This document shows, piece by piece, positions 1 through 64,000 of a stretch of 64,000 bases of DNA; position 1 is the first letter of the stretch, and every line of letters begins with the position of its first letter. This DNA is from Deltaproteobacteria bacterium HGW-Deltaproteobacteria-18. GTDB taxonomy: Bacteria; Desulfobacterota; Desulfovibrionia; Desulfovibrionales; Desulfomicrobiaceae. Under the pieces are notes generated by a model. The model worked only from the letters and a program-made list of their open reading frames with translations, was not told the origin of the DNA and did no database searches. The DNA lies in NCBI GenBank assembly GCA_002841885.1, contig PHBE01000010.1:1-64000 (forward strand). Direction: 5' to 3'. A program made the position numbers and the translations under genes.

Positions 1-80
1 TGCCGAACAGATGCCCCTGGTAAAAATGGCGATGTAAGAATGGCGGAGATTCCACCTAAAAATCAGGCGAATCTGTTCAA
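1..80. mobile_element. possible insertion-sequence end (remnant at window edge)
   Basis: GAACAGAT at 5-12 returns inverted at 71-78, and between them are repeated GGCG/CGCC-containing blocks. Terminal repeats of this kind are seen at ends of IS21-type elements, but no transposase is visible and the window starts here, so this is only a suggestion. It lies where the cargo gene of the neighbouring VgrG operon would be expected. Confidence 0.2.
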
Positions 81-142
81 ATAAACTGAGCCACTTCTAT
101 CCCGTCGTCACGCAGCACGATCAACTGGGTGTCGAAGAAGAA
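77..142 (-). pseudogene. 3' end fragment of a broken gene
   Basis: A 21-codon open frame on the minus strand, preceded in frame by a TAA, ends in VLRDDGIEVAQFI and then TGA. The hydrophobic/acidic pattern looks like protein, and it begins where the short frame at 108-167 is running in another phase, so a frameshift or deletion could have separated a start from an end. It may be all that remains of a T6SS cargo or immunity gene. I do not recognise a family. Confidence 0.25.
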
Positions 143-167
143 TTACCCGGATCGGTTTTTTCATCAT
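108..167 (-). CDS. 19-codon frame with good start signals, probably truncated gene start
   Basis: ATGATGAAAAAA follows AGGAG at a normal distance, and the first ATG overlaps the stop of the preceding small frame (ATGA). The product MMKKPIRVILLRHPVDRAA stops early. The start signals look genuine but the length does not, so this is best read as the 5' end of a gene cut short by frameshift or deletion, in the position where VgrG/DUF4123 operons usually carry an effector. Confidence 0.25.
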   Translation of the reverse strand: MMKKPIRVILLRHPVDRAA

Positions 168-217
168 ACCGCTCCTGCCATAAGGTTCATCCGCAACACC
201 CTGGTTTGCATGATCAT
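164..217 (-). CDS. 17-residue frame coupled to DUF4123 gene
   Basis: The frame MIMQTRVLRMNLMAGAV starts inside the ATGA that ends the DUF4123 gene, has AAAGGAG upstream, and ends in another ATGA that starts the next small frame. The chain of stop-start overlaps is typical of translationally coupled operons. The peptide has no recognisable domain and may be the decayed start of a larger cargo protein. Confidence 0.2.
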   Translation of the reverse strand: MIMQTRVLRMNLMAGAV

Positions 218-1170
218 CTTGATTCTCCTTTCAGCAGAGTCAGTATGCGGAGTTGGTCGATGGCCGAGATGGGATCCTGGGAAGCGTTTCTCATCGCTTC
301 TTGAACAGCACGCCCCCTTTGAGCGCCAAAAGGCATGGTCAGGCACAAACGAAGAAAGATGTAGATATGGGTCTCGTCCGCAAACCCGTATTCCATAGCC
401 GCATCCACATATTCCCCAACCGCCGTTTCCAGCGAGCCGTAATACTCCGCCGCCAGTGACGCCGTAACGGGCGCTTGTTCCTTGAGATCCTGGGAAAGGT
501 TGTAGATGAGAGCCGCTCGGTTTTCCTGCGCCATGCCTTCCAGATGTTCCTCCCTGACTTCCCACCAGGGACGGCCCGAAGCCGGCCGGTATAAATCTGC
601 CACCTCGCGCTCCGTGCGCCCGGACAAGACTGGATTCGGGACATCCAGCCACACCCTCTCCCCGTCATGATTTCGACTTGGGATGAGCAGACGCGCGGCA
701 GGCCCAAGAAACCAGCCCCGTTCCTGGTCGCTGAAGGTCGTAAGCAACTTTTCCAATCCTCCAGGATCCTGAAACCTGAAGAACGATTTCATGCCCGAAG
801 GCAGAAGGACTTCGCACAGACTCCGCCAGTGGCCGCAATGCGCCTGTTCACTTGCCGCCGTGACGGCAAAGAATCCCCAAGCCGACTGTTCGGCAATGAG
901 ATAGGTTTCGAGTCTGGAATCCGACCCAAGCCGGTTCAGGTAGGGCATCGAAGCCCAAAGTGCGGCGTACGGAGTATCCTTGAGCAGGGGATGAAAGGCG
1001 TCATTGCCCTTCAGGGAATAATAGTCGTCAAGCATCTGCACAGTCGCATCGACGGCGACAATGGCGTCAATGTACAGACCGTTTTGCCGGGCGGTGGCAA
1101 ACATGGCGGCAAGATCGTGCGACGAGAGCTTGCTGAAAATGCAGAGATCATTCTCGTTCGGCATACTCAT
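214..1170 (-). CDS. DUF4123 domain protein (T6SS effector adaptor/chaperone)
   Basis: The 318-residue protein overlaps the vgrG stop by four bases (ATGA), so the two are translated together. The first 150 or so residues have the DUF4123 pattern: a hydrophobic strand with an acidic residue (LYIDAIVAVDATV), then a central segment PYAALWASMPYL and LIAEQSAWGFFAVTAA, followed by a region like HWRSLCEVLLPSGMKSFFRFQDP. DUF4123 proteins load specific effectors onto the VgrG tip and are normally encoded between vgrG and the effector gene. Here the gene is followed only by very short frames, so its client effector is absent, broken or elsewhere. The C-terminal half is rich in Ala/Leu/Glu helices and probably contacts cargo. 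Confidence 0.8.
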   Translation of the reverse strand: MSMPNENDLCIFSKLSSHDLAAMFATARQNGLYIDAIVAVDATVQMLDDYYSLKGNDAFHPLLKDTPYAALWASMPYLNRLGSDSRLETYLIAEQSAWGFFAVTAASEQAHCGHWRSLCEVLLPSGMKSFFRFQDPGGLEKLLTTFSDQERGWFLGPAARLLIPSRNHDGERVWLDVPNPVLSGRTEREVADLYRPASGRPWWEVREEHLEGMAQENRAALIYNLSQDLKEQAPVTASLAAEYYGSLETAVGEYVDAAMEYGFADETHIYIFLRLCLTMPFGAQRGRAVQEAMRNASQDPISAIDQLRILTLLKGESR

Positions 1171-3248
1171 TTCTCCTCCGTGAGTGGTGCGCAGGTAGCG
1201 CAGAAAGGCATGCCGATCCGCCTGGACCCGGACGATGAGTCCTGCAGGGCCGAAAGCTCGTCACCATCGAGGCGCCAAGCTTCTTCGATTTCTGGGAGAC
1301 GCGCATCGCCAGGCAGCAGCGGCCTCGCCCCCGATCCCGACCTAGGGCTGCCCCCGGAGTTGAGTTTGATCTTGGCCCCGTTGATGGTCACCCCCGACGG
1401 GTCGATCTTGATGAAGCTGCCGCCGGCCTTGATGGTCAGTTCCGTGCCGGCCTCGAAGACCGTCTTGATGTCGGATTTGAGGTGCGTCTCGGCCCCGGCC
1501 CGGACCAGCCATTTTTCGGTGATCTTGCGATGACTGTTGCCCTTGACCGTCAGGTGGTCGTCCGACAGCAGCTCGACCTTGCGATCCTTGTGCACGGTCT
1601 GATGGTCTTCGCCCTTGACCAGCGAGTACGAGAAATTGTCGATGGTGCGGTGCTGGTCGTGCAGGATGTGCTCCTTCCAGTCGTTCTTGACGTAGACGTT
1701 CACGTCCTTTTCCGCGTGGGCGTAGATTTCTTCCTGGCCCTTCTTGTCTTCGATGCGCAGTTCGTTGAACCCGCGTGGTTCGCCCTCGGCTCCAGGCGTT
1801 GACATGGACTTGAAGACCGTGCGCGTCTTGTTTGCGGGCAGGGGGTAGGGCACAGGGCTCGCGGAGTTGAAGACCCGGCCCGTTATGACGGGGCGGTCCG
1901 GGTCGCCTTCCAGGAAGGTGACCAGCACCTCTTGGCCGATGCGCGGGATGGCCATGGTTCCGAACTGTCCTCCGGCCCAGCCCTGGGAGGCACGAATCCA
2001 GCAGGTGGTGTTCTCGTCGCGCCGCCCTTCTCTGTCCCAGTGAAACTGCACCTTCACGCGGCCGTACTGGTCCGGGAAGATCTCCTCCCCGTCGGGCCCC
2101 GTGACAATGGCCGTCTGCACCCCGTAGATGGGGTTCCTGGGATGGTCCGAAGCAGGTATGAAGCGGGTCGTATTGGGGATGGCCCGCACGTTTGCTCCGT
2201 ACATCATGCCCCGGTCCGGGGCCTCGTGTTCCAGGACTTGGGGTTGCTCACCCCGGTGCTCAACGCGGACCACCCACCATTTCGCATTGTAGTCCTGTCG
2301 GCGGTGTTCGAAGAGTTCGAACACGTATCCCGGCGTCATCCGAGAGACATCGGTCGTCACGTCGACCCAGGCGCTCATGCTGAAATTGCGCAGGAGTTCG
2401 AGGTTCACATAGCGCTTGCCGTCCTTCTGCAACTGGTACAGGTGCGGGTAACGGTACTGCTCCAGGTTCATGCCCACCGGGACAGGCGCCTTGACGGGGT
2501 CGGTCTCGGCCAGCCTGACCTGCAGGTCCAGACGCGTCTTCTCGAAGTTCCACTCCCTGAAGGTGAAAGAGTCGCTGCGGATGTCCCGGTCCATCTCGAT
2601 GCTGCGCACGGTGGCCGTATCCGTCTCGGTCCCGGCGCCGGGGTGGAAGCGCACCAGGCTTTCCCCTTCGATCCGAGGGCCGTCCGGCATGTCCGAGAAG
2701 CAGAGCACGTGCCGGTCCTTGAAGTGATCGAAGTAGAAATAGAGGCCTTCCTCCTCGCAGAGGCGGGAGATGAAATGAAGGTGCGTTTCGCCGTACTGCA
2801 CGCAGTACTCGCGCGGCGCGTAGTCGAAGAAGCATTTGAAAGCGAAGGAGTCGCCCGTGAAGTTCTGCTCTTTCAGGATCTGCTCGATGACCTGGGTCAC
2901 GTTCATGTTCTGGAAGATGCGGTGGTCCGTGACCTGATTCAGAAAATGAAGTCTGGGTACGAGCAGGCAACGGTAGTGGGTGCGCTGGTTTGACGTGTGC
3001 AGCTGCCGGAAGCGGTGGATGACGCCGTGCACATGCCGCACGCCGCCGCTCTTGTCCCGGATGGACAGGCAGGCGGTCCGGCCCAGAAGCGCGGCGAAAT
3101 CGAGGTTGTCGAGGTCGTGGACAAGTTCGATCCCGAACTCGTAGGGGCGATGCATTTCCTCGACGCCGGAGAAGGCATAGACTCTGAAGCCGGGAATGGC
3201 GGGGGTCTCGAAGGTGAACCAGGAACTGTCTGCTGTCGGATGCCGCAT
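1167..3248 (-). CDS. vgrG: type VI secretion tip protein VgrG (TssI)
   Basis: The 693-residue protein is the trimeric spike that caps the Hcp tube and pierces target cells. Residues 1 to about 350 match the phage gp27-like hub (FEFGIELVHD, THYRCLLVPRLHFL, YFYFDHFKDRHVL). An OB-fold follows with the typical run YGRVKVQFHWDREG, CWIRASQGWAGG and GDPDRPVITGRVFN. Residues from about 500 to 640 are the gp5-like beta-helix with repeated short strands (DVNVYVKNDW, HRTIDNFSYSLVKG). The last 50 or so residues are an extension ending FCATCAPLTEEK, with a CxxC pair. GGGAGG sits just before the ATG. No other T6SS structural gene is in the window, so this is an orphan vgrG island. Confidence 0.93.
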   Translation of the reverse strand: MRHPTADSSWFTFETPAIPGFRVYAFSGVEEMHRPYEFGIELVHDLDNLDFAALLGRTACLSIRDKSGGVRHVHGVIHRFRQLHTSNQRTHYRCLLVPRLHFLNQVTDHRIFQNMNVTQVIEQILKEQNFTGDSFAFKCFFDYAPREYCVQYGETHLHFISRLCEEEGLYFYFDHFKDRHVLCFSDMPDGPRIEGESLVRFHPGAGTETDTATVRSIEMDRDIRSDSFTFREWNFEKTRLDLQVRLAETDPVKAPVPVGMNLEQYRYPHLYQLQKDGKRYVNLELLRNFSMSAWVDVTTDVSRMTPGYVFELFEHRRQDYNAKWWVVRVEHRGEQPQVLEHEAPDRGMMYGANVRAIPNTTRFIPASDHPRNPIYGVQTAIVTGPDGEEIFPDQYGRVKVQFHWDREGRRDENTTCWIRASQGWAGGQFGTMAIPRIGQEVLVTFLEGDPDRPVITGRVFNSASPVPYPLPANKTRTVFKSMSTPGAEGEPRGFNELRIEDKKGQEEIYAHAEKDVNVYVKNDWKEHILHDQHRTIDNFSYSLVKGEDHQTVHKDRKVELLSDDHLTVKGNSHRKITEKWLVRAGAETHLKSDIKTVFEAGTELTIKAGGSFIKIDPSGVTINGAKIKLNSGGSPRSGSGARPLLPGDARLPEIEEAWRLDGDELSALQDSSSGSRRIGMPFCATCAPLTEEK

Positions 3249-3731
3249 TGAACCTCCCTGCGCCGTGTCACGGCGAAAGTTTTTGGTTCATTATGCCAGT
3301 ATCGCAGCATCAGAAAAATTCGGGGAAATATGTACTTTCGCGGCATGATTCTGGTGAAAAAGGCCCGCGAAAGGCCGAGAGTCATACGGAATCGACGCCA
3401 AAGACGCGGTACGCCATGGTTCCCCATTCGGAAGCAAACCATGAAAAAAAACACTTCGGGAAGACACCCGTGGTATCGAGGCACGCGGACCAATCTTCCT
3501 TAAATACGAAATCCCGAAGAACCACGCCCCGGAAGACCAGCTCTTCGAGCCACATTATCGGATTTATGATAAAACAGATCTGAACATGGGTTGTTCAAGA
3601 AAAAGCGTACAAAGGCGGGGGCATTTCCGACAAACCCGCTCAAGATAACAAATCCGTCGAACGGAGGTTGAATTCCGCTCACTCCCGGGTATACAAACGA
3701 CAAGACACACCTTCACCACGGGGAACCCATC
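3249..3731. other. intergenic region between divergent vgrG and RND operon
   Basis: This 483-base stretch separates genes read in opposite directions and must hold both promoters. I see no convincing coding frame; the frames present are short and lack start signals. No clear operator palindrome or sigma-54 promoter was found. A GGGAGG ribosome site for vgrG lies next to its ATG. Confidence 0.5.
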
Positions 3732-4916
3732 ATGCATCCATCCCTCCGACCCGCCCTGTTTTTGATAATCCTTCTGTTCCTTGCCGCATGCAGCCAGGGC
3801 GACGCCCCCTCCAAGGCCGAACCACGAACAATAAAGGCTCAGACTTTGCGCCTGGCCCGGACTGAGGCGCACGAATGCAGGAGCCTCCCCGGACAGGTCG
3901 AGTCGCGCAACAGTGTGACCCTGGCCAGCAAGACCAGCGGCACCGTGACTGAAATCCTGGCCAGGGAAGGGGATGTGCTCACGGCGGGACAGATCATCCT
4001 GCGCATCGACGACGCCGAACTGCAGCAGCGCGAAAAAAGCATGCGCGCCACTGCCGGACAGGCCGGGCTGGAGAGCAAGGCGCTGGCGGCGCGCAAGGCC
4101 CAGGCCAAGGCCACCCTGGAGCGCATGCAAAAACTGCTGCGCCAGGCAGCCGTGAGCCGCGACGATGTGGACCGGGCCCAGGCCGAATACGAGGCCCTGG
4201 CCAGTCAGGAAAAGGCCATGGCCGCACAGTCCAGCGCCGCCGGTTTCCAGGGCGCTGAAATCCGCGCGCTGATGCAATACAGCACCGTGACATCCCCATT
4301 GGGCGGGGTGCTGACCCGCCGCCATGTCGACCTTGGATCGTTCGTACAGGCCGGAACACCCCTGGCCGAGGTGGATGATCTGAAGAGCGGCTTCGACCTC
4401 GTGGCCCAGGCCGACGAATCCCTGCTCGGGCGCATCGAACAGGGCATGAACGTGGTCGCGCTCATTCCGTCCCTGTCCGAGGCTCCGTTCCTGACCACCC
4501 TCTCGGCCGTGATCGGCCAGGTGGACCCCGCCAGCCGATCCTTCAGGGTCAAGGCCGCCCTGGACTCCACGCCCAGCCCCGGCATGTACGGCAAGATCTG
4601 CGTACCCGTGGGCACGGCCAAAAAACTGCTGGTCCCGCACTCCGCCTTGAGGCCGCGCGGGGAACTGACCACGGCGCTCATCGTCGACGACGAATCCACG
4701 CTGCGACTGCGCATCGTAAAAATCGGCGGCGTCTATCAGAAAGCCGTACTGGACGGGCAGACCTTCATCCTCCAGACCGGGACGGACCAGCTGAGCACGG
4801 CGCCCACAGGGGCCGAGATCCTGGTCGAGGTGCTGTCCGGCCTCTCCCCGGACGACGAGGTGGTCCTCAGCGCGCCCGCCGTGGCCCGCGAAGGCGACCG
4901 GCTGGTCCGGGAGTAG
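3732..4916 (+). CDS. RND efflux periplasmic adaptor (membrane fusion) lipoprotein
   Basis: The 394-residue protein starts with a lipoprotein signal whose lipobox is LAAC (Cys near residue 17). It then shows the HlyD/AcrA layout: a barrel-sandwich lipoyl half (PGQVESRNSVTLASKTSGTV, GDVLTAGQIILRIDD), a long alpha-helical hairpin rich in Ala/Arg/Gln (about 90-165), the second lipoyl half (VTSPLGGVLTRRHVDLGSFV), and a C-terminal beta-barrel and proximal domain. It bridges the inner-membrane pump encoded immediately downstream (three bases between stop and start) to an outer-membrane channel. No TolC-type gene or local regulator is adjacent, so substrate and control cannot be inferred. Confidence 0.9.
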   Translation: MHPSLRPALFLIILLFLAACSQGDAPSKAEPRTIKAQTLRLARTEAHECRSLPGQVESRNSVTLASKTSGTVTEILAREGDVLTAGQIILRIDDAELQQREKSMRATAGQAGLESKALAARKAQAKATLERMQKLLRQAAVSRDDVDRAQAEYEALASQEKAMAAQSSAAGFQGAEIRALMQYSTVTSPLGGVLTRRHVDLGSFVQAGTPLAEVDDLKSGFDLVAQADESLLGRIEQGMNVVALIPSLSEAPFLTTLSAVIGQVDPASRSFRVKAALDSTPSPGMYGKICVPVGTAKKLLVPHSALRPRGELTTALIVDDESTLRLRIVKIGGVYQKAVLDGQTFILQTGTDQLSTAPTGAEILVEVLSGLSPDDEVVLSAPAVAREGDRLVRE

Positions 4917-4919
4917 CCC

Positions 4920-7900
4920 ATGTCGAATCACCCTGCGCACAACCACGATTTTTTGACCCGCATCACTTCGAGCTTCGTGGACTCCAAGCTCGTCCCGCTC
5001 ATCATCGTTTTTTCCATTTTTCTCGGCGTCTTTGCCGTGCTGCGCACTCCGAGCGAGGAAGAGCCGCAGATCATCGTGCCCATGATCGACATCATGGTCG
5101 AAATGCCCGGCGCCATGCCGGAAGAGATCGAAAAGCGCGTCGTCGGACCCATGGAAAAGATGCTGTGGGAGATTTCGGGAGTGGAATACGTCTATTCCAC
5201 GGCCATGGACGGCAAGGCCCTGACCGTGGTCCGCTTTCTGGTCGGAGAGGATGTGGAAAAGAGCCTGATCAAGGCCTATAGCAAGCTCTATCAGCATCTG
5301 GACTGGATTCCGCCCGGATGCACGCAGCCCATCCTGAAACCGCGCTCCATCGACGACGTGCCGGTCCTGGCCGTGGCCCTGACCTCCGACACCCATGACA
5401 GCCGGACCCTGCGCCAGGTCGCGGCCGAGGTGGCCGAGAGCCTGCGGGCCATAAACGGAATCTCGGAAGTGAGCCTCATCGGCGGCCGTAAGCGGGCCCT
5501 GACCGTGGAAGTGAACCCGGAGCGGCTGCGTGCCCTGAATCTGGACAGCGTGGATGTGGCTGCGGCCATCGCGAGCCAGAATCAGGCCGACCAGAGCGGA
5601 CTCATGACTTCGGCCGGAGCCAGCCGCCAGGTCCGTCTGGACAATGCCCTGCGCTCCGCCGCCGATGTGGCGGGGACGGTCATCGCCGTGCAGGGCGGCC
5701 ACCCCGTGACCCTGGGCAACGTGGCGGATATCCGCGACGGCTGGGCCGAACCCGAGGATTATGTCCTCTTTGCCCCGGGTACGCGGGCCGAATCCAAGGG
5801 GCTGGCCGCCGGGACCGGGCAACTCCAGCCCGCCATCACCCTGACCGTGGCCAAGCGCCCGGGCATCAACGCCACCGAGCTTTGCCAGAAGGCCCTGGCG
5901 ACCATCGAGAGCCTGCGCGGGACGGTCATCCCGGCAGACATGCAGACCGTCATCGTGCGCGACTACGGCGAGACGGCCAAACACAAATCCGACGAACTGC
6001 TCTTTCATCTGGCCATAGCGGCCCTGTCCGTGGGCGGCATCGTGGCTTTTTTCCTGGGCAACCGGGCCAGCGTGGTGGTCATGGTGGCAGTACCCGTGAC
6101 CCTGGCCGTGACCCTGGCCACCTACTGGCTGCTGGGCTACACCCTGAACCGGGTGACCCTCTTTGCGCTCATCTTCTGCATCGGCATTCTGGTCGACGAC
6201 CCCATTGTGGACGTGGAGAACATCGTGCGCCACGTGCGCCTGCCGGGATCGGCGGGGCGGCCCTTTTCCCAAGTCATCATCGAGGCCGTCAGCGAAGTGC
6301 GCGCACCCCTGGTTCTGGCCACGTTCACGGTCATCGCGGCCATCATGCCCATGGCCTTCGTGGGCGGACTGATGGGACCATACATGCGCCCCATGCCGGT
6401 GGGAGCCAGCATGGCCATGCTTCTGTCCATGGCCGTGGCCTTCGTCATCACCCCCTGGCTGGCCAAACGGGTTCTCAAACCTTCGGACAGCCACGAGCCC
6501 GAATCCCACGACGACATCTTCACGCGTGGCTACATCTGGCTCATGCGCCATCTCATCGAGCGGCCCCGCTTCCGCGCCCTGTTTCTGGCCGCGATGGCCG
6601 CCCTGCTCCTGCTGGCCGTCAGTCTCTTTCCGCTCAAGGCAGTACTGGTGAAGATGCTGCCCTTCGACAACAAGAGCGAATTCGAGATCGTCATCGACAT
6701 GCCCGACGGAACGGGCCTTGAGACCACCATGGCCGCCGCGGAGGAGCTGTCGCGCTCCGTAATCACGGAGCCGGAGGTGACCGACGTGCAACTCTATGTG
6801 GGCACGGCCGCGCCTTTTTCCTTCAACGGGCTGGTGCGTCACTATTACCTGCGCCAGGGTCCAAACGTGGCCCAGATTCAGGTCAACCTGGTCGGCCGGG
6901 GAGATCGCGACGCCTCCAGCCACGAGATCGCGGGTCGGGTGCGGACAGCCATCGCGCCACGTGCCAGGGAACTCGGGGCCAGAATCAAGGTGGTGGAAGT
7001 GCCGCCAGGTCCGCCGGTGCTGCAAACCCTGGTGGCCGAAATCTATGGCCCGACCCACGACTCAAGGCAGGCCGTGGCCTTACAGGTCAAGGATATCTTT
7101 ACCCGGACGCCAAGCGTGGTGGATGTGGACTGGTACGTGAACGATCCGCGCCCCGAGACGAGAGTGAGGGTCAACCCGGAAAAAGCCCTGCAAAACGGCA
7201 TCAGCCCGGACCGGGCCAGACAGGTCCTGGCCACCTCCGTTGGTGGCATGCAGGTCGGCATCCTGCATGATCCGCGCGCCCGGGAGGACATCCCCATCGT
7301 GGTCCGCCTGCCCATCTCCCGGCGCTCACACCCGGAAGATCTCAAAACCCTGCCCGTACGCGGAGAGAATGGACAGATGGTTTCCCTCGACCAGATCGCG
7401 AGCCTGACGCAGGGAGTCGCGCCGGGTTATATCTACCACAAGAACATGCTGCCCGTGATCTACGTGACTGCCGACATGGCGGGAGCGGAAGAGAGCCCGG
7501 TCTACGGGATGGCCCGCATCGACGAGGCTTTGGACGAACTGGCAGCGACCGGCCAGGGCGCATGGCAGGCCGGGGACACGCGGCCCCTGACCCGCCTATA
7601 CACCAGCGGCGCGGACACGACCCACGAAATTGCCTTGAAGTGGGACGGGGAATGGCAGATCACCTACGAGGTCTTCCGGGACATGGGCGTGGCCTTTGCC
7701 GTGGTGCTGGTGCTCATCGCCATCCTGGTGGTGGGCTGGTTCGGGTCGTACACGACGCCGCTGGCCATCATGATCCCCATCCCGCTCTCGCTCATCGGCA
7801 TCATCCCGGCCCACGCCATCTCCGGCTCCTTCTTCACGGCCACGTCCATGATCGGCTTCATCGCCGGAGCGGGCATCGTGGTGCGCAACTCCATCATCCT

Positions 7901-8177
7901 GGTCGACTTCATCACCATGCGCCGCGAACAGGGCGAAACTCTCGAAAACGCCGTGGTCGAAGCCGGGGCCGTCCGCTTCAGGCCCATGGTGCTGACCGCC
8001 CTGTCCGTGGTCGCGGGAGCCTTCGTCATCCTCTTCGACCCCATCTTCCAGGGCCTGGCCATCTCGCTTCTGGCCGGGGAGGTGGCGGCGACGCTGTTTT
8101 CAAGGATGGTGGTGCCGGTGATGTACTATCTGGATCAGAAGAGGAGCGGGGTCGAAAACGAGGTGGTCGCGCCCTGA
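4920..8177 (+). CDS. RND efflux transporter permease
   Basis: The 1085-residue protein is an AcrB-family proton-driven pump. The N-terminal transmembrane helix, a large periplasmic porter/docking region and a central membrane block repeat twice. The fourth-helix proton-relay motif is present as ILVDDPIVDVENIVRHVR (the two Asp are the relay), and GRKRALTVEVNPERLRAL is typical of the porter domain. The ribosome site GGGAG overlaps the stop of the adaptor gene, so the two genes form a coupled pair. Length is normal for the family. The strand opposite this gene is open over 1164 codons, which is a composition effect, not a gene. Substrate class is not evident; the sequence resembles the multidrug (HAE) branch more than the heavy-metal branch. 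Confidence 0.92.
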   Translation: MSNHPAHNHDFLTRITSSFVDSKLVPLIIVFSIFLGVFAVLRTPSEEEPQIIVPMIDIMVEMPGAMPEEIEKRVVGPMEKMLWEISGVEYVYSTAMDGKALTVVRFLVGEDVEKSLIKAYSKLYQHLDWIPPGCTQPILKPRSIDDVPVLAVALTSDTHDSRTLRQVAAEVAESLRAINGISEVSLIGGRKRALTVEVNPERLRALNLDSVDVAAAIASQNQADQSGLMTSAGASRQVRLDNALRSAADVAGTVIAVQGGHPVTLGNVADIRDGWAEPEDYVLFAPGTRAESKGLAAGTGQLQPAITLTVAKRPGINATELCQKALATIESLRGTVIPADMQTVIVRDYGETAKHKSDELLFHLAIAALSVGGIVAFFLGNRASVVVMVAVPVTLAVTLATYWLLGYTLNRVTLFALIFCIGILVDDPIVDVENIVRHVRLPGSAGRPFSQVIIEAVSEVRAPLVLATFTVIAAIMPMAFVGGLMGPYMRPMPVGASMAMLLSMAVAFVITPWLAKRVLKPSDSHEPESHDDIFTRGYIWLMRHLIERPRFRALFLAAMAALLLLAVSLFPLKAVLVKMLPFDNKSEFEIVIDMPDGTGLETTMAAAEELSRSVITEPEVTDVQLYVGTAAPFSFNGLVRHYYLRQGPNVAQIQVNLVGRGDRDASSHEIAGRVRTAIAPRARELGARIKVVEVPPGPPVLQTLVAEIYGPTHDSRQAVALQVKDIFTRTPSVVDVDWYVNDPRPETRVRVNPEKALQNGISPDRARQVLATSVGGMQVGILHDPRAREDIPIVVRLPISRRSHPEDLKTLPVRGENGQMVSLDQIASLTQGVAPGYIYHKNMLPVIYVTADMAGAEESPVYGMARIDEALDELAATGQGAWQAGDTRPLTRLYTSGADTTHEIALKWDGEWQITYEVFRDMGVAFAVVLVLIAILVVGWFGSYTTPLAIMIPIPLSLIGIIPAHAISGSFFTATSMIGFIAGAGIVVRNSIILVDFITMRREQGETLENAVVEAGAVRFRPMVLTALSVVAGAFVILFDPIFQGLAISLLAGEVAATLFSRMVVPVMYYLDQKRSGVENEVVAP

Positions 8178-8270
8178 AGAATCAAGAGGCCGGTGACGCA
8201 ACGCCCTGACTGACGGGCCTGCACCACCGGATGCCGCGTATGGAGGTGACGGCTTGAGGCGGCTGGAGGA

Positions 8271-9473
8271 TCACTCCACCAGCACCTCAAGCCCCTTCAG
8301 ATATGCTCCTTCCGGAAAGGCCAGGGAGACGGGATGGTCACCGGCCTGGGTCAGGCGGTGGATGATGCGGCCGGTGCGGCCAGCGTCCAGGGCGGCGTCG
8401 GACACGATTTTCTGGAACAGGCCATCTTCCATGAGGCCGGAGCAGGAGAAGGTGAAAAGCCGTCCTCCTGGATTCAGGAGACGCAAGGCGCTCAGGTTGA
8501 CGTCCTTGTAGCCCCGGCAGGCGCGGTTCAGGCTGGCCTTGGAGTCGACGAATTTGGGAGGGTCGAGGACGATGAGGTCAAAGGTGCGTCCTTCCTTGTG
8601 CCAGTTGCGCAGGATCTGAAAGGCGTCACCGCAGACCGTGTCCATGCTCCCGGCCGCGAAACCGTTCAATTCCCGGTTGCGTTCGGCCAGGGCCAGAGCC
8701 GGGGCCGAGGCGTCGAGCTGGGTCACATGCGCCGCGCCGCCGCCGAGCGCGGCCAGACCGAAACCGCCGGTGTAGGAGAAGCAGTTCAGCACCTCGCGTC
8801 CCCCTGCGGCCCTGGCCACGGCGAGGCGGCTGTCGCGCTGGTCCAGATAGAAGCCGGTCTTGTGGCCGCCATGCACATCGACCAGATATTTGACGCCGTT
8901 TTCGTGAATCGCGACCTGCTCCGGAACCTGCCCGTGCACGACCGAAGTCCTTGCGGCCAGACCTTCCTTGGCCCGCACATCCACATCCGAGCGCTCCAGG
9001 ATGGCGTCTTCGGGGAAGATGCTCCGCAATGCCCCGACAATGGCTTCACGCCAGAATTCCGTGCCTGCGGTCAGCAACTGAAAAACAAGAACCCCGTCGT
9101 AACGGTCCAGAATCAGCCCGGGCAGCCCGTCGGATTCGGAATGCACCAGACGCAGCGCATTGCTTGAGTTTTCAAAATCCTTTCTCCTGCCGATCGACTG
9201 AAGAATGCGGCGCAAAAAGAATTCCTCGTCGATGGCCTCCCCGGCATCAAAGGTCCAGACCCGGCCCATGATCTGCGATTTGGGAGAATATGAGGCCCGG
9301 GCCAGCCATTGTCCGTTCTGCCCGAGGACTTCAACGGTCTGCCCGGATGCGGGTCTGCCCTTGACAGTGGCCACGGCACCGGAAAAGATCCAGGGATGAC
9401 GCCTGAGCAGAGATTTTTCCCGCCCCGCGACGATGATGAGTTGTGGGTCCACGATGATTTCCTTGCTGCGCAT
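8271..9473 (-). CDS. rlmI: class I SAM-dependent rRNA methyltransferase, RlmI family
   Basis: The 400-residue protein matches RlmI (23S rRNA m5C1962 methyltransferase). The N-terminal PUA domain includes REKSLLRRHPWIFSGAV; the linker has SDGLPGLILDRY; the Rossmann methyltransferase has VDVHGGHKTGFYLDQRDSR, VLNCFSYTGGFGLAALGGGA and the motif IV run LIVLDPPKFV. A catalytic cysteine lies in LFTFSCSG. The start chosen, MRSKEIIV at 9473, fits the family; longer in-frame starts would add an unrelated tail that runs into the divergent TonB-like gene. It acts in ribosome assembly in the cytoplasm and stands alone, not in an operon. Confidence 0.88.
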   Translation of the reverse strand: MRSKEIIVDPQLIIVAGREKSLLRRHPWIFSGAVATVKGRPASGQTVEVLGQNGQWLARASYSPKSQIMGRVWTFDAGEAIDEEFFLRRILQSIGRRKDFENSSNALRLVHSESDGLPGLILDRYDGVLVFQLLTAGTEFWREAIVGALRSIFPEDAILERSDVDVRAKEGLAARTSVVHGQVPEQVAIHENGVKYLVDVHGGHKTGFYLDQRDSRLAVARAAGGREVLNCFSYTGGFGLAALGGGAAHVTQLDASAPALALAERNRELNGFAAGSMDTVCGDAFQILRNWHKEGRTFDLIVLDPPKFVDSKASLNRACRGYKDVNLSALRLLNPGGRLFTFSCSGLMEDGLFQKIVSDAALDAGRTGRIIHRLTQAGDHPVSLAFPEGAYLKGLEVLVE

Positions 9474-9512
9474 GGGGATGCCCCGCGCGGTGAAGTCCTG
9501 CACGCCGAAAGC

Positions 9513-10652
9513 GTGACGGCTGCGCAAGACATAGGAAAAGCCACCGAAAGCGTCCACGGGAAAAATCACGCCCCGCAGCAAGGCTGGCAGGCAACGGCCG
9601 CCAGGAACCGGCCATTTCAGGTCCGGCAGTGCCTCGTCTCCGTGCTCTGCGCGCTGCTGATCCATGCCGTGGTCCTGGCCGCATTCGGGATCTGGCTCGG
9701 CCCCGGGGGCGAAGGATCGGGCGGCCTCATGCTCATGGCCCTGGAACTTTCCGGTGGCGGCTCAGGGGGCGGCCTCTCTTCCGGGGGACAGGCCGGGACC
9801 GACGAGTCAACCCTGCTGCCCTTGCTGGGCAATCCGGACACAGTGCCATCCTCCGCCCGGACCGCAGGGGCACCCTTCGCGCCCCCGGCTTCCAAAGCGG
9901 AAACTCAGGCCCGGGACGCATCGCCCACCCCTGCCTCGCACGCCTCGACGCAGACGCCCGAGCCGGCGCCCGAGCCGACACCCGAACCGACGCCCGAACC
10001 GACGCCCGAACCAACACCCATCAGTCAGACGCCGGTCGAGCGTCATTCCCCAAAACAGATTCCGCAGGAACAGCCTCCTGTTCGACAGCCTGCCGCCGAG
10101 CCCGTAATCCGGAACCCGGAGAAGCCGCTCAGCGCAGACATCGTCGCCGCAGCATCACCGCCGGAACAAGTCCTGAATTCACATGGGGACGAGACTGGCC
10201 GCCCCGAAGCCACGGAGCAACAGGCCGGACCCCGAAAACTTCAGGCCGGAGCCGCGAGCCTTCCGCAAGGCATGGGCCAAGAGAATCGCTCCGGCGCATC
10301 CGGAGCCGGAGTCGGCGCAGGCTCACAAGGCTCAGCAGGCACTGGAAGCGGCGGAGTTGACAGCAGCGTGGCAAAGTTCGGCACGCCAGGCGGTCCGGGC
10401 ATCGTCCGCATGGCCCAGCCCAGATATCCGCACGAAGCCAGACGCTTGGGCAAGGAAGGGATCGTGCTCCTGAAGCTTTCCCTGGATGAAGCCGGGACAG
10501 TGCGCGATGTGGAAGTTCTGCGGGGCGTGGGATTCGGCACGGAGGAGGCTTCCCGGGAAGCGGTCCTGCTTTCGCGTTTTCGCCCCGCGACCTTCAAAGG
10601 CAGACCCGTGGCCTGTCAGGTCATTCTGCCCATCCATTTCAGGCTGCGCTAG
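9513..10652 (+). CDS. TonB-like energy transducer
   Basis: The protein (about 379 residues from GTG 9513) has an N-terminal membrane anchor (VSVLCALLIHAVVLAAFGIWL), a long low-complexity periplasmic stretch rich in Pro/Glu/Gly/Ser with tandem PEPT repeats, and a C-terminal TonB domain (QPRYPHEARRLGKEGIVLLKLSLDEAG, then FKGRPV and a final PIHFRLR). It should couple the proton motive force to outer-membrane receptors through ExbB/ExbD, but none of these is adjacent. The start is uncertain: an ATG at 9396 lies inside the opposing rlmI gene, so the first good start beyond rlmI was chosen. The domain order is clear even though the exact start is not. Confidence 0.75.
   Translation: MTAAQDIGKATESVHGKNHAPQQGWQATAARNRPFQVRQCLVSVLCALLIHAVVLAAFGIWLGPGGEGSGGLMLMALELSGGGSGGGLSSGGQAGTDESTLLPLLGNPDTVPSSARTAGAPFAPPASKAETQARDASPTPASHASTQTPEPAPEPTPEPTPEPTPEPTPISQTPVERHSPKQIPQEQPPVRQPAAEPVIRNPEKPLSADIVAAASPPEQVLNSHGDETGRPEATEQQAGPRKLQAGAASLPQGMGQENRSGASGAGVGAGSQGSAGTGSGGVDSSVAKFGTPGGPGIVRMAQPRYPHEARRLGKEGIVLLKLSLDEAGTVRDVEVLRGVGFGTEEASREAVLLSRFRPATFKGRPVACQVILPIHFRLR
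9957..10019 (+). repeat. 12-base tandem repeat encoding PEPT units
   Basis: Five near-identical copies of a CCCGAACCGACG-type unit encode the PEPAPEPTPEPTPEP stretch of the TonB-like protein. The Pro-Glu repeat forms an extended rod that spans the periplasm; copy number in such repeats varies easily between strains by slippage. Confidence 0.8.
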
Positions 10653-10786
10653 GCCAGGGCCTTTTCATGATCGGCTCCGGTCATGCCCGGTCCGGGCGTT
10701 GCCAGAACCCCGGGCTCTGATATATGATTTTGCAGGTCGCCATCCGGCTATCCGCCCTCCCGCACCCATCCCAAGGCAGGTCCAAC

Positions 10787-11335
10787 ATGAGCGAAAGAAT
10801 CGAGTGGTCGATAAAGGTTCCAATCTTTCGGAACCCCATCATCCTGCGGCAGATGGGACTGGCCATAGGCATTCCCTTCGGACTGATTTTCGTGATCATG
10901 CTCCTGAGCGGCGCAAAACCCGCCGACCTTCTCTATCCGGCCATCCTCATAGGCGCGCTCTTTTTTTTGACCTGGCTCTTCATCATGATTGTCTGGGGCG
11001 GAAAATACGATGCCGAGTTCATTGTCGACAACAAAGGCGTCCGCTGCAGAACCGCCGCACGTCAGGCCAAACAGAACCGCATCATCAACGGCCTCACTGT
11101 CGTGCTCGGTCTGCTCTCGGGAAAACCGGCGGCGGCAGGAGCCGGAATCCTGGCCCAGTCCCGCCAGGATGTGCTGGTCAAATGGGGCAGCATCAAAAAA
11201 ACCAAGGACCTCCCCAGCAGCAATACAATCATGGTCTATGGCGGATTCGCCCAGAACATCGCCGTCTTCTGCACTCCGGAAAATTACGAGCAGGTATGCA
11301 AGCAGATTGCGTCCAAGGTGCGCCCCGGGCGCTGA
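10787..11335 (+). CDS. small inner-membrane protein of unknown function
   Basis: The 182-residue protein begins MSERIEWSIKVPIF after a GGCAGG ribosome site. Two hydrophobic helices lie near residues 29-45 (GLAIGIPFGLIFVIMLLSG) and 50-72 (LLYPAILIGALFFLTWLFIM), followed by a soluble domain (about 75-182) that looks like a PH-like beta domain: YDAEFIVDNKGVRCRT, VLVKWGSIKKTKDLPSSNTIMVYG. The layout recalls bacterial PH-domain membrane proteins such as those of the YdbT/YcxB type, but I do not recognise the family. It is bounded downstream by a strong terminator. Confidence 0.7.
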   Translation: MSERIEWSIKVPIFRNPIILRQMGLAIGIPFGLIFVIMLLSGAKPADLLYPAILIGALFFLTWLFIMIVWGGKYDAEFIVDNKGVRCRTAARQAKQNRIINGLTVVLGLLSGKPAAAGAGILAQSRQDVLVKWGSIKKTKDLPSSNTIMVYGGFAQNIAVFCTPENYEQVCKQIASKVRPGR

Positions 11336-11350
11336 TTCGATGGACACGGC

Positions 11351-11400
11351 AAAAAAGAACCGCCCCGCCAGCACATTAGCTGACGGGGCGGTTCTTTTTT
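11351..11400. terminator. bidirectional rho-independent terminator
   Basis: A stem AAAAAAGAACCGCCCCG pairs with CGGGGCGGTTCTTTTTT around a short loop. It has a T tract on both strands and lies between the convergent small membrane protein gene and malic enzyme gene, so it serves both. Confidence 0.9.
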
Positions 11401-11416
11401 GCCGCGAAAGGTTCCG

Positions 11417-12739
11417 CTAGAAAATCTGCGGATAGGTCTTCACAAAAGCGTCCAAACGTTCACGGGACTTGGCGATGCGCTCGCGAAGGTTGGCGCGGTA
11501 TGCGTCCATATCCGCGATGGGCTTTCTAGCCACGCCCGTGTCCATGGCGGCCTGTGCCACGGCTGCGGACTCGAACTCGATGAGGCGCAGGTCCACGGGT
11601 TTGGGGATGATGTAGTCGATGCCGAATTCCAGCTTGTCGAGGTTGTAGGCCTCAAGCACGTAATCCGGCACCGGCTGCTTGGCCAGTTCGGCCAGGGCCC
11701 TGGCGGCGGCCATCTTCATTTCCTCGTTGATGTTCGAGGCCATGACGTCAAGCGCCCCGCGGAAGATGAAGGGAAAACCCAGGACGTTGTTGATCTGGTT
11801 CGGGTAATCCGAGCGGCCCGTGGCCATTATGGCGTCGGGGCGGGCTTCCTTGGCGTCGGTGTAGGAGATTTCGGGCACGGGGTTGGCGCAGGCGAAGATG
11901 ATGGGATCCTTGGCCATGCTCCCCACCATGTCCTTGCTGACCACCCCTGCCTTGGAAAGGCCCAGGAAGACGTCGGCTCCAACCATGGCCTCGGCCAGGG
12001 AGCCGAAGGCTTTTTCAGTGGAGAATTCGCGCTTCTGGTCGTTCAGGTCCGGGCGGCCCAGGTGCAGGTGACCGCGGGAGTCGAACATGGCGATGTTTTC
12101 GAGCTTCATGCCCAGGGCCACGTAGAGCCGGGTGCAGGAGATGGCCGCGGCGCCGGCTCCGGAAACGACCATGCGCAGATCCTCGATCTTCTTGCCGGTG
12201 ATCTCCAGGGCGTTGAGCAGGCCCGCAGCGGAGATGATGGCCGTGCCATGTTGGTCGTCATGGAAGACCGGGATATTCATTTCCTTTTTGAGCTTGTCCT
12301 CGATGTAGAAGCATTCCGGGGACTTGATGTCTTCGAGGTTGATACCGCCGAAGGTCGGCTCCAGGGCCTTGACGATTTCACAGAGCTTGTCGGGGTCGGT
12401 CACGTCGAGGTTGATGTCGTAGACATCGATGTCGGCGAAAATTTTGAAGAGCAGGCCCTTGCCTTCCATGACGGGCTTGCCGGCGTAGGCGCCGATGTTG
12501 CCCAGGCCCAGGACGGCGGTGCCGTTGGAGACCACGGCCACGAGGTTGCCGCGGCCCGTGTACTTGTAGCTCAGTTCCTTGTCCTTGGCGATGGCCAGGC
12601 AGGACTCGGCCACGCCCGGGCTGTAGGCCATGGTCAGGTGCTTCTGGGTGGAATAGGGTTTGACGGGCACGACCTCGACTTTGCCGGGGCGCACTTCGGA
12701 ATGATAGTCCAGGGCTTCCTGGGGTGTGAAAAGAGCCAT
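11417..12739 (-). CDS. NAD(P)-dependent malic enzyme (short form)
   Basis: The 440-residue protein oxidatively decarboxylates malate to pyruvate. It carries the N-terminal malic signature [16 protein letters not shown], the metal/substrate motif FHDDQHGTA, and an NAD-binding [20 protein letters not shown], with the typical Asn-Pro, follows. The size matches the stand-alone short form without a phosphotransacetylase tail. The start [10 protein letters not shown] was chosen because GGAGGACAAC precedes it; longer frames upstream have no support. Its placement beside fumarase and fumarate reductase links pyruvate and the reductive C4-dicarboxylate branch, as used by fumarate-metabolising sulfate reducers. 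Direction in vivo cannot be read from sequence. Confidence 0.93.
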
Positions 12740-12984
12740 GTTGTCCTCCAAATGTGATGCCGCTTCAGCGACGTTGATATTCAATCGCATCCCCTTGAAA
12801 GGGGTCAAGGCGCAAGCCCCTTGCGGGGCGCAAGGCGACGTCCCACATATCTGCCGATTGTTACGCAGCTTATGCGGCCAATGTTCGCACGGAACATGTC
12901 TGGGCGTCTCTTTTCGCAACTAACATGAATAAAAATGATAAACGTCACGCGTGGATTTACGGGGAGGCGTGTTTGTGCGGGTGG

Positions 12985-13205
12985 AAGAAGGGCGGCCACG
13001 GGGGGCCGCCCCTACGATATACCACCCTGAAATCCGTCACCCTTCCCGCGCCACCGATGCATCGCCCCAAAATCCGTTCATATCGGCGGTTGGCCCAACA
13101 ATGCATCGTCCCAGAATCCAGCCATATCGTCGGGACGAACCAATGATGCATCGCTCCGGAATCCACCAAACCGTAGGGGCGGCCCCCCGTGGCCGCCCTC
13201 TTCCG
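12985..13205. repeat. intergenic repeat element with 27-base perfect inverted ends and internal direct repeats
   Basis: Positions 12988-13014 and 13173-13199 are perfect inverted copies (27 bases, core GGGCGGCCACGGGGGGCCGCCC split by the 20-base rule as GGGCGGCCACGGG plus GGCCGCCC), and each copy is itself a palindrome. Inside, the unit ATGCATCG...CCRRAATCC starts at 13057, 13101 and 13146 (period 44-45), with a weaker copy near 13014. The element lies between malic enzyme and fumarase genes. The preceding stretch 12740-12984 holds the GGAGG ribosome site for malic enzyme and no gene that I can support. It resembles REP/MITE-type intergenic repeats and encodes nothing convincing. Confidence 0.8.
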
Positions 13206-13206
13206 C

Positions 13207-13764
13207 CTATTCCAGCCCCGCCGCCTTGCGGTCGGGCTGCACGTACAATTCCCCTCCGTGGGAATCGTTGATGACCAGCAGGGGAAAATCAACCACGGTC
13301 AGTTCGCGGATGGCCTCTGGCCCAAGCTCCTCGAAAGCTATGACCCTGGCCGCCGTGATGCATTTGGACAGGAGCGCGCCGGCCCCGCCCGTGGCGCCGA
13401 AGTACACGGCCGTATGGTCTTTCAGGGCCTGCTTGACCGCGTCGCTCCTCTTGCCCTTGCCCACCGAGGCCTTGCAGCCGAGGGAATGCAGGCGCGGGGC
13501 GTAGGTGTCCATGCGGTAGCTGGTGGTGGGCCCTGCCGAGCCGATGGGACGGCCGGGAGGCGCGGGGCTTGGCCCCACGTAGTAGATGACCGAGCCCTTG
13601 AGGTCGAAAGGCAGGGGCTCGCCCTTGTCCAGCAGGTCGATGAGCCGCTTGTGGGCCGCGTCGCGCGCCGTATGGATGGTTCCCGTCAGCCTGACCACAT
13701 CACCGGCCTTGAGCTTGGCCATGACCTCGTCCGTCAGCGGGGTCTGCAATGTGTACTCGGCCAT
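13207..13764 (-). CDS. fumarate hydratase class I, beta subunit
   Basis: The 185-residue protein corresponds to the C-terminal (beta) domain of iron-sulfur fumarase/tartrate dehydratase. Recognisable parts are LKAGDVVRLTGTIHTARDAAHKR, YYVGPSPAPPGRPIGSAGPTTSYRMD and FGATGGAGALL. Its ATG shares one base with the stop of the alpha-subunit gene upstream. Together they hydrate fumarate to malate using a labile 4Fe-4S cluster that is suited to an anaerobe. The start MAEYTL was preferred to the longer frame. It ends right at the edge of the intergenic repeat element. Confidence 0.92.
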   Translation of the reverse strand: MAEYTLQTPLTDEVMAKLKAGDVVRLTGTIHTARDAAHKRLIDLLDKGEPLPFDLKGSVIYYVGPSPAPPGRPIGSAGPTTSYRMDTYAPRLHSLGCKASVGKGKRSDAVKQALKDHTAVYFGATGGAGALLSKCITAARVIAFEELGPEAIRELTVVDFPLLVINDSHGGELYVQPDRKAAGLE

Positions 13765-14603
13765 CAGATTTCCACCTCCTGATGTCTGGAGGAATGACAC
13801 TGGATGTTCACGGCCAGGGGCAGGCTCGCGATGTGGCAGGGGCTCATGGCGATCTTGACGCCAAGGCAGGTGGTCTTGCCGCCCAGGCCCATGGGGCCGA
13901 TGCCGAGCTTGTTCAGGGCTTCGAGAAGCTCCTCTTCCATGGCTGCCAGTTTGGGGTCGGGGTTCACGTCATCGAGTTTTCTGAGCAGCGCCTTCTTGGC
14001 CAGGATAGGCGCGTAGTCGAAGGTGCCGCCCACTCCGATGCCGACAACCGTGGGCGGACAGGGGTTGGGCCCGGCCTCGGCCACGCGCTCGATGACGAAC
14101 TTCTTGATCCCTTCCCAGCCCTGGGCCGGGGCGAGCATGGTCACGCGGGACATGTTCTCGCTGCCGCCGCCCTTGGCCATGAAGGCGATTTTGAGCCTGT
14201 CGCCGGGCACGATGTCGAAGTGAATGATGGCCGGGGTGTTGTCCTTTGTGTTGGCGCGGGTCAGGGGGTCGCAGGCGGACTTGCGCAAAAAGCCGTCGGC
14301 ATATCCCTTGCGCACGCCTTCATTGATGGCTTCACGGATGTTCATGCCCTCGACCCGCAGTTCCTCGCCCATCTCCACGAAGAAGACGGCCAGGCCAGTA
14401 TCCTGACACAGGGGCAGCCCCGTTTCCTCGGCCAGTTCATAGTTTTCAGTCAGCTGGCGAAAGACTTCCCTTGCCGCAGGGGATTCCTCCCGGGCCGCGC
14501 ATTCGGCGAACCGTCGACGCAAGTCGCCTGGCAGGTAGCGGTTGGAGTCGATGCACATCTTGGCCACGGCATCGATGACCTGGATGGCGCTCAATGTTCG
14601 CAT
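13764..14603 (-). CDS. fumarate hydratase class I, alpha subunit
   Basis: The 279-residue subunit holds the cluster-binding half of class I fumarase. Cysteines expected to hold the 4Fe-4S cluster lie in LPLCQDTGL, in GPNPCPPTVVGIGVGG and in the final part (CLGVKIAMSPCHIASL). GSENMSRVTMLAPAQGW is also characteristic. The ribosome site AGGAAATAG overlaps the stop of the fumarate reductase iron-sulfur gene, so it belongs to the same operon and passes fumarate or malate between the two enzymes. Confidence 0.93.
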   Translation of the reverse strand: MRTLSAIQVIDAVAKMCIDSNRYLPGDLRRRFAECAAREESPAAREVFRQLTENYELAEETGLPLCQDTGLAVFFVEMGEELRVEGMNIREAINEGVRKGYADGFLRKSACDPLTRANTKDNTPAIIHFDIVPGDRLKIAFMAKGGGSENMSRVTMLAPAQGWEGIKKFVIERVAEAGPNPCPPTVVGIGVGGTFDYAPILAKKALLRKLDDVNPDPKLAAMEEELLEALNKLGIGPMGLGGKTTCLGVKIAMSPCHIASLPLAVNIQCHSSRHQEVEI

Positions 14604-14605
14604 GT

Positions 14606-15343
14606 CTATTTCCTGATAAACTGTTTGATGGCCGTGATGCCCATTTTACGCCGCAGGAAGCCGAGCTGGTTCTGCAGGGGCAGCTTCTTGGGACAGACAT
14701 CCTCGCAGGCGAGTAAGCCCATGCAGCCGAAGATGCCATAATCGTTGCCGATGATGTCGAAGTACTGATTGTCCGTGCGCTGGTCGCGCGGGTCGATGAC
14801 AAAACGGGCAACACGGTTCAGGGCGGCCGCGCCCATGAAGTCGTCGCGCAGCCTCGCAGTGCCGCAGGCCGAGATGCAGCAGCCGCATTCGATGCAGCGC
14901 TCGAGCTCGTAGATCTCTTCAGCCACGGCGTTGTCCATGCGCTCTTCTTCCCTGGCCGGATCGAACTCCTTGGTGGTGTGGATCCAGGATTCGGTCTTCT
15001 GATACATCTCGCGAAACCAGATGCCCGTGTCCACGGACAGGTCCCCGATGAGCTTGAAGACGGGCAGGGGCATGAGCGTGATGGTCTCGGGCAAGTCCTT
15101 GGTCTTGGTCTGACAGGCCAGACCCGGGCGGCCGTTGATGACCATGGCGCAAGCCCCGCAGATGCCCGCCCGGCAACAGAAGTCGAAGATCAGACCCGGA
15201 TCCTGTTCCTCGCGCAGACGGTTGAGCGCGATGAAGAGGGTCATGTTGGTGGTCTCCTCCAGCACAAAGGTCTGCATGTGCGGAGTGGATTCCTTGTCCT
15301 CGGGATTGTAGCGGAATATTTCAAACTGGAGCAGTCGTCCCAT
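14606..15343 (-). CDS. frdB: fumarate reductase/succinate dehydrogenase iron-sulfur subunit
   Basis: The 245-residue subunit has an N-terminal plant-type ferredoxin domain (CCRAGICGACAMVINGRPGLAC, read in two parts, binds the 2Fe-2S) and a C-terminal bacterial ferredoxin domain (ERCIECGCCISACG; later GLLACEDVCPKKLPL) for the 4Fe-4S and 3Fe-4S clusters. It passes electrons between the FAD subunit and the membrane haem subunit. AGAGGGAC precedes the ATG. It sits 12 bases after frdA. Confidence 0.94.
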   Translation of the reverse strand: MGRLLQFEIFRYNPEDKESTPHMQTFVLEETTNMTLFIALNRLREEQDPGLIFDFCCRAGICGACAMVINGRPGLACQTKTKDLPETITLMPLPVFKLIGDLSVDTGIWFREMYQKTESWIHTTKEFDPAREEERMDNAVAEEIYELERCIECGCCISACGTARLRDDFMGAAALNRVARFVIDPRDQRTDNQYFDIIGNDYGIFGCMGLLACEDVCPKKLPLQNQLGFLRRKMGITAIKQFIRK

Positions 15344-15355
15344 GTCGTGTCCCTC

Positions 15356-17215
15356 TTACTTGCTCTTCGTGATGGTCTTGGCCTCGATTTCCTGTGGGTC
15401 GGCATGAATGATCTTGCCGCCGCCATAGCCGCGGTCTCCCGGAGGAATCTCGAAGTGCGGGGTCGCCTCTTCGTATTTGAGCTCCGGCATGGCCCGCCCT
15501 TCGGGCCAGTAGGCCAAAGTGCGGTTCAGCCAGTTCTTGTCGTCGCGGGCGGGGAAATCCTCGCGGTTGTGGCTGCCGCGGCTCTCCCGGCGCACCAGGG
15601 CGGCCTGGGCGATGCACATGGCCAGGCGGACCTGCCCCCGGATCTTGAGCGCTGCGGCCACTTCATGGTTGGCGCCAAGGCCCTTGGAGACCAGCCCGAT
15701 CCTGCCGGAACGGTCAAGCAGGCCCTGCAGCACCTCCACGCACGTGGTCAGGTCCTTTTCGTTGCGGAACACGAAACAGCCCTGCATGAGCGCTTCCTGC
15801 ATCTCGGCGCGTACCTTGTAGACATTCTCACGACCCAGGCGGCCGCTGATCAGGTTGTCGATGCGTTCCTGCTGGCGCCTGGCTTCGGCTTTGATGACGC
15901 CGGTATTGAAGGACGTCTCGTTGCCTTTGAGGAACTCGACGATCTTGACTCCGATGATGCCGCCGGCGACCACGGTCTCGGCCAAGGAGTTGCCGCCCAG
16001 GCGGTTGAAGCCGTGCATGTCCCAGCAGGCGGCCTCGCCGGCCGAGAAGAGCCCTTTGAGGCCATAGGCTGCGCCGTTCTTGTCCGTGCGCACGCCGGCC
16101 ATGGTGTAGTGCTGGGTCGGACGCACGGGGATGAGCTGGGTGCGGGCATCGACGCCCAGGAAGTTCTGGCAGATCTCGTCCACTTCGCGCAGCTTGGTGG
16201 AGATGTGCTTGTCGCCCAAGTGCCGGATGTCAAGCCAGAGGTGCTCGCCGTAGGCCGAGGGCACGCCCTTGCCTGCGCGCATGTGCTCGGTCATGCGCCG
16301 CGCGACCACGTCACGGGAAGCCAGCTCGGCCTTCTCGGGCTCGTAGATGTGCATGAAGCGCTCTTCGTTGACGTCGAGCAGCGTTCCGCCGTCGCCCCGG
16401 CAGCCTTCGGTGACGAGGATGTCGGTGGGCACGATGCCCGTAGGGTGGAACTGGATGGATTCGGGGTTGCCGATGGGCACCACGCCCGTATCCTGGGCGA
16501 GGATGTGGCCGCCGCCGTCGCAGATGACCGCGTTGGTAGTGGCCTTGTAGAGACGCCCGAAGCCGCCGGTGCAGATGGCCGTGGCCCTGGCCAGATAGGT
16601 CTCCAGCCTGCCGGTCCGCAGGCAGCGCACGATGGCGCCCATGCACTGCTCGCCGTCATGAATCAGCGAGATGGCCTCCTTGCGGTCCATGACGCTGATG
16701 CCAAGCTCGGCGCACTTGTTGTCCATGGTGCACATGACCGCGTGGCCCGTGCCGTCTGAGGTATAGCAGGTGCGCCACTTGGCCGTGCCACCGAAGGAAC
16801 GGGCCGTGATGAGGCCTTCCTTCTCGGGCTTTTCGAATTTATCGAATTTCTCTCCGCCCTTGAAATAAGAGGAAGTGCCAGGCACCACGCGATTCCACGG
16901 CACGCCCCAGTGGGCCAGGCGGCGCATCTCGATGGGCGCGGTGTCGGCGAACATGCGAGCCACTTCCTGGTCGCAGCCCCAATCCGATCCCTTGACCGTG
17001 TCCATGAAGTGCACATCAGGATTATCACCCTCTCCCATGGCGCAGTTGCCGATGGCGGCCTGCATGCCGCCCTGGGCGGCGGAAGAATGGGAACGCCTTG
17101 CCGGAACAATGGACAGGCAGACGACGTCGAACCCGGCCAGAGCCGACTCCACGGCCACGCGCTCGCCGGCCAGACCAGCGCCGATGACCAGCAGATCAGA
17201 AGTATGGGTATACAT
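15356..17215 (-). CDS. frdA: fumarate reductase/succinate dehydrogenase flavoprotein subunit
   Basis: The 619-residue catalytic subunit carries the dinucleotide-binding start DLLVIGAGLAGERVAVESA, the covalent-FAD histidine motif RRSHSSAAQGG, and active-site segments QFHPTGIVPTD, GEHLWLDIRHLG and QHYTMAGVRTDKNG. The capping domain and the C-terminal helical domain (SRGSHNREDFPARDDKNW) are complete. It interconverts fumarate and succinate at the inner membrane. Length and gene order C-A-B match the Wolinella/epsilon- and deltaproteobacterial quinol:fumarate reductase. GGGAG precedes the start. Confidence 0.96.
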   Translation of the reverse strand: MYTHTSDLLVIGAGLAGERVAVESALAGFDVVCLSIVPARRSHSSAAQGGMQAAIGNCAMGEGDNPDVHFMDTVKGSDWGCDQEVARMFADTAPIEMRRLAHWGVPWNRVVPGTSSYFKGGEKFDKFEKPEKEGLITARSFGGTAKWRTCYTSDGTGHAVMCTMDNKCAELGISVMDRKEAISLIHDGEQCMGAIVRCLRTGRLETYLARATAICTGGFGRLYKATTNAVICDGGGHILAQDTGVVPIGNPESIQFHPTGIVPTDILVTEGCRGDGGTLLDVNEERFMHIYEPEKAELASRDVVARRMTEHMRAGKGVPSAYGEHLWLDIRHLGDKHISTKLREVDEICQNFLGVDARTQLIPVRPTQHYTMAGVRTDKNGAAYGLKGLFSAGEAACWDMHGFNRLGGNSLAETVVAGGIIGVKIVEFLKGNETSFNTGVIKAEARRQQERIDNLISGRLGRENVYKVRAEMQEALMQGCFVFRNEKDLTTCVEVLQGLLDRSGRIGLVSKGLGANHEVAAALKIRGQVRLAMCIAQAALVRRESRGSHNREDFPARDDKNWLNRTLAYWPEGRAMPELKYEEATPHFEIPPGDRGYGGGKIIHADPQEIEAKTITKSK

Positions 17216-17230
17216 GAATGCTCCCGGAAT

Positions 17231-17881
17231 TTAGACGGTCATGGTGGCGTAGCGAACCAACGCAATGAAGGCGATGGCCAAAACACAGCCGAAGGCGATG
17301 GTCAGGATTTTCACGGTCTTGGGACGGGCGGCGTCGCTGATGAAGCCCCATTTGACCCCGATGCGGTACACGCCGATAAAGACATGCAGCTGCACCAGGG
17401 GGACCAGGACAAGATAGAAGAGAAACCAGCCGCCGCTCTGGACCCGAGCCGTGGACGTGGCGGCCAGGATGGCGGAGTCGTTGATGTTGGTCCACATGTG
17501 GATGGCGCCCAGGACAAGAATGATCATGGCCGAACCAGCCTGCACCAGCCACAGCCAAGTGTCGCGATGGTTCAGCAGACGCGCGTTGCGCCAGATGACT
17601 TCCTGGCCTTCGAAACGAAAGGGAATCTTGCGCGCGGCGATGATGAAATGCATGAAAAAAAGAATGGGCACAAAGATATGTGCCAGGGTATCCAGATGCA
17701 GGTTTTCCAATGCTCCGGCCACTGCGTCCAGGGCCCCGGCCCCAAAAATGATGGACGCGGTCAGCAGGGTGTGGAAGGCGATGAACAGGACCAGCCCGAC
17801 TCCGGTGAGCATCTGGAGCCAGTCGAGATACGCATCCCTGCGTCCCGGCCGCGCGACATGCATGGTGGCGTGAACGGACAT
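17231..17881 (-). CDS. frdC: fumarate reductase di-haem cytochrome b subunit
   Basis: The 216-residue membrane anchor has about five transmembrane helices and four helix-embedded histidines (His37, His78, His128, His166) that match the ligands of the two haems b in Wolinella-type quinol:fumarate reductase. It oxidises or reduces menaquinone and exchanges electrons with FrdB. The start MSVHATMHV was chosen because GGAGGAAGT directly precedes it; the longer frame adds a tail with no support. It is the first gene of the operon frdC-frdA-frdB-fumarase alpha-beta. Confidence 0.92.
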   Translation of the reverse strand: MSVHATMHVARPGRRDAYLDWLQMLTGVGLVLFIAFHTLLTASIIFGAGALDAVAGALENLHLDTLAHIFVPILFFMHFIIAARKIPFRFEGQEVIWRNARLLNHRDTWLWLVQAGSAMIILVLGAIHMWTNINDSAILAATSTARVQSGGWFLFYLVLVPLVQLHVFIGVYRIGVKWGFISDAARPKTVKILTIAFGCVLAIAFIALVRYATMTV

Positions 17882-17999
17882 ACTTCCTCCGAAATTGCGG
17901 AGCCACTGCATCAACGGCCCCTGGTTGAACAACCAATTTGTGTTTCAAGAAACGATGGGAGCCCGAAGAATCTCGGGAAAGGAAATTTTGTTGAAACGC

Positions 18000-18028
18000 A
18001 TGGTACGCGAATACAATTGATCAGTCAA
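18000..18028 (-). promoter_or_regulatory. sigma-70-type promoter of the frdCAB-fumarase operon
   Basis: On the minus strand TTGACT (18028-18023) is followed after 17 bases by TACCAT (18005-18000), about 120 bases before frdC. The palindrome TTGATCAGTCAA (18017-18028) covers the -35 box and could bind a regulator of the FNR/CRP type, which is an inference from shape only. Confidence 0.55.
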
Positions 18029-18074
18029 TCACACGGCACGACAGGACACTTGTGAGCGGCCTCGCAAGAACTAC

Positions 18075-18103
18075 ATAACAGCACGAAACAAAAGAAATAT
18101 AAT
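18075..18103 (+). promoter_or_regulatory. promoter of the copper ATPase gene
   Basis: ATAACA (18075-18080) and a perfect TATAAT (18098-18103) are 17 bases apart. The start site predicted from this would fall only a few bases before the ATG at 18116, so the message may have almost no leader; in line with this, no good ribosome site is visible. Confidence 0.5.
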
Positions 18104-18115
18104 TTGGGACATAGC

Positions 18116-20590
18116 ATGAATTCGAAGTTGCGCTCAATACGTTTGCCAGTGGCTGGAATGCACTGCGCGGCCTGTTCGGCCCGCATCGAAAAAGTGATCG
18201 GAGGCATGCCCGGAGTGGAGAACATTTCCGTCAATCTGGCCACGGGAGAAATGGATCTGCATTTTGATCCGCAAGACTCTTCTCTGGACCAGATACTGGG
18301 ACGGGTGCGGGAGCTGGGTTTTTCCGTTGAACCGCCTGCCTCCTCCAGCAATCTTGAACTCAAGATCGGCGGCATGCACTGCGCGGCCTGCTCCTCGCGC
18401 ATCGAGCGTGTCACCGCTCGCCTGGAAGGGGTGAAGGAAGCCAGCGTCAATCTTGGCGCAGAGAGCGGCCGCTTCGTCTTTGACCCGGCTCTGGTCTCGC
18501 AGCGCACACTCCGCCAGGCCATCCACGATGCAGGTTTCACCACCAGCATACCGCAAAAGCAGAGCGCTGGAGACGAAGAGGCGCGGATAGCCGCGCGGCT
18601 CGAGGAGAAAAAGCGGAGCGTGATCTGGTCCATGACCTTTGCCCTGCCGCTCCTCATCCTGTCCATGGGTCACATGTGGGGCATGCCCCTGCCAAACTTC
18701 CTCGATCCCATGCACGCACCGGGCACCTTTGCCCTGGGCCAGCTCCTGCTGACCCTGCCCGTGGTCTGGAGCGGGCGGAGCTTCTACCTGATCGGCTTCC
18801 CGGCCCTGGTCAGGCGCGCCCCGAACATGGATTCGCTGGTGGCCGTGGGTACGGGCGCGGCCCTGGTCTACTCGCTGTGGAACACCATCGAGATATGGCT
18901 CGGGGTGGACGCCATGGCGCGCGCCATGGACCTCTATTACGAATCGGCCGCCGTGCTCATCGCCATGATCTCGCTGGGCAAGTTTTTCGAGGCCCGCTCC
19001 GTGTCGAAGACCACGAGCGCGGTGCGGGCGCTCATGGCCCTGGCGCCGGATACGGCCACGCTTGTCGACGGCGATGAAGAGCGCAAGATCCCGGTGGAGG
19101 AGATCGAACCAGGCGACCTCCTGCGCATCCGACCCGGCGAGCGCCTGCCGGTGGACGGCGACGTGGCCGAAGGCGACAGCCATGTTGACGAATCCATGCT
19201 CACCGGCGAACCCCTGCCGGTACGCCGTGGTCCCGGCGACCGCGTCTTTGGCGGCACGCTCAACACCACGGGGGCGTTCGTCATGCGCGCCGCTCTGGTA
19301 GGCGAAGACACCATGCTCGCCCGCATCGTGAAGCTGGTCCGCGACGCCCAAGGCTCCAAAGCGCCCATCGCCAGTCTGGCCGACACCATCAGCTACTATT
19401 TCGTGCCCGTGGTCATGGCCCTGGCACTGGCTTCGGGCCTGGCCTGGTATTTCTTCAGCGACGAACCCTTTGTCTTTGCCCTGCGCATCGCCATCTCCGT
19501 GCTGGTCATCGCCTGTCCCTGCGCCATGGGCCTGGCCGTGCCGACCTCCATCATGGTCGGCACGGGCCGGGGCGCGCAGCTCGGAGTGCTGATCAAATCC
19601 GGCCGTGCCCTGCAACGCGCCGGAGAGCTTGACACCCTGGTCTTCGACAAGACCGGGACGCTGACCGTTGGCAAACCGGTGCTGGCCGAGGTCTGGATCG
19701 ATCCGACCGCCGGGCTCGACAAGGACGCCCTGCTGCGCCTGGCCGCATCCATCGAGGCCCAGTCCGAACACCCTCTGGCCCAGGCCGTGGTCGCGGCCGC
19801 GCAGGGTCCCCTGCCCAAGGCCGGGGATTTTTTGTCCGTTCCCGGACAGGGCGTAACCGCCACGGTGGATGGCCGCACCGTGGCCATCGGCAACGAGCGG
19901 CTGATGCAGGCCCGGAACCTGAATCTCGAAGCAGCCAGAGCCGTGCGCGAGCGAATGGAAGAAAAAGGGGCCACCGTGGTGCATGTGGCGGTGGACAATG
20001 GCCTGGCGGGCTTGCTGGCCATCAGCGACCAGCTCAGGCCTGAATCGGCGAAGGCGGTACAGCGCCTGCGCGACCTGGGCATGGAGATCGTGCTCCTGAC
20101 CGGCGACTCCAAGCGGGCCGCCAACGCCGTGGCCGCGCAACTGGGCATCGACCGGGTCATCGCGGGAGTGCTGCCGGACCGCAAGGCCGAGGTCATCATC
20201 GAGCTGCAGCAGGAAGGACGCGTCGTCGGCATGGTCGGGGACGGGATCAATGACGCGCCGGCCCTGGCCCGGGCCGACCTGGGGGTGGCCATGGGCGGCG
20301 GCATGGACGTTGCCATGGAGTCCGGAGACGTCGTGCTCATGCGCGAAGACCTCCTTGGCGTGCTCACGGCCCTCTCCCTGAGCCGCGCCGTGATGCGCAA
20401 CATCCGCCAAAACCTGTTCTGGGCTTTCGCCTTCAACACCATCGGGCTGCCAATCGCGGCCGGACTCCTGCATGTCTTCGGAGGGCCGACCATGAGCCCC
20501 ATGCTGGCCGGAGCGGCCATGGCCATGAGCTCGGTACTCGTAGTCACGAATGCCTTGCGATTGCGTTTTTTTGTTCCTCCCAATGCATAA
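18116..20590 (+). CDS. copA: copper-translocating P1B-type ATPase
   Basis: The 824-residue protein exports Cu(I) across the inner membrane. It has two N-terminal heavy-metal domains, each with GMHCAAC (Cys17/Cys20 and Cys89/Cys92), membrane helices, the actuator-domain loop MLTGEP, the transmembrane metal-binding motif ACPCAMG, the phosphorylation site DKTGTLT, the SEHPLAQA motif of the nucleotide-binding domain, and [16 protein letters not shown]. All are intact. The start MNSKLRS was chosen over a TTG four codons earlier. No CueR- or CsoR-like gene is next to it. The next gene follows after about 50 bases. Confidence 0.95.
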
Positions 20591-20643
20591 ATGCAGTATG
20601 CTTTGTTAGTGCACGGCCATACAATCTGTAGGGAGTGGAAACC

Positions 20644-21837
20644 ATGCTTAAACGCATCGAACAGGTCCTGCCTGGTGAAATCCTGGCGGCCGACCTCATG
20701 GACCAGACAGGCCGCCTGCTATTTCCCAGGGGAGCGGCGCTGTCGGAAAGCGCCATCGCGGCTATGGAGCAACGGGGAATCACTGATGTCGAGGTAGAAG
20801 TCGAACGCGTGCCCCTGAGCGCCGCACAGTTGAAGCAGGCGGCCAACAATGCGCACAAATTCTATGCCGGGCACGACCTCGGCATCTCGCCCGGCCCGGT
20901 CTTGCTCGGCCTGCGCACCGAAGCCGAAGCCCAGCGCATCGAACGAGGACTTCCCCCCCTGCTGCGCGATTGCAGGGGCTCTGCCGGCCCGATGCAGCTG
21001 CCTCAAGACCTGCCCATGTTCTGCCTGGACAGCTTCGAACCTCCGCAGCTGTCCGCCGTGGCTCAAGACCTCAATCTGGCCCTGAGCGCACCCGATCCCT
21101 CCAGCAAGAAAATCGTCGAGATCATCACCCGCAGTCCCGGACTCACGGCCAAGCTGCTACGACTCGTGAACACACCGATCTACGGCTTCCAGCGCAAGGT
21201 CGAAACCGTTTCCAGGGCCGTGTCCATCGTCGGCCTGCGCGAAGTGGGCATGCTGGCCTCCAGCCTGCTCATGGTCGATCAGTTCGGGGTCATCCCAAAA
21301 TCCGTGATCGAGATGCGCTCCTTTCTCGAACACAGCCTCGGTTGCGCCCTGACATGCAAGGCGCTGGCGGTAACCACCGGGCTGGCCCAGCCGGAACAGG
21401 CTTTTGTGGCCGGACTCCTGCACGACATCGGACGGCTCTATTTCTTTACGTCCTTTCCCGAGCGCTCACGCTATTGCATAGACAGCGCCCTCAAGCACAA
21501 ACGTCCGCTTATGACCGAGGAGAGCCTTTTCTTCGGTATCGATCATACGGGCATGGGCGAACGGCTGCTGGACGGATGGCAAATGCCCGTGAGCCTGAGC
21601 CGGACTGTAGGCTGCCATCACGATCCCGCGCGGGCCGCCGGACTGCCCCTTGCCGGCATCGTGCATCTGGCCGACCTCCTGACCCACGCCATGGGACTGG
21701 GCTGCAGCGGCGAATGCGGCCCGCCCGAAGCCCACCCGGAAGTCTTGGATCTCGTACCGGTTCAGCCGGAGCAACTGGTCGACATCGCGTTCCGCATCGA
21801 AGCCCAGCTCGGCCTTATCATGAGCGCGTTTCAATAA
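20644..21837 (+). CDS. HDOD domain protein
   Basis: The 397-residue cytoplasmic protein has an N-terminal domain of about 60 residues (PGEILAADLMDQTGRLLFPRG) like those found before HD domains, and from about 130 a HDOD domain: SPGLTAKLLRLVNTPIYG, VETVSRAVSIVGLREVGML, and the HD-like AGLLHDIGRL with a later HH (GCHHDP). HDOD proteins act in signalling linked to cyclic di-GMP, chemotaxis or the stress response; some have lost phosphodiesterase activity. Here HD and the later His pair are present, so activity is possible. GGGAG lies eight bases before the ATG. It is followed by a GyrI-like gene in the same direction. Confidence 0.8.
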   Translation: MLKRIEQVLPGEILAADLMDQTGRLLFPRGAALSESAIAAMEQRGITDVEVEVERVPLSAAQLKQAANNAHKFYAGHDLGISPGPVLLGLRTEAEAQRIERGLPPLLRDCRGSAGPMQLPQDLPMFCLDSFEPPQLSAVAQDLNLALSAPDPSSKKIVEIITRSPGLTAKLLRLVNTPIYGFQRKVETVSRAVSIVGLREVGMLASSLLMVDQFGVIPKSVIEMRSFLEHSLGCALTCKALAVTTGLAQPEQAFVAGLLHDIGRLYFFTSFPERSRYCIDSALKHKRPLMTEESLFFGIDHTGMGERLLDGWQMPVSLSRTVGCHHDPARAAGLPLAGIVHLADLLTHAMGLGCSGECGPPEAHPEVLDLVPVQPEQLVDIAFRIEAQLGLIMSAFQ

Positions 21838-21865
21838 ATTCAGCCAAAACCCTGAAGGAGAGAAC

Positions 21866-22324
21866 ATGCAAATCAAGCGCAAGAACATTCCCGCCGCGAC
21901 GGTCCTTGAAGCCGCTGCCACGCTGACAATCCCGGAAATCGCAGTTTTTGCCGGCAAGGTCATTCCCATGCTCGTGGCGGAGATAGAAAACAGGGAACTG
22001 GCTGTCACCGGCCCATGCTTCTTCACGTACGATGGCTGCAACGGCTCCCCAGACAAGGAATTTTCCCTGCAGGTTGCCTTCCCCGTGGACGCCTGCCGCG
22101 GTCAGGGAGCTTTCATCTGCAAGGAGATTCCTGCTCATGAATGCCTGTGCACGGAGTACAGGGGGCCCATAAGCGGAATAGGCCTTGCCTGGAACGCTTT
22201 CACTTCGCAGGCCCTGCAGCAGGGGCTTGCCTTGCAGCCCCTGGGCCGGGAAGTCTATGTGCACTGGATCGACCAGGACAGCCCCGAGAATCTGGTCGAG
22301 CTGCAGATTCCCCTGCAGGGCTGA
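21866..22324 (+). CDS. GyrI-like / AraC effector-binding domain protein
   Basis: The 152-residue protein is a stand-alone small-molecule-binding domain. It opens with short strands (MQIKRKNIPAATVLEAAA), has an acidic FTYDGC segment, and ends with the pattern AWNAFTSQALQQGLALQPLGREVYVHWIDQ that is typical of GyrI/AraC effector-binding folds, where a Glu or Asp near the end binds ligand. GAAGGAG precedes the ATG, 28 bases after the HDOD gene, suggesting co-transcription. No DNA-binding part is attached. Ligand unknown. Confidence 0.7.
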   Translation: MQIKRKNIPAATVLEAAATLTIPEIAVFAGKVIPMLVAEIENRELAVTGPCFFTYDGCNGSPDKEFSLQVAFPVDACRGQGAFICKEIPAHECLCTEYRGPISGIGLAWNAFTSQALQQGLALQPLGREVYVHWIDQDSPENLVELQIPLQG

Positions 22325-22344
22325 CGTCCGGACACGACCGGGCT

Positions 22345-23190
22345 TCAGCGTTCCTCATCCACCAGCAACCAGACGCTACGGGTGTCGCGGGTTTCCATCG
22401 ATCCGGCGCCCGTGAGCCGTCCCGTGTCCTCGCGCACCTGCTGTGAACTGCCGCCGAGTTCGATCCACTCGCCAAGCCGCCCCGTGACCGTAGTCGAAAG
22501 TTCCTGGGTTTCCACATCGAGGCCGGGGCCGGGACTGTCAAAGAATGGCCTGATCTCGATGCTCACACTTTCGCCCACCAGCCGGGGTACAGCGAAAAAA
22601 CCCTGGCCGACGTCCATGTAGACCACCCCTTCGCTGACCCTCACCCCGCCCGGACGCACGGCGATTCGGCGAAAGGGCACAGCCAGGGATCTACCGATGC
22701 GGATGAGGGCCTCGCCCCCGTCCATGACCCGCACGAACTGGTCTGCGCCGCCCTGCGTGGTGCGGCGAGTGTCCCGGCCATAAACCGAGGCGAAAGAACC
22801 GCCCTCACGGATTTTGGCCTCGCTCCCCCCGAGCCTGGGGCCGCCCGGCCCAACAATCTCCACGTTCTCCCCGATGCGGATGCGGCCGGACACGCCCACT
22901 TCACGCTGCCGGACCGTCGCGTCGCGGCTCTGGCTGACGCGGATGAGCAGCTGGCGGGGCGGACGGTCAATGACGGCCAGCACCTTGCGGAGCTCTTCGA
23001 GGTTTGCGGGTGAGGTGCGCACGACAAGGTGCCCGCTCATGCCCGAGATGGCGCCTCCCGCTTCGAGCATTGGGGTGAGCACCGGCAGGACATCCTCCAC
23101 GACGCGGTGGCGCAGTTCGATGATCTCGACCTGCTGCGCAGCGAAGACAGGCAGGCAGAGAAGAAAGACAAAAAACACTGCGAGGCGCAT
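22345..23190 (-). CDS. secretin N-domain protein lacking the secretin channel domain
   Basis: The 281-residue exported protein has a signal peptide (MRLAVFFVFLLCLPVFA) and an N-terminal domain like those of type II/III/IV pilus secretins: VEIIELRHRVVEDVLPVLTPML, GHLVVRTSPANLEELRKVLAVIDRPPRQLLIRV. The remainder is beta-rich (RIGENVEIVGPGGPRLGG, GEWIELGGSSQQV) but the multi-strand channel domain is missing. GGAGGCAGCC precedes the chosen ATG. No other secretion gene is near. It may be a free accessory domain for a secretin or a solo periplasmic protein. Confidence 0.65.
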   Translation of the reverse strand: MRLAVFFVFLLCLPVFAAQQVEIIELRHRVVEDVLPVLTPMLEAGGAISGMSGHLVVRTSPANLEELRKVLAVIDRPPRQLLIRVSQSRDATVRQREVGVSGRIRIGENVEIVGPGGPRLGGSEAKIREGGSFASVYGRDTRRTTQGGADQFVRVMDGGEALIRIGRSLAVPFRRIAVRPGGVRVSEGVVYMDVGQGFFAVPRLVGESVSIEIRPFFDSPGPGLDVETQELSTTVTGRLGEWIELGGSSQQVREDTGRLTGAGSMETRDTRSVWLLVDEER

Positions 23191-23379
23191 GGCTGCCTCC
23201 TTGGATGGTCGCAGGTTCGGGGCAAAACGGCCTTGAATCAAGACGCGTCAACTCATGCATACCCCCATGTCCGCAGCCCGTCGAGGAATGCGATGCGGCC
23301 TGACCATCGGGCATGAAAAAGGAAGGCGTAAAGCGGGGATGAAACCGGAGGCTTGCGAAAATAGCCTGGTGCAGAAGCA

Positions 23380-23427
23380 GCTTTCAGGCCCGGTGCGCAT
23401 CTCAAGATACGCATCGGGCCTGAAAGC
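23380..23427. repeat. large inverted repeat (stem-loop)
   Basis: GCTTTCAGGCCCG (23380 on) pairs with CGGGCCTGAAAGC (ending 23427), and the stem continues with one mismatch toward a short loop. No T tract follows on either strand. It lies between the divergent-facing ends of the secretin-like gene start and the ald stop; it may end ald transcription or form a structured RNA. The rest of 23191-23469 shows nothing I can support. Confidence 0.6.
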
Positions 23428-23469
23428 GGGCACGGCCATGGAGCCGGGAGGAGGTGCCCGGCAGGCCGC

Positions 23470-24582
23470 CTAGAGGCAGGAGTCGGCAGGCGTGTACGGC
23501 AGGCCGAAGGCTTCGGCCACGCCCTTGAAGGTGATCTTGTCGCCGACCATGTTCAGGCCGTTTTTAAGGCCCGAGTTTTCCTTGCAGGCGGCCTTCCAGC
23601 CCTTGCTTGCGATCTGCAGGGCGTAAGGCAGGGTCGCGTTGGTCAGGGCCATGGTCGAGGTGATGGGCACCGCGCCGGGCATGTTGGCCACGCAGTAGTG
23701 GATGATGCCGTCCACCTCGTAGATCGGGTCGGAGTGGGTGGTCGCTTTCGAGGTCTCGAAGCAGCCGCCCTGGTCAATGGCCACGTCGACCAGCACGCAG
23801 CCGGGCTTCATGTCCTTGAACATCTCGCGGGTGATGAGCTTGGGAGCCTTGGCGCCCACGACCAGCACCGCGCCGATGATGGCGTCGGCCTGGGAAGCCA
23901 GCTCGCGGATCATGGCCGGGGAGCTCATCAGCGGCGTGCAGTTCTTGGGCATGATTTCGGACAGGTAGCGCAGGCGGTCGAGGTTCATGTCCAGAATGTA
24001 GACCTTCGCGCCAAGACCGGCCGCCATCATGGCCGCGTTGGTCCCGACGATGCCGCCGCCGATGACCAACACCGTGGCCGGAGCCACGCCGGTCACACCG
24101 CCGAGCAGGATGCCGCGCCCGCCGTGCACGCGCTCGTTGTACTTGGCCGCCTCCTGGGCCGCCATGCGCCCGGCCACCTCGCTCATGGGGGTCAAAAGCG
24201 GCAGGCCCCCGTGAGGCCCGGTCACGGTCTCATAGGCAATGGCCACGGAGCCGGTCTTCATGAACTCGCGGGTCAGCTTCTCGTCGGCCGCGAAATGAAA
24301 ATAGGTGAAGACGATCTGGCCGGGCCTGACCATCGCGTACTCGGACGGCTGCGGCTCCTTGACGTGCATGACCATGTCGGACTGGGCATAGACCTCGGCC
24401 GGAGCAGCGACGATCCGTGCCCCTGCCGCCGCGTAGTCGGCGTCGGAAAATCCGCTCCCGATACCGGCCGAAGCCTCCACCAGCACATCGTGACCATGCT
24501 GCTTCATGACTTCAACCCCGGCCGGGGTCATGCAGACCCGATTTTCCTGCGCCTTGATTTCCTTGAGAACTCCGACGATCAT
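23470..24582 (-). CDS. ald: alanine dehydrogenase
   Basis: The 370-residue enzyme deaminates L-alanine to pyruvate with NAD. Recognisable parts are the start [23 protein letters not shown], the substrate-binding KEPQPSEY, the PNT-type [24 protein letters not shown], the NAD-binding [21 protein letters not shown] and DVAIDQGGC near the active site. The start at MIVG was selected because AAGGAGCAGGC lies upstream and the family begins there. It feeds pyruvate metabolism and nitrogen balance. Preceded by a long AT-rich regulatory region. Confidence 0.95.
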
Positions 24583-25091
24583 ATGCCTGCTCCTTGTGCC
24601 TTGTTGAGTGAGGTGGAAAAATACCTTACTGGCAAAAAGCTTACCACAAAAACAGCCTGCTGCAAACATTGACCAAGATTCCGCGTAAATCCATAGCCGG
24701 CAAGGCTTGCGGCGAGTCTGGCCTCATCACCGCACACCAGATGCCCTTCGCACGATTGTAAGACGGGGATACGTTCGGAACTAAATATTTCCATTATTTA
24801 AAATATGTATTAAAATTCGAATAGTAATGAAAAATCAGCGCTGGTTATATATGTTTCCATATTGCAATTAAAATTTCCAAATCAAACAATACGCATCAAA
24901 AAGGATCTGCCGCGCAGATCGGTCCGGCCCGAAGCTGCGCGCATCACCAGGCCAGCATAAACTCCCTGCGGTCCGTAAGCGCCAAGCCCCCCAGGTCACG
25001 CAAAATCCGCCCCCTCCCATTCCAGCCTTGACCCGCTGCGGGATGATTGCCATGTGGCCGTGGGAACACGTCTTGAAAAAATGGAGTCCGC
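24583..25091. other. long AT-rich intergenic region before ald
   Basis: The 509-base stretch separates divergent ald and fetA genes. Its middle (about 24780-24900) is strikingly AT-rich compared with the GC-rich surroundings, with runs such as AAAATATGTATTAAAATTCG. This looks like a regulatory region, possibly with sites for an Lrp-type or nucleoid protein; no clear promoter pair or gene can be claimed. Confidence 0.5.
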
Positions 25092-25733
25092 ATGCTGGAA
25101 TTTCGCGAGGTAACCCTGCGCCGCGCCGGGCGAGTGATTTTGGACCGGGTGAATCTCACCGTTTCGCCGGGAGAGCATCTGGCCCTGACCGGACCGTCCG
25201 GGGCCGGGAAATCCACGCTGCTCAAAGTCGCCCTCCTGTTCGAACCGGTGGATGAAGGCGCGGTCCTCTGGGGCGGGCGGGAGGTCACGGTGGCCGATCT
25301 GGGGGTTCATCGCTCCCGCTTTCTGTACATCGGCCAGAAGCCCCTGCCCTTCGAGGGCACGGCCGGTGAATATCTGAACCTGCCGTTCACCTTTGCCGCC
25401 AATCACGCCCTGCATGCAAACCCGGAGGAGCAGAACCGGCTCATGGAGGCTCTGCACCTGGACCCGGCCTTGAAAAAGAGCCCGTACACCCGACTGTCCG
25501 GGGGCGAACAGCAGCGCCTGACCATCATCCAGGGCCTGCAGCTTGAGCGCGGCTTCTGCCTTCTGGATGAGATCACTTCCAGCCTGGACCAGGATTCCAT
25601 GCGCGCCGTGGCAGGCTTTTTTGCCCAGGACAAGGCGCGCACGGTGCTGGCCGTGACCCACAACCGCGAGTGGCTGGATTTCGGCTTCACCGAGGTCAGC
25701 ATCGAATCCGGAAAACTCAGGAGGCGTGAATGA
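25092..25733 (+). CDS. fetA: iron export ABC transporter, ATP-binding subunit
   Basis: The 213-residue ATPase shows Walker A TGPSGAGKST, signature LSGGEQQRL, Walker B FCLLDEITSSLD and the switch His (VTHN). Its length and its pairing with an UPF0014 permease, overlapping by four bases (ATGA), match FetAB (YbbL-YbbM), which in Escherichia coli has been linked to iron export and oxidative-stress protection. GGAG precedes the ATG. It energises export from the cytoplasm. Confidence 0.85.
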   Translation: MLEFREVTLRRAGRVILDRVNLTVSPGEHLALTGPSGAGKSTLLKVALLFEPVDEGAVLWGGREVTVADLGVHRSRFLYIGQKPLPFEGTAGEYLNLPFTFAANHALHANPEEQNRLMEALHLDPALKKSPYTRLSGGEQQRLTIIQGLQLERGFCLLDEITSSLDQDSMRAVAGFFAQDKARTVLAVTHNREWLDFGFTEVSIESGKLRRRE

Positions 25734-26524
25734 ACGAGACAATGGTCATTTCCATCCCGGCCCTGCTCATGTTTTCCGTCATCCTGATTTTCCCGGTGCT
25801 CATTTTTCGCCATCTGCGCCTGCGCCTGACCCGGGACCTGCTCATCTCCATGGCGCGCATGGCGGTGCAACTGGCTCTGGTGGCCGTGTATCTGGAGTAC
25901 ATCTTCAAGCTCGACATGCTGCTGGTCAACGTGACCTGGGTACTGGTCATGATCGTCGTGGCCTCGGGATCGATCCTGCGCCAGAGCTGGCTTTCGTGGA
26001 GAAAGTGCCTCTGGACGGTTCTGCCCGCCCACCTGTTGACCGCACTTCTGATTCTGGTCGGCTTTCTGCTGGTCTTCGATTTCGCCACCATCGCCTCGGC
26101 CCGCTACCTGGTTCCGCTCATGGGCATGGTGCTGGGCAACATCCTGCGCAGCAATGTCGTTGCCCTGGACCGCTTTTTTTCCGAGCTGCGCGCAAATGTG
26201 GAAGTGCACATTCAGTACCTGACCCTGGGCGCAAGCGGCGCGGAAGCGGTGCGGCCCTTCCTGCGCAATGCCCTGCGCGCCGCTGTAGGGCCGCAGATCG
26301 GGACGGTGGCGACCATGGGCATCGTCTCTCTGCCGGGCATGATGACCGGCCAGATCCTGGGCGGCTCCTCCCCGGCCGTGGCCATAGTCTACCAGATCAT
26401 GATCATGATCGCGATCTTCACCGCCGCCACGGTCTCGTCGTTTCTGGCCGTGCACTTCGCCCGCAAGGTGGCCTTCGACCCTTGCGGACGGCTCAATGAA
26501 GGCATTTTTCTCAGGCGGCCCTGA
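25730..26524 (+). CDS. fetB: iron export ABC transporter, permease subunit (UPF0014)
   Basis: The 264-residue membrane protein has about seven helices and the UPF0014 features RDLLISMARMAVQLALVAVYLEYIF (read in segments), VPLMGMVLGN, VRPFLRNALRAAVGPQIGTVATMG and SLPGMMTGQILGGSSP. It is translationally coupled to fetA. The pair needs no periplasmic binding protein, in line with export. Confidence 0.88.
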   Translation: MNETMVISIPALLMFSVILIFPVLIFRHLRLRLTRDLLISMARMAVQLALVAVYLEYIFKLDMLLVNVTWVLVMIVVASGSILRQSWLSWRKCLWTVLPAHLLTALLILVGFLLVFDFATIASARYLVPLMGMVLGNILRSNVVALDRFFSELRANVEVHIQYLTLGASGAEAVRPFLRNALRAAVGPQIGTVATMGIVSLPGMMTGQILGGSSPAVAIVYQIMIMIAIFTAATVSSFLAVHFARKVAFDPCGRLNEGIFLRRP

Positions 26525-26677
26525 AGAAGGGCTCCAAAAGCGCAGAAGCAGACTTATCATCCCGAAATAAAAGAACTTAATTTTGTTGGAAATCATTGTT
26601 TTTTTCCATCGCCCTGCTACATCAAGCCGCAATCCAATTTTTGCGGTTCAAGCCCCTTCAAGGGCAAGGCAGGTTTC

Positions 26678-27034
26678 ATGCGCTTTTATCTCACCACCAT
26701 CATTCTGCTGTCGCTCAGCAACATCTTCATGACCTTTGCCTGGTACGGACACCTGCGCAACCTGTCGCAGACCCCCTGGATCATAGCGGCCTTCGCCAGC
26801 TGGGGCATCGCGCTCATGGAATATCTGTTGCAAGTCCCGGCCAACCGCATCGGCCATCAGGTCATGAACATCGGCCAGCTCAAGATCCTGCAGGAGTGCA
26901 TCGCCCTGTCCGTCTTCATCCCCTTCTCCATCCTGTACATGAAGGAGAAGCCAAGCATGGACTATGTCTGGGCCGGACTGTGCATTCTGGGTGCGGCTTT
27001 TTTCATGTTCCGCAAAAAACTGATGGGTGCATGA
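26678..27034 (+). CDS. DUF486 family small membrane protein
   Basis: The 118-residue protein has four hydrophobic helices and the DUF486 pattern: SNIFMTFAWYGHL near the start, FASWGIALMEYLLQVPANRIG in the middle, and GAAFFMFRKKL at the end. The family is related to DMT (EamA-type) transporters; substrate is unknown. A GGCAGG ribosome site is present. It ends just before a bidirectional terminator. The 153-base gap before it (26525-26677) is AT-rich and presumably contains its promoter. Confidence 0.8.
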   Translation: MRFYLTTIILLSLSNIFMTFAWYGHLRNLSQTPWIIAAFASWGIALMEYLLQVPANRIGHQVMNIGQLKILQECIALSVFIPFSILYMKEKPSMDYVWAGLCILGAAFFMFRKKLMGA

Positions 27035-27047
27035 AGCCCATGCGCTT

Positions 27048-27099
27048 AAAACGGCAACGGGCCGCGATCCACTCAGGATCGCGGCCCGTTGCCGTTTTT
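27048..27099. terminator. bidirectional rho-independent terminator
   Basis: AAAACGGCAACGGGCCGCG pairs with CGCGGCCCGTTGCCGTTTT, extended by GATCC/GGATC around a five-base loop. It lies between the convergent DUF486 and nitroreductase genes and has T/A tails on both strands. Confidence 0.93.
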
Positions 27100-27109
27100 G
27101 AATCGTTTC

Positions 27110-27706
27110 CTACCAGGCGCCCTGTTTCAGAATCTCGTCCAGGGGCTTGCGGGGGGACGGGCTTTCCCAGTCCACATAGGGCTTGCCCAGGTTCTCCTTC
27201 GTATCCAGGATGCCGATGGTGAACCCGGCCACGACTTCAAAGTCGGCCCTGTCGATGCCAAAGGTGTCATAAATGGCCTCTTTTCTGATTCCGGACATGC
27301 CGTGGGTGTAAAGCCCCAGCTTTCTGGCCTGCAGGGTCAGGGACATCCAGGCCGAGCCGCAATCGTAGACTGCCGTGGGATTGGGCTTGCCGGACTGAGC
27401 AAAATTCTTCCGGGCGACCATGAAGCCGATGAGCGAGGCGTTCACGGCCCACTTCTGATTGCTGTCCACCAAGAGACCAAGGAAGGTATCGAAGGTCTCT
27501 TCCGTTGAGATCAGAATATTCCAGGGCTGCTCGTTGTAGGCCGAAGGCGCCCAGCGGGCCGCGTCGAAGATGACCTTCATATCTTCGGCGGGAATGGAGG
27601 TCTTGACGAAGGAACGCGGGGACCAGCGGGCCGGAAACTCCTCGGCCACGCCATTAAGGGGATCGCGCTTGCTGAAATCGGGAGCATAGGGGGACGGGTA
27701 TTTCAT
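27110..27706 (-). CDS. nitroreductase family protein
   Basis: The 198-residue protein is an FMN-dependent nitroreductase-type enzyme: RWSPRSFVKTSIPAEDMKVIFDAARWAPSAYNEQPW (in segments) holds FMN-binding Arg/Ser/Asn, and WMSLTLQARKLGLYTHGMSG is the typical second half. It reduces quinones, nitro compounds or flavins with NAD(P)H; the physiological substrate is unknown. GGAGGAGATC precedes the ATG, which fixes the start at MKYPSPYAPDF. Confidence 0.88.
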   Translation of the reverse strand: MKYPSPYAPDFSKRDPLNGVAEEFPARWSPRSFVKTSIPAEDMKVIFDAARWAPSAYNEQPWNILISTEETFDTFLGLLVDSNQKWAVNASLIGFMVARKNFAQSGKPNPTAVYDCGSAWMSLTLQARKLGLYTHGMSGIRKEAIYDTFGIDRADFEVVAGFTIGILDTKENLGKPYVDWESPSPRKPLDEILKQGAW

Positions 27707-27832
27707 GATCTCCTCCGGGGTGCAGGCCGGCCCAAAACGGCCTGCGCATTTTGAATTTTTAAGGCAGTCAGGCAGGGTGTTCACGTTTCCCGCGATATAT
27801 CCCTTGCCGGGAGGAGCATGTCAACGTGGGGA

Positions 27833-28525
27833 TCATCCACGGCGTTGTATCATGATCCGCCCGAACTGGGCCCGAAACTGCCCGGCCCCGCCGTTGGCCG
27901 GATGTCTCAAGGCCGGAGCGGTGATGCCCATGGCCGCAAGCAATGCAGCCGATTTCTGTCCCACGGCCAGAATTTTTGCGCGGGAGGCGTAGGCCATGAG
28001 CGCTCGCAACACGGGCTGCCCGAGCATGACTTCCTCGTCGCAGGGTGTGCGGTTGCTCAAAAAACCCTTGTCCGGCTTGTACGGATGCCAGGGAAAAGCG
28101 TTCCACAGGATCACGTCGCGCGTGTCCACGCCCAGTTCGTGCATGGCTCCCCAGACGATGGTGGCCGTGGGTTCGGTGAAGCCACCCGGCTTTATGTCCT
28201 CACGGCTCGTGCGCCGGGGCTGGCCGGCAAAGACCATCTCGGGGCCAAGCCCCTTGTGGCGCAGATGCCCCAGCAGCAGGCGCTCGGAGGTCATGGCTAT
28301 GCCCGAGAAATGCCCGCCCTGATAGCCCAGGGCCTCGGCCAGAAGAATGACCGTGGCCTTTTGACGTTCGCCGAGATAGGAGACGAGCTGCTCCTGCCGC
28401 ACGGTCGGCGCGCCGGGCGCGGCATCGTGCACGGAATCCCGATGATGCCACGGATTGAAGACCGCCCCGGACGGAGAGTTTTTAAGCAGTTTCATGAAAG
28501 CATGCATGGGCTCTGCGCTACACAT
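27833..28525 (-). CDS. uracil-DNA glycosylase family protein
   Basis: The 230-residue protein resembles the uracil-DNA glycosylase superfamily: GAVFNPWHHRD early, DVILWNAFPWHPYKPDKGFLSNR as the central motif, and ILAVGQKSAALLAAMGI with a final RHPANGG. The catalytic water-activating motif of family 1 (GQDPYH) is not present, so it is one of the more distant branches. It would remove damaged bases or be an uncharacterised relative. The start MCSAEPM has GGAG eight or so bases upstream and was preferred to later Met codons. It is divergent from a LysE-type gene 41 bases away, so the promoters overlap. Confidence 0.7.
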   Translation of the reverse strand: MCSAEPMHAFMKLLKNSPSGAVFNPWHHRDSVHDAAPGAPTVRQEQLVSYLGERQKATVILLAEALGYQGGHFSGIAMTSERLLLGHLRHKGLGPEMVFAGQPRRTSREDIKPGGFTEPTATIVWGAMHELGVDTRDVILWNAFPWHPYKPDKGFLSNRTPCDEEVMLGQPVLRALMAYASRAKILAVGQKSAALLAAMGITAPALRHPANGGAGQFRAQFGRIMIQRRG

Positions 28526-28565
28526 TGGCTGGCTCCGGTGCAAGGCCCGACAAACAAGGACCAAG

Positions 28566-29186
28566 ATGATCGAAGTCATCCATTACCCGCTTTTCATCTT
28601 TACGGCCGTGACCCTGAATCTCTATCCCGGCCCGGACACCCTCTACATCCTGAGCCGCAGCACGGCTCAGGGCCGCGCCGCAGGAATCGCATCGGCCCTT
28701 GGAATTTCCAGCGGATGCGTGATCCACACGCTGCTCGGCGCCCTGGGACTGGCCGCCGTGGTCATGGCCTCGGCCACGGCCTACCAGATGATCAAATGGG
28801 CCGGGGCGGCCTATCTCGTCTATCTTGGCCTGACCATGATGCGGACGGGCTCCGAAGACGCCTCACATGCCGGGCCCGGAAGGCAAACCCCGGGCCGCAT
28901 CTATGTCCAGGGCGTGATCACCAGCGTGCTCAATCCCAAGGTGGCGCTGTTCTTCATGGCACTCATCCCGCAGTTCATCGCCCCGGGCGCCGCCCATCCC
29001 GGCCTGTCCTTTCTGGCGCTGGGCCTGACTTTCGTCACCACCAGCACGCTGTGGAGCCTTGTCCTGGCCATGGCCGCCGGGACGTTACACCGGCGACTGG
29101 CCGGCGGGTCAGGCTCACGCTGGCTCAGACGCCTGGGCGCAGGTCTGCTGGTCGGCCTTGGAGCGCGGCTGGCTTTTTCCGACTAG
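28566..29186 (+). CDS. LysE family amino-acid exporter
   Basis: The 206-residue protein has six hydrophobic helices and the LysE/RhtB start: ITVLNLYPGPDT-like NLYPGPDTLYILSRS, then GISSGCVIHTLLGALGL, and the central GAAYLVYLGLTMMR and LNPKVALFFMALIPQFI. The proton-driven family exports amino acids or homoserine lactones. AAGGA precedes the ATG. Substrate unknown. Confidence 0.9.
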   Translation: MIEVIHYPLFIFTAVTLNLYPGPDTLYILSRSTAQGRAAGIASALGISSGCVIHTLLGALGLAAVVMASATAYQMIKWAGAAYLVYLGLTMMRTGSEDASHAGPGRQTPGRIYVQGVITSVLNPKVALFFMALIPQFIAPGAAHPGLSFLALGLTFVTTSTLWSLVLAMAAGTLHRRLAGGSGSRWLRRLGAGLLVGLGARLAFSD

Positions 29187-29259
29187 GTCTTGACGCGCCC
29201 CCCTGCGGAGTTACCCTTCTTCCTTGCGACCGAACGACCGGCCTCACGGAGAGCAACTC

Positions 29260-30171
29260 ATGAACACGACCTCAAATCTCAAGATCGGCCTTGCCCTGGG
29301 CAGCGGCTCTTCACGCGGCTGGGCCCACATCGGCATCATCCGGGCTCTGGCGGAGCAGGGCATACGCCCGGATATCGTCTGCGGAACCTCTGTCGGGGCG
29401 CTTGTCGGCGCAGCCCACGTCGCAGGCAATCTGGACAGACTCGAAGAGTGGGTCCGCTCCCTGACACGGCTTGAAACCGCAAGCTTTTTTGAACTGAACT
29501 CCTCTTTCACAGGATTCGTGAACACCTCAAGGCTGCGCAAATTTCTGGAGAGGCACGTGGCCAAAGCGGACACGCGCATCGAGAACATGGCCATGCAATA
29601 CGGTTCCGTGGCCACGGATCTGGAATCCGGTCGCGAGATATGGTTCACCAAAGGGCCAATGCTGGAAGCCGTGTGGGCCTCCATCTCCCTGCCGGGGCTT
29701 TTTCCGGCCATCCGGCACGAAGGCCGCTGGCTCGTGGATGGCGGTCTGGTCAACCCGGTGCCGGTCTCGGTCTGCCGTGCCCTCGGGGCCGACGTTGTCA
29801 TCGGCGTAAACCTCAACGGCGACATCGTGGGCAAGCATCTGGCGAAGACGCCAAAAAAGGAAAAGAAGAACGGCGTGGCCGAAGCGTTCTCGAATCTGGT
29901 CAAGGAATATGCAGGGCCTCTCTTTTCTTTTTCCGAAGAGCAAGACGAACCCCCGGGCCTCTTCGACGCCATCGCCGGTTCCGTGAATATCGCCCAGGAA
30001 CGCATCACGCGCAGTCGCCTTGCCGGAGACCCTCCGGAGATCCTGCTCGCGCCCAAGCTCTCGCACATCGGACTACTGGAGCTCTTCAGGGCCGAAGAAG
30101 CCATTGAAGAAGGCAGAAAATGCGTTCAACGCGCCATGCCCGAGATCGACTTTCTGCTGCAAAAAATGTGA
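29260..30171 (+). CDS. patatin-like phospholipase (RssA type)
   Basis: The 303-residue enzyme has the oxyanion loop GSGSSRGWAHIG, the nucleophile motif GTSVG (Ser44) and the catalytic Asp in VDGGLVNP. It belongs to the short bacterial RssA/YchK-like esterase group acting on membrane lipids or acyl esters. No signal peptide or membrane helix, so it is cytosolic or peripheral. The start was set by ACGGAGAGC. It precedes the M16 protease gene by 48 bases. Confidence 0.9.
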   Translation: MNTTSNLKIGLALGSGSSRGWAHIGIIRALAEQGIRPDIVCGTSVGALVGAAHVAGNLDRLEEWVRSLTRLETASFFELNSSFTGFVNTSRLRKFLERHVAKADTRIENMAMQYGSVATDLESGREIWFTKGPMLEAVWASISLPGLFPAIRHEGRWLVDGGLVNPVPVSVCRALGADVVIGVNLNGDIVGKHLAKTPKKEKKNGVAEAFSNLVKEYAGPLFSFSEEQDEPPGLFDAIAGSVNIAQERITRSRLAGDPPEILLAPKLSHIGLLELFRAEEAIEEGRKCVQRAMPEIDFLLQKM

Positions 30172-30219
30172 CCTTCACCATCTTTCCAAATGCCCTGACA
30201 ACATGTCCAAGGAGGCTCC

Positions 30220-33060
30220 ATGCCCATATTGCGTTTTGTTCTTTTCTTCCTGTTCATCGCCCTGCAGGCTCAGGCCGCGCAGGTGCGCATCTCGGACACG
30301 GACTACCGCGCCTATCGGACGCTGACCCTTGAAACGGGCCTTGAGGTGCTGCTGGTGCACGACGAGCGCGCCTCCAAGGCCGCGGCCGCCCTGGCCCTGC
30401 CCGTGGGCAGCCTCGACAATCCGGACTCCCAGCCCGGGCTGGCCCATTACCTGGAACACATGCTCTTTCTGGGCTCCAAGGCCTACCCCGGCCCCGAGGA
30501 GTATCAGGCCTTCATCACCAGAAACGGCGGCCAGACCAACGCGGCCACGGGCTACACCTCCACCACGTACATGATGGAGGTCGATCCCCCCGCCTTTGCC
30601 GAGGCCCTGCGGCGCATGGCCGACACCCTGGCCCATCCCCTCCTGGACCCGGTCTATTCGGACAAGGAGAGAAACGCGGTCAACGCCGAGATGGAATCCA
30701 AGAAGCACAGCGATGGCCGCCGCCTGGCCATGCTGACCCTCTCGACCCTGAACCCTGAGCATCCGGGCACCCGCTTCACGGGCGGCAACCTCGAAACCCT
30801 GTCCGACAAGCCGGGCAGCCTCCTGCACGAAGAGTTGGTTCGCTTTCACGGCACCTGGTACTCGGCAAACCTGATGAAGGGCGTACTTTACGGACCCCAA
30901 AGCCTGGACGAGCTCGAAGCCCTGGCCAGACGGGAGCTCGCCGTCATCCCCGACCGCAAGGCCACGGTGGCCGTTCCCACGGTGCCCCCGGCCACGGACG
31001 ACGAAAAGGGCGTGATCATCGGGGTGCGGCCCGTACGCGAGACCCGCAGCCTGAGCATCGAATTCGTCCTGCCCCAGGCTTTGGACGACCATCGCACCAA
31101 GCCCCTGCAGGTCGTGTCCGCCGTGCTCGGCACGGAGACCTCGCATTCCCTGATCGAGGTGCTGCGCAACAAGGGGCTGGCGCTGTCCCTGAGCGCCGGC
31201 GGCGACACCACCAGCCTTCGCAACGGCGTGACCCTGTCCCTCTACGTGCAGCTTACCGAAGAAGGCGACAGACGCCGCGACGAGGTCCTGGCCACAGTCT
31301 TCGCCTACTTCGACCTGCTGCGCGCCCAGGGACTGAAGCAGGCCTATTTCGATCAGCTGCGCAGCATCTGGAACATGGAGTTCCGCTTCGCCCCCCTGAC
31401 CAGCGGCTTCGACTACGTCGCCTCCGCCGCCGGGGGGATGCTCCTGCATCCGGTCGAAGACGTGAATTTCGGCTTCTATCGCCTGGATTCCTACGACCGC
31501 GAGGCCGTGAACACGGTGATCGAGGCGCTTCGACCCGAAAACGCACGGATCTTTCAGGTCGGCCCGGATCAGCCCGTGGACAGAAAGGCTTTTTTTTACC
31601 AGACGCCTTACAGCACAAGGCCCATCGATGAAGGCGATGTCTCCCGCTGGGCCGAACTTTCCGCCGGCATGGATCTGCGTCTTCCGGACCTGAATCCCTT
31701 CCTGCCGGACGATTTCTCCCTGGTCGCGCCCAAGGGCGACACACACCCCCGCGAAATCGCAAACAGACCCGGCCTCTCCCTTTGGCACGCCCGCTCGGCG
31801 TTCCGTCAGGAGCCCAGAGCCATCCTCATGACCCGGCTGCAGTCCGCCCGGTTCGCGTCCACCATCGAGCAGACGGCCCTGCAGGGCGTACTGCTCGAAC
31901 TGTGGAGCCAGAAACAGGCGGGCCTGCGCTATCAGGCCATCGAAGCCGGGCTTGGACTGTCGATATCGGGAGACGAAGGCATCGTGATCCGCATTGACGG
32001 TTTCAGTCAGCACCAGGCCGACCTCTTGCCCCGGGTGCTCGACTTCCTGAGGCAGGAAGTCACGCCGGAGGATTTCAAGCAGGCCAAGGCGGAACAGCTG
32101 CGCGAGCTTGCCAACATGAAAAAGCAGGGCCTCTTCGGCCAGGCCATGGGGGCGATGCGCAATCTGCTCAAAACCCCGTCGTGGGATCACCTTGCTCTCG
32201 AAGACGTGACAAAGGGGCTGGCTCCCGAAGACTTCAACCAATACCTGCGCACCGTGCGCCGGGATCTGCGGTTCACGGTCTTTGGCTTCGGCAATGTAAC
32301 GGGGGAGGAGCTGCAAAAGCTGACACGGGACCTTGAGCCGTTCATAGGCCCCGAAGCAGGCTCGCCCCCGACGGCAACGCGCATCGCGCCCAGACAGGGC
32401 GTGACGGCGGATTATCGCAAGGACAGCGTGCTGGAGGACAGCGCGCTGGTCGAACTCTTCCTCGACCCCGCGCCCGGGCCCCGTTCCAAGGCGCGCATGA
32501 TGCTTCTTGAAGGGCTGCTTTCCCCCCGCTTCTTCAACAGGCTGCGCACCGAGGAGCAGCTTGGTTATGTGGCCACGACCTTTCCGGTCATGTTCGCGCA
32601 CAATGCCGGGATCGGATTCGGCGTGCAAAGCCCGGTGCAGGGCACAGCAGGTCTGGCGGACAGATTTGAATCCTTCTATTTCCATGCGCTTGCGCAGATG
32701 CGCGGCGTGACAAAAGAGGAATTTGAAGGCGTGCGGCAGGGCGTGCTGGCCTCGCTGACCAAGAGCCCGGACACCCTGGAAGAAGAGTTCGGCTGGCTCG
32801 AAACAGACCTGCGCCTCGGCAACCGGGAATTCGACAGCCTGGATCGCCTGGTGGACGCCCTGAAAACAACCACCCTGCCCGAGGTCGTGCGCGCCTATGA
32901 ATCCATGGTGCTTGGCCCCGGCGGCACGCGGGCGCTCATCCAGGTCCAGGGCTCGCGCTTCAGCGACTTCGGCTGGGCAGGCAAAACAGGCGCCGCGCTG
33001 GTCGAGCAGCCCGAAGACTTCCACAGGCTCATGGGCCTGCAACGCTACCAGGGTCTCTAA
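30220..33060 (+). CDS. M16 family (pitrilysin/insulinase) periplasmic metalloprotease
   Basis: The 946-residue protein has a signal peptide cut after AQA (about residue 19) and the inverted zinc site HYLEH (His76, Glu79, His80), with a third ligand Glu expected in NAVNAEMESKK. The four roughly 230-residue homology units of pitrilysin-type M16A proteases are present, with RTEEQLGYV near the C-terminal half. It degrades peptides in the periplasm. AAGGAGGC precedes the ATG. Size is typical of Escherichia coli protease III. Confidence 0.92.
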   Translation: MPILRFVLFFLFIALQAQAAQVRISDTDYRAYRTLTLETGLEVLLVHDERASKAAAALALPVGSLDNPDSQPGLAHYLEHMLFLGSKAYPGPEEYQAFITRNGGQTNAATGYTSTTYMMEVDPPAFAEALRRMADTLAHPLLDPVYSDKERNAVNAEMESKKHSDGRRLAMLTLSTLNPEHPGTRFTGGNLETLSDKPGSLLHEELVRFHGTWYSANLMKGVLYGPQSLDELEALARRELAVIPDRKATVAVPTVPPATDDEKGVIIGVRPVRETRSLSIEFVLPQALDDHRTKPLQVVSAVLGTETSHSLIEVLRNKGLALSLSAGGDTTSLRNGVTLSLYVQLTEEGDRRRDEVLATVFAYFDLLRAQGLKQAYFDQLRSIWNMEFRFAPLTSGFDYVASAAGGMLLHPVEDVNFGFYRLDSYDREAVNTVIEALRPENARIFQVGPDQPVDRKAFFYQTPYSTRPIDEGDVSRWAELSAGMDLRLPDLNPFLPDDFSLVAPKGDTHPREIANRPGLSLWHARSAFRQEPRAILMTRLQSARFASTIEQTALQGVLLELWSQKQAGLRYQAIEAGLGLSISGDEGIVIRIDGFSQHQADLLPRVLDFLRQEVTPEDFKQAKAEQLRELANMKKQGLFGQAMGAMRNLLKTPSWDHLALEDVTKGLAPEDFNQYLRTVRRDLRFTVFGFGNVTGEELQKLTRDLEPFIGPEAGSPPTATRIAPRQGVTADYRKDSVLEDSALVELFLDPAPGPRSKARMMLLEGLLSPRFFNRLRTEEQLGYVATTFPVMFAHNAGIGFGVQSPVQGTAGLADRFESFYFHALAQMRGVTKEEFEGVRQGVLASLTKSPDTLEEEFGWLETDLRLGNREFDSLDRLVDALKTTTLPEVVRAYESMVLGPGGTRALIQVQGSRFSDFGWAGKTGAALVEQPEDFHRLMGLQRYQGL

Positions 33061-33070
33061 ACACCCGCAA

Positions 33071-33103
33071 AAAAAGGGCGCCCGTCAAACAACGGGCGCC
33101 CTT
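33071..33103 (-). terminator. rho-independent terminator
   Basis: AAGGGCGCCCGT pairs with ACGGGCGCCCTT across a six-base loop; on the minus strand seven Ts follow. It ends the indolepyruvate oxidoreductase gene and may also stop transcription of the opposing M16 gene, with a weaker T run on the plus strand. Confidence 0.88.
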
Positions 33104-33163
33104 GCTGATCCATGCCCTGGCGCGGAGGATGAATATCCTGCCCGGCCAGGGCTTTTTTATCGC

Positions 33164-35662
33164 TTATTTCCCGCCCAACTGCCGTCCTGCCAAAAAGGCC
33201 GCAAAGTTGGCCTGCCAGATGGCCGGCTTGGGGCTGACGTTCTTGAGAGCCTGCAGCCAGTACTCGTTGGGGAACGAGTCGAAGGGAGCCAGGGTGCTCA
33301 GGACTCCGATCATGACCACGTTGGCGCTGCGGCCCGTGGGGTCGCCAAGGCCAAGGGCCGTGCCGAGCACGTCGACGTCGATGACCTTGTAGCCGCTTAA
33401 GGCTTCGCGCACGGCTTCCACCGTCGGATAGTTTTCGGCCTTGAAAAGCGGAGGCATGATGGCCGTGTTGGCCAGAATGACCGTGCCGCCGGGCCTCAGC
33501 ATGTCCAGGAAGCCGGGGCGGAAGACTTCGCTTCGCTCCATGCAGACCAGACACTGGGAAGTGCCGGGCATGAGCACGGGGGAATGGACCGCGCCGCAGG
33601 CGAAGGTGCTGATGACCGGGCCGCCCATCTGGGCCATGCCGTGGGTCTCGCCCTTGACGATGTTCTGCTTGTCGTAGCCGAGCAGGTACGCAAGCTGGGT
33701 CAGGACGCGGCCGAAGAAGAGGTTGCCCTGACCGCCGACGCCGCGGATGGCCACGGACAAAAAGGGCGGCAGGCCGCCGGTGGCAGGCAGATCGATGGCC
33801 TCGGGCGGAACGGGCAGGTCAGGACAGCTGGTCAGGCCGCAGGCGCTCTGATCCTTGGCCGGAGCGATGGCGCCCTTGGGGCACATCTGGGCGCAGGCCG
33901 GGTTCTGGCTCACGCAGCCTGTGCAGATATTATTGAAGAAGGGCAGCCCCTCTGCGTCGGCCTCTATGCCCGAGCAGATCTGGCACATGCCGCAGCGGAT
34001 GCACAGTTCCGGATCCACGGCCATTTTGACGCCGTAGGACTCCTTGGGCATCTTGCGGATGCACACGCCCGTTACCACAAGGGTGGTGAAGGTACCGCTC
34101 TCGGCGGCCTTGAGAGAATCCTTGAGGGCCTTTTCCAGAGCCTTCTTGTCGTAACCGCTGACCTCGACCACGTTGGCCCCATGCGCCTTCAGGCTCGCGT
34201 TCAGGTCAAAGATATTGGGGTCCCCGGCCAGGTTGGCGGGCGAAGTGGGCGAAGGCTGTCCGCCGGTCATGGCGGTCCATTCGTTGTTCAGGATGACCTT
34301 GACGCCGGGAATATTCCTGAAAATCGTGTTGCGGGTCGCGTCCATGCCGCTGTGGCACTCAGTGCCGTCCCCGAGCACGGCCAGACATTTGCTTGCGGCC
34401 TCGGGACGGGAGAGGACATAGCCCAGCCGCTTGGCTTCGCTCGCGCCCATGGCCAGGGCGGTGTCCATGGCGTTCAGGAAGTGCAGCAGCGTATTGCAGC
34501 CGATATCGCCGAACACGGCCTCAAGCTTGCCCTTCTTGCGCATCTTGCCGACGATCTGGCCGAAAAGACGGTATGGGCAGCCCGCACAGATCATGGGCGG
34601 GCGCGGCAGGCTTGCCACGGCGGATTTTCCGGCCGACTCGGCCAGGCCCAGGCGGGCGGCAATAAGGGCCGGAGTCCATTCGGTGACGGTTTCGTCCACG
34701 CCTTTGCCCTGAACCGCGATTCCTTCGGCCTGGATGGCCTCCTGGATGAAACGATAGCCGTCCTCGATGACGTAGACGGGACCGTCGATGCTTTCGCAGA
34801 AGCGGCGGATAAGATCCATGGGCAGGGGGTAGGTGAAGCCTAGGGACAGGACGTCCACATTCTTGCCCGTGGCAGCCCGGACTTCCTCGACGAAGAGATC
34901 GTTCACGCCGTGGGTGATGATGCCGATCTTGCCGTCACCCCTGGTCAGGACATTGAGCGGACTCTCCTCGACCATTCCGCGCAGGGCCGGGATGCGTGTG
35001 GTGCGGACCTGATCATGGAACATGCGCGCACGTACGGGCAGGGTGATGAAATCGCTCATCTTCTCGGGCAGGGGGGCCTTTTCGCGCGTGGCCGTTTCCA
35101 TCAGGCGCACCAGCCCTTCGCTGTGACAGAGCACTCCGCTGGCGATGATGGCCACGGGAGTGTTGAACTGCCGCCCAATGTCCGCCGCGATGCGGGCCGC
35201 CTCGTGCATTTCCTGGTGGTTGCGGGGTTCAAAGACCGGAACGCAGCAGCTTTTGAGCATGTAGCGCGCGTCAACCAGATGCTGGGTGGAGCTTGGAGTA
35301 TAATCGCTGGCGATATAATAGACGAGACTGCCGCGCTGGCCTGTGTAGAAGGCGGCGGAAGTTATCACGTCGGCGGCCTGGAACAGGCCCGGAATCTTCA
35401 TGGTCACGACGCAGTCGCTGCCGGCCAGGGTATGGCCGAAGCCAACGCCTGCGGCCACGGCCTCGTTCACGGACCATCCCACGGTGATCATGTCCTGGAC
35501 CTGGGAGAGGCCCTTGTCGATGACCTCGGTGCTGGGCGTCCCGGGATAACCGTCCGCGGCGTGAATCCCGGCCCGCACACACCCAACGGCAAAGGCCATA
35601 TTGCCCTGTATTACCACACCCTTGCCCGTCTCTCCGACGCACATCGCCTTCACTGCACTCAT
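33164..35662 (-). CDS. indolepyruvate:ferredoxin oxidoreductase, fused alpha and beta chains
   Basis: The 832-residue protein combines IorA and IorB. The first two thirds hold the pyrimidine- and thiamine-pyrophosphate-binding halves (IQGNMAFAVG, DGYPGTPSTEV, later CAGCPYRLFG, FGDIGCNTLL, LAVLGDGTECHSGMD), then two 4Fe-4S clusters (CIRCGMCQIC and CTGCVSQNPACAQMCPKGA). From about residue 645 the C-terminal part is the gamma-type IorB domain (IRGVGGQGNLFFGRVL, KGETHGMAQMGG). It oxidatively decarboxylates aryl pyruvates to acyl-CoA and reduces ferredoxin, in amino-acid fermentation or its reverse. Most genomes keep the two chains as separate genes. GGAGG precedes the ATG. Confidence 0.93.
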   Translation of the reverse strand: MSAVKAMCVGETGKGVVIQGNMAFAVGCVRAGIHAADGYPGTPSTEVIDKGLSQVQDMITVGWSVNEAVAAGVGFGHTLAGSDCVVTMKIPGLFQAADVITSAAFYTGQRGSLVYYIASDYTPSSTQHLVDARYMLKSCCVPVFEPRNHQEMHEAARIAADIGRQFNTPVAIIASGVLCHSEGLVRLMETATREKAPLPEKMSDFITLPVRARMFHDQVRTTRIPALRGMVEESPLNVLTRGDGKIGIITHGVNDLFVEEVRAATGKNVDVLSLGFTYPLPMDLIRRFCESIDGPVYVIEDGYRFIQEAIQAEGIAVQGKGVDETVTEWTPALIAARLGLAESAGKSAVASLPRPPMICAGCPYRLFGQIVGKMRKKGKLEAVFGDIGCNTLLHFLNAMDTALAMGASEAKRLGYVLSRPEAASKCLAVLGDGTECHSGMDATRNTIFRNIPGVKVILNNEWTAMTGGQPSPTSPANLAGDPNIFDLNASLKAHGANVVEVSGYDKKALEKALKDSLKAAESGTFTTLVVTGVCIRKMPKESYGVKMAVDPELCIRCGMCQICSGIEADAEGLPFFNNICTGCVSQNPACAQMCPKGAIAPAKDQSACGLTSCPDLPVPPEAIDLPATGGLPPFLSVAIRGVGGQGNLFFGRVLTQLAYLLGYDKQNIVKGETHGMAQMGGPVISTFACGAVHSPVLMPGTSQCLVCMERSEVFRPGFLDMLRPGGTVILANTAIMPPLFKAENYPTVEAVREALSGYKVIDVDVLGTALGLGDPTGRSANVVMIGVLSTLAPFDSFPNEYWLQALKNVSPKPAIWQANFAAFLAGRQLGGK

Positions 35663-35967
35663 GAATCCTCCAAAAAAATATGTCTTAAAGAAGCACCCCG
35701 CCTAAGGGCATGACGGCAAACATTAAGGCGCCCGGTCCGGTCATGAATGCCCCGGATGTGTTCGCGCCTTGTCGTCTGGCGGTACGCGAAGCCCCGCCCT
35801 TTCTCAAGTCCCAAGCGGAACAAAGCCCGAACCCAAAGCCCCTGCAAAGGAATCGCAAGGGCCGATCGTCACAGCAAGTCCCGGAAAAAACAGCCTCTTG
35901 ATATTTTCAAAGACTCTTCGATCATAAGCTTGCATCTTGAACCAGAATCTGTTTGAAGAAAGTCCAT
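35663..35967. other. intergenic region between divergent genes
   Basis: About 300 bases between the IOR gene and the acidic protein gene. Short frames are present but lack ribosome sites. No clear sigma-70 pair or terminator was seen; AT content rises just before 35968. Confidence 0.4.
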
Positions 35968-36549
35968 ATGGGAACCACGTACGCCAACATCACGCTCAAA
36001 GGTCCTAAGGCGCAGGATATCCTGCAGGAGCTCGGCAATCAGGGCCGCTCCGCCTTTGTTTCTCCAACCGAGGACGATCTGACCACTGTCTATGAAATGG
36101 ACAGTGACGAGGGCGACTCCGCCGCTCTCACCGATCTGGCCGAGGACCTCTCCGGCTATTTCGGATGTCCGGCTCTGGCCGTCCAGACCCTGGACGAAGA
36201 GCTCCTCAACTACTGGCTCTACGCGGACGGGGAATTGCTCGACACATACAAGTCGCCGTCCCAGTCCCTGGACCCCGAAGGCAAGGGCGACTCCAAAAGC
36301 CAGGGCGGCAAGCCCGAACTGCTGGCCCAGCTCTTCAACACCGACGCCACCCGCGAAGAAATCATCGACATCCTGCACTGTCCGGATCAGGAGTGCAGCT
36401 TTTCCCTGGCCGTGGATCGCCACCTGAGCCTGGTGGAACTTCTGGGCCTGCCCATGTGCTCCGTAGGCTTCGGATTCTGCGACCTGGACTCCGGCGAATA
36501 TCCCGAAGACCTGGACGAGGAAGACCTGCTGCGGGTAGACGAGGAATAG
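35968..36549 (+). CDS. acidic protein of unknown function
   Basis: The 193-residue protein is very acidic, with many Asp/Glu throughout and an acidic end (DEEDLLRVDEE). The sequence GPKAQDILQELGNQGRSAFVSP, read as two parts, is followed by alternating strands and helices and by paired cysteines near HCPDQECSF and GLPMCSVGFGFCDLD. I do not recognise the family. Codon use resembles neighbours, with a GAAGAAAG stretch before the ATG, and it stands alone between divergent IOR and convergent PurK genes. A soluble cytoplasmic protein is most likely. Confidence 0.65.
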   Translation: MGTTYANITLKGPKAQDILQELGNQGRSAFVSPTEDDLTTVYEMDSDEGDSAALTDLAEDLSGYFGCPALAVQTLDEELLNYWLYADGELLDTYKSPSQSLDPEGKGDSKSQGGKPELLAQLFNTDATREEIIDILHCPDQECSFSLAVDRHLSLVELLGLPMCSVGFGFCDLDSGEYPEDLDEEDLLRVDEE

Positions 36550-36644
36550 CCTTCCTGCAGCGGGCTTGCCCGCACGCACTCCAGCTCCAGCCTCCCCTGC
36601 TGGAAAAATAGCCCGTTTTCAGACTACCTTCCACGCTGCAACAG

Positions 36645-37721
36645 TCACAGCAACGACCGAAGAGCCCTGCACCCCGCCTTGAAGGAAGTTCCGCTTCTGC
36701 TCCACAGCGTGGCGTGACCAACCTTGCGTCCGGGTCGCTGCGCCTTGCCGTAAAGATGGACATGCAGTCCGCGCAGCGCCAATAGCCCAGCCAGATCAGG
36801 CTGCTTTCCGATGAAATTGACCATGGCCGAAAGGCCGGTAACGGAAGTCTTGCCCAAAGGCAGCCCCACGATGGCCCGCAAGTGGTTCTCGAACTGGCTC
36901 GTCATGGATCCCTCGATGGTCCAGTGACCGGAGTTGTGCACCCGCGGCGCCATCTCATTGGCCAGCAGCGTGGACCCGACCTGAAAAAGCTCCAGAGCGA
37001 GCACCCCTACATAATTCATCTGTCTGAGAAGTTTTCCGGCCAACGCCTCTGCCTGCTTTTGCATCGGATCCTGCGGACAGCTCTTGGAAAAACGCAATAC
37101 CCCGTCATGGTGGACGTTTTCGCTTATCGGGTAAAACAGGATCTTGCCCGCCTGATCCCTCACACCAAGAATGGAAATTTCGCGTTCGAACGCGACCAGA
37201 CTCTCCAGCACCAGGGAAAACCCGCCCAGCATCTCCCACGCCCTGGCTACATCGTCACGGCTGCGCAGCACGAACTGCCCTTTTCCGTCATAGCCAAGAG
37301 TACGGGTCTTCAGCACGGCAGGCAGACCGATTTCCTCGATGGCAGCGTTCAGCGTCGCCAAGGAGTCCACCGTCCTGAAGGCAGGGACGGGAATGCCCAG
37401 TTTCTGGAATAACATTTTCTCGCGCAGTCTGTCCCCGGCACAGACCAGTGCCTGGGCGCCAGGGTGCACGGGCGTGATCTGAGAGAGAAATTCGATGCAT
37501 TCAAGAGGGATGTTCTCGAACTCGTAGGTGATGATGTCCACCCGCCGTGCGAATCGCGAGAGCATGACGCGGTCGGAATATTCCCCCCGCAGATGTTCGC
37601 CAAGAGGAGCGGCGCAGGGGTCGGGCGCGGGATCGTAGAACACGAAATCAAAACCCAGGGGCAGACCCGCCATGGCCAGCATGCGCGCAAGCTGCCCGCC
37701 TCCGAGCACGCCGACGATCAT
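36645..37721 (-). CDS. purK: N5-carboxyaminoimidazole ribonucleotide synthetase
   Basis: The 358-residue ATP-grasp enzyme converts AIR, ATP and bicarbonate to N5-CAIR in purine synthesis. Marks are [51 protein letters not shown] and LALELF, with AMVNFIG near the end. It overlaps purE by four bases, giving the usual purE-purK coupling in which PurE uses its unstable product. The C-terminal tail is slightly longer than average. Confidence 0.95.
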
Positions 37722-38212
37722 TGCGGATCTCCCGGAACGGGATTGTCCAGGACGGTCTGCGCCTGCTTGCGCCTGAACTCCGCCAAAGCCTCCCGAATCC
37801 GCGGATGCTGCATACCGAGGATGGCCGCGGTCAGGAGCGCGGCGTTGACGGCTCCGGCCCTTCCGATGGCCATGGTTCCCACCGGCACCCCGGCGGGCAT
37901 CTGGGCGATGGAAAGCAGGGAGTCCATGCCGTTCAAGGCCTTGGAACGCACGGGCACCCCGATGACCGGAAGCAAAGTCATGGCCGCGGCCATGCCCGGC
38001 AGGTGGGCCGCGCCTCCGGCTCCGGCAATGATCACCTGCAGGCCGCGCGCCTCGGCTCCGGAAGCGTATTCAAAAAGCAGGTTCGGAGTCCTGTGCGCCG
38101 AAACCACCCGCGTCTCATGAGCGACCATCAGGATTTCCAGTGTCCGGGAACAGTGCTGCATCGTCTCCCAATCCGAGGAAGATCCCATGATAACACCGAC
38201 TAAAGGGGCCAT
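37718..38212 (-). CDS. purE: N5-carboxyaminoimidazole ribonucleotide mutase
   Basis: The 164-residue class I PurE has the CO2/AIR pocket motifs [32 protein letters not shown] and the loop [10 protein letters not shown]. It moves the carboxyl group from N5-CAIR to C4 of CAIR. The start MAPLVGV was preferred to a TTG four codons earlier because GGAG sits six to seven bases before it. It is the first gene of the purE-purK pair, divergent from a LysR regulator. Confidence 0.95.
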
Positions 38213-38422
38213 ATTGTGCTCCAATGATTTATTACGATGTCATGCCGGACAAAGCCGGAAAGAGGGGCATGGCCATGCCGAAATGTTTCGGAAACACGGC
38301 AAATACCATGATCTCCCGGCCACCTGATCATTTGCACCCACCTACTTGTCTATTTTCAGCAGCAAGTATATTCGTATTTAATGGATTAATTGTTCGTGAA
38401 AAACTGACAACAAGCGACGGGC

Positions 38423-39313
38423 ATGCTCAACTACAAGCAACTCTACTATTTCTGGAATGTGGCCACGGCAGGCGGCATCAGGCGCGCGGCCGAACGCATG
38501 CACCTGACGCCGCAGACGCTCAGTGGGCAGATCGGCGAACTGGAACGGGACCTTGGCGTCAAGCTCTTCGTCCGCTCGGGACGAAGGCTCGAAATCACCG
38601 AGTCGGGCAAACTCGCCCTGGCCCGCGCCGACGAAATCTTTCAGATCGGCAATGAGCTGACCGAGATGCTGCGGGCCTCCCCTCCGGAAGAGGCCTTGCC
38701 CTTCCGCGTCGGTCTGGCGGATTCGGTTCCCAAGTCCATCGCCTTCCGCCTCCTGGCTCCGGCCTTCGAACTCGCCACTCCCATCCGGCTTTTCTGTCAC
38801 CGGGACAGGCCGGAAAATCTGTTTGCCGAATTGGCCGTACACAGGCTCGAACTTGTCATCGCCGACCAGCAGTTGCCTTCCGGACTCGGTGTAAAGGCTT
38901 TCAACCATCCCCTTGGCAACTGTTCGATGACATTTTTCGGGGTTCCGGACCTTGCCAGGCGCTACCGGCCGGATTTTCCGCGCTCCCTGGAAGGTGCGCC
39001 AATGCTCATGCCGGCGGGAAGCGCACGCGGCGCGCTGGGCGGGTGGTTTGCCGAACACGGAATTCATCCGCATGTGGTGGGGGAATTCGACGACACGGCG
39101 CTCCTGAAAACCTTCGGCCAGGCTGGCCTTGGGCTCTTTCCGGCGCCAAGCGTGATGAGGGAGGAAGTCCGGCGAATCTACGAAGTGGATGTGGTGGGGG
39201 AGGCGACAGACCTCGACGTGCGCTATTTCGCCATTTCAGCGGAAAGACGTCTCAAGCATCCTGCCGTCATGGCCGTGAGCGAGCATGCGCGGCAGAATCT
39301 CTTCGGCGGCTGA
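38423..39313 (+). CDS. LysR-family regulator, NhaR-like
   Basis: The 296-residue protein begins with a winged-helix domain (MLNYKQLYYFWNVATAGGI, LTPQTLSGQIGELERDLGVKLFVR) and is followed by a substrate-binding domain with the NhaR-type second half (FFGVPDLARRY, FDDTALLKTFGQAGLGLF). NhaR in enterics activates the NhaA sodium/proton antiporter in response to Na+. No antiporter is next to it; it is divergent from purE, with about 210 bases between, and may control itself or a distant target. Confidence 0.85.
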   Translation: MLNYKQLYYFWNVATAGGIRRAAERMHLTPQTLSGQIGELERDLGVKLFVRSGRRLEITESGKLALARADEIFQIGNELTEMLRASPPEEALPFRVGLADSVPKSIAFRLLAPAFELATPIRLFCHRDRPENLFAELAVHRLELVIADQQLPSGLGVKAFNHPLGNCSMTFFGVPDLARRYRPDFPRSLEGAPMLMPAGSARGALGGWFAEHGIHPHVVGEFDDTALLKTFGQAGLGLFPAPSVMREEVRRIYEVDVVGEATDLDVRYFAISAERRLKHPAVMAVSEHARQNLFGG

Positions 39314-39440
39314 AAAGGCCCTCGGCCGATCTGCAACCGAAAATGATCCGGGAGGTGATGAATCCGAGCGAAACTCGGGGACAGGCTGGACCGACCTGAC
39401 CAAAAACCAGGGGGCGTATCCTGAATCGGGGTATTGACGC

Positions 39441-39462
39441 CGGGGATGCCTTGGCATCCCCG
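39441..39462. terminator. stem-loop between convergent genes
   Basis: CGGGGATGCC pairs with GGCATCCCCG across two bases. It lies between the convergent LysR and TPR-lipoprotein genes, 130 bases after the LysR stop and close to the TPR stop. T tracts are poor, so it is a weak terminator candidate. Confidence 0.45.
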
Positions 39463-39467
39463 GGGCA

Positions 39468-40232
39468 TCACTGCAGAAAATCCAGATAATCCCGCGCGGA
39501 CTTGGCTTCCCCGGATTTGGGATATTCCTTGACGATACGCGCAAAAAGCTCCCTGGCTTCCGTCGTCTTGCCCATGCGCACCTGATGCTCAGCCAGAGCC
39601 AGAAGGGTGGAGGCACTGTCCATGTCCGCCTCCAGACCGCTTTTGAGCACCGACTCGGCGTCATCAAGTCGGTTCTGAGCCACAAACGCATCCGCCAGCA
39701 GCTTGTAGGCCGGGATATAGCGCCAGTTGCGTGCCAGGGCCTTGCGCCCGAATTCCTCGGCTTCCCGGGCCCGACCCTGGCGCAGCAGGAGCACGCCCAG
39801 ATTGTAGGCGGGGAACTCGGGAGTGACATAGGTCAGGATGCTGAGCGCCTTGCGATACGCGGCCTCGGCCTCGCTATCCCGCCCCAGGGCTTCCTCGACC
39901 TTGCCCAGATTGTTCCAGGCCTCGCCGAAATTGTCGTCGATCTCGACGGCCCTTGCGAACCCGTCCCGGGCCTGCTCAAGTTCCTGCAGCCCGATGTAGA
40001 TCATGCCCGAATCAAAATGATATCGCGACAGATGGCTGGCCGCTGACTCCACCTGCAGGAGTTCCTGCAAGGCCAACTGGGGCTGATCGCTGTTGATGTA
40101 GGATTCGATCAGGTTGAAGCGCAGATCCACTTCCCTGGAGCCCATATCCGATGACGCGCCCCTGGAAGTCCCGCGGGCTCCGCATCCAGCAAGGACAAAG
40201 CATAAAACGAGAACCATCGTGCATGTCTTCAT
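39468..40232 (-). CDS. TPR-repeat lipoprotein (PilW/PilF-like)
   Basis: The 254-residue protein has a lipoprotein signal (MKTCTMVLVLCFVLAGCGA, lipobox LAGC) and then five to six tetratricopeptide helices pairs: YHFDSGMIYIGLQELEQA, AWNNLGKVEEALGRDSEAEAAY, AYNLGVLLLRQGRAREAEEFG, AYKLLADAFVAQNRLDDAE. The architecture resembles PilF/PilW pilotins and periplasmic assembly factors, but no pilus genes are near. The start MKTCTM was chosen because it creates the signal. It is the last gene of a long leftward run; about 40 bases separate it from hisG. Confidence 0.8.
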   Translation of the reverse strand: MKTCTMVLVLCFVLAGCGARGTSRGASSDMGSREVDLRFNLIESYINSDQPQLALQELLQVESAASHLSRYHFDSGMIYIGLQELEQARDGFARAVEIDDNFGEAWNNLGKVEEALGRDSEAEAAYRKALSILTYVTPEFPAYNLGVLLLRQGRAREAEEFGRKALARNWRYIPAYKLLADAFVAQNRLDDAESVLKSGLEADMDSASTLLALAEHQVRMGKTTEARELFARIVKEYPKSGEAKSARDYLDFLQ

Positions 40233-40272
40233 GGCCGTGTTCCTTGACAGCCCCCTTTTGGGGGCTCTCGGA

Positions 40273-41154
40273 TTAGATGACCTTGTTGAGGGAGTACTCG
40301 ATGATGGCCTGAGCACCCACCGACTGCAGCTTCGGCACCAGATCCCGGACCTGGCAGGTCTCGACCACGGTCTCGATGGACAGCCAGTCGGAGTTGTGCA
40401 GGTGGGCGATGGTCGGGGAGTTCATGCTCGGCAGAAGCGCCATGACCTTGTCCACGACATCGGCCGGAGCGTTCATTTTAAGGGCCACCAGCTTGTCGGC
40501 CCTGAGCGCGCCCTGCAGGAGGGTGTTCATGTTCTCGATCTTGGCCCGCTTCCAGGGATCCTTCCAGGACTCCTTGTTGGCGATGAGCTGGGTGTTGGTC
40601 TGCAACAGCTCGGCGATGATGCGCAGGCCGTGGGCCTTGATGGTCGTGCCCGTCTCGGTGATCTCGACGATGGCATCAACCAGACCTTCGACGACCTTGG
40701 CCTCGGTGGCGCCCCAGGAATATTCGACCTCGACGGGGATTCCCGCTTCCTCGAAATAACGCTTGGTGAAGCTCAAAAATTCCGTGGCGATCTTTTTCCC
40801 GGCCAGATCTTCGGGCCGCCTGTACGGAGAGTCGCCGGCCACGGCCAGCACCCACTTGGCCGGACGATTGCTGGCCTTGGAATAAATGAGGTCGTCCACG
40901 ATGACCACGTCCGACTGGTTCTCGAGGATCCAATCCTTGCCTGTCAGGCCTGCGTCAAGCAGACCGTTTTCCACGTAGCGGGCCATTTCCTGGGCCCGGC
41001 ACAGTGAGCAGGTCAGTTCAGGGTCGTTTATTTCCGGGAAGTAGTTCCGGTGGTGCGAGGTCACCTTCCAGCCGGCCTTGGCGAAAAGCTTGACTGTGGC
41101 CTCTTCCAGGGAACCCTTCGGTATCCCGATGCGCATCTGTTTTCCATCAACCAT
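40273..41154 (-). CDS. hisG: ATP phosphoribosyltransferase, long form
   Basis: The 293-residue enzyme performs the first step of histidine synthesis from ATP and PRPP. Marks are [18 protein letters not shown], the [17 protein letters not shown] region with its PRPP loop, and a C-terminal ACT-like regulatory domain ([26 protein letters not shown], in parts), so this is the long, histidine-inhibited type that needs no HisZ. Its ATG overlaps the hisI stop by one base and GGAGG lies in the end of hisI. Confidence 0.95.
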
Positions 41155-41531
41155 TATTTGTAAACCTCCTTGGGATCGAACACCATGGGGGAGCAGTCCG
41201 TCCACCGCCCCTGTGCGTCTCGTTCACGATAAAAGCAACTTCTGCGGCCCGTGTGACAGGCCGCCCCGCCGATCTGCTCGACCTGAACCAGCACGGTGTC
41301 CCGGTCGCAGTCCATTCTTATGGAGCGCACCTTCTGCACATGCCCGGAAGTGCCGCCCTTGTGCCACAGCGTTTTCCGGCTGCGGCTGTAATAATGCACC
41401 TCGCCGGTTCGCAAGGTCTCGTTCCAGGCTTCTTCGTTCATGTAGGCGAGCATGAGCACTTCGCCGCTTGCCGCCTCCTGGGCGATGACCGGGATAAGGC
41501 CACCGCATTTATCAAAATCAGGCTGTTCCAT
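41154..41531 (-). CDS. hisI: phosphoribosyl-AMP cyclohydrolase
   Basis: The 125-residue enzyme opens the purine ring of PR-AMP, the third step of histidine synthesis. Motifs [24 protein letters not shown] and [16 protein letters not shown] are typical; zinc/magnesium-binding Asp/Cys occur in [11 protein letters not shown] and [12 protein letters not shown]. It is the single-domain form (no HisE). It is coupled to hisG by a one-base overlap. Confidence 0.95.
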
Positions 41532-41541
41532 TGTTTGGTCC

Positions 41542-42600
41542 TTACTTGCTCGTCGTCGAATTCATGCGGCCCTGAGCCTCGGTCTTGAGCTGACCGCAGG
41601 CAGCCGCGATATCCTGCCCCTTGCTCTTGCGCAAGGTCACGGTGAAGCCCTTCTTGCGCAGGAGCGCCTCGAAAGCCAACACATCCTCGGGCGCCGGGGC
41701 GGCATACTCTATGCCCGGACCCGGATTGTAGGCGATGAGATTGATCTTGCATTTCAGGTGCGAAAGCAACCGCACCAGCTGCCGGGCATGCTGGAGGCTG
41801 TCGTTCACCCCTTTGATCAGAATGTATTCGATGGTCACCCGCTCCCGGGCCTTGAGCTCAAGGCCCTGCAGGGTCTCGATCAGCTCTTCGATGGGCCAAC
41901 GTGCGGCCCCAGGCATGAGCTGTTCACGGATCTCCTGGGTCGGGGCATGCAGGGAGATGGCCGGCAGGGCCAGACCTTCGACCCCGAAGACGTCCATCCT
42001 GCCCTTGATGGCGCAGGTCGAGAGCGTGATGCGCCGCCGCGAAAATTCAAGGCCCTCGCTGTTGGAGAGGATCTGCAGGCTGCGCCGCACCTCGTCCCAG
42101 TTGGTGAGGGGCTCGCCCATGCCCATGTAGACCAGATTCTTCACTTCATCGCCCAGACCGTGGGTGCGCAGATAATCCCTGGCCACGAGCACCTGGGCCG
42201 CGATCTCCCCGCCAGTCATGTTGCGGGAAAAGCCCATGAGCCCCGTGCTGCAGAACGTGCAGCCCATGGGACAACCGATCTGGCAGGACAGGCACTGGGT
42301 GAAGCGCTCTCTGTCCGGAATGAGCACGGTCTCGACCAATGCCCCGTCAGCCAGGCGCAGCAGCAGCTTGACCGTCCCGTCGCTGCTGGTCTGGACCTCG
42401 TGCACTTCCGGCCAGACCAGCGCCCACTCGCGCATGAGCTGCTCCCTGAAATCCCTGGCCAGGTTGGTCATGGCCGAAAACTCGCGCACGCCCTTGCGCC
42501 ACAGCCATTGCCACAGCTGGCGTGCCCGAAAGCCCTGATGGCCCATGGCCAGCACGGCCTCTTCGAGTTCGGGGCAGGTCAGTTCAAGAATGTTGCGCAT
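41542..42600 (-). CDS. rlmN: dual-specificity rRNA/tRNA (adenine-C2) methyltransferase RlmN
   Basis: The 352-residue radical-SAM enzyme methylates A2503 of 23S rRNA and A37 of some tRNAs. It has the cluster motif [11 protein letters not shown], the GEPLTNWD and [10 protein letters not shown] segments, the PAISLHAP substrate motif, and a C-terminal Cys (DIAAACGQL) that carries the methyl intermediate. The start MRNILEL was chosen by family length. It ends ten bases before hisI. Confidence 0.95.
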
Positions 42601-42695
42601 GATGCTCCACTGTCTGGAATCGCAAAGGCACAAAGGGCGTCACATTGCCGCCCCTCGTGCCTTCGGCAGGAAACGAACTCTAGGAACCGGGGAAC

Positions 42696-44018
42696 CTAGA
42701 GCTGCTCCTTGGCTTTGTAGGCGACCACGAAACGCTCGGCTTCTTCGAGGGTGTTCACGTCGCCGGAAATCTGGGCCTGAAGCAGGTTGTCGCGAATCAG
42801 GCCTACGGCCGGGCCGGGCTTGATGCGCGCGATGTCCATGATCTGCTTGCCGTTCAGCAGGGGTTCGAGCAGCTCCTCACGGATGTCCGCGCGCTCCAGC
42901 ATCTTCATGTTGTGATTGAATTCCGTATAGTTGGCATTTCTGGCCTTGATATCGGCCCGGGCCATCTCGATAAGGCGCGGATAGTCGTCCACAGCCTTGA
43001 AGCGGCGGATGCCCTTGTCCGTCAACATGAAGTGAAAACGCATGTGGTTGCGGACCAGATTCACGGTCATGTCCACTTCCTCGGTGTTGAGGCGCAGACG
43101 CTTCAGAATCTTGCGCGCAACCTTGGCGCCGATGCGATGGTGCTGGTAGAAGGTGGTGCGCCCCTCATAGACTTCACCGGCATAGAGCTTGCCGCAATTG
43201 AGGAAGAGGCAACCCAGGGTGCCGTACCAGTCGTAGGGCAGTTCTTCGGGGTAACGCTGCATGACCTTCAGGGTGTGTTCCCAGATGGACACAGGCCCGG
43301 TCTCCTCGTCGAAAACCTGAAAGATCCGGCTCAGGGCCGCAAGCTCCGGCACCAACCCGTGCAGGATCATGGAGTCGAAAAGCAGTTCGGCGAAACGCCA
43401 CATGTTCTCGGCTTCGACCTTGCGCCATTCGTCCATGATGTCCGTGACCGAGACATAATCAAGCACCCGGCGCGAGGCGCGGATGATGGACATCCAGGAA
43501 TTCTCCTCGATGGGCAGATGGTAGTTGGCCGAGAAGCGCAGGGCGCGGATGGCCCGCAGATAATCGTGCTTGAGGGTCTCGTCGGGGATGCCCTGAAACT
43601 TGACCTGACCGCCGGAAATGTTCTCGAAACCGTCGTACACGTCGCGGGAGCGAGGAATGAACGGGCAGGCAAGGCTCACCGGAAAGCCTTCGTCCTTGTC
43701 GAGCTTTCTGAGCATGTTGGACGTAATCTGGGCAACGCAGGCCTCGGGATGGGAGGCATCGGCCATGTCGGCAGGATGAAAGAGAAAGGTCGCGCTTCCC
43801 TGGTTCATCCTGGCCACGATATCCCCGCTGCCGGCGGAAATTTCGGGAAAAAGATTTTTGAGCCCGGCAAGGTCGATATCCGTGCAGATCTCCACCTCGG
43901 CATCCTTGGATGTTCCAAGAATCTTGCTCTGCAGCGCGGCGTTGATGACGTAGGCGTCATAGCCGTTGCGCATGATGGTTTTACAGATGGAGGCGGCTTC
44001 TTTTATCGGCTGAGGCAT
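42696..44018 (-). CDS. CCA-adding enzyme/poly(A) polymerase and HD-domain relative with degenerate active sites
   Basis: The 440-residue protein has the fold order of bacterial class II tRNA nucleotidyltransferases fused to an HD domain: nucleotidyltransferase start (NGYDAYVINAALQSKIL), the arginine helix LRAIRALRF (154-162), a helical body and the HD region (WEHT at 246-249, HHRIGA at 293-298). But the usual GGxVRD is replaced by INAALQ (25-30), the two catalytic Asp of DxD appear as EVE (41-43), and HD in the expected LLHDIGK is LFLNCGK (271-277). So both nucleotidyl transfer and HD phosphohydrolase activity should be impaired. The frame is intact with AAGGAGACC before the ATG, so it is probably kept for RNA binding or another role. 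Confidence 0.8.
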   Translation of the reverse strand: MPQPIKEAASICKTIMRNGYDAYVINAALQSKILGTSKDAEVEICTDIDLAGLKNLFPEISAGSGDIVARMNQGSATFLFHPADMADASHPEACVAQITSNMLRKLDKDEGFPVSLACPFIPRSRDVYDGFENISGGQVKFQGIPDETLKHDYLRAIRALRFSANYHLPIEENSWMSIIRASRRVLDYVSVTDIMDEWRKVEAENMWRFAELLFDSMILHGLVPELAALSRIFQVFDEETGPVSIWEHTLKVMQRYPEELPYDWYGTLGCLFLNCGKLYAGEVYEGRTTFYQHHRIGAKVARKILKRLRLNTEEVDMTVNLVRNHMRFHFMLTDKGIRRFKAVDDYPRLIEMARADIKARNANYTEFNHNMKMLERADIREELLEPLLNGKQIMDIARIKPGPAVGLIRDNLLQAQISGDVNTLEEAERFVVAYKAKEQL

Positions 44019-44078
44019 CAAGGTCTCCTTGAATGGTCGTTTTCGTGAAAAGGTTTGCACCGGATAATCAGATGCAAT

Positions 44079-45452
44079 CTAAATATCTTCATCTTTTTCC
44101 CCCGCCTTGGTCAAGCGGTAGCGGAACTGCCGGAAGTTGAGACCGACCATCTCCGCGGCCCGCCCTTTGTGCCCGCCGCAGCGCCGTAGCGCCTCGGAAA
44201 TGACCTTGTGCTCGTGCACGGCGAGATATTCGTCGAGGGTCATCTGCCCGGACAGGACTTTCTGGATTCCTCCATCCTGCTCGGTGGAAGTGATTTTCTC
44301 GTAGATGACCAGGGAATCCGCCGTGACGGTATCTCCTGGCTCAAGGGCCACGGCCCGCTCCACGATGTTTTCGAGTTCCCGGACGTTGCCGGGGTATCCG
44401 TAGGCAAGGAGCTTCTTGCGCGCTTCGGCGGTGAAGCCTCGCAACTGGCGCTTCTGGGCGCGGCAGGCCTTTTCCAGAAAATGCTCGGCCAGGGTCAGCG
44501 CGTCGTCCCCCCGTTCGCGCAGGGGCGGAAGATGGACCTTTACTCCGCTCAGGCGATAATAGAGATCCTCGCGGAAATCGCCGTCGGCCACGCTCTGCTC
44601 GACATTGCGATTGGTGGCCGCAATGATGCGCACATCAGAGCGCAGCTCTTCTGTGCCGCCGAGGGGAATGAAGCAGCGCTCCTGCACGTAGCGCAGAAGC
44701 TTGACCTGGGTGGAATGGGCCAATTCGCCCACCTCGTCCAAAAAAAGGGTCCCGCCCTCGGCCATTTCAAGGAGGCCTTTCTTGGCCCGGTCGGCGCCGG
44801 TGAAAGCGCCCTTGCGGTAGCCGAACAGCTCGCTCTCCACCAGATTGTCCGGCAGGCCGCCGCAGTTGATGGCCAGGAACGGATGCTTGGCACGCTGGCT
44901 CTGGCTGTGGATGCAACGGGCGAAAAGCTCCTTGCCCGTACCCGACTCGCCGGTCACGAGCACGCTGATGTTTGTCGGGGCGATGCGCCGCACCAGGTCG
45001 AAGACGGCCTGCATCTGCTGGCTCCCGCCTATGATCTCGCCGTACTGCTTGCTGATCTGCCCCTTGAGCCAGTCGTTTTCCTCCTTGAGGCGGGCCGTCT
45101 CAAGGGTGCGCTCCACCGTGTAGAGCAGGTCGTCGAGCTCGAAGGGCTTGGAGATGTAGTCCTTGGCGCCGTGCTTCATGGCCGTGATGGCGCTCTTGGC
45201 GTCGGCATAGGCCGTAACCATGAGCACGGGCACATCCGCCCAGGTCTCACGGATGCGGATCAGCAGATCGATCCCGCTTTCCCGGCCCAGACGCAGGTCC
45301 AGGAGGATGAGGCCGATGGAATGTTGGTGCAGCACGGCCAAGGCCGCAGCCGAATCGGGCGCCGTCCAGACCGAATGCCCCTTCTTGATCAGGGCGATCT
45401 CCAGAACCTCACGCAGGCTCAGGTCGTCATCTACGATAAGTATGTTGGCCAT
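44079..45452 (-). CDS. NtrC-family sigma-54-dependent response regulator
   Basis: The 457-residue protein has a receiver domain (DDD at 8-10, phosphoacceptor Asp52 in ILLDLRLG), an AAA+ domain with Walker A GESGTGKE and the sigma-54 contact loop GAFTGA ([16 protein letters not shown]) and GGTLFLDEV, and a Fis-type DNA-binding tail ([22 protein letters not shown]). The tail is like PilR/ActR-type activators. No histidine kinase is next to it. It activates promoters of the -24/-12 type after phosphorylation. It lies between pyrC and the degenerate nucleotidyltransferase. Confidence 0.93.
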
Positions 45453-45498
45453 TATCTTCTCGTGCTCCCTGCCTGCAAAATCGGTTCAGGCCCACTCG

Positions 45499-46812
45499 TC
45501 ACGAACGTTTCAGGGTTAACGTATCCAGCCTGGAAAAAACGGCCCGGCCGCCAAGAAAATGAGCCATGACCCGGCCGGGAATCTCCTTGTCCAGGCAGGG
45601 CGTGTTCTTGCCCTTGGACAGGAGGGCCCCGGCCGTGGCCACCCAGGCCAGGTCAGGGTCGAAAAGCACAAAGTCCGCAGGGTCGCCGGGTTGCATGCGG
45701 TTGGCGGGCAGGCCGAAAATGGAGGCCGTGTTCCAGCACCACAGACGGCTTATGTCGGCAAAATCAAGCTCCCCGCTGCGCACCAGTTCATAGGTCAGGG
45801 ACAGGGCCGTATCCAGGCCGGAAATGCCGCTGGGCGCATCGGCGAAAGTCACTTCCTTTTCGTGGGCCGCATGGGGTGCGTGGTCCGTGACCAGGATGTC
45901 GATGACTCCCGTACGCACGGCCTGGCGCAGGGCCAGCACATCGTCGCGGGTGCGCAGGGGCGGGTTGACACGCACGCTGGTGTCGTAGCCCTCGACCCTG
46001 GATTCGTCCCAGAGCAGGTAGTGCGGGCAGGTTTCCGCCGTGACCTTGACGCCGCGCTCCTTGGCCCCGGCGATGAGTTCCACCGACTGGCGGCAGCTGA
46101 TGTGGGCCAGATGGATGGGCAGGTCCAGGTAGGAGGCCAGCAGGATGTCGCGGGCGACCTGCATGGCTTCGGACACGGTCGGGATGCCCTTGAGGCCCAG
46201 ACGGCTCGAAACCTCGCCCTCGTTCATGACGCCGCCCGACCCCAGCCAGGGGTCCTCGCAGTGATCGATGACTTTCAGGCCGTAATCCGCCGCATATTCC
46301 ATGGCCCGCCGGAAAAGCTCCGTGTTCTCGACAGGCAGGCCGTCGTTGGACAACGCCACGCATCCGGCCCGGGCCAGCTCCCCGGCGGCGGCCAGCTCCT
46401 TGCCCTTGAGGCCCACGGTCAGCGCGCCGACAGGTCGGACCCAGGGGCCGTGCGCAAAGCTCTCGGCGGCTTTTTGCAGCATGAAGCGGGTCACTGAGGC
46501 ATTGTCGTTGACGGGACTGGTATTGGCCATGGCCATGACCTGCCCGAACCCGCCCCCAGCCGCAGCTGACAGGCCCGAGGCGATGTCCTCCTTGTATTCC
46601 TGGCCGGGTTCGCGCAGATGCACGTGGGCGTCGATGAGGCTCGGCAGGAGGCTCAGTCCGGCGGCATCGACGATCTGGGTCCCGGACATGCCTTCAGGAG
46701 CGGCGACGGTTCCGGCCTCGGCCAGTTCGAGCACACGGCCTTCGCCGATGAAGAGGTCGCAGCTGCGATCTTCCCAGAAAACATTGCGAATCAGACAATC
46801 TACATGTGCCAT
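45499..46812 (-). CDS. pyrC: dihydroorotase
   Basis: The 437-residue amidohydrolase cyclises carbamoyl aspartate in pyrimidine synthesis. The metal site includes DAHVHLREPG and VIDHCED, with TAETCPHYLLWDES and DHAPHAAHEKE later. The size and motifs are of the class I (long) type, as commonly found beside pyrB in deltaproteobacteria. It starts 22 bases after pyrB and is probably co-transcribed with it. Confidence 0.95.
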   Translation of the reverse strand: MAHVDCLIRNVFWEDRSCDLFIGEGRVLELAEAGTVAAPEGMSGTQIVDAAGLSLLPSLIDAHVHLREPGQEYKEDIASGLSAAAGGGFGQVMAMANTSPVNDNASVTRFMLQKAAESFAHGPWVRPVGALTVGLKGKELAAAGELARAGCVALSNDGLPVENTELFRRAMEYAADYGLKVIDHCEDPWLGSGGVMNEGEVSSRLGLKGIPTVSEAMQVARDILLASYLDLPIHLAHISCRQSVELIAGAKERGVKVTAETCPHYLLWDESRVEGYDTSVRVNPPLRTRDDVLALRQAVRTGVIDILVTDHAPHAAHEKEVTFADAPSGISGLDTALSLTYELVRSGELDFADISRLWCWNTASIFGLPANRMQPGDPADFVLFDPDLAWVATAGALLSKGKNTPCLDKEIPGRVMAHFLGGRAVFSRLDTLTLKRS

Positions 46813-46834
46813 GGTACCACCGTCTTAAAATTTA

Positions 46835-47767
46835 TCATGCCGAGATCCGGGTTCTGGTCAAATACAGGTGCAGAAGGGTCATGCGCACGGCCACGCCCGA
46901 GGCGACCTGATCCAGGATGAGGCTCGCCCCGCAGTCGGCCAGCTCGGAAGAAATCTCAAGGCCCCGGTTCATGGGGCCGGGGTGCATGATCTTCACATCC
47001 GCGTTGGCCTTTTCCAGATGCCTTGCGCTGAGCCCGTAGGTGCAGGCGTACTCGCGCAGATCCGGCAACAGCCCCGCCTGCTGGCGCTCCAGTTGCAGGC
47101 GCAGGCAGATGACCGCGTCCACTCCTTCGCAGGCCCTGGCCACGTCGGAAAAAACATCCACCGGCCAGGTCCGGACCATGGCCGGCAGCAGCGTGCGCGG
47201 AGCGCAGATGCGGACCCGGGCCCCGAGCATGGTCAGAAGTTCCACATCCGAGCGGGCCACCCGGCTGTGGGCGATGTCGCCGAGGATACACACGGTCTTG
47301 CCCGCAAAGGAACCCCAGACCTGATGCAGGGTGAATCCGTCGAGGAGGGCCTGCGTCGGGTGGGCATGCCAGCCGTCCCCGGCGTTGATGACGGAGCAGG
47401 ACAGCCGTTCGGCCAGAAACCTGGCCGCCCCGCTGTCCCAGTGCCGGATGACGATGGCGTCGGGATTCATGGCCTGCAGGGTCAGGGCCGTGTCTTTGAG
47501 GCTCTCCCCTTTCTGCAGGGAGCTGCCCGACTTGGTCAGGCTGAATGTGTCGGCGGACAGGCGCTTGCCGGCCATGTCGAAGGAAGTCTTGGTGCGCGTG
47601 GAGGCCTCGGCAAAAAACAGGACCACGCTCTTGCCCTTCAGGATGGGCACCTTCTTGATGGGCCGCTGGTTCACTTCCGCGAACCGGGCCGCCGTCTCGA
47701 AAACATGGGCGATCTCATCGGGATCGAGCTGGGAAATCTCCAAAAGGTCCTTATGCCGCCAATTCAT
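46835..47767 (-). CDS. pyrB: aspartate carbamoyltransferase catalytic chain
   Basis: The 310-residue enzyme joins carbamoyl phosphate and aspartate. The carbamoyl-phosphate motif is [17 protein letters not shown], followed by [11 protein letters not shown] and the aspartate loop [12 protein letters not shown]. No regulatory chain PyrI is present. The start MNWRHKD was selected over longer frames because GGCGGAG lies just before it. Its start overlaps a leader reading frame and is preceded by an attenuator, so expression is probably tuned by transcription termination. Confidence 0.95.
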
Positions 47768-47885
47768 AGCTCCGCCTTGCCGCCCCTGCGGGGGTTGTGA
47801 TTGCATCGTGACCAAAAAAAAGGGACCCGGCTTTTCGCCCGTCCCTGTTGCTTGCGTCACGCACGGTCTTTCGTACACGTTTCAT
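47751..47885 (-). CDS. candidate leader peptide overlapping the pyrB start
   Basis: A 44-codon frame ([18 protein letters not shown] at its N-terminus) begins with AAGG at about nine bases, reads through the strong terminator at 47813-47846 including its T run (decoded as SLFFGHD), and stops 16 bases inside pyrB. Escherichia coli pyrB also has a 44-residue leader read through its attenuator. Five arginines fall in the first 17 residues. Only translation evidence can prove it; the frame could be accidental. Confidence 0.45.
47813..47846 (-). terminator. transcription attenuator in pyrB leader
   Basis: On the minus strand AGGGACGGGC, a GAAAA loop and GCCGGGTCCCT form a stem with a bulge, followed by eight Ts, 46 bases before the pyrB ATG. 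A copy of the 3' arm (AGCCGGGTC, plus-strand 47903-47911) lies upstream in the leader and could compete for pairing. The position and the leader frame suggest an attenuator that stops transcription unless conditions favour readthrough. Confidence 0.75.
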
Positions 47886-47951
47886 GCCATGAGCCCTTAC
47901 ACGACCCGGCTCTTGACGTCCAGTGCAACGGCAAGCATGGACGGGGCGCTC

Positions 47952-47983
47952 AAAAAAAGGCGCGCCCCCAAAGGAGCGCGCCC
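47952..47983 (-). terminator. terminator after gyrA
   Basis: On the minus strand GGCGCGC pairs with GCGCGCC across about ten bases and is followed by seven Ts, 25 bases after the gyrA stop. It separates the gyrase gene from the pyrB leader. Confidence 0.85.
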
Positions 47984-48007
47984 GAATCGGCATTCAAGAG
48001 CCAGGAC

Positions 48008-50554
48008 TTATTCCTGACCGTCCTCGGGTTCATCCGAGACTTCGTCGTCATCCAGCAGATCCGCATCGTCCAGGACCTCGGAATCTTCCGCAGCCGCGAT
48101 TGCAGCCGGCACCGGGGTGCGCGGAACACCGCTCACTTCCGGAGCATCGGTCGGCACATGATCGAAGCAGACCACGGTCTGTTCATCTTCAAGGCGAACC
48201 AGGCGCACGCCCTGGGTGGCCCGGCCGACAAGGCTGATGTCGGAGATGCCGATGCGGATGATCTTGCTGCCCGAAGTCAGGAGTATGAGTTCGTCCGTGG
48301 GATAGACCATCATGGCCCCGACGACCTTGCCGGTCTTGGGGGTGATGCGCATGTTGATGATGCCCTTGCCGCCGCGCGACTGGGCCCGGAAGTGCTCGAC
48401 CTGCGTGCGCTTACCGTAGCCGTTCTCGGCGATGGTCAAGAGTTCCTGCTGGGTGTCCTTGTTGACCACCACGCCGGCCACGACCTGATCGCCCTTGCGC
48501 AGGGCCAGGCCCTTCACGCCCGTGGCGGTGCGGCCCATGGCGCGCACATCGGAGCAGGCGAAGCGGATGGAGTAGCCGTCCACCGTGACCAGCACCATCT
48601 CGTCATCGGCCTCCACTTCACGCACGCCGATGAGCTCGTCGTCGTCCCGCATGCCAAGGGCGATGAGGCCCACCGCGCGGATGTTGCGGTAGAGGTGGAC
48701 CGAGCTGCGTTTGACCACGCCGAGCTTGGTGTAGAAGAAGTAGAATTTCTCCTGGTCCAGATCGCGGCAGGTCATGGCTGCGGCGATGTATTCATTGCTG
48801 TCCAGCGGGAGCAGGTTGGCCACATGCTTGCCCCGGGCCGTGCGGCCGCCCTCGGGAATCTGGTGCACCTTGACCTGGTACATCTTGCCCTTGTTGCTGA
48901 ACAGATTCATGTACTGATGGTTTGAAGTGGTCAGGATGAAGGTGATGAAATCCTCCTCCGCGACCTGCACCCCGGTGATGCCCGTTCCGCCCCGGCGCTG
49001 CTGGCGATAGTTGTCCAGGCTGGTGCGCTTCAGGTAGCCGTTGCGGGACAGGGTGATGACCACCGGCTCGTCGGGGATGATGTCCTCGATGTCGATGGAG
49101 TCGGGATCATGGGCCAAAAGCTCGGACTTGCGGGGCGTGGCAAAGTTGTCTCGCAGATCCTGGAGCTCCTGACGGATGACGGACTTCAGGACTTCGGGGT
49201 TTTCGATGACGCTGGTCAGATACTCGATCTGTTTCAGGAGTTCGGCATATTCCTCCAGGAGCTTTTCGCGCTCGAGGTTGGTCAGCCGCTGCAGGCGCAT
49301 GTCGAGGATGGCCTGAGCCTGGATCTCGGACAGGCCGAAACGCTCGCGCAGGCGTTCCTTGGCCTCCTGCGGAGTCTTGGAGGCGCGAATGAGCGCGACC
49401 ACCTCGTCGATGAAATCAAGGGCTATGCGCAGCCCCTCAAGGATGTGCGCCCGATGCTGGGCCTTTTTGAGGTCGAAGCGCGAGCGGCGGATGACCACTT
49501 CACGGCGATAGTCGAGAAAATACTCGAGCACCTGCTTCAGATTCAGCAGCTGGGGCCGGTTGTTGACCACGGCCATCATGTTGATGCCGAAGCTGGTCTC
49601 AAGCGACGTGAACTTGAAGAGCTGGTTGACGATGACATCGGAGAAGACGCCCTTCTTGAGGTCCATCACGATGCGGATGCCCTTCATGTCAGATTCGTCG
49701 CGCAGGTCCGAGATGCCCTCGATCTTGCGCTCGTTGACCAGCATGGCGATCTTTTCCACCAGGGTGGACTTGTTCAGGGCGTAGGGGATCTCTTTTACGA
49801 CAATGGATTCGAGGTCCCCTTTGCGTTTTTCGATCTCGATGCGAGAGCGGATGCGCACCGAGCCCCGACCCGTGCGGTAGGCCTCGCGGATGCCGGCCTT
49901 GCCGTAGATGAGCGCGCCCGTGGGAAAATCCGGGGCCTTGATGTACTGCATCAGATCGTCGATGGACATCTGGGGCTCGTCGAGCAGCCGCAGCGTCCCG
50001 TCGACCACCTCGCCAAGGTTGTGGGGCGGAATGTTGGTGGCCATGCCCACGGCGATGCCCGAGGAGCCGTTGACCAGCAGGTTCGGTACCTTGGTCGGCA
50101 GCACCGAAGGCTCCTGCAGGGAGTTGTCGTAGTTGGGGCGAAACTCCACCGTGTCTTTTTCGATGTCGGCCAGAAAGGAGCTGGCCAGGCGGGACATGCG
50201 CACCTCGGTGTAACGCATGGCTGCCGCGGAGTCGCCGTCGATGGAACCGAAGTTGCCCTGGCCGTCGACCAGGGGATCGCGCATGTTGAATTCCTGGGCC
50301 ATACGCACCAGGGCGTCGTACACGGCCGAGTCGCCATGGGGATGAAACTTGCCGATGACGTCACCGACCACGCGGGCGGACTTCTTGTAGGCCCGGTTGT
50401 ACGTGTTGCCGAGCTCGTGCATGGCGAAAAGGATACGCCGGTGAACGGGCTTAAGGCCATCGCGCACGTCCGGGATGGCCCGGCCGATGATGACGCTCAG
50501 CGAATATTCCAGATATGATTTCTGAAGTTCTTTTTCGATACTGATGTTGGACAC
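48008..50554 (-). CDS. gyrA: DNA gyrase subunit A
   Basis: The 848-residue subunit breaks and rejoins DNA during supercoiling. It has the winged-helix/tower with [17 protein letters not shown], the catalytic Tyr in [12 protein letters not shown], a coiled coil, and the beta-pinwheel C-terminal domain with the gyrase box QRRGGTG. The C-terminal tail is strongly acidic ([11 protein letters not shown]). The start is a GTG: either 50554 (VSNISIEKE, with GAGG five bases upstream, chosen) or 50560. Downstream gyrB and dnaN form the same leftward cluster. Confidence 0.96.
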
Positions 50555-50592
50555 ATCCACCTCAATTTCTTGTAAAAGCTGTTGAACCCGAG

Positions 50593-53052
<2,460 letters not shown>

Positions 53053-54207
53053 CTACAGCTCTTCCTCGCTGTAATAGGTGTCTTCGGTGATCTCCACGGG
53101 CATGGTGATGATCATGTAGTTGGGGTCGTCCTTGCCGGTGATGCGGCAGGGTTCGGACGGGCCCACGAAGGAAAAGGTCAGGGAGTCGGACACGAAGTGC
53201 CCCAGGATCTCGAGGATGACCTTGGTCGGCAGGGCGATCTTGGACAGTTCGCCTGCATACTGGCAGCTGATCAGCTCCGTGCCCTCGCCGATGTCCTGGC
53301 CCTGACAGTAGAGGGACAGTTCCTCGGGACCGAAGTCGAAGAACGTGGCCTTGTTGGCTTCGGTGTTGAAGACGAAGATGCGGTCCAGGGCGTCGGTCAG
53401 CTCGTGCCGGTCCACCACCAGGTTGGAGGCGAAGCGATCCTTGTACTGGTTGATGAAGTTGCGGTAGTCGGCAAAAACGTAGGCCTTGAGCGGAAGACTG
53501 AACGATTCCTTGCGGTTCTCGGTGCGCAGGAAGAGGCGCTTGTCCGAAAGGCTGATCTCGATCTCGTCGTTGGTCAGCCATTTGCGGATCTCGAGCAGAT
53601 ACTTCTTGGAGACCAGAAACCCGTCCTGCCCGAGCACAGCGCGGATATCGGGATTTGAGAAGCGGAGCAGTCCGAACTGGTGGCCGTTCAAGCCGCAAAT
53701 CTCCACATCGTCATTCTCCACGGGCGCGAACTTGATGCAGTTCATGCTGGTCAGGTCTTCGTCATCGGCAATGCAAAAAGCGATGCGATCGATGATCTCC
53801 TTGAAGAGATCCCCGGACCAGAGCACGGCGTTATCCGCCGGGAACGGGTTGAAGTCCTGGAACCAGGAGGATTCGTTGGCAGGAAGCTTGTACTTGCGCC
53901 GACCCTGTTCGATGAGCAGATGCTTGGCGCTTGGATCGAGCTTGAGCGTGATCTCGCCCGGAGGGAGGCGGCGCATCAGTTCGCAGAACTTCTTGCCCTG
54001 CACGCCGACCAGGCCGCCATCGCTGATCACGGCCGGATAGACCCCCACGAACTCGATGCTCGAATCCGTGGCCAGGATCGAAATGGTGTCATTTTCGGCC
54101 TTGAGCCAGACCGTGCGCAGATAGGCCGCGCCGGTTTTGGACGGGATGATGTTGGCGGCCTTGAGCAGTCCGTCAATGACCTCTTCCTTACGCACTTTCA
54201 AAAACAT
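53053..54207 (-). CDS. dnaN: DNA polymerase III sliding clamp (beta subunit)
   Basis: The 384-residue protein has three clamp domains: MFLKVRKEEVIDGLLKAANI at the start, the linker region GLVGVQGKKFCELMRRLPPGEI, and the C-terminal part ending with VGPSEPCRITGKDDPNYMIITMPV. It encircles DNA and holds the polymerase. It follows dnaA by 19 bases and AGGAG lies before the chosen ATG. Order dnaA-dnaN-gyrB-gyrA is a conserved origin-region arrangement. Confidence 0.95.
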   Translation of the reverse strand: MFLKVRKEEVIDGLLKAANIIPSKTGAAYLRTVWLKAENDTISILATDSSIEFVGVYPAVISDGGLVGVQGKKFCELMRRLPPGEITLKLDPSAKHLLIEQGRRKYKLPANESSWFQDFNPFPADNAVLWSGDLFKEIIDRIAFCIADDEDLTSMNCIKFAPVENDDVEICGLNGHQFGLLRFSNPDIRAVLGQDGFLVSKKYLLEIRKWLTNDEIEISLSDKRLFLRTENRKESFSLPLKAYVFADYRNFINQYKDRFASNLVVDRHELTDALDRIFVFNTEANKATFFDFGPEELSLYCQGQDIGEGTELISCQYAGELSKIALPTKVILEILGHFVSDSLTFSFVGPSEPCRITGKDDPNYMIITMPVEITEDTYYSEEEL

Positions 54208-54226
54208 CGCCGACTCCTTCTCCTGA

Positions 54227-55507
54227 CTAGGCAAGGGTTGTTTCGTTCATGGCCAGGCATTTATCGCTCAGTTCATGTAACATGTTTTTTATGCTTTTAT
54301 CATCTCTCTGCAATTGTTCGACTTTTCGGCAGCTGTAGAGCACCGTCGAGTGGTCCCTTCCGCCAAAGGCCCGGCCAAGCTCCGGAAACGACAGTCCCAG
54401 ATGCTTGCGACACAGGTACATGGCCACCTGCCGGGCAAAAACAAGGTCATGCCTGCGGCCGGAAGACAGGATGTCCTCAGGCTTCAGGTTGAGTCTGGCG
54501 CAAACCTCGTCCAGAATCTGTTCGACGCTCAGGCTCGTCACCGCGCGATCGTCCAGATAATTGAGAATATTGTCAAACTCTTCATCGGAAATGTGGTCGT
54601 GGACCAATTCCCGGTAGGCCCACAATTTCAAAAGGCATCCTTCCAGATTGCGCAGGTCGGCAAAACGCTGGGCGAGAAGCAGGATTCTGTCCTTGGAAAG
54701 ATCCAGCCGGCGCTCCCGGCAACGGGACTGGGCATATTGGGTGCGGATGTCCAGGTCCGGAGCCTTGAGCATGACGCTAAGGCCCCACTCGAGACGCGAC
54801 TTGAGCTTGGGCGCCAGAAACGTGTACCCGCCGACCTTGCCCGTGCAGGCGAAAACCATCTGTTTGCGCTGCAGATGGAAGTGATCGAAGAGCGCCAGAA
54901 GTTCGCCCTGCAGATACCTGTAGCGGGCGATCTCCTGCAGGTCGTCCACCGCCAGAAGCTGCATGGACGTCAGAAATTTCCGCGCGTCGGACCGGGACGA
55001 ATACAGCTCGTGCAGATCCTCGATGCCGCCCACATAGGTCCCGTCTGCGCCATGCTCGCTCCTGGCGTTGGCGATGGCCCGCAGCAGGAAGGACTTGCCC
55101 GATCCGCTTTCCCCGCAGAGCACGAACGGGTTGTACGGAGCTTCCCGGCTCTGGGCCACTTCCTGGGCCGAGGCCAGGGGGAAGTAGTTCTTGTTGTTGA
55201 CCAGGAAGTTGTCGAAAATGAACTCGGACCCAAAGGGCAGGGCCTGACCTGCAGGCCGGGGCTCGCGTACGATGCGGGAGCGGCTTCGGTCCCGGCATTC
55301 ATAGACGATGGTCAGCCCGCTACCGGCCAGGGCCTGCTCGAAACGGGCGCGCGCGTGATTTTCAAACCAGTCGGCAAAATATCTGTGCGGAAAGCGCACC
55401 GTGAGCACCGTGCCTTCCACGCTCAAACCCAGGGATGAACGCCATTTGTCCAGCTCTTCCGGGGCAAAGGCCTGCGCCAGCGCCACGTCCACCCGCGCGC
55501 TGCTCAC
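54227..55507 (-). CDS. dnaA: chromosomal replication initiator DnaA (divergent)
   Basis: The 426-residue protein starts at GTG 55507, with GGGGAG upstream. It has an N-terminal domain (DKWRSSLGLSVEG), an AAA+ core with Walker A GESGSGKSFL and Walker B AVDDLQEI, SRLEWGLSVMLKAPDL, and domain IV with the DNA-binding signature HLGLSFPELGRAFGGRDHSTVLYSC. The AAA+ core is unusually divergent: typical DnaA has GGVGLGKTHL and IDDIQF. The DNA-contact signature is well kept, so origin binding should be normal. It initiates replication at oriC and represses itself. Confidence 0.9.
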   Translation of the reverse strand: MSSARVDVALAQAFAPEELDKWRSSLGLSVEGTVLTVRFPHRYFADWFENHARARFEQALAGSGLTIVYECRDRSRSRIVREPRPAGQALPFGSEFIFDNFLVNNKNYFPLASAQEVAQSREAPYNPFVLCGESGSGKSFLLRAIANARSEHGADGTYVGGIEDLHELYSSRSDARKFLTSMQLLAVDDLQEIARYRYLQGELLALFDHFHLQRKQMVFACTGKVGGYTFLAPKLKSRLEWGLSVMLKAPDLDIRTQYAQSRCRERRLDLSKDRILLLAQRFADLRNLEGCLLKLWAYRELVHDHISDEEFDNILNYLDDRAVTSLSVEQILDEVCARLNLKPEDILSSGRRHDLVFARQVAMYLCRKHLGLSFPELGRAFGGRDHSTVLYSCRKVEQLQRDDKSIKNMLHELSDKCLAMNETTLA

Positions 55508-55575
55508 TTGCTCCCCGCGTGGCCCACGGCCCTGGGCTGGTTTACTCCGGCGTACAAATCAGACATAGTCATCCC

Positions 55576-55603
55576 TTGCGGACCGCCCGCGGCCCGATAA
55601 AAT
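55576..55603 (+). promoter_or_regulatory. candidate promoter of the DUF39-DUF362 operon
   Basis: TTGCGG (55576-55581) and TAAAAT (55598-55603) are 16 bases apart, just before the ribosome site TTGGAGGACATGC of the next gene. The -35 box is poor and the start site would be close to the ATG, so this is tentative. Confidence 0.35.
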
Positions 55604-55619
55604 ATTTTGGAGGACATGC

Positions 55620-56792
55620 ATGAGCGCACCATTTGAAGTCCACAGAACCATCGCCGAAATCAATGAAAAAATCCGACAGGGTAAAGCGGTCGTCCTCAAC
55701 GCCAGCGAAATGACCAGTTTAGTTCGCAAGGAAGGCAAGGTCAAGGCCGCCAGACAAGTCGATGTCGTCACCACCGGCACTTTCTCGCCCATGTGCTCCT
55801 CCGGCCTGCTCTTCAATATCGGCCAGCAGCCTCCGACCATCAAAACCTCCAAGGTCTGGCTCAATGGCGTGCCCTGCTATGCCGGTCTTGCCGCGGTGGA
55901 CTCCTATCTTGGCGTCACCGAGCCGACGGAAGAAGATCCCCTGAACAAGGTCTACCCCGGCCAGTTCAAATACGGCGGCGGTCACGTCATCGAGGATCTG
56001 GTCAACGGCAAACGCGTGCATCTGAAGGCCGAGGCCTACGGAACGGACTGCTACCCGCGCAAGGCCATCGAGAAGAACGTCTCCCTGGCCGAGCTGCGCA
56101 ACGCCATCCTCTTCAATCCGCGCAACTGCTACCAGAATTACAACTGCGCCATAAACCGCACGGACAAGCTCAAATACACCTACATGGGCCCGCTCAAGTC
56201 GAAGATCGGCAACGCCAACTATGCCACGGCCGGCGAGCTGAGCCCATTACTGAACGACCCGTATTTTAAGACCATTGGTCTGGGTACCCGGATCTTCCTC
56301 GGCGGAGGCGTAGGCTACGTCATCGGCGAAGGCACCCAGCATGTCCCCGACCCACAGCGCAACGAGCGCGGCGTGCCCATGAGCGCCTCCGGGACCCTCA
56401 TGGTCAAGGGCGACCTCAAAGGCATGACCGCCCGCTATCTGCGTGGAGTGAGCATAGTCGGCTACGGCTGCTCCCTGGCCGTGGGCCTTGGCATCCCGAT
56501 TCCCATCCTGAACGAGGAGATGGCCTGGTTCACCGGCGTGGCCGACGAGGACATCCTCGTGCCCATTGTGGATTACGGCGAGGACTATCCCAACGGCTAC
56601 CCGTCCAAATACGGACACGCCAGCTTCGCCGACCTGAAGAAGGGAGTCATCCAGGTGGACGGCAAGGACGTGCCCACCACGCCCCTGACCAGCTACACCT
56701 TGTCCCTGGAAGTGGCCGAGGAACTCAAGCGCTGGATTCAGGAAGGCAAATTCCTGCTGACCGAAGCCCAGGAACCCATCCCCGCGAGGTGA
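55620..56792 (+). CDS. DUF39 homocysteine-biosynthesis protein
   Basis: The 390-residue protein belongs to DUF39, a family shown in methanogens and some sulfate reducers to take part in making homocysteine from aspartate semialdehyde and sulfide, without the usual O-acylhomoserine route. Conserved segments are TTGTFSPMCSSGLLFNIGQ (with Cys59), DCYPRKAIEKNVSLAELRNA, NPRNCYQNYNCAINRTD, GTRIFLGGGVGYVIGEGTQH and GYGCSLAVGLGIPIPILNEE (in pieces). The cysteines probably carry sulfur. GGAGG precedes the ATG. It is followed by an iron-sulfur DUF362 gene after three bases. Confidence 0.88.
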   Translation: MSAPFEVHRTIAEINEKIRQGKAVVLNASEMTSLVRKEGKVKAARQVDVVTTGTFSPMCSSGLLFNIGQQPPTIKTSKVWLNGVPCYAGLAAVDSYLGVTEPTEEDPLNKVYPGQFKYGGGHVIEDLVNGKRVHLKAEAYGTDCYPRKAIEKNVSLAELRNAILFNPRNCYQNYNCAINRTDKLKYTYMGPLKSKIGNANYATAGELSPLLNDPYFKTIGLGTRIFLGGGVGYVIGEGTQHVPDPQRNERGVPMSASGTLMVKGDLKGMTARYLRGVSIVGYGCSLAVGLGIPIPILNEEMAWFTGVADEDILVPIVDYGEDYPNGYPSKYGHASFADLKKGVIQVDGKDVPTTPLTSYTLSLEVAEELKRWIQEGKFLLTEAQEPIPAR

Positions 56793-56795
56793 GCC

Positions 56796-57905
56796 ATGGC
56801 CGCGCCCGTATATTTCTGGAACCTGCGCGCCTCGCGCAAGGCGCCTTTTGAGGCCAAGGTCAAGCGCCTGCTCAAACTGGCGGGTCTTGGCGCGGAGCTT
56901 CGTTCGGGCGATCTGGCCGCGATCAAGCTGCATTTCGGCGAAGGCGGAGGCACGGGTCATGTGCGGCCCCTGCAGCTCGCGCCCATCCTGGCCTTTGTTC
57001 GCAAATGCGGGGCCAAGCCGTTCCTGACCGACACCAACACGCTCTATGTGGGCCAGCGCGGCGAGTCCGTTTCTCACGGGCTGCAGGCCGCCGCCCACGG
57101 CTACGACCCCAATGTCCTGGGCGCACCGGTCATCATCGCCGACGGACTCAAAAGCGGCAACGAACGGGCCATTCCCTGTCCCGGCAGGCATTTCGAAGTC
57201 GCCTATCTGGCCGGGGACATCGTCGATGCGGACATGATGGTCACGGTCAGCCACTTCAAGGGCCACGATCTGGCCGGATTCGGCGGAGCCATCAAGAACG
57301 TCGGCATGGGCTGCGCCACGCGCAAGGGCAAAATGCAGCAGCACTGCGGCCTTGGGCCCGCCATACATCCCGAGCACTGCACCGCCTGCGGGCACTGCGT
57401 GGAAGTTTGCAGCCACGGCGCCCTAACCCTTGACCTGAACGGCAAGATTCGGATCGACCGCGACAGGTGCGCGGGCTGCGCGGCCTGCTTCCTGGTCTGC
57501 CGCTCAGGAGGACTGGAAGTTGACTGGCGGGTGGATGTGAACACATTTCTTGAGCGCATGGCCGAATATGCGGCGGCAGCGCTTTTGACGAGGTCAAGGC
57601 GGACCTTCCACATGAACTTCATTCAGCAGGTCAGCCCCGGCTGCGATTGCACGGGCTTCTCCGATGCGCCCATCTGTCCCGATCTGGGACTTGTGGCCTC
57701 CTGGGACCCGGTGGCACTCGACCAGGCCTGCCTGGATCTGGTCAACCGGGCCCAACCCCTGCACCCAAGCGCCCTTCCCGAGGGCATAATGCCCGGACAG
57801 GACAAATTCGAGGCCATCCACGGCCACGTACGCGGCGTCCATCTGCTGGAGTATGCGGCAAGCCTCGGGATCGGATCGCGGGAATATGCGCTCCAGCCCG
57901 TATAA
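56796..57905 (+). CDS. DUF362 iron-sulfur protein
   Basis: The 369-residue protein has the DUF362 body (LHFGEGGGTGHVRPLQL, FLTDTNTLYVGQR, FKGHDLAGFGGAIKNVGMG) interrupted by two ferredoxin-like 4Fe-4S motifs: CTACGHCVEVC and CAGCAACFLVC. The C-terminal DUF362 part includes DCTGFSDAPICPDLG. It most likely handles electrons for its neighbour; in methanogens the DUF39 protein works with a separate ferredoxin-like partner, so this gene may fill that role. Starting three bases after DUF39, it is clearly co-transcribed. Confidence 0.8.
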   Translation: MAAPVYFWNLRASRKAPFEAKVKRLLKLAGLGAELRSGDLAAIKLHFGEGGGTGHVRPLQLAPILAFVRKCGAKPFLTDTNTLYVGQRGESVSHGLQAAAHGYDPNVLGAPVIIADGLKSGNERAIPCPGRHFEVAYLAGDIVDADMMVTVSHFKGHDLAGFGGAIKNVGMGCATRKGKMQQHCGLGPAIHPEHCTACGHCVEVCSHGALTLDLNGKIRIDRDRCAGCAACFLVCRSGGLEVDWRVDVNTFLERMAEYAAAALLTRSRRTFHMNFIQQVSPGCDCTGFSDAPICPDLGLVASWDPVALDQACLDLVNRAQPLHPSALPEGIMPGQDKFEAIHGHVRGVHLLEYAASLGIGSREYALQPV

Positions 57906-57932
57906 GACATGCCTTTTGACGCACATTGAGAC

Positions 57933-57960
57933 TGGACAAAGGGGATGGCGCTATTATATG
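57933..57960 (+). promoter_or_regulatory. promoter before the small basic peptide gene
   Basis: TGGACA (57933-57938) and TATATG (57955-57960) are 16 bases apart and 50-80 bases before the ATG at 58012. No terminator was seen between DUF362 and this point, so it may be internal. Confidence 0.4.
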
Positions 57961-58011
57961 TGCCCTTTCTTTGAATCCGCTAAAATTTTTATCCCATTGG
58001 AGGAACACATA

Positions 58012-58122
58012 ATGGCTCAGAAAAAAATCGAACGCAAAAAAGAGATTGATCGTCGTCGCAAACGTCGTGCCGAGCGCATCAAGGAACGTATCAAGGAAGC
58101 CAAGGCCGCAGCCAAGAAGTAG
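58012..58122 (+). CDS. 36-residue highly basic small protein
   Basis: The protein MAQKKIERKKEIDRRRKR and following residues contains 10 Lys and 8 Arg in 36, with alternating Glu, so it should form one charged helix. TTGGAGGAAC precedes the ATG at ideal distance and the stop is 22 bases before fmdB, so expression looks real. The composition suggests binding to RNA or DNA, perhaps ribosomal. I recognise no named family. Confidence 0.75.
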   Translation: MAQKKIERKKEIDRRRKRRAERIKERIKEAKAAAKK

Positions 58123-58144
58123 GCCCTGTTTTAGGGAGGTAACC

Positions 58145-58396
58145 ATGCCCATTTACGAATACTGCTGTGAAGACTGCCGTCAGATCTTCGAAGAGTGGCA
58201 GAAGGATTTCAAGGACAGGGAAAAAATCTGTCCGGTCTGCGGGGGCACGTCCCAGAGGCTTATCTCCAACACTTCCTTCGTATTGAAAGGAGGCGGCTGG
58301 TACGCGTCCGGCTACAGCAAGGAATCCGGCGGCAACGGCAAAAAGAAGGACACCTCGTCCACACCGGCCCCGGACACAACCTCTTCGGCGTCCTGA
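58145..58396 (+). CDS. FmdB-type zinc-ribbon protein
   Basis: The 83-residue protein has the FmdB zinc ribbon MPIYEYCCEDC (Cys8, Cys11) and KICPVCGG (Cys29, Cys32) followed by a Gly/Ser/Thr-rich flexible tail. FmdB-type proteins were named for regulation of formamidase but their function is generally unknown. AGGGAGGT precedes the ATG. It sits next to the basic peptide gene and ends before a terminator. Confidence 0.88.
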   Translation: MPIYEYCCEDCRQIFEEWQKDFKDREKICPVCGGTSQRLISNTSFVLKGGGWYASGYSKESGGNGKKKDTSSTPAPDTTSSAS

Positions 58397-58400
58397 CATG

Positions 58401-58429
58401 AGGCAGCTCCGGCTGCCTTTTTCATTTTC
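58401..58429 (+). terminator. rho-independent terminator after fmdB
   Basis: AGGCAGC pairs with GCTGCCT around four bases and is followed by TTTTCATTTT. It ends the DUF39-DUF362-basic peptide-FmdB group before purB. Confidence 0.88.
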
Positions 58430-58480
58430 TGTTGCGAAGAATAGCCCCGCAACTCCAAACATCAACCCACCCACACCACC

Positions 58481-59791
58481 ATGATTGATCGTTATACCCG
58501 CAAGGAAATGGGCGACATTTGGACCCTGGAACAAAAATTCCGGGTCTGGCTTGAAGTAGAGCTGGCCATCTGCGAAGGCTGGCACGCCATGGGCGTCATT
58601 CCGGGCTCGGACATGCAGGCCATAAGAGAAAAGGCCGATTTCGAACTGGACCGAATTCTCGAACTCGAAGAGACCACCAAACACGATGTCATCGCCTTCC
58701 TGACCGCCGTGGAAGAAAAGGTCGGCCCCTCGGCAAGATATATCCATCTCGGCTGCACGTCCTCGGACATTGTCGACACGGCCAACGCCGTGCTGCTGAC
58801 CAGGGCAGGCCGGATCATCCTGGCCGATCTGGACAGGCTGCTGGGTACCCTTGAGACGATGGCCAGGACCTACCAGGGCAGGCTGTGCATGGGGCGCACC
58901 CACGGCATCCACGCCGAGCCGACCAGCTTTGGTCTGAAGATGGCCGTCTTTCACGCCGAGTTCCAGCGTCACAGACAGCGCTGGGTCGATGCCCTGGAGA
59001 ACATCCGCTTCGGCAAGATTTCCGGGGCCGTTGGCACCTACGCCCAGCTCGAACCCGAGCTCGAGGAGCGCGCTCTGACCATCCTCGGTCTTGAGGTCGA
59101 CCCCATCTCCACCCAGGTCATCCAGCGCGACCGCTACGCCCAGTATTTCACCGCCCTGGCGCTCATCGCCGGCGGCATCGAGCGCATCTGTGTGGAACTT
59201 CGGCACCTGCAGCGCACCGAAGTGCTCGAAGTGGAGGAAGGTTTCGGCAAGGGGCAGAAGGGATCGTCGGCCATGCCGCACAAGAAGAACCCCATCTCGG
59301 CCGAGAACCTGACCGGACTCTCCCGCCTGGTTCGCACCAACGCCGTGGCCGCCATGGAAAACATGGCTCTGTGGCACGAGCGCGACATCAGCCATTCGTC
59401 GGTGGAGCGCGTCATCATGCCCGACTCGACCATCATGGTTAACTACATGCTGAACCGTTTGAATGGGCTGCTCGCGAACCTGCGCATCATCCCCGAAAAC
59501 ATGGAACGCAACCTGATGGGCTCCTATGGCCTCTTCTTCTCGCAGCGCGTGCTCATCGCCCTGGTGGAAGCGGGTCTCCCGCGTCAGGAGGCGTATGTCA
59601 TGGTCCAGGCCGTGGCCATGGACTGCTGGCGGGACCGGACCTCGTTCGAGGCCGCCGTGCGCGACAACTCGGGCATCACCGCCCATCTCGACGCCGCCCG
59701 CCTGGACCAGGCCTTTGATCTGAACTATTATCTGCGGCACGAACAAACCGTGTTCAACCGCGTTTTCTCCCAGGGGAAGAAAAATGATTGA
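58481..59791 (+). CDS. purB: adenylosuccinate lyase
   Basis: The 436-residue enzyme of the fumarase/aspartase fold acts twice in purine synthesis. Marks are [48 protein letters not shown] (read in two parts) and the signature [12 protein letters not shown]. Both substrates release fumarate. The stop overlaps the pyrE start by eight bases, so the pair is translationally coupled. Confidence 0.95.
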
Positions 59792-60347
59792 TCTGAAGAG
59801 ACGCCTGGCCAGGCTGCTCATCGAGAAGTCCTATCTCGAGGGCGACTTCACCCTGACCTCGGGCAAGAAGAGCGACTATTATTTCGATTGCAAGCACACG
59901 GCCCTGCACCCCGAAGGCGCATGGCTCATCGGTAAGCTTTTTCTGGACATGATCCGCGCCAAGGGCGGGGTCAAGGGCGTTGGCGGAATGACGCTGGGCG
60001 CCGACCCACTGGTATCGAGCGTGACCGTGGTTTCCCACCTGGAAGGCTACCCCCTGCCCGGATTCATCATCCGCAAGCAGTCCAAGGGGCACGGCACCAA
60101 CCAGTACCTTGAAGGGCTCAAAAACTTCGAACCGGGCCAGAACGTGTGCCTGCTCGAAGACGTCATCACCACCGGCGGCACGCTGCTCACGGCGGTTGAA
60201 CGCGTGCGCGACCAGGGCCTGAACATCGTCGGCATCATGGGCGTGCTCGACCGGGAGCAGGGCGGCCGGGAGAATCTGGAAAAAGCCGGATTCGAACTGC
60301 AGACCATCTTCACCCGTAAAGAACTGCTCGAAACCGCGAAAAGCTAG
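59784..60347 (+). CDS. pyrE: orotate phosphoribosyltransferase
   Basis: The 187-residue enzyme makes OMP from orotate and PRPP. It has GDFTLTSGKKSDYYFDCK, the loop KSKGHGTNQYLEG-like segment and the PRPP motif VCLLEDVITTGGTLL. It starts inside the end of purB with AGGGGAAG upstream. It completes a purine/pyrimidine pair in one operon. Confidence 0.95.
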   Translation: MIDLKRRLARLLIEKSYLEGDFTLTSGKKSDYYFDCKHTALHPEGAWLIGKLFLDMIRAKGGVKGVGGMTLGADPLVSSVTVVSHLEGYPLPGFIIRKQSKGHGTNQYLEGLKNFEPGQNVCLLEDVITTGGTLLTAVERVRDQGLNIVGIMGVLDREQGGRENLEKAGFELQTIFTRKELLETAKS

Positions 60348-60364
60348 GGAGGCTCCGGCCTCCC
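60347..60364. terminator. short stem-loop at the pyrE stop
   Basis: GGGAGGC pairs with GCCTCCC around four bases. It begins at the last base of the TAG stop codon of pyrE and lacks a clear T run, so it is a weak or rho-assisted terminator candidate, or it may slow readthrough to the next gene. Confidence 0.4.
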
Positions 60365-60374
60365 CCCATAAAAC

Positions 60375-61604
60375 ATGGGTTCCCGCACCTTCATCCTGCT
60401 CGCGGCGTTCCTGTCCTTCTTCTTCGCCGCTCCGGCCCGTTCCCAGGGCTGGAGTCCATCCTTTTCCGCACATCCAAACACCCCTGCGGCATTCATGGCC
60501 GTGGACATGGGCCGGCAACGCGCCTTTGTGGTCCGCAACAAGGATGGGGAACTCAAAAAAATGAGGGATATGTCCTGCACGACAGGCATGCGTGGCGGCG
60601 GCAAGCTCCTGGAGGGCGACCGCAAGACACCCGAAGGCGTCTATTTTCTGGAGGGCAAGGCCACGGGCGGGTTCGACTTCGACAGCTTCGGCAACACGGC
60701 CTTTCCCCTCAATTATCCCAACCCTGTGGACCGCATCCAGGGCAAGACCGGGAACGGGATCATGATCCACGGCCGGGGACGCAGCTTCGGGCCGCGCCAG
60801 ACCCTTGGCTGCGTGGTTCTGGAGAACTACGACGTGGACACTCTGGACCGGCACGTGCGCATCCACGCCACTCCGGTCGTCATCGCCGAATCGGTGAGCC
60901 TGTCGGGCAAGGCCGACCCGCCGCCGGAAATCGTTCTCGGCACCTGGGGATGGATCAAGGCCCGGGAACGGCGCGAGAATGCTTTTTTCGAGATCTACGA
61001 TCCCCTGCGTTTTGAAAAATCATCAAATATGAGCTTTGCCCGCTTCCGGCAGAAAACCCTGCAGGAATTCGCCACCGCCCAGTGGGTCGACATCCGCATG
61101 GAGAATCTGCAGGTCCTGCAGGGACCGGACTACATGGTCTCGGTCTTTGCCCAGCGCACCTTTCCCCACGGGGAACAGGGCTGGCGCAGGCTGTACTGGA
61201 TGCGCCAGGTGGAGTTGTGGAAAATCGTGGGCGAGGAATGGATTCCGCAGAACCTGGGCGGCAGCGTGAATTACACCCAGCTGGCCGGCAAGGAGATTCG
61301 CGAGCGCCTGCGCGAATGCGCAGAGGCCTGGGACAAGGGTGATCTCAAAACCCTGCTGCGGGCCTACGACCGGACCGGCAGCCGCAATGGTGCCCAGGGC
61401 CGCGAAGCCATCGCCGCCTCACTCGATCGCGACCTGGCGGCCAAAAAGGAAAATCCCTACAGCGCCGAACCCGTGGTGCGTGTCACCAAAGAGGGAGTTG
61501 AGGCCAGACTCCAGACGGACGGCCATGCCCGGACCATCCTCTTTCTGCCCGGAGCCTTTGACTCCTGGCTCATTGCAAGCGACGAGACGGCGAAGCAGCC
61601 ATGA
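60375..61604 (+). CDS. L,D-transpeptidase-like (YkuD) exported protein with C-terminal NTF2-like domain
   Basis: The 409-residue protein has a signal peptide (about 1-23), then a YkuD domain with the catalytic block IMIHGRGRSFGPRQTLGC (His132, Cys146). The C-terminal half (about 240-405) looks like a SnoaL/NTF2-type repeat: LLRAYDRTGSRNGAQGREAI and FARFRQKTLQEFATAQWVDIR (in pieces). YkuD enzymes cross-link peptidoglycan or attach lipoproteins in the periplasm; activity here is plausible because His and Cys are kept. It overlaps the next gene by four bases. No ribosome site is strong; the stop-start spacing supports co-transcription. Confidence 0.85.
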   Translation: MGSRTFILLAAFLSFFFAAPARSQGWSPSFSAHPNTPAAFMAVDMGRQRAFVVRNKDGELKKMRDMSCTTGMRGGGKLLEGDRKTPEGVYFLEGKATGGFDFDSFGNTAFPLNYPNPVDRIQGKTGNGIMIHGRGRSFGPRQTLGCVVLENYDVDTLDRHVRIHATPVVIAESVSLSGKADPPPEIVLGTWGWIKARERRENAFFEIYDPLRFEKSSNMSFARFRQKTLQEFATAQWVDIRMENLQVLQGPDYMVSVFAQRTFPHGEQGWRRLYWMRQVELWKIVGEEWIPQNLGGSVNYTQLAGKEIRERLRECAEAWDKGDLKTLLRAYDRTGSRNGAQGREAIAASLDRDLAAKKENPYSAEPVVRVTKEGVEARLQTDGHARTILFLPGAFDSWLIASDETAKQP

Positions 61605-62374
61605 CCTTCACCAACCTGCCCCTGCGCTACATCGAAGAGCACCCCCATTTTATGGACCTCTTCTTGACCCGTGGGTTATGCCCCGAACTCGGCCTTGACG
61701 CCCTGAGCCTCGATACGTTTTCGGCCGATTGGCACAAAAAGACCGCCCGCATTTTTCACGACGCCGGGCTGACCTGCGCCGTGCACCTGCCCTTTTTCGA
61801 CCTGCGTCCGGGAAGCCTGGACCCAATGATCCGCAAAGCAAGCCAAGACCGACTGCTGCAGGCCGTGGATACGGCCGGGATCTATGACCCGGCCCACTTC
61901 ATCGCCCACCTGGACTATCAGCCCGTCATCTATTCCCTTTTTGAAGAGGCATGGCTTGAAAACTCCCTGCATACCTGGGAGATGGTGCTGGATCGGGCCG
62001 GGAGCGTGCCGCTCTACCTTGAAAACGTGTTTGAACTGAGCCCGGATCATCATGTACGCGTGCTGCGGGGGCTTGCAGGCAAGGCCGGAGCCTGCCTGGA
62101 CGTGGGGCACTGGCACTGTTTCGCCGAGGGAAGCAGGTGCGGTAACCTGATGGAATGGATCGAGGCGCTGTCCCCTTTTCGCCTGCACCTGCATCTGCAC
62201 GACAACGATGGGGAATCCGACGCCCATCTTGGACTCGGAGAGGGCACGATCCCCTGGGACCAGCTCTGGACCGGCCTGGCCGGGCGGGAGGCCTCGGCCA
62301 CCTTCGAACCGCACACCGAGGCCGCCTTCGAGGCCACCCAGGACTACCTGCACGCTCACGACGTGAAGTTCTGA
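61601..62374 (+). CDS. TIM-barrel protein of the sugar-phosphate isomerase/epimerase (AP endonuclease 2) superfamily
   Basis: The 257-residue protein has a TIM barrel with metal-ligand-like sites: AVHLPFFDLRPG, FIAHLDYQP, LYLENVFE, ACLDVGHWHCF, LHLHLHDNDGESDAHLGLGEG and FEPHTE. The combination of Glu, Asp-x-x-His and His-x-His-Asp looks like the phosphodiesterase/cobamide-remodelling (CbiR) branch, but that is tentative. It overlaps the YkuD gene by four bases. Its partner may be a lyase or phosphodiester substrate in the cytoplasm. Confidence 0.7.
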   Translation: MTFTNLPLRYIEEHPHFMDLFLTRGLCPELGLDALSLDTFSADWHKKTARIFHDAGLTCAVHLPFFDLRPGSLDPMIRKASQDRLLQAVDTAGIYDPAHFIAHLDYQPVIYSLFEEAWLENSLHTWEMVLDRAGSVPLYLENVFELSPDHHVRVLRGLAGKAGACLDVGHWHCFAEGSRCGNLMEWIEALSPFRLHLHLHDNDGESDAHLGLGEGTIPWDQLWTGLAGREASATFEPHTEAAFEATQDYLHAHDVKF

Positions 62375-62382
62375 ACGAGTGC

Positions 62383-62463
62383 AAATCGCGACACGAATCG
62401 CGACATTTATCACGGCAGACCTTGTAAATCGCGACAAATCCTGACATATCAAGTGTCGTGATT
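62383..62463. repeat. operator-like repeat array AATCGCGACA
   Basis: Copies of AATCGCGACA begin at 62384, 62396 and 62427; the degenerate AATCCTGACA is at 62437, and an inverted relative (TGTCGTGATT) at 62454-62463. They lie in the 119 bases between the TIM-barrel gene and the winged-helix Fic gene, and are not translated. Tandem decamers of this kind before a regulator suggest binding sites. Confidence 0.7.
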
Positions 62464-62493
62464 CGTCATCATTTGTCACAACAAGGTTCGCGC

Positions 62494-63879
62494 ATGCAGA
62501 GTAAACCCCCAAGACACAAAGAAATCCGGCAGCTTCTACGCCAATACCCTGACGGACTGACCAGCACCGCCATCAGCGCGCTTTTGCATAATCCGCCGCA
62601 TCAACGCACGGTGCAACGCTGGCTGGCCGAGCTCGCGGCGGCCGGAGTCGTGACTGTTTCCGGTCGCGCAAGAGCCACCGTGTATCAACTGGACACTTCT
62701 CTTGGCCCCGCACCAGTGCTGCTGTCGGAGCCGTCGTCACCGTTTGACGCCCCTGACGGCATTCCCCTCTCAGAGCAAGGCAGAGAGATTTGCGCCTACG
62801 TAAGGCGGCCACGCACAGGCCGAACCCCCATTGGTTATGACCGAAATTTTCTTGACGACTACGTTCCAAGCCAGACCTGGTATCTGAGCGAGGCGACCAG
62901 AAGGCATCTGCGGAGCATTGGCGAGACGGAAGCGTTCGGCCGACCGGCGGGCACGCATGGCCGGGCCGTCTTGAACCGACTCCTGATTGACTTGTCCTGG
63001 GCCTCGAGCCGTCTGGAGGGCAACACCTACTCCCGGCTTGATACGCAGAAGTTGATCGAATTCGGGCGTCATGCAGAGGGCAAGGGAGCCCAGGACGCCC
63101 AGATGATCCTCAACCACAAGGCGGCCATCGAACTGCTGCTCGACGACGCCGATTCCGTGGGCTTTGACGCGCATACATTCCTCGGCCTGCACGGCCTGCT
63201 CTCGGAAAACCTGATGCCTGACCCGGATGCATCCGGGCGCCTGCGCTTCAGGCCGGTGGAGATCAGCGGCTCGGTCTTCATCCCCCTGGCCATGCCGCAG
63301 GTCATCGAGGAATGTTTTCATGGCATCCTTCAGAAGGCGGCGGCCATTACTGATCCTTTCGAACAGGCGTTTTTCGTGCTGGTCCAACTCCCTTACCTCC
63401 AGCCATTCGAGGATGTGAACAAGCGCGTCTCACGGATCGGGGCCAATATTCCACTGCTCAAAAACAACCTCTCGCCGCTGACATTCATCGACGTTCCGGA
63501 TCGCACATACATCGATGCGATCCTTGGTGTTTATGAAATGAACCGCATCGAACTGCTGCGGGATCTCTTTGTCTGGGCCTACGATCGCTCGGCAAGGGAG
63601 TACGTGGCGGTACGCAAGAGCCTGGCCGAGCCGGATCCGCTGCGCCTGCGCTACAGGCAGCAGTTGCGGGAAATCGTCGTCGATATCGTGCGCACAAGGA
63701 GACAGGATGTGCTGGAGGCCATGGAACGATTTGCGGATGATCAGGTCGAGGCCCAAGACCGGGAGGCCTTTGTCGAGATGGTTCAGGACGAGTTAAAACG
63801 CCTTCACCCCGGAACTCTGGCCAGATACCGGCTTCGGCTTTCCGAGTTCGAGGCGTGGCGAGAAGCGAGAAGGATCTGA
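62494..63879 (+). CDS. winged-helix Fic/DOC family protein with degenerate catalytic motif
   Basis: The 461-residue protein starts with a winged-helix DNA-binding domain (about 8-66: RQLLRQYPDGLTSTAI, HQRTVQRWLAELAAAGVV). Fic domain follows: the inhibitory-helix motif SSRLEGN (S171xxxE175G) and then Q303-PFEDVNKR, where family enzymes have HPFxDGNxR. So the catalytic His is Gln and the first Gly is Val. Most Fic proteins add AMP to proteins. Here activity is doubtful, and the domain may sense a nucleotide and control the DNA-binding part. Its own upstream repeats suggest autoregulation. AAGG precedes the ATG. The adjacent toxin-antitoxin partner is missing. Confidence 0.85.
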   Translation: MQSKPPRHKEIRQLLRQYPDGLTSTAISALLHNPPHQRTVQRWLAELAAAGVVTVSGRARATVYQLDTSLGPAPVLLSEPSSPFDAPDGIPLSEQGREICAYVRRPRTGRTPIGYDRNFLDDYVPSQTWYLSEATRRHLRSIGETEAFGRPAGTHGRAVLNRLLIDLSWASSRLEGNTYSRLDTQKLIEFGRHAEGKGAQDAQMILNHKAAIELLLDDADSVGFDAHTFLGLHGLLSENLMPDPDASGRLRFRPVEISGSVFIPLAMPQVIEECFHGILQKAAAITDPFEQAFFVLVQLPYLQPFEDVNKRVSRIGANIPLLKNNLSPLTFIDVPDRTYIDAILGVYEMNRIELLRDLFVWAYDRSAREYVAVRKSLAEPDPLRLRYRQQLREIVVDIVRTRRQDVLEAMERFADDQVEAQDREAFVEMVQDELKRLHPGTLARYRLRLSEFEAWREARRI

Positions 63880-63886
63880 AGATATG

Positions 63887-63958
63887 AAAAAGCCCCGTAC
63901 GCAGAATGCGAACCATCGATGTGCTGATCGAGACATTCTGCGTGCAGGGCTGCTTTAA
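63887..63958 (+). terminator. terminator-like long stem-loop after the Fic gene
   Basis: AGCCCCGTACGCAGAATG pairs imperfectly with CATTCTGCGTGCAGGGCT over a 25-base loop, followed by GCTTTAAAA. It most likely ends the Fic transcript. The rest of the window to 64000 shows no gene I can support. Confidence 0.6.
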
Positions 63959-64000
63959 AATCACGATGAAAGAAAACGCGGTGGGGATGTATTCCCCGTA

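Follow-up and report, generated by a model that had tools for sequence, protein, structure and literature searches.

A conserved attenuator-like leader with a predicted leaderless reading frame upstream of pyrB in Desulfomicrobium

The DNA preceding pyrB in the window (the whole stretch analysed, 64,000 nucleotides) raises the question of what decides whether transcription reaches this gene. Attenuation by transcription-translation coupling, in which nucleotide supply is sensed, is textbook knowledge for the pyrBI operon of Escherichia coli, and the preliminary description had pointed out the likeness of this locus to it, namely a terminator that resembles an attenuator and is crossed by a leader frame. 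That likeness holds. On the minus strand the gene order, starting from the dnaN side, is gyrB, gyrA, pyrB and pyrC, with gyrA ending at 48008 and 240 nt separating it from pyrB. Close named relatives, with 94 and 91% identity of pyrB, are Desulfomicrobium. The features used below, all on the minus strand, are these:

47958..47983, minus: terminator of gyrA itself, 5' of the pyrB promoter (terminator scan)
47917..47922, minus: putative -35, TGGACG, identical in 14 of 14 leaders of the genus and always 17 nt before the TA
47903..47911, minus: AGCCGGGTC copy, read here as promoter spacer and outside the RNA; exact in one of 14 genomes of the genus
47894..47899, minus: putative -10, TAAGGG, a weak match to TATAAT; TA kept in 14 of 14
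47751..47885, minus: leader frame of 44 codons plus stop, its AUG following the putative -10 by 8 nt and predicted to lie at or near +1; ATGAA unchanged across all 14 leaders of the genus
47822..47845, minus: terminator hairpin GGGACGGGCGAAAAGCCGGGTCCC, -15.0 kcal/mol with a flanking pair; the consensus structure of 14 leaders
47814..47821, minus: T tract of the terminator; eight Ts in 14 of 14 leaders of the genus
46835..47767, minus: pyrB, aspartate carbamoyltransferase catalytic subunit (NF002032, 375.7 bits, cut-off 263), ATG at 47767
45499..46812, minus: pyrC, dihydroorotase, directly 3' of pyrB (TIGR00857, 357.3 bits, cut-off 279)

The terminator with eight Ts reported 46 nt before pyrB is indeed present. 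Its stem folds as six pairs plus three, separated by an internal loop, which is probably why a simple terminator scan of the window did not return it. Folding of the short leader was not outstanding against shuffled sequences (z -1.61, 12 of 200 shuffles folding as well), and we judge the hairpin to be above chance because it is conserved in the genus. pyrB was present in all 16 Desulfomicrobium genomes searched, and in 14 of them the stem and T8 are kept 48-55 nt before the gene, so that an intrinsic terminator sits between the putative promoter and pyrB; the same 14 of 16 keep the order promoter-like element, ATGAA, a hairpin beginning GGGA and T8. Our stem finder overlooked 12 of these 14 hairpins on account of the internal loop, and these were located by sequence anchors instead. 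Covariation gives little support beyond invariance, with a two-sided change in one of nine pairs among the 14 leaders. In the two remaining genomes (G005 and G014, loci L094 and L096) the whole leader is lost or replaced, and gyrA is not found 5' of pyrB within the stretch examined. In the genus gyrA lies 5' of pyrB at 13 of 16 loci. One of the 14 hairpin-bearing loci, L095, has no gyrA upstream and keeps the hairpin, and two Desulfovibrio loci (L042 and L044) carry it with no gyrA within about 3 kb of upstream DNA; the hairpin thus tracks pyrB and not gyrA. Rfam, run on the whole window at gathering scores, returned no family; when 47700-48010 was searched at E up to 5, the matches were weak ones to sRNAs, all falling on the gyrA terminator.

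We extended the comparison to 100 regions from the order, 12 of them Desulfovibrio, together with 60 further Desulfovibrio regions and six of the same family. The 72 Desulfovibrio regions come from the 75 genomes with a pyrB match (G117, G205 and G212 were left out), and a comparable terminator was found in 63 of them. For leader analysis 53 were used, nine lacking the hairpin by our criterion, seven a promoter match and three an ATG; in two of the nine, L237 and L249, a hairpin can be recognised by eye, its T tract being weaker (TTCTTTTT). The Desulfovibrio alignment gave a poor consensus of three pairs, because the loops do not align.

The position of the leader AUG relative to the putative promoter sets these leaders apart from pyrBI. 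All 14 leaders of the genus contain TGGACG-N17-TA followed 7-8 nt on by ATGAA. TGGACG, the putative -35, agrees with TTGACA at four of six positions; a consensus promoter scan found no match at this site. An alternative -10, TGTAAG with a spacer of 15 nt, was dropped for TAAGGG with 17 nt because the same spacing fits three leaders of a related genus and those of Desulfovibrio. We also considered CTGGACG...TGTA as a regulon element and rejected it, since it had six matches in the window's genome, whereas the same pattern reversed, used as a control, had 26. For Desulfovibrio the promoter pattern was picked without regard to ATG. It matched in 56 of the 63 hairpin-bearing regions, with TTTACA in 53 of these and a spacer of 17 nt in 51 and 18 nt in five. 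When the 3-14 nt after the -10 were searched, 53 of the 56 leaders had an ATG, and every one of these ATGs lay 6, 7 or 8 nt downstream (25, 16 and 12 leaders). This is where +1 would be expected, and the leader frame is therefore predicted to be leaderless or nearly so, its AUG standing at or near the 5' end of the RNA. From the ATG to the stem the distance in the genus is 35-44 nt, and 40 or 41 nt in 12 of 14 leaders.

The second copy of the 3' arm, AGCCGGGTC, had been proposed as an antiterminator. The copy falls within the putative promoter spacer, between the conserved TGGACG and TA, and is exact in one of 14 genomes of the genus, and so is probably untranscribed. The consensus fold of the 14 leaders contains the terminator only, with no competing structure, and on these grounds we rejected the proposal.

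As described earlier, the 44-codon frame (47885-47751) crosses the stem and the T tract and reaches into pyrB; the overlap is 17 nt. In the genus frame 0 is open from the ATG into the stem in 13 of 14 leaders, compared with 0 and 8 for the other two frames, and to the end of the 3' arm in 12 of 14, the window included. In the alignment ATGAA and T8 are invariant and codons 3-13 vary. A length change of one base shifts the frame relative to the stem in L084, L085 and L087; it is still open there, and ends on an ATGA shared with the pyrB start. The leader stop is the TGA of such an ATGA in 10 of 14 leaders of the genus and 15 of 53 in Desulfovibrio, while the frames of the window and of L086 end 14 nt inside pyrB. 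There are also frames that end early: that of L091 ends in the loop, that of L093 stops eight codons in, 10 nt short of the stem, and in Desulfovibrio leader L265 encodes MNKTS only.

The Desulfovibrio leaders show the same openness. From ATG to 5' arm, frame 0 is open in 52 of 53, against 12 and 23 for the +1 and +2 frames. Restricted to 32 less related leaders, the counts are 31 against 8 and 16; shuffling of the leader bodies in this set gave an expectation of 16.6 open frames, and 31 was reached in none of 20,000 simulations. To the end of the 3' arm 34 of 53 are open (25 of 32 in the less related set, against 8 and 16). The stops of the 53 frames lie past the hairpin in 32 cases, inside it in 18, before it in one and beyond the stretch in two. 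A codon-position test for coding gave no signal, with 42, 39 and 40 substitutions at positions 1, 2 and 3 in eight independent Desulfovibrio pairs. Equal substitution would by itself be expected of an untranslated stretch as well; what speaks against such a stretch is the openness of the frame. Openness without a conserved peptide fits a ribosome that, as in pyrBI, has only to pass; it does not fit a codon-specific sensor, and selection on the openness of the frame, and not on the peptide, is the best explanation we have. The preliminary description had held that a hairpin conserved without its frame would tell against it; this did not occur, the frame staying open, although the peptide itself is not kept. 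Some codons of the window's leader are rare in seven neighbouring genes (among Arg codons, CGA at 2% and AGG at 4%; among Val codons, GTA at 3%), which could mean either slow decoding or simply the absence of codon selection.

The base composition before the stem differs between the two genera. As noted earlier, no U-rich pause tract is evident: in Desulfomicrobium the mean U content of the 40 nt before the stem is 0.15, with a maximum of 2-4 U per 12 nt (mean 3.1) and a pyrimidine content of 0.35. In Desulfovibrio the corresponding mean is 0.32, with a mean maximum of 6.8 of 12 and values up to 10, compared with 22% U in the earlier leader and 19% in the first 40 nt of pyrB. U is higher before the stem than in the earlier leader in 29 of 43 Desulfovibrio leaders, and at least 7 U per 12 nt occur in 29 of 53. 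E. coli pyrL gives 0.35 and a maximum of 7 of 12 by the same measure, and there, according to a passage of PMC10135430, polymerase pauses on the U-rich template at low UTP so that the ribosome blocks the terminator. For many Desulfovibrio leaders a reading in terms of UTP is thus well founded; for Desulfomicrobium and the window, pyrimidine sensing would follow by kinship with them.

Taken together, the leader seems to be a conserved pyrB attenuator of pyrBI logic whose leader frame is predicted to be leaderless and which, in this genus, has no U-rich pause. We consider it rather probable that it acts as a pyrBI-type attenuator through coupling of transcription and translation, the leader frame starting at the 5' end of the RNA or no more than a few bases from it. 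By default, polymerase leaving the promoter would make the hairpin and T8 and stop before pyrB. If polymerase were slowed, most likely by scarce UTP or CTP, a ribosome loaded on the 5'-terminal AUG could cover the roughly 40 nt up to the stem in time to prevent the hairpin from forming, so that transcription would continue into pyrBC; the ribosome would finish at, or just inside, the pyrB start. The promoter-like element, the AUG position, the open frame and the terminator, with no competing structure, are what comparison of the sequences provides; the start site, leaderless translation, premature termination, the ribosome as antiterminator and the pyrimidine-nucleotide signal are what we infer. 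Several findings count against this explanation: the U-poor leaders of the genus, as the U-rich tract is the UTP-sensing part of pyrBI, the poor -10, the frames that end early, the regions without the arrangement (L094, L096, nine of 72 in Desulfovibrio and 84 of 88 in other genera) and the existence of a PyrR homologue.

Set beside E. coli pyrBI, the locus shares a leader frame of 44 codons and an eight-T intrinsic terminator just 5' of pyrB with the frame running through the hairpin, no antiterminator having been found here; the Desulfovibrio relatives share the U-rich stretch before the stem as well (0.32 against 0.35 in 40 nt). E. coli pyrL differs in having a ribosome site, GGGAGG, and in its spacing, with 25 nt from the -10 to the ATG and 88 nt from the ATG to the stem; here the AUG follows the putative -10 by 7-8 nt and precedes the stem by 35-44 nt. 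Unlike pyrBI, the Desulfomicrobium leaders have no U-rich tract, and pyrB is followed by pyrC and not by pyrI. Leaderless leader frames, predicted here, are known elsewhere: in Sinorhizobium meliloti the trpL transcript (rnTrpL) begins with the leader-frame ATG, as a passage of PMC7298713 states, and mycobacterial leaderless small ORFs overlap the start of the next gene by an RTGA tetramer, as described in a part of PMC4633059. Those frames sense amino acids (Trp, Cys) or have been proposed to do so, whereas the leaders described here conserve no codon and precede a pyrimidine gene as their target. Among open-licence PMC papers we found no report on pyrB attenuation in Desulfovibrio or Desulfomicrobium. 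If the explanation is true, coupling-based nucleotide-sensing attenuation would exist also in sulfate-reducing Desulfobacterota, without a ribosome-binding site. The leader would then offer a simple natural assay for the speed of ribosome loading on leaderless RNA, and its U-rich and U-poor versions in two genera a ready comparison of what polymerase pausing contributes.

More tentatively, these leaders could represent a Desulfovibrionales class of attenuators whose peptide senses nothing, an idea that we regard as possible and somewhat short of an even chance. The leaderless AUG at +1 would itself provide the coupling, in a race to the terminator between RNA polymerase and the loading of a ribosome at the 5' tip. 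With pyrB read-through as the readout, the U-rich version of Desulfovibrio would report nucleotide supply and the short U-poor version of Desulfomicrobium another quantity, for example the capacity for leaderless initiation or the rate of elongation, and only the openness of the frame and the AUG position would be under selection.

Among the alternatives, control by PyrR is unlikely and survives best. A PyrR homologue bound to UMP or UTP would grip the leader RNA and favour the terminator, with no part for a leader peptide. The pathway is that of PyrR-dependent attenuation (RF00515), and the genome to which the window belongs has a PyrR-family gene (G000:C7:86869-87393, locus L287; 227.4 bits, cut-off 138), whose product is a PyrR/uracil phosphoribosyltransferase homologue. 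PyrR is found above the family cut-off in 14 of 16 genomes of the genus and 69 of 79 Desulfovibrio genomes, and G014 lacks both the hairpin and a PyrR above cut-off. The correspondence breaks down in G005, where PyrR is present and the hairpin absent, and in Desulfovibrio G219 (L262) and G157 (L278), where there is a hairpin and no PyrR match. The leader has a reading frame in place of a PyrR site: over 47700-48010 Rfam gave no match to RF00515 at E values up to 5, although a diverged site could escape Rfam. Only about 40 nt separate the predicted start from the stem, a second hairpin is absent from the consensus fold, and the leader frame would be left unexplained.

That the hairpin is a constitutive partial terminator, setting the basal level of pyrB with no sensor while the open frame just passes ribosomes, we consider quite unlikely. 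Desulfomicrobium is without the U-rich tract, and 40 nt would give a ribosome little time to catch up, both as expected of such down-tuning. A sensorless terminator, however, needs neither an open frame nor a fixed AUG position, and these are held over two families, against the +1 and +2 frames.

Arginine sensing, which the preliminary description had favoured, is very unlikely, and we dropped it as the leading reading since Arg is not conserved and substitutions fall equally on the three codon positions. A ribosome stalled on Arg codons would decide the fate of the terminator; in this geometry a ribosome stalled at codon 3 or 5 would be 34 or 28 nt away from the stem and would leave the hairpin free, turning pyrB off when arginine is scarce. 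Five of the first 17 residues are Arg, as had been counted (positions 3, 5, 9, 14 and 17). Those at 14 and 17 arise because the stem itself reads CAGGGACGGGCGA, and at least five Arg in codons 2-17 are reached by 9.8% of base shuffles, so that the enrichment is weak. The leader uses CGT, CGA and AGG for Arg, the latter two at the low frequencies given above. Conservation of the Arg codons, proposed as a check, bore out in part: R3 and R5 occur together in 10 of 14 leaders of the genus, the exceptions at these two positions being L090 (R/P), a P5 variant, and the diverged L092 (S/R), L093 (R/W) and L095 (H/Y). In Desulfovibrio Arg is generally not kept, the 53 leaders having 0-4 Arg in the first 17 residues (mean 1.75, none in eight). 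No conserved run of regulatory codons of the trp or his type was found in the leaders, Arg codons not being kept; nor is there an alternative structure, or an excess of third-position substitutions in Desulfovibrio. Sparing of carbamoyl phosphate would need the same sign, pyrB off at low arginine, which makes a weak arginine brake conceivable, and one may act in close Desulfomicrobium.

The idea that the hairpin terminates transcription from upstream, of gyrA or a small RNA, with the pyrB promoter further downstream, draws on gyrA lying 5' at most loci of the genus and is highly improbable, as gyrA already has its terminator (47983-47958), the promoter scan found no promoter-like site between hairpin and pyrB, and L095, L042 and L044 keep the hairpin without gyrA upstream.

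Beyond these two genera the arrangement is rare. In 30 other genera of the order a terminator-like hairpin was found at most 135 nt from pyrB in four of 88 regions; by the criteria used, the attenuator was not met in the other 84. In the related genus g4 all three leaders (L120, L121 and L122) contain TGGACG-N17-TA and, at 31-32 nt from pyrB, a hairpin with T8-T9; the nearest leader ATG lies tens of bases after the -10, so that by the ATG-position test these leaders would not be leaderless. They have RKS at residues 4-6 in common, by eye. In the window's own genome no attenuator was evident by eye in the DNA upstream of carA and pyrE. The Desulfovibrio leader L238 (G233) carries a tandem duplication of the pyrB hairpin, and its leader frame is open across both copies. 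Finally, at ten loci of Desulfovibrionales without the attenuator (L011-L013, L015, L016, L018, L020, L021, L024 and L026) we observed by eye a CCCGCC... element directly 5' of pyrB and a GCCCGGC...GCCGGG stem adjoining GGAGGAAGGA before the gene, elements that perhaps serve translational control.
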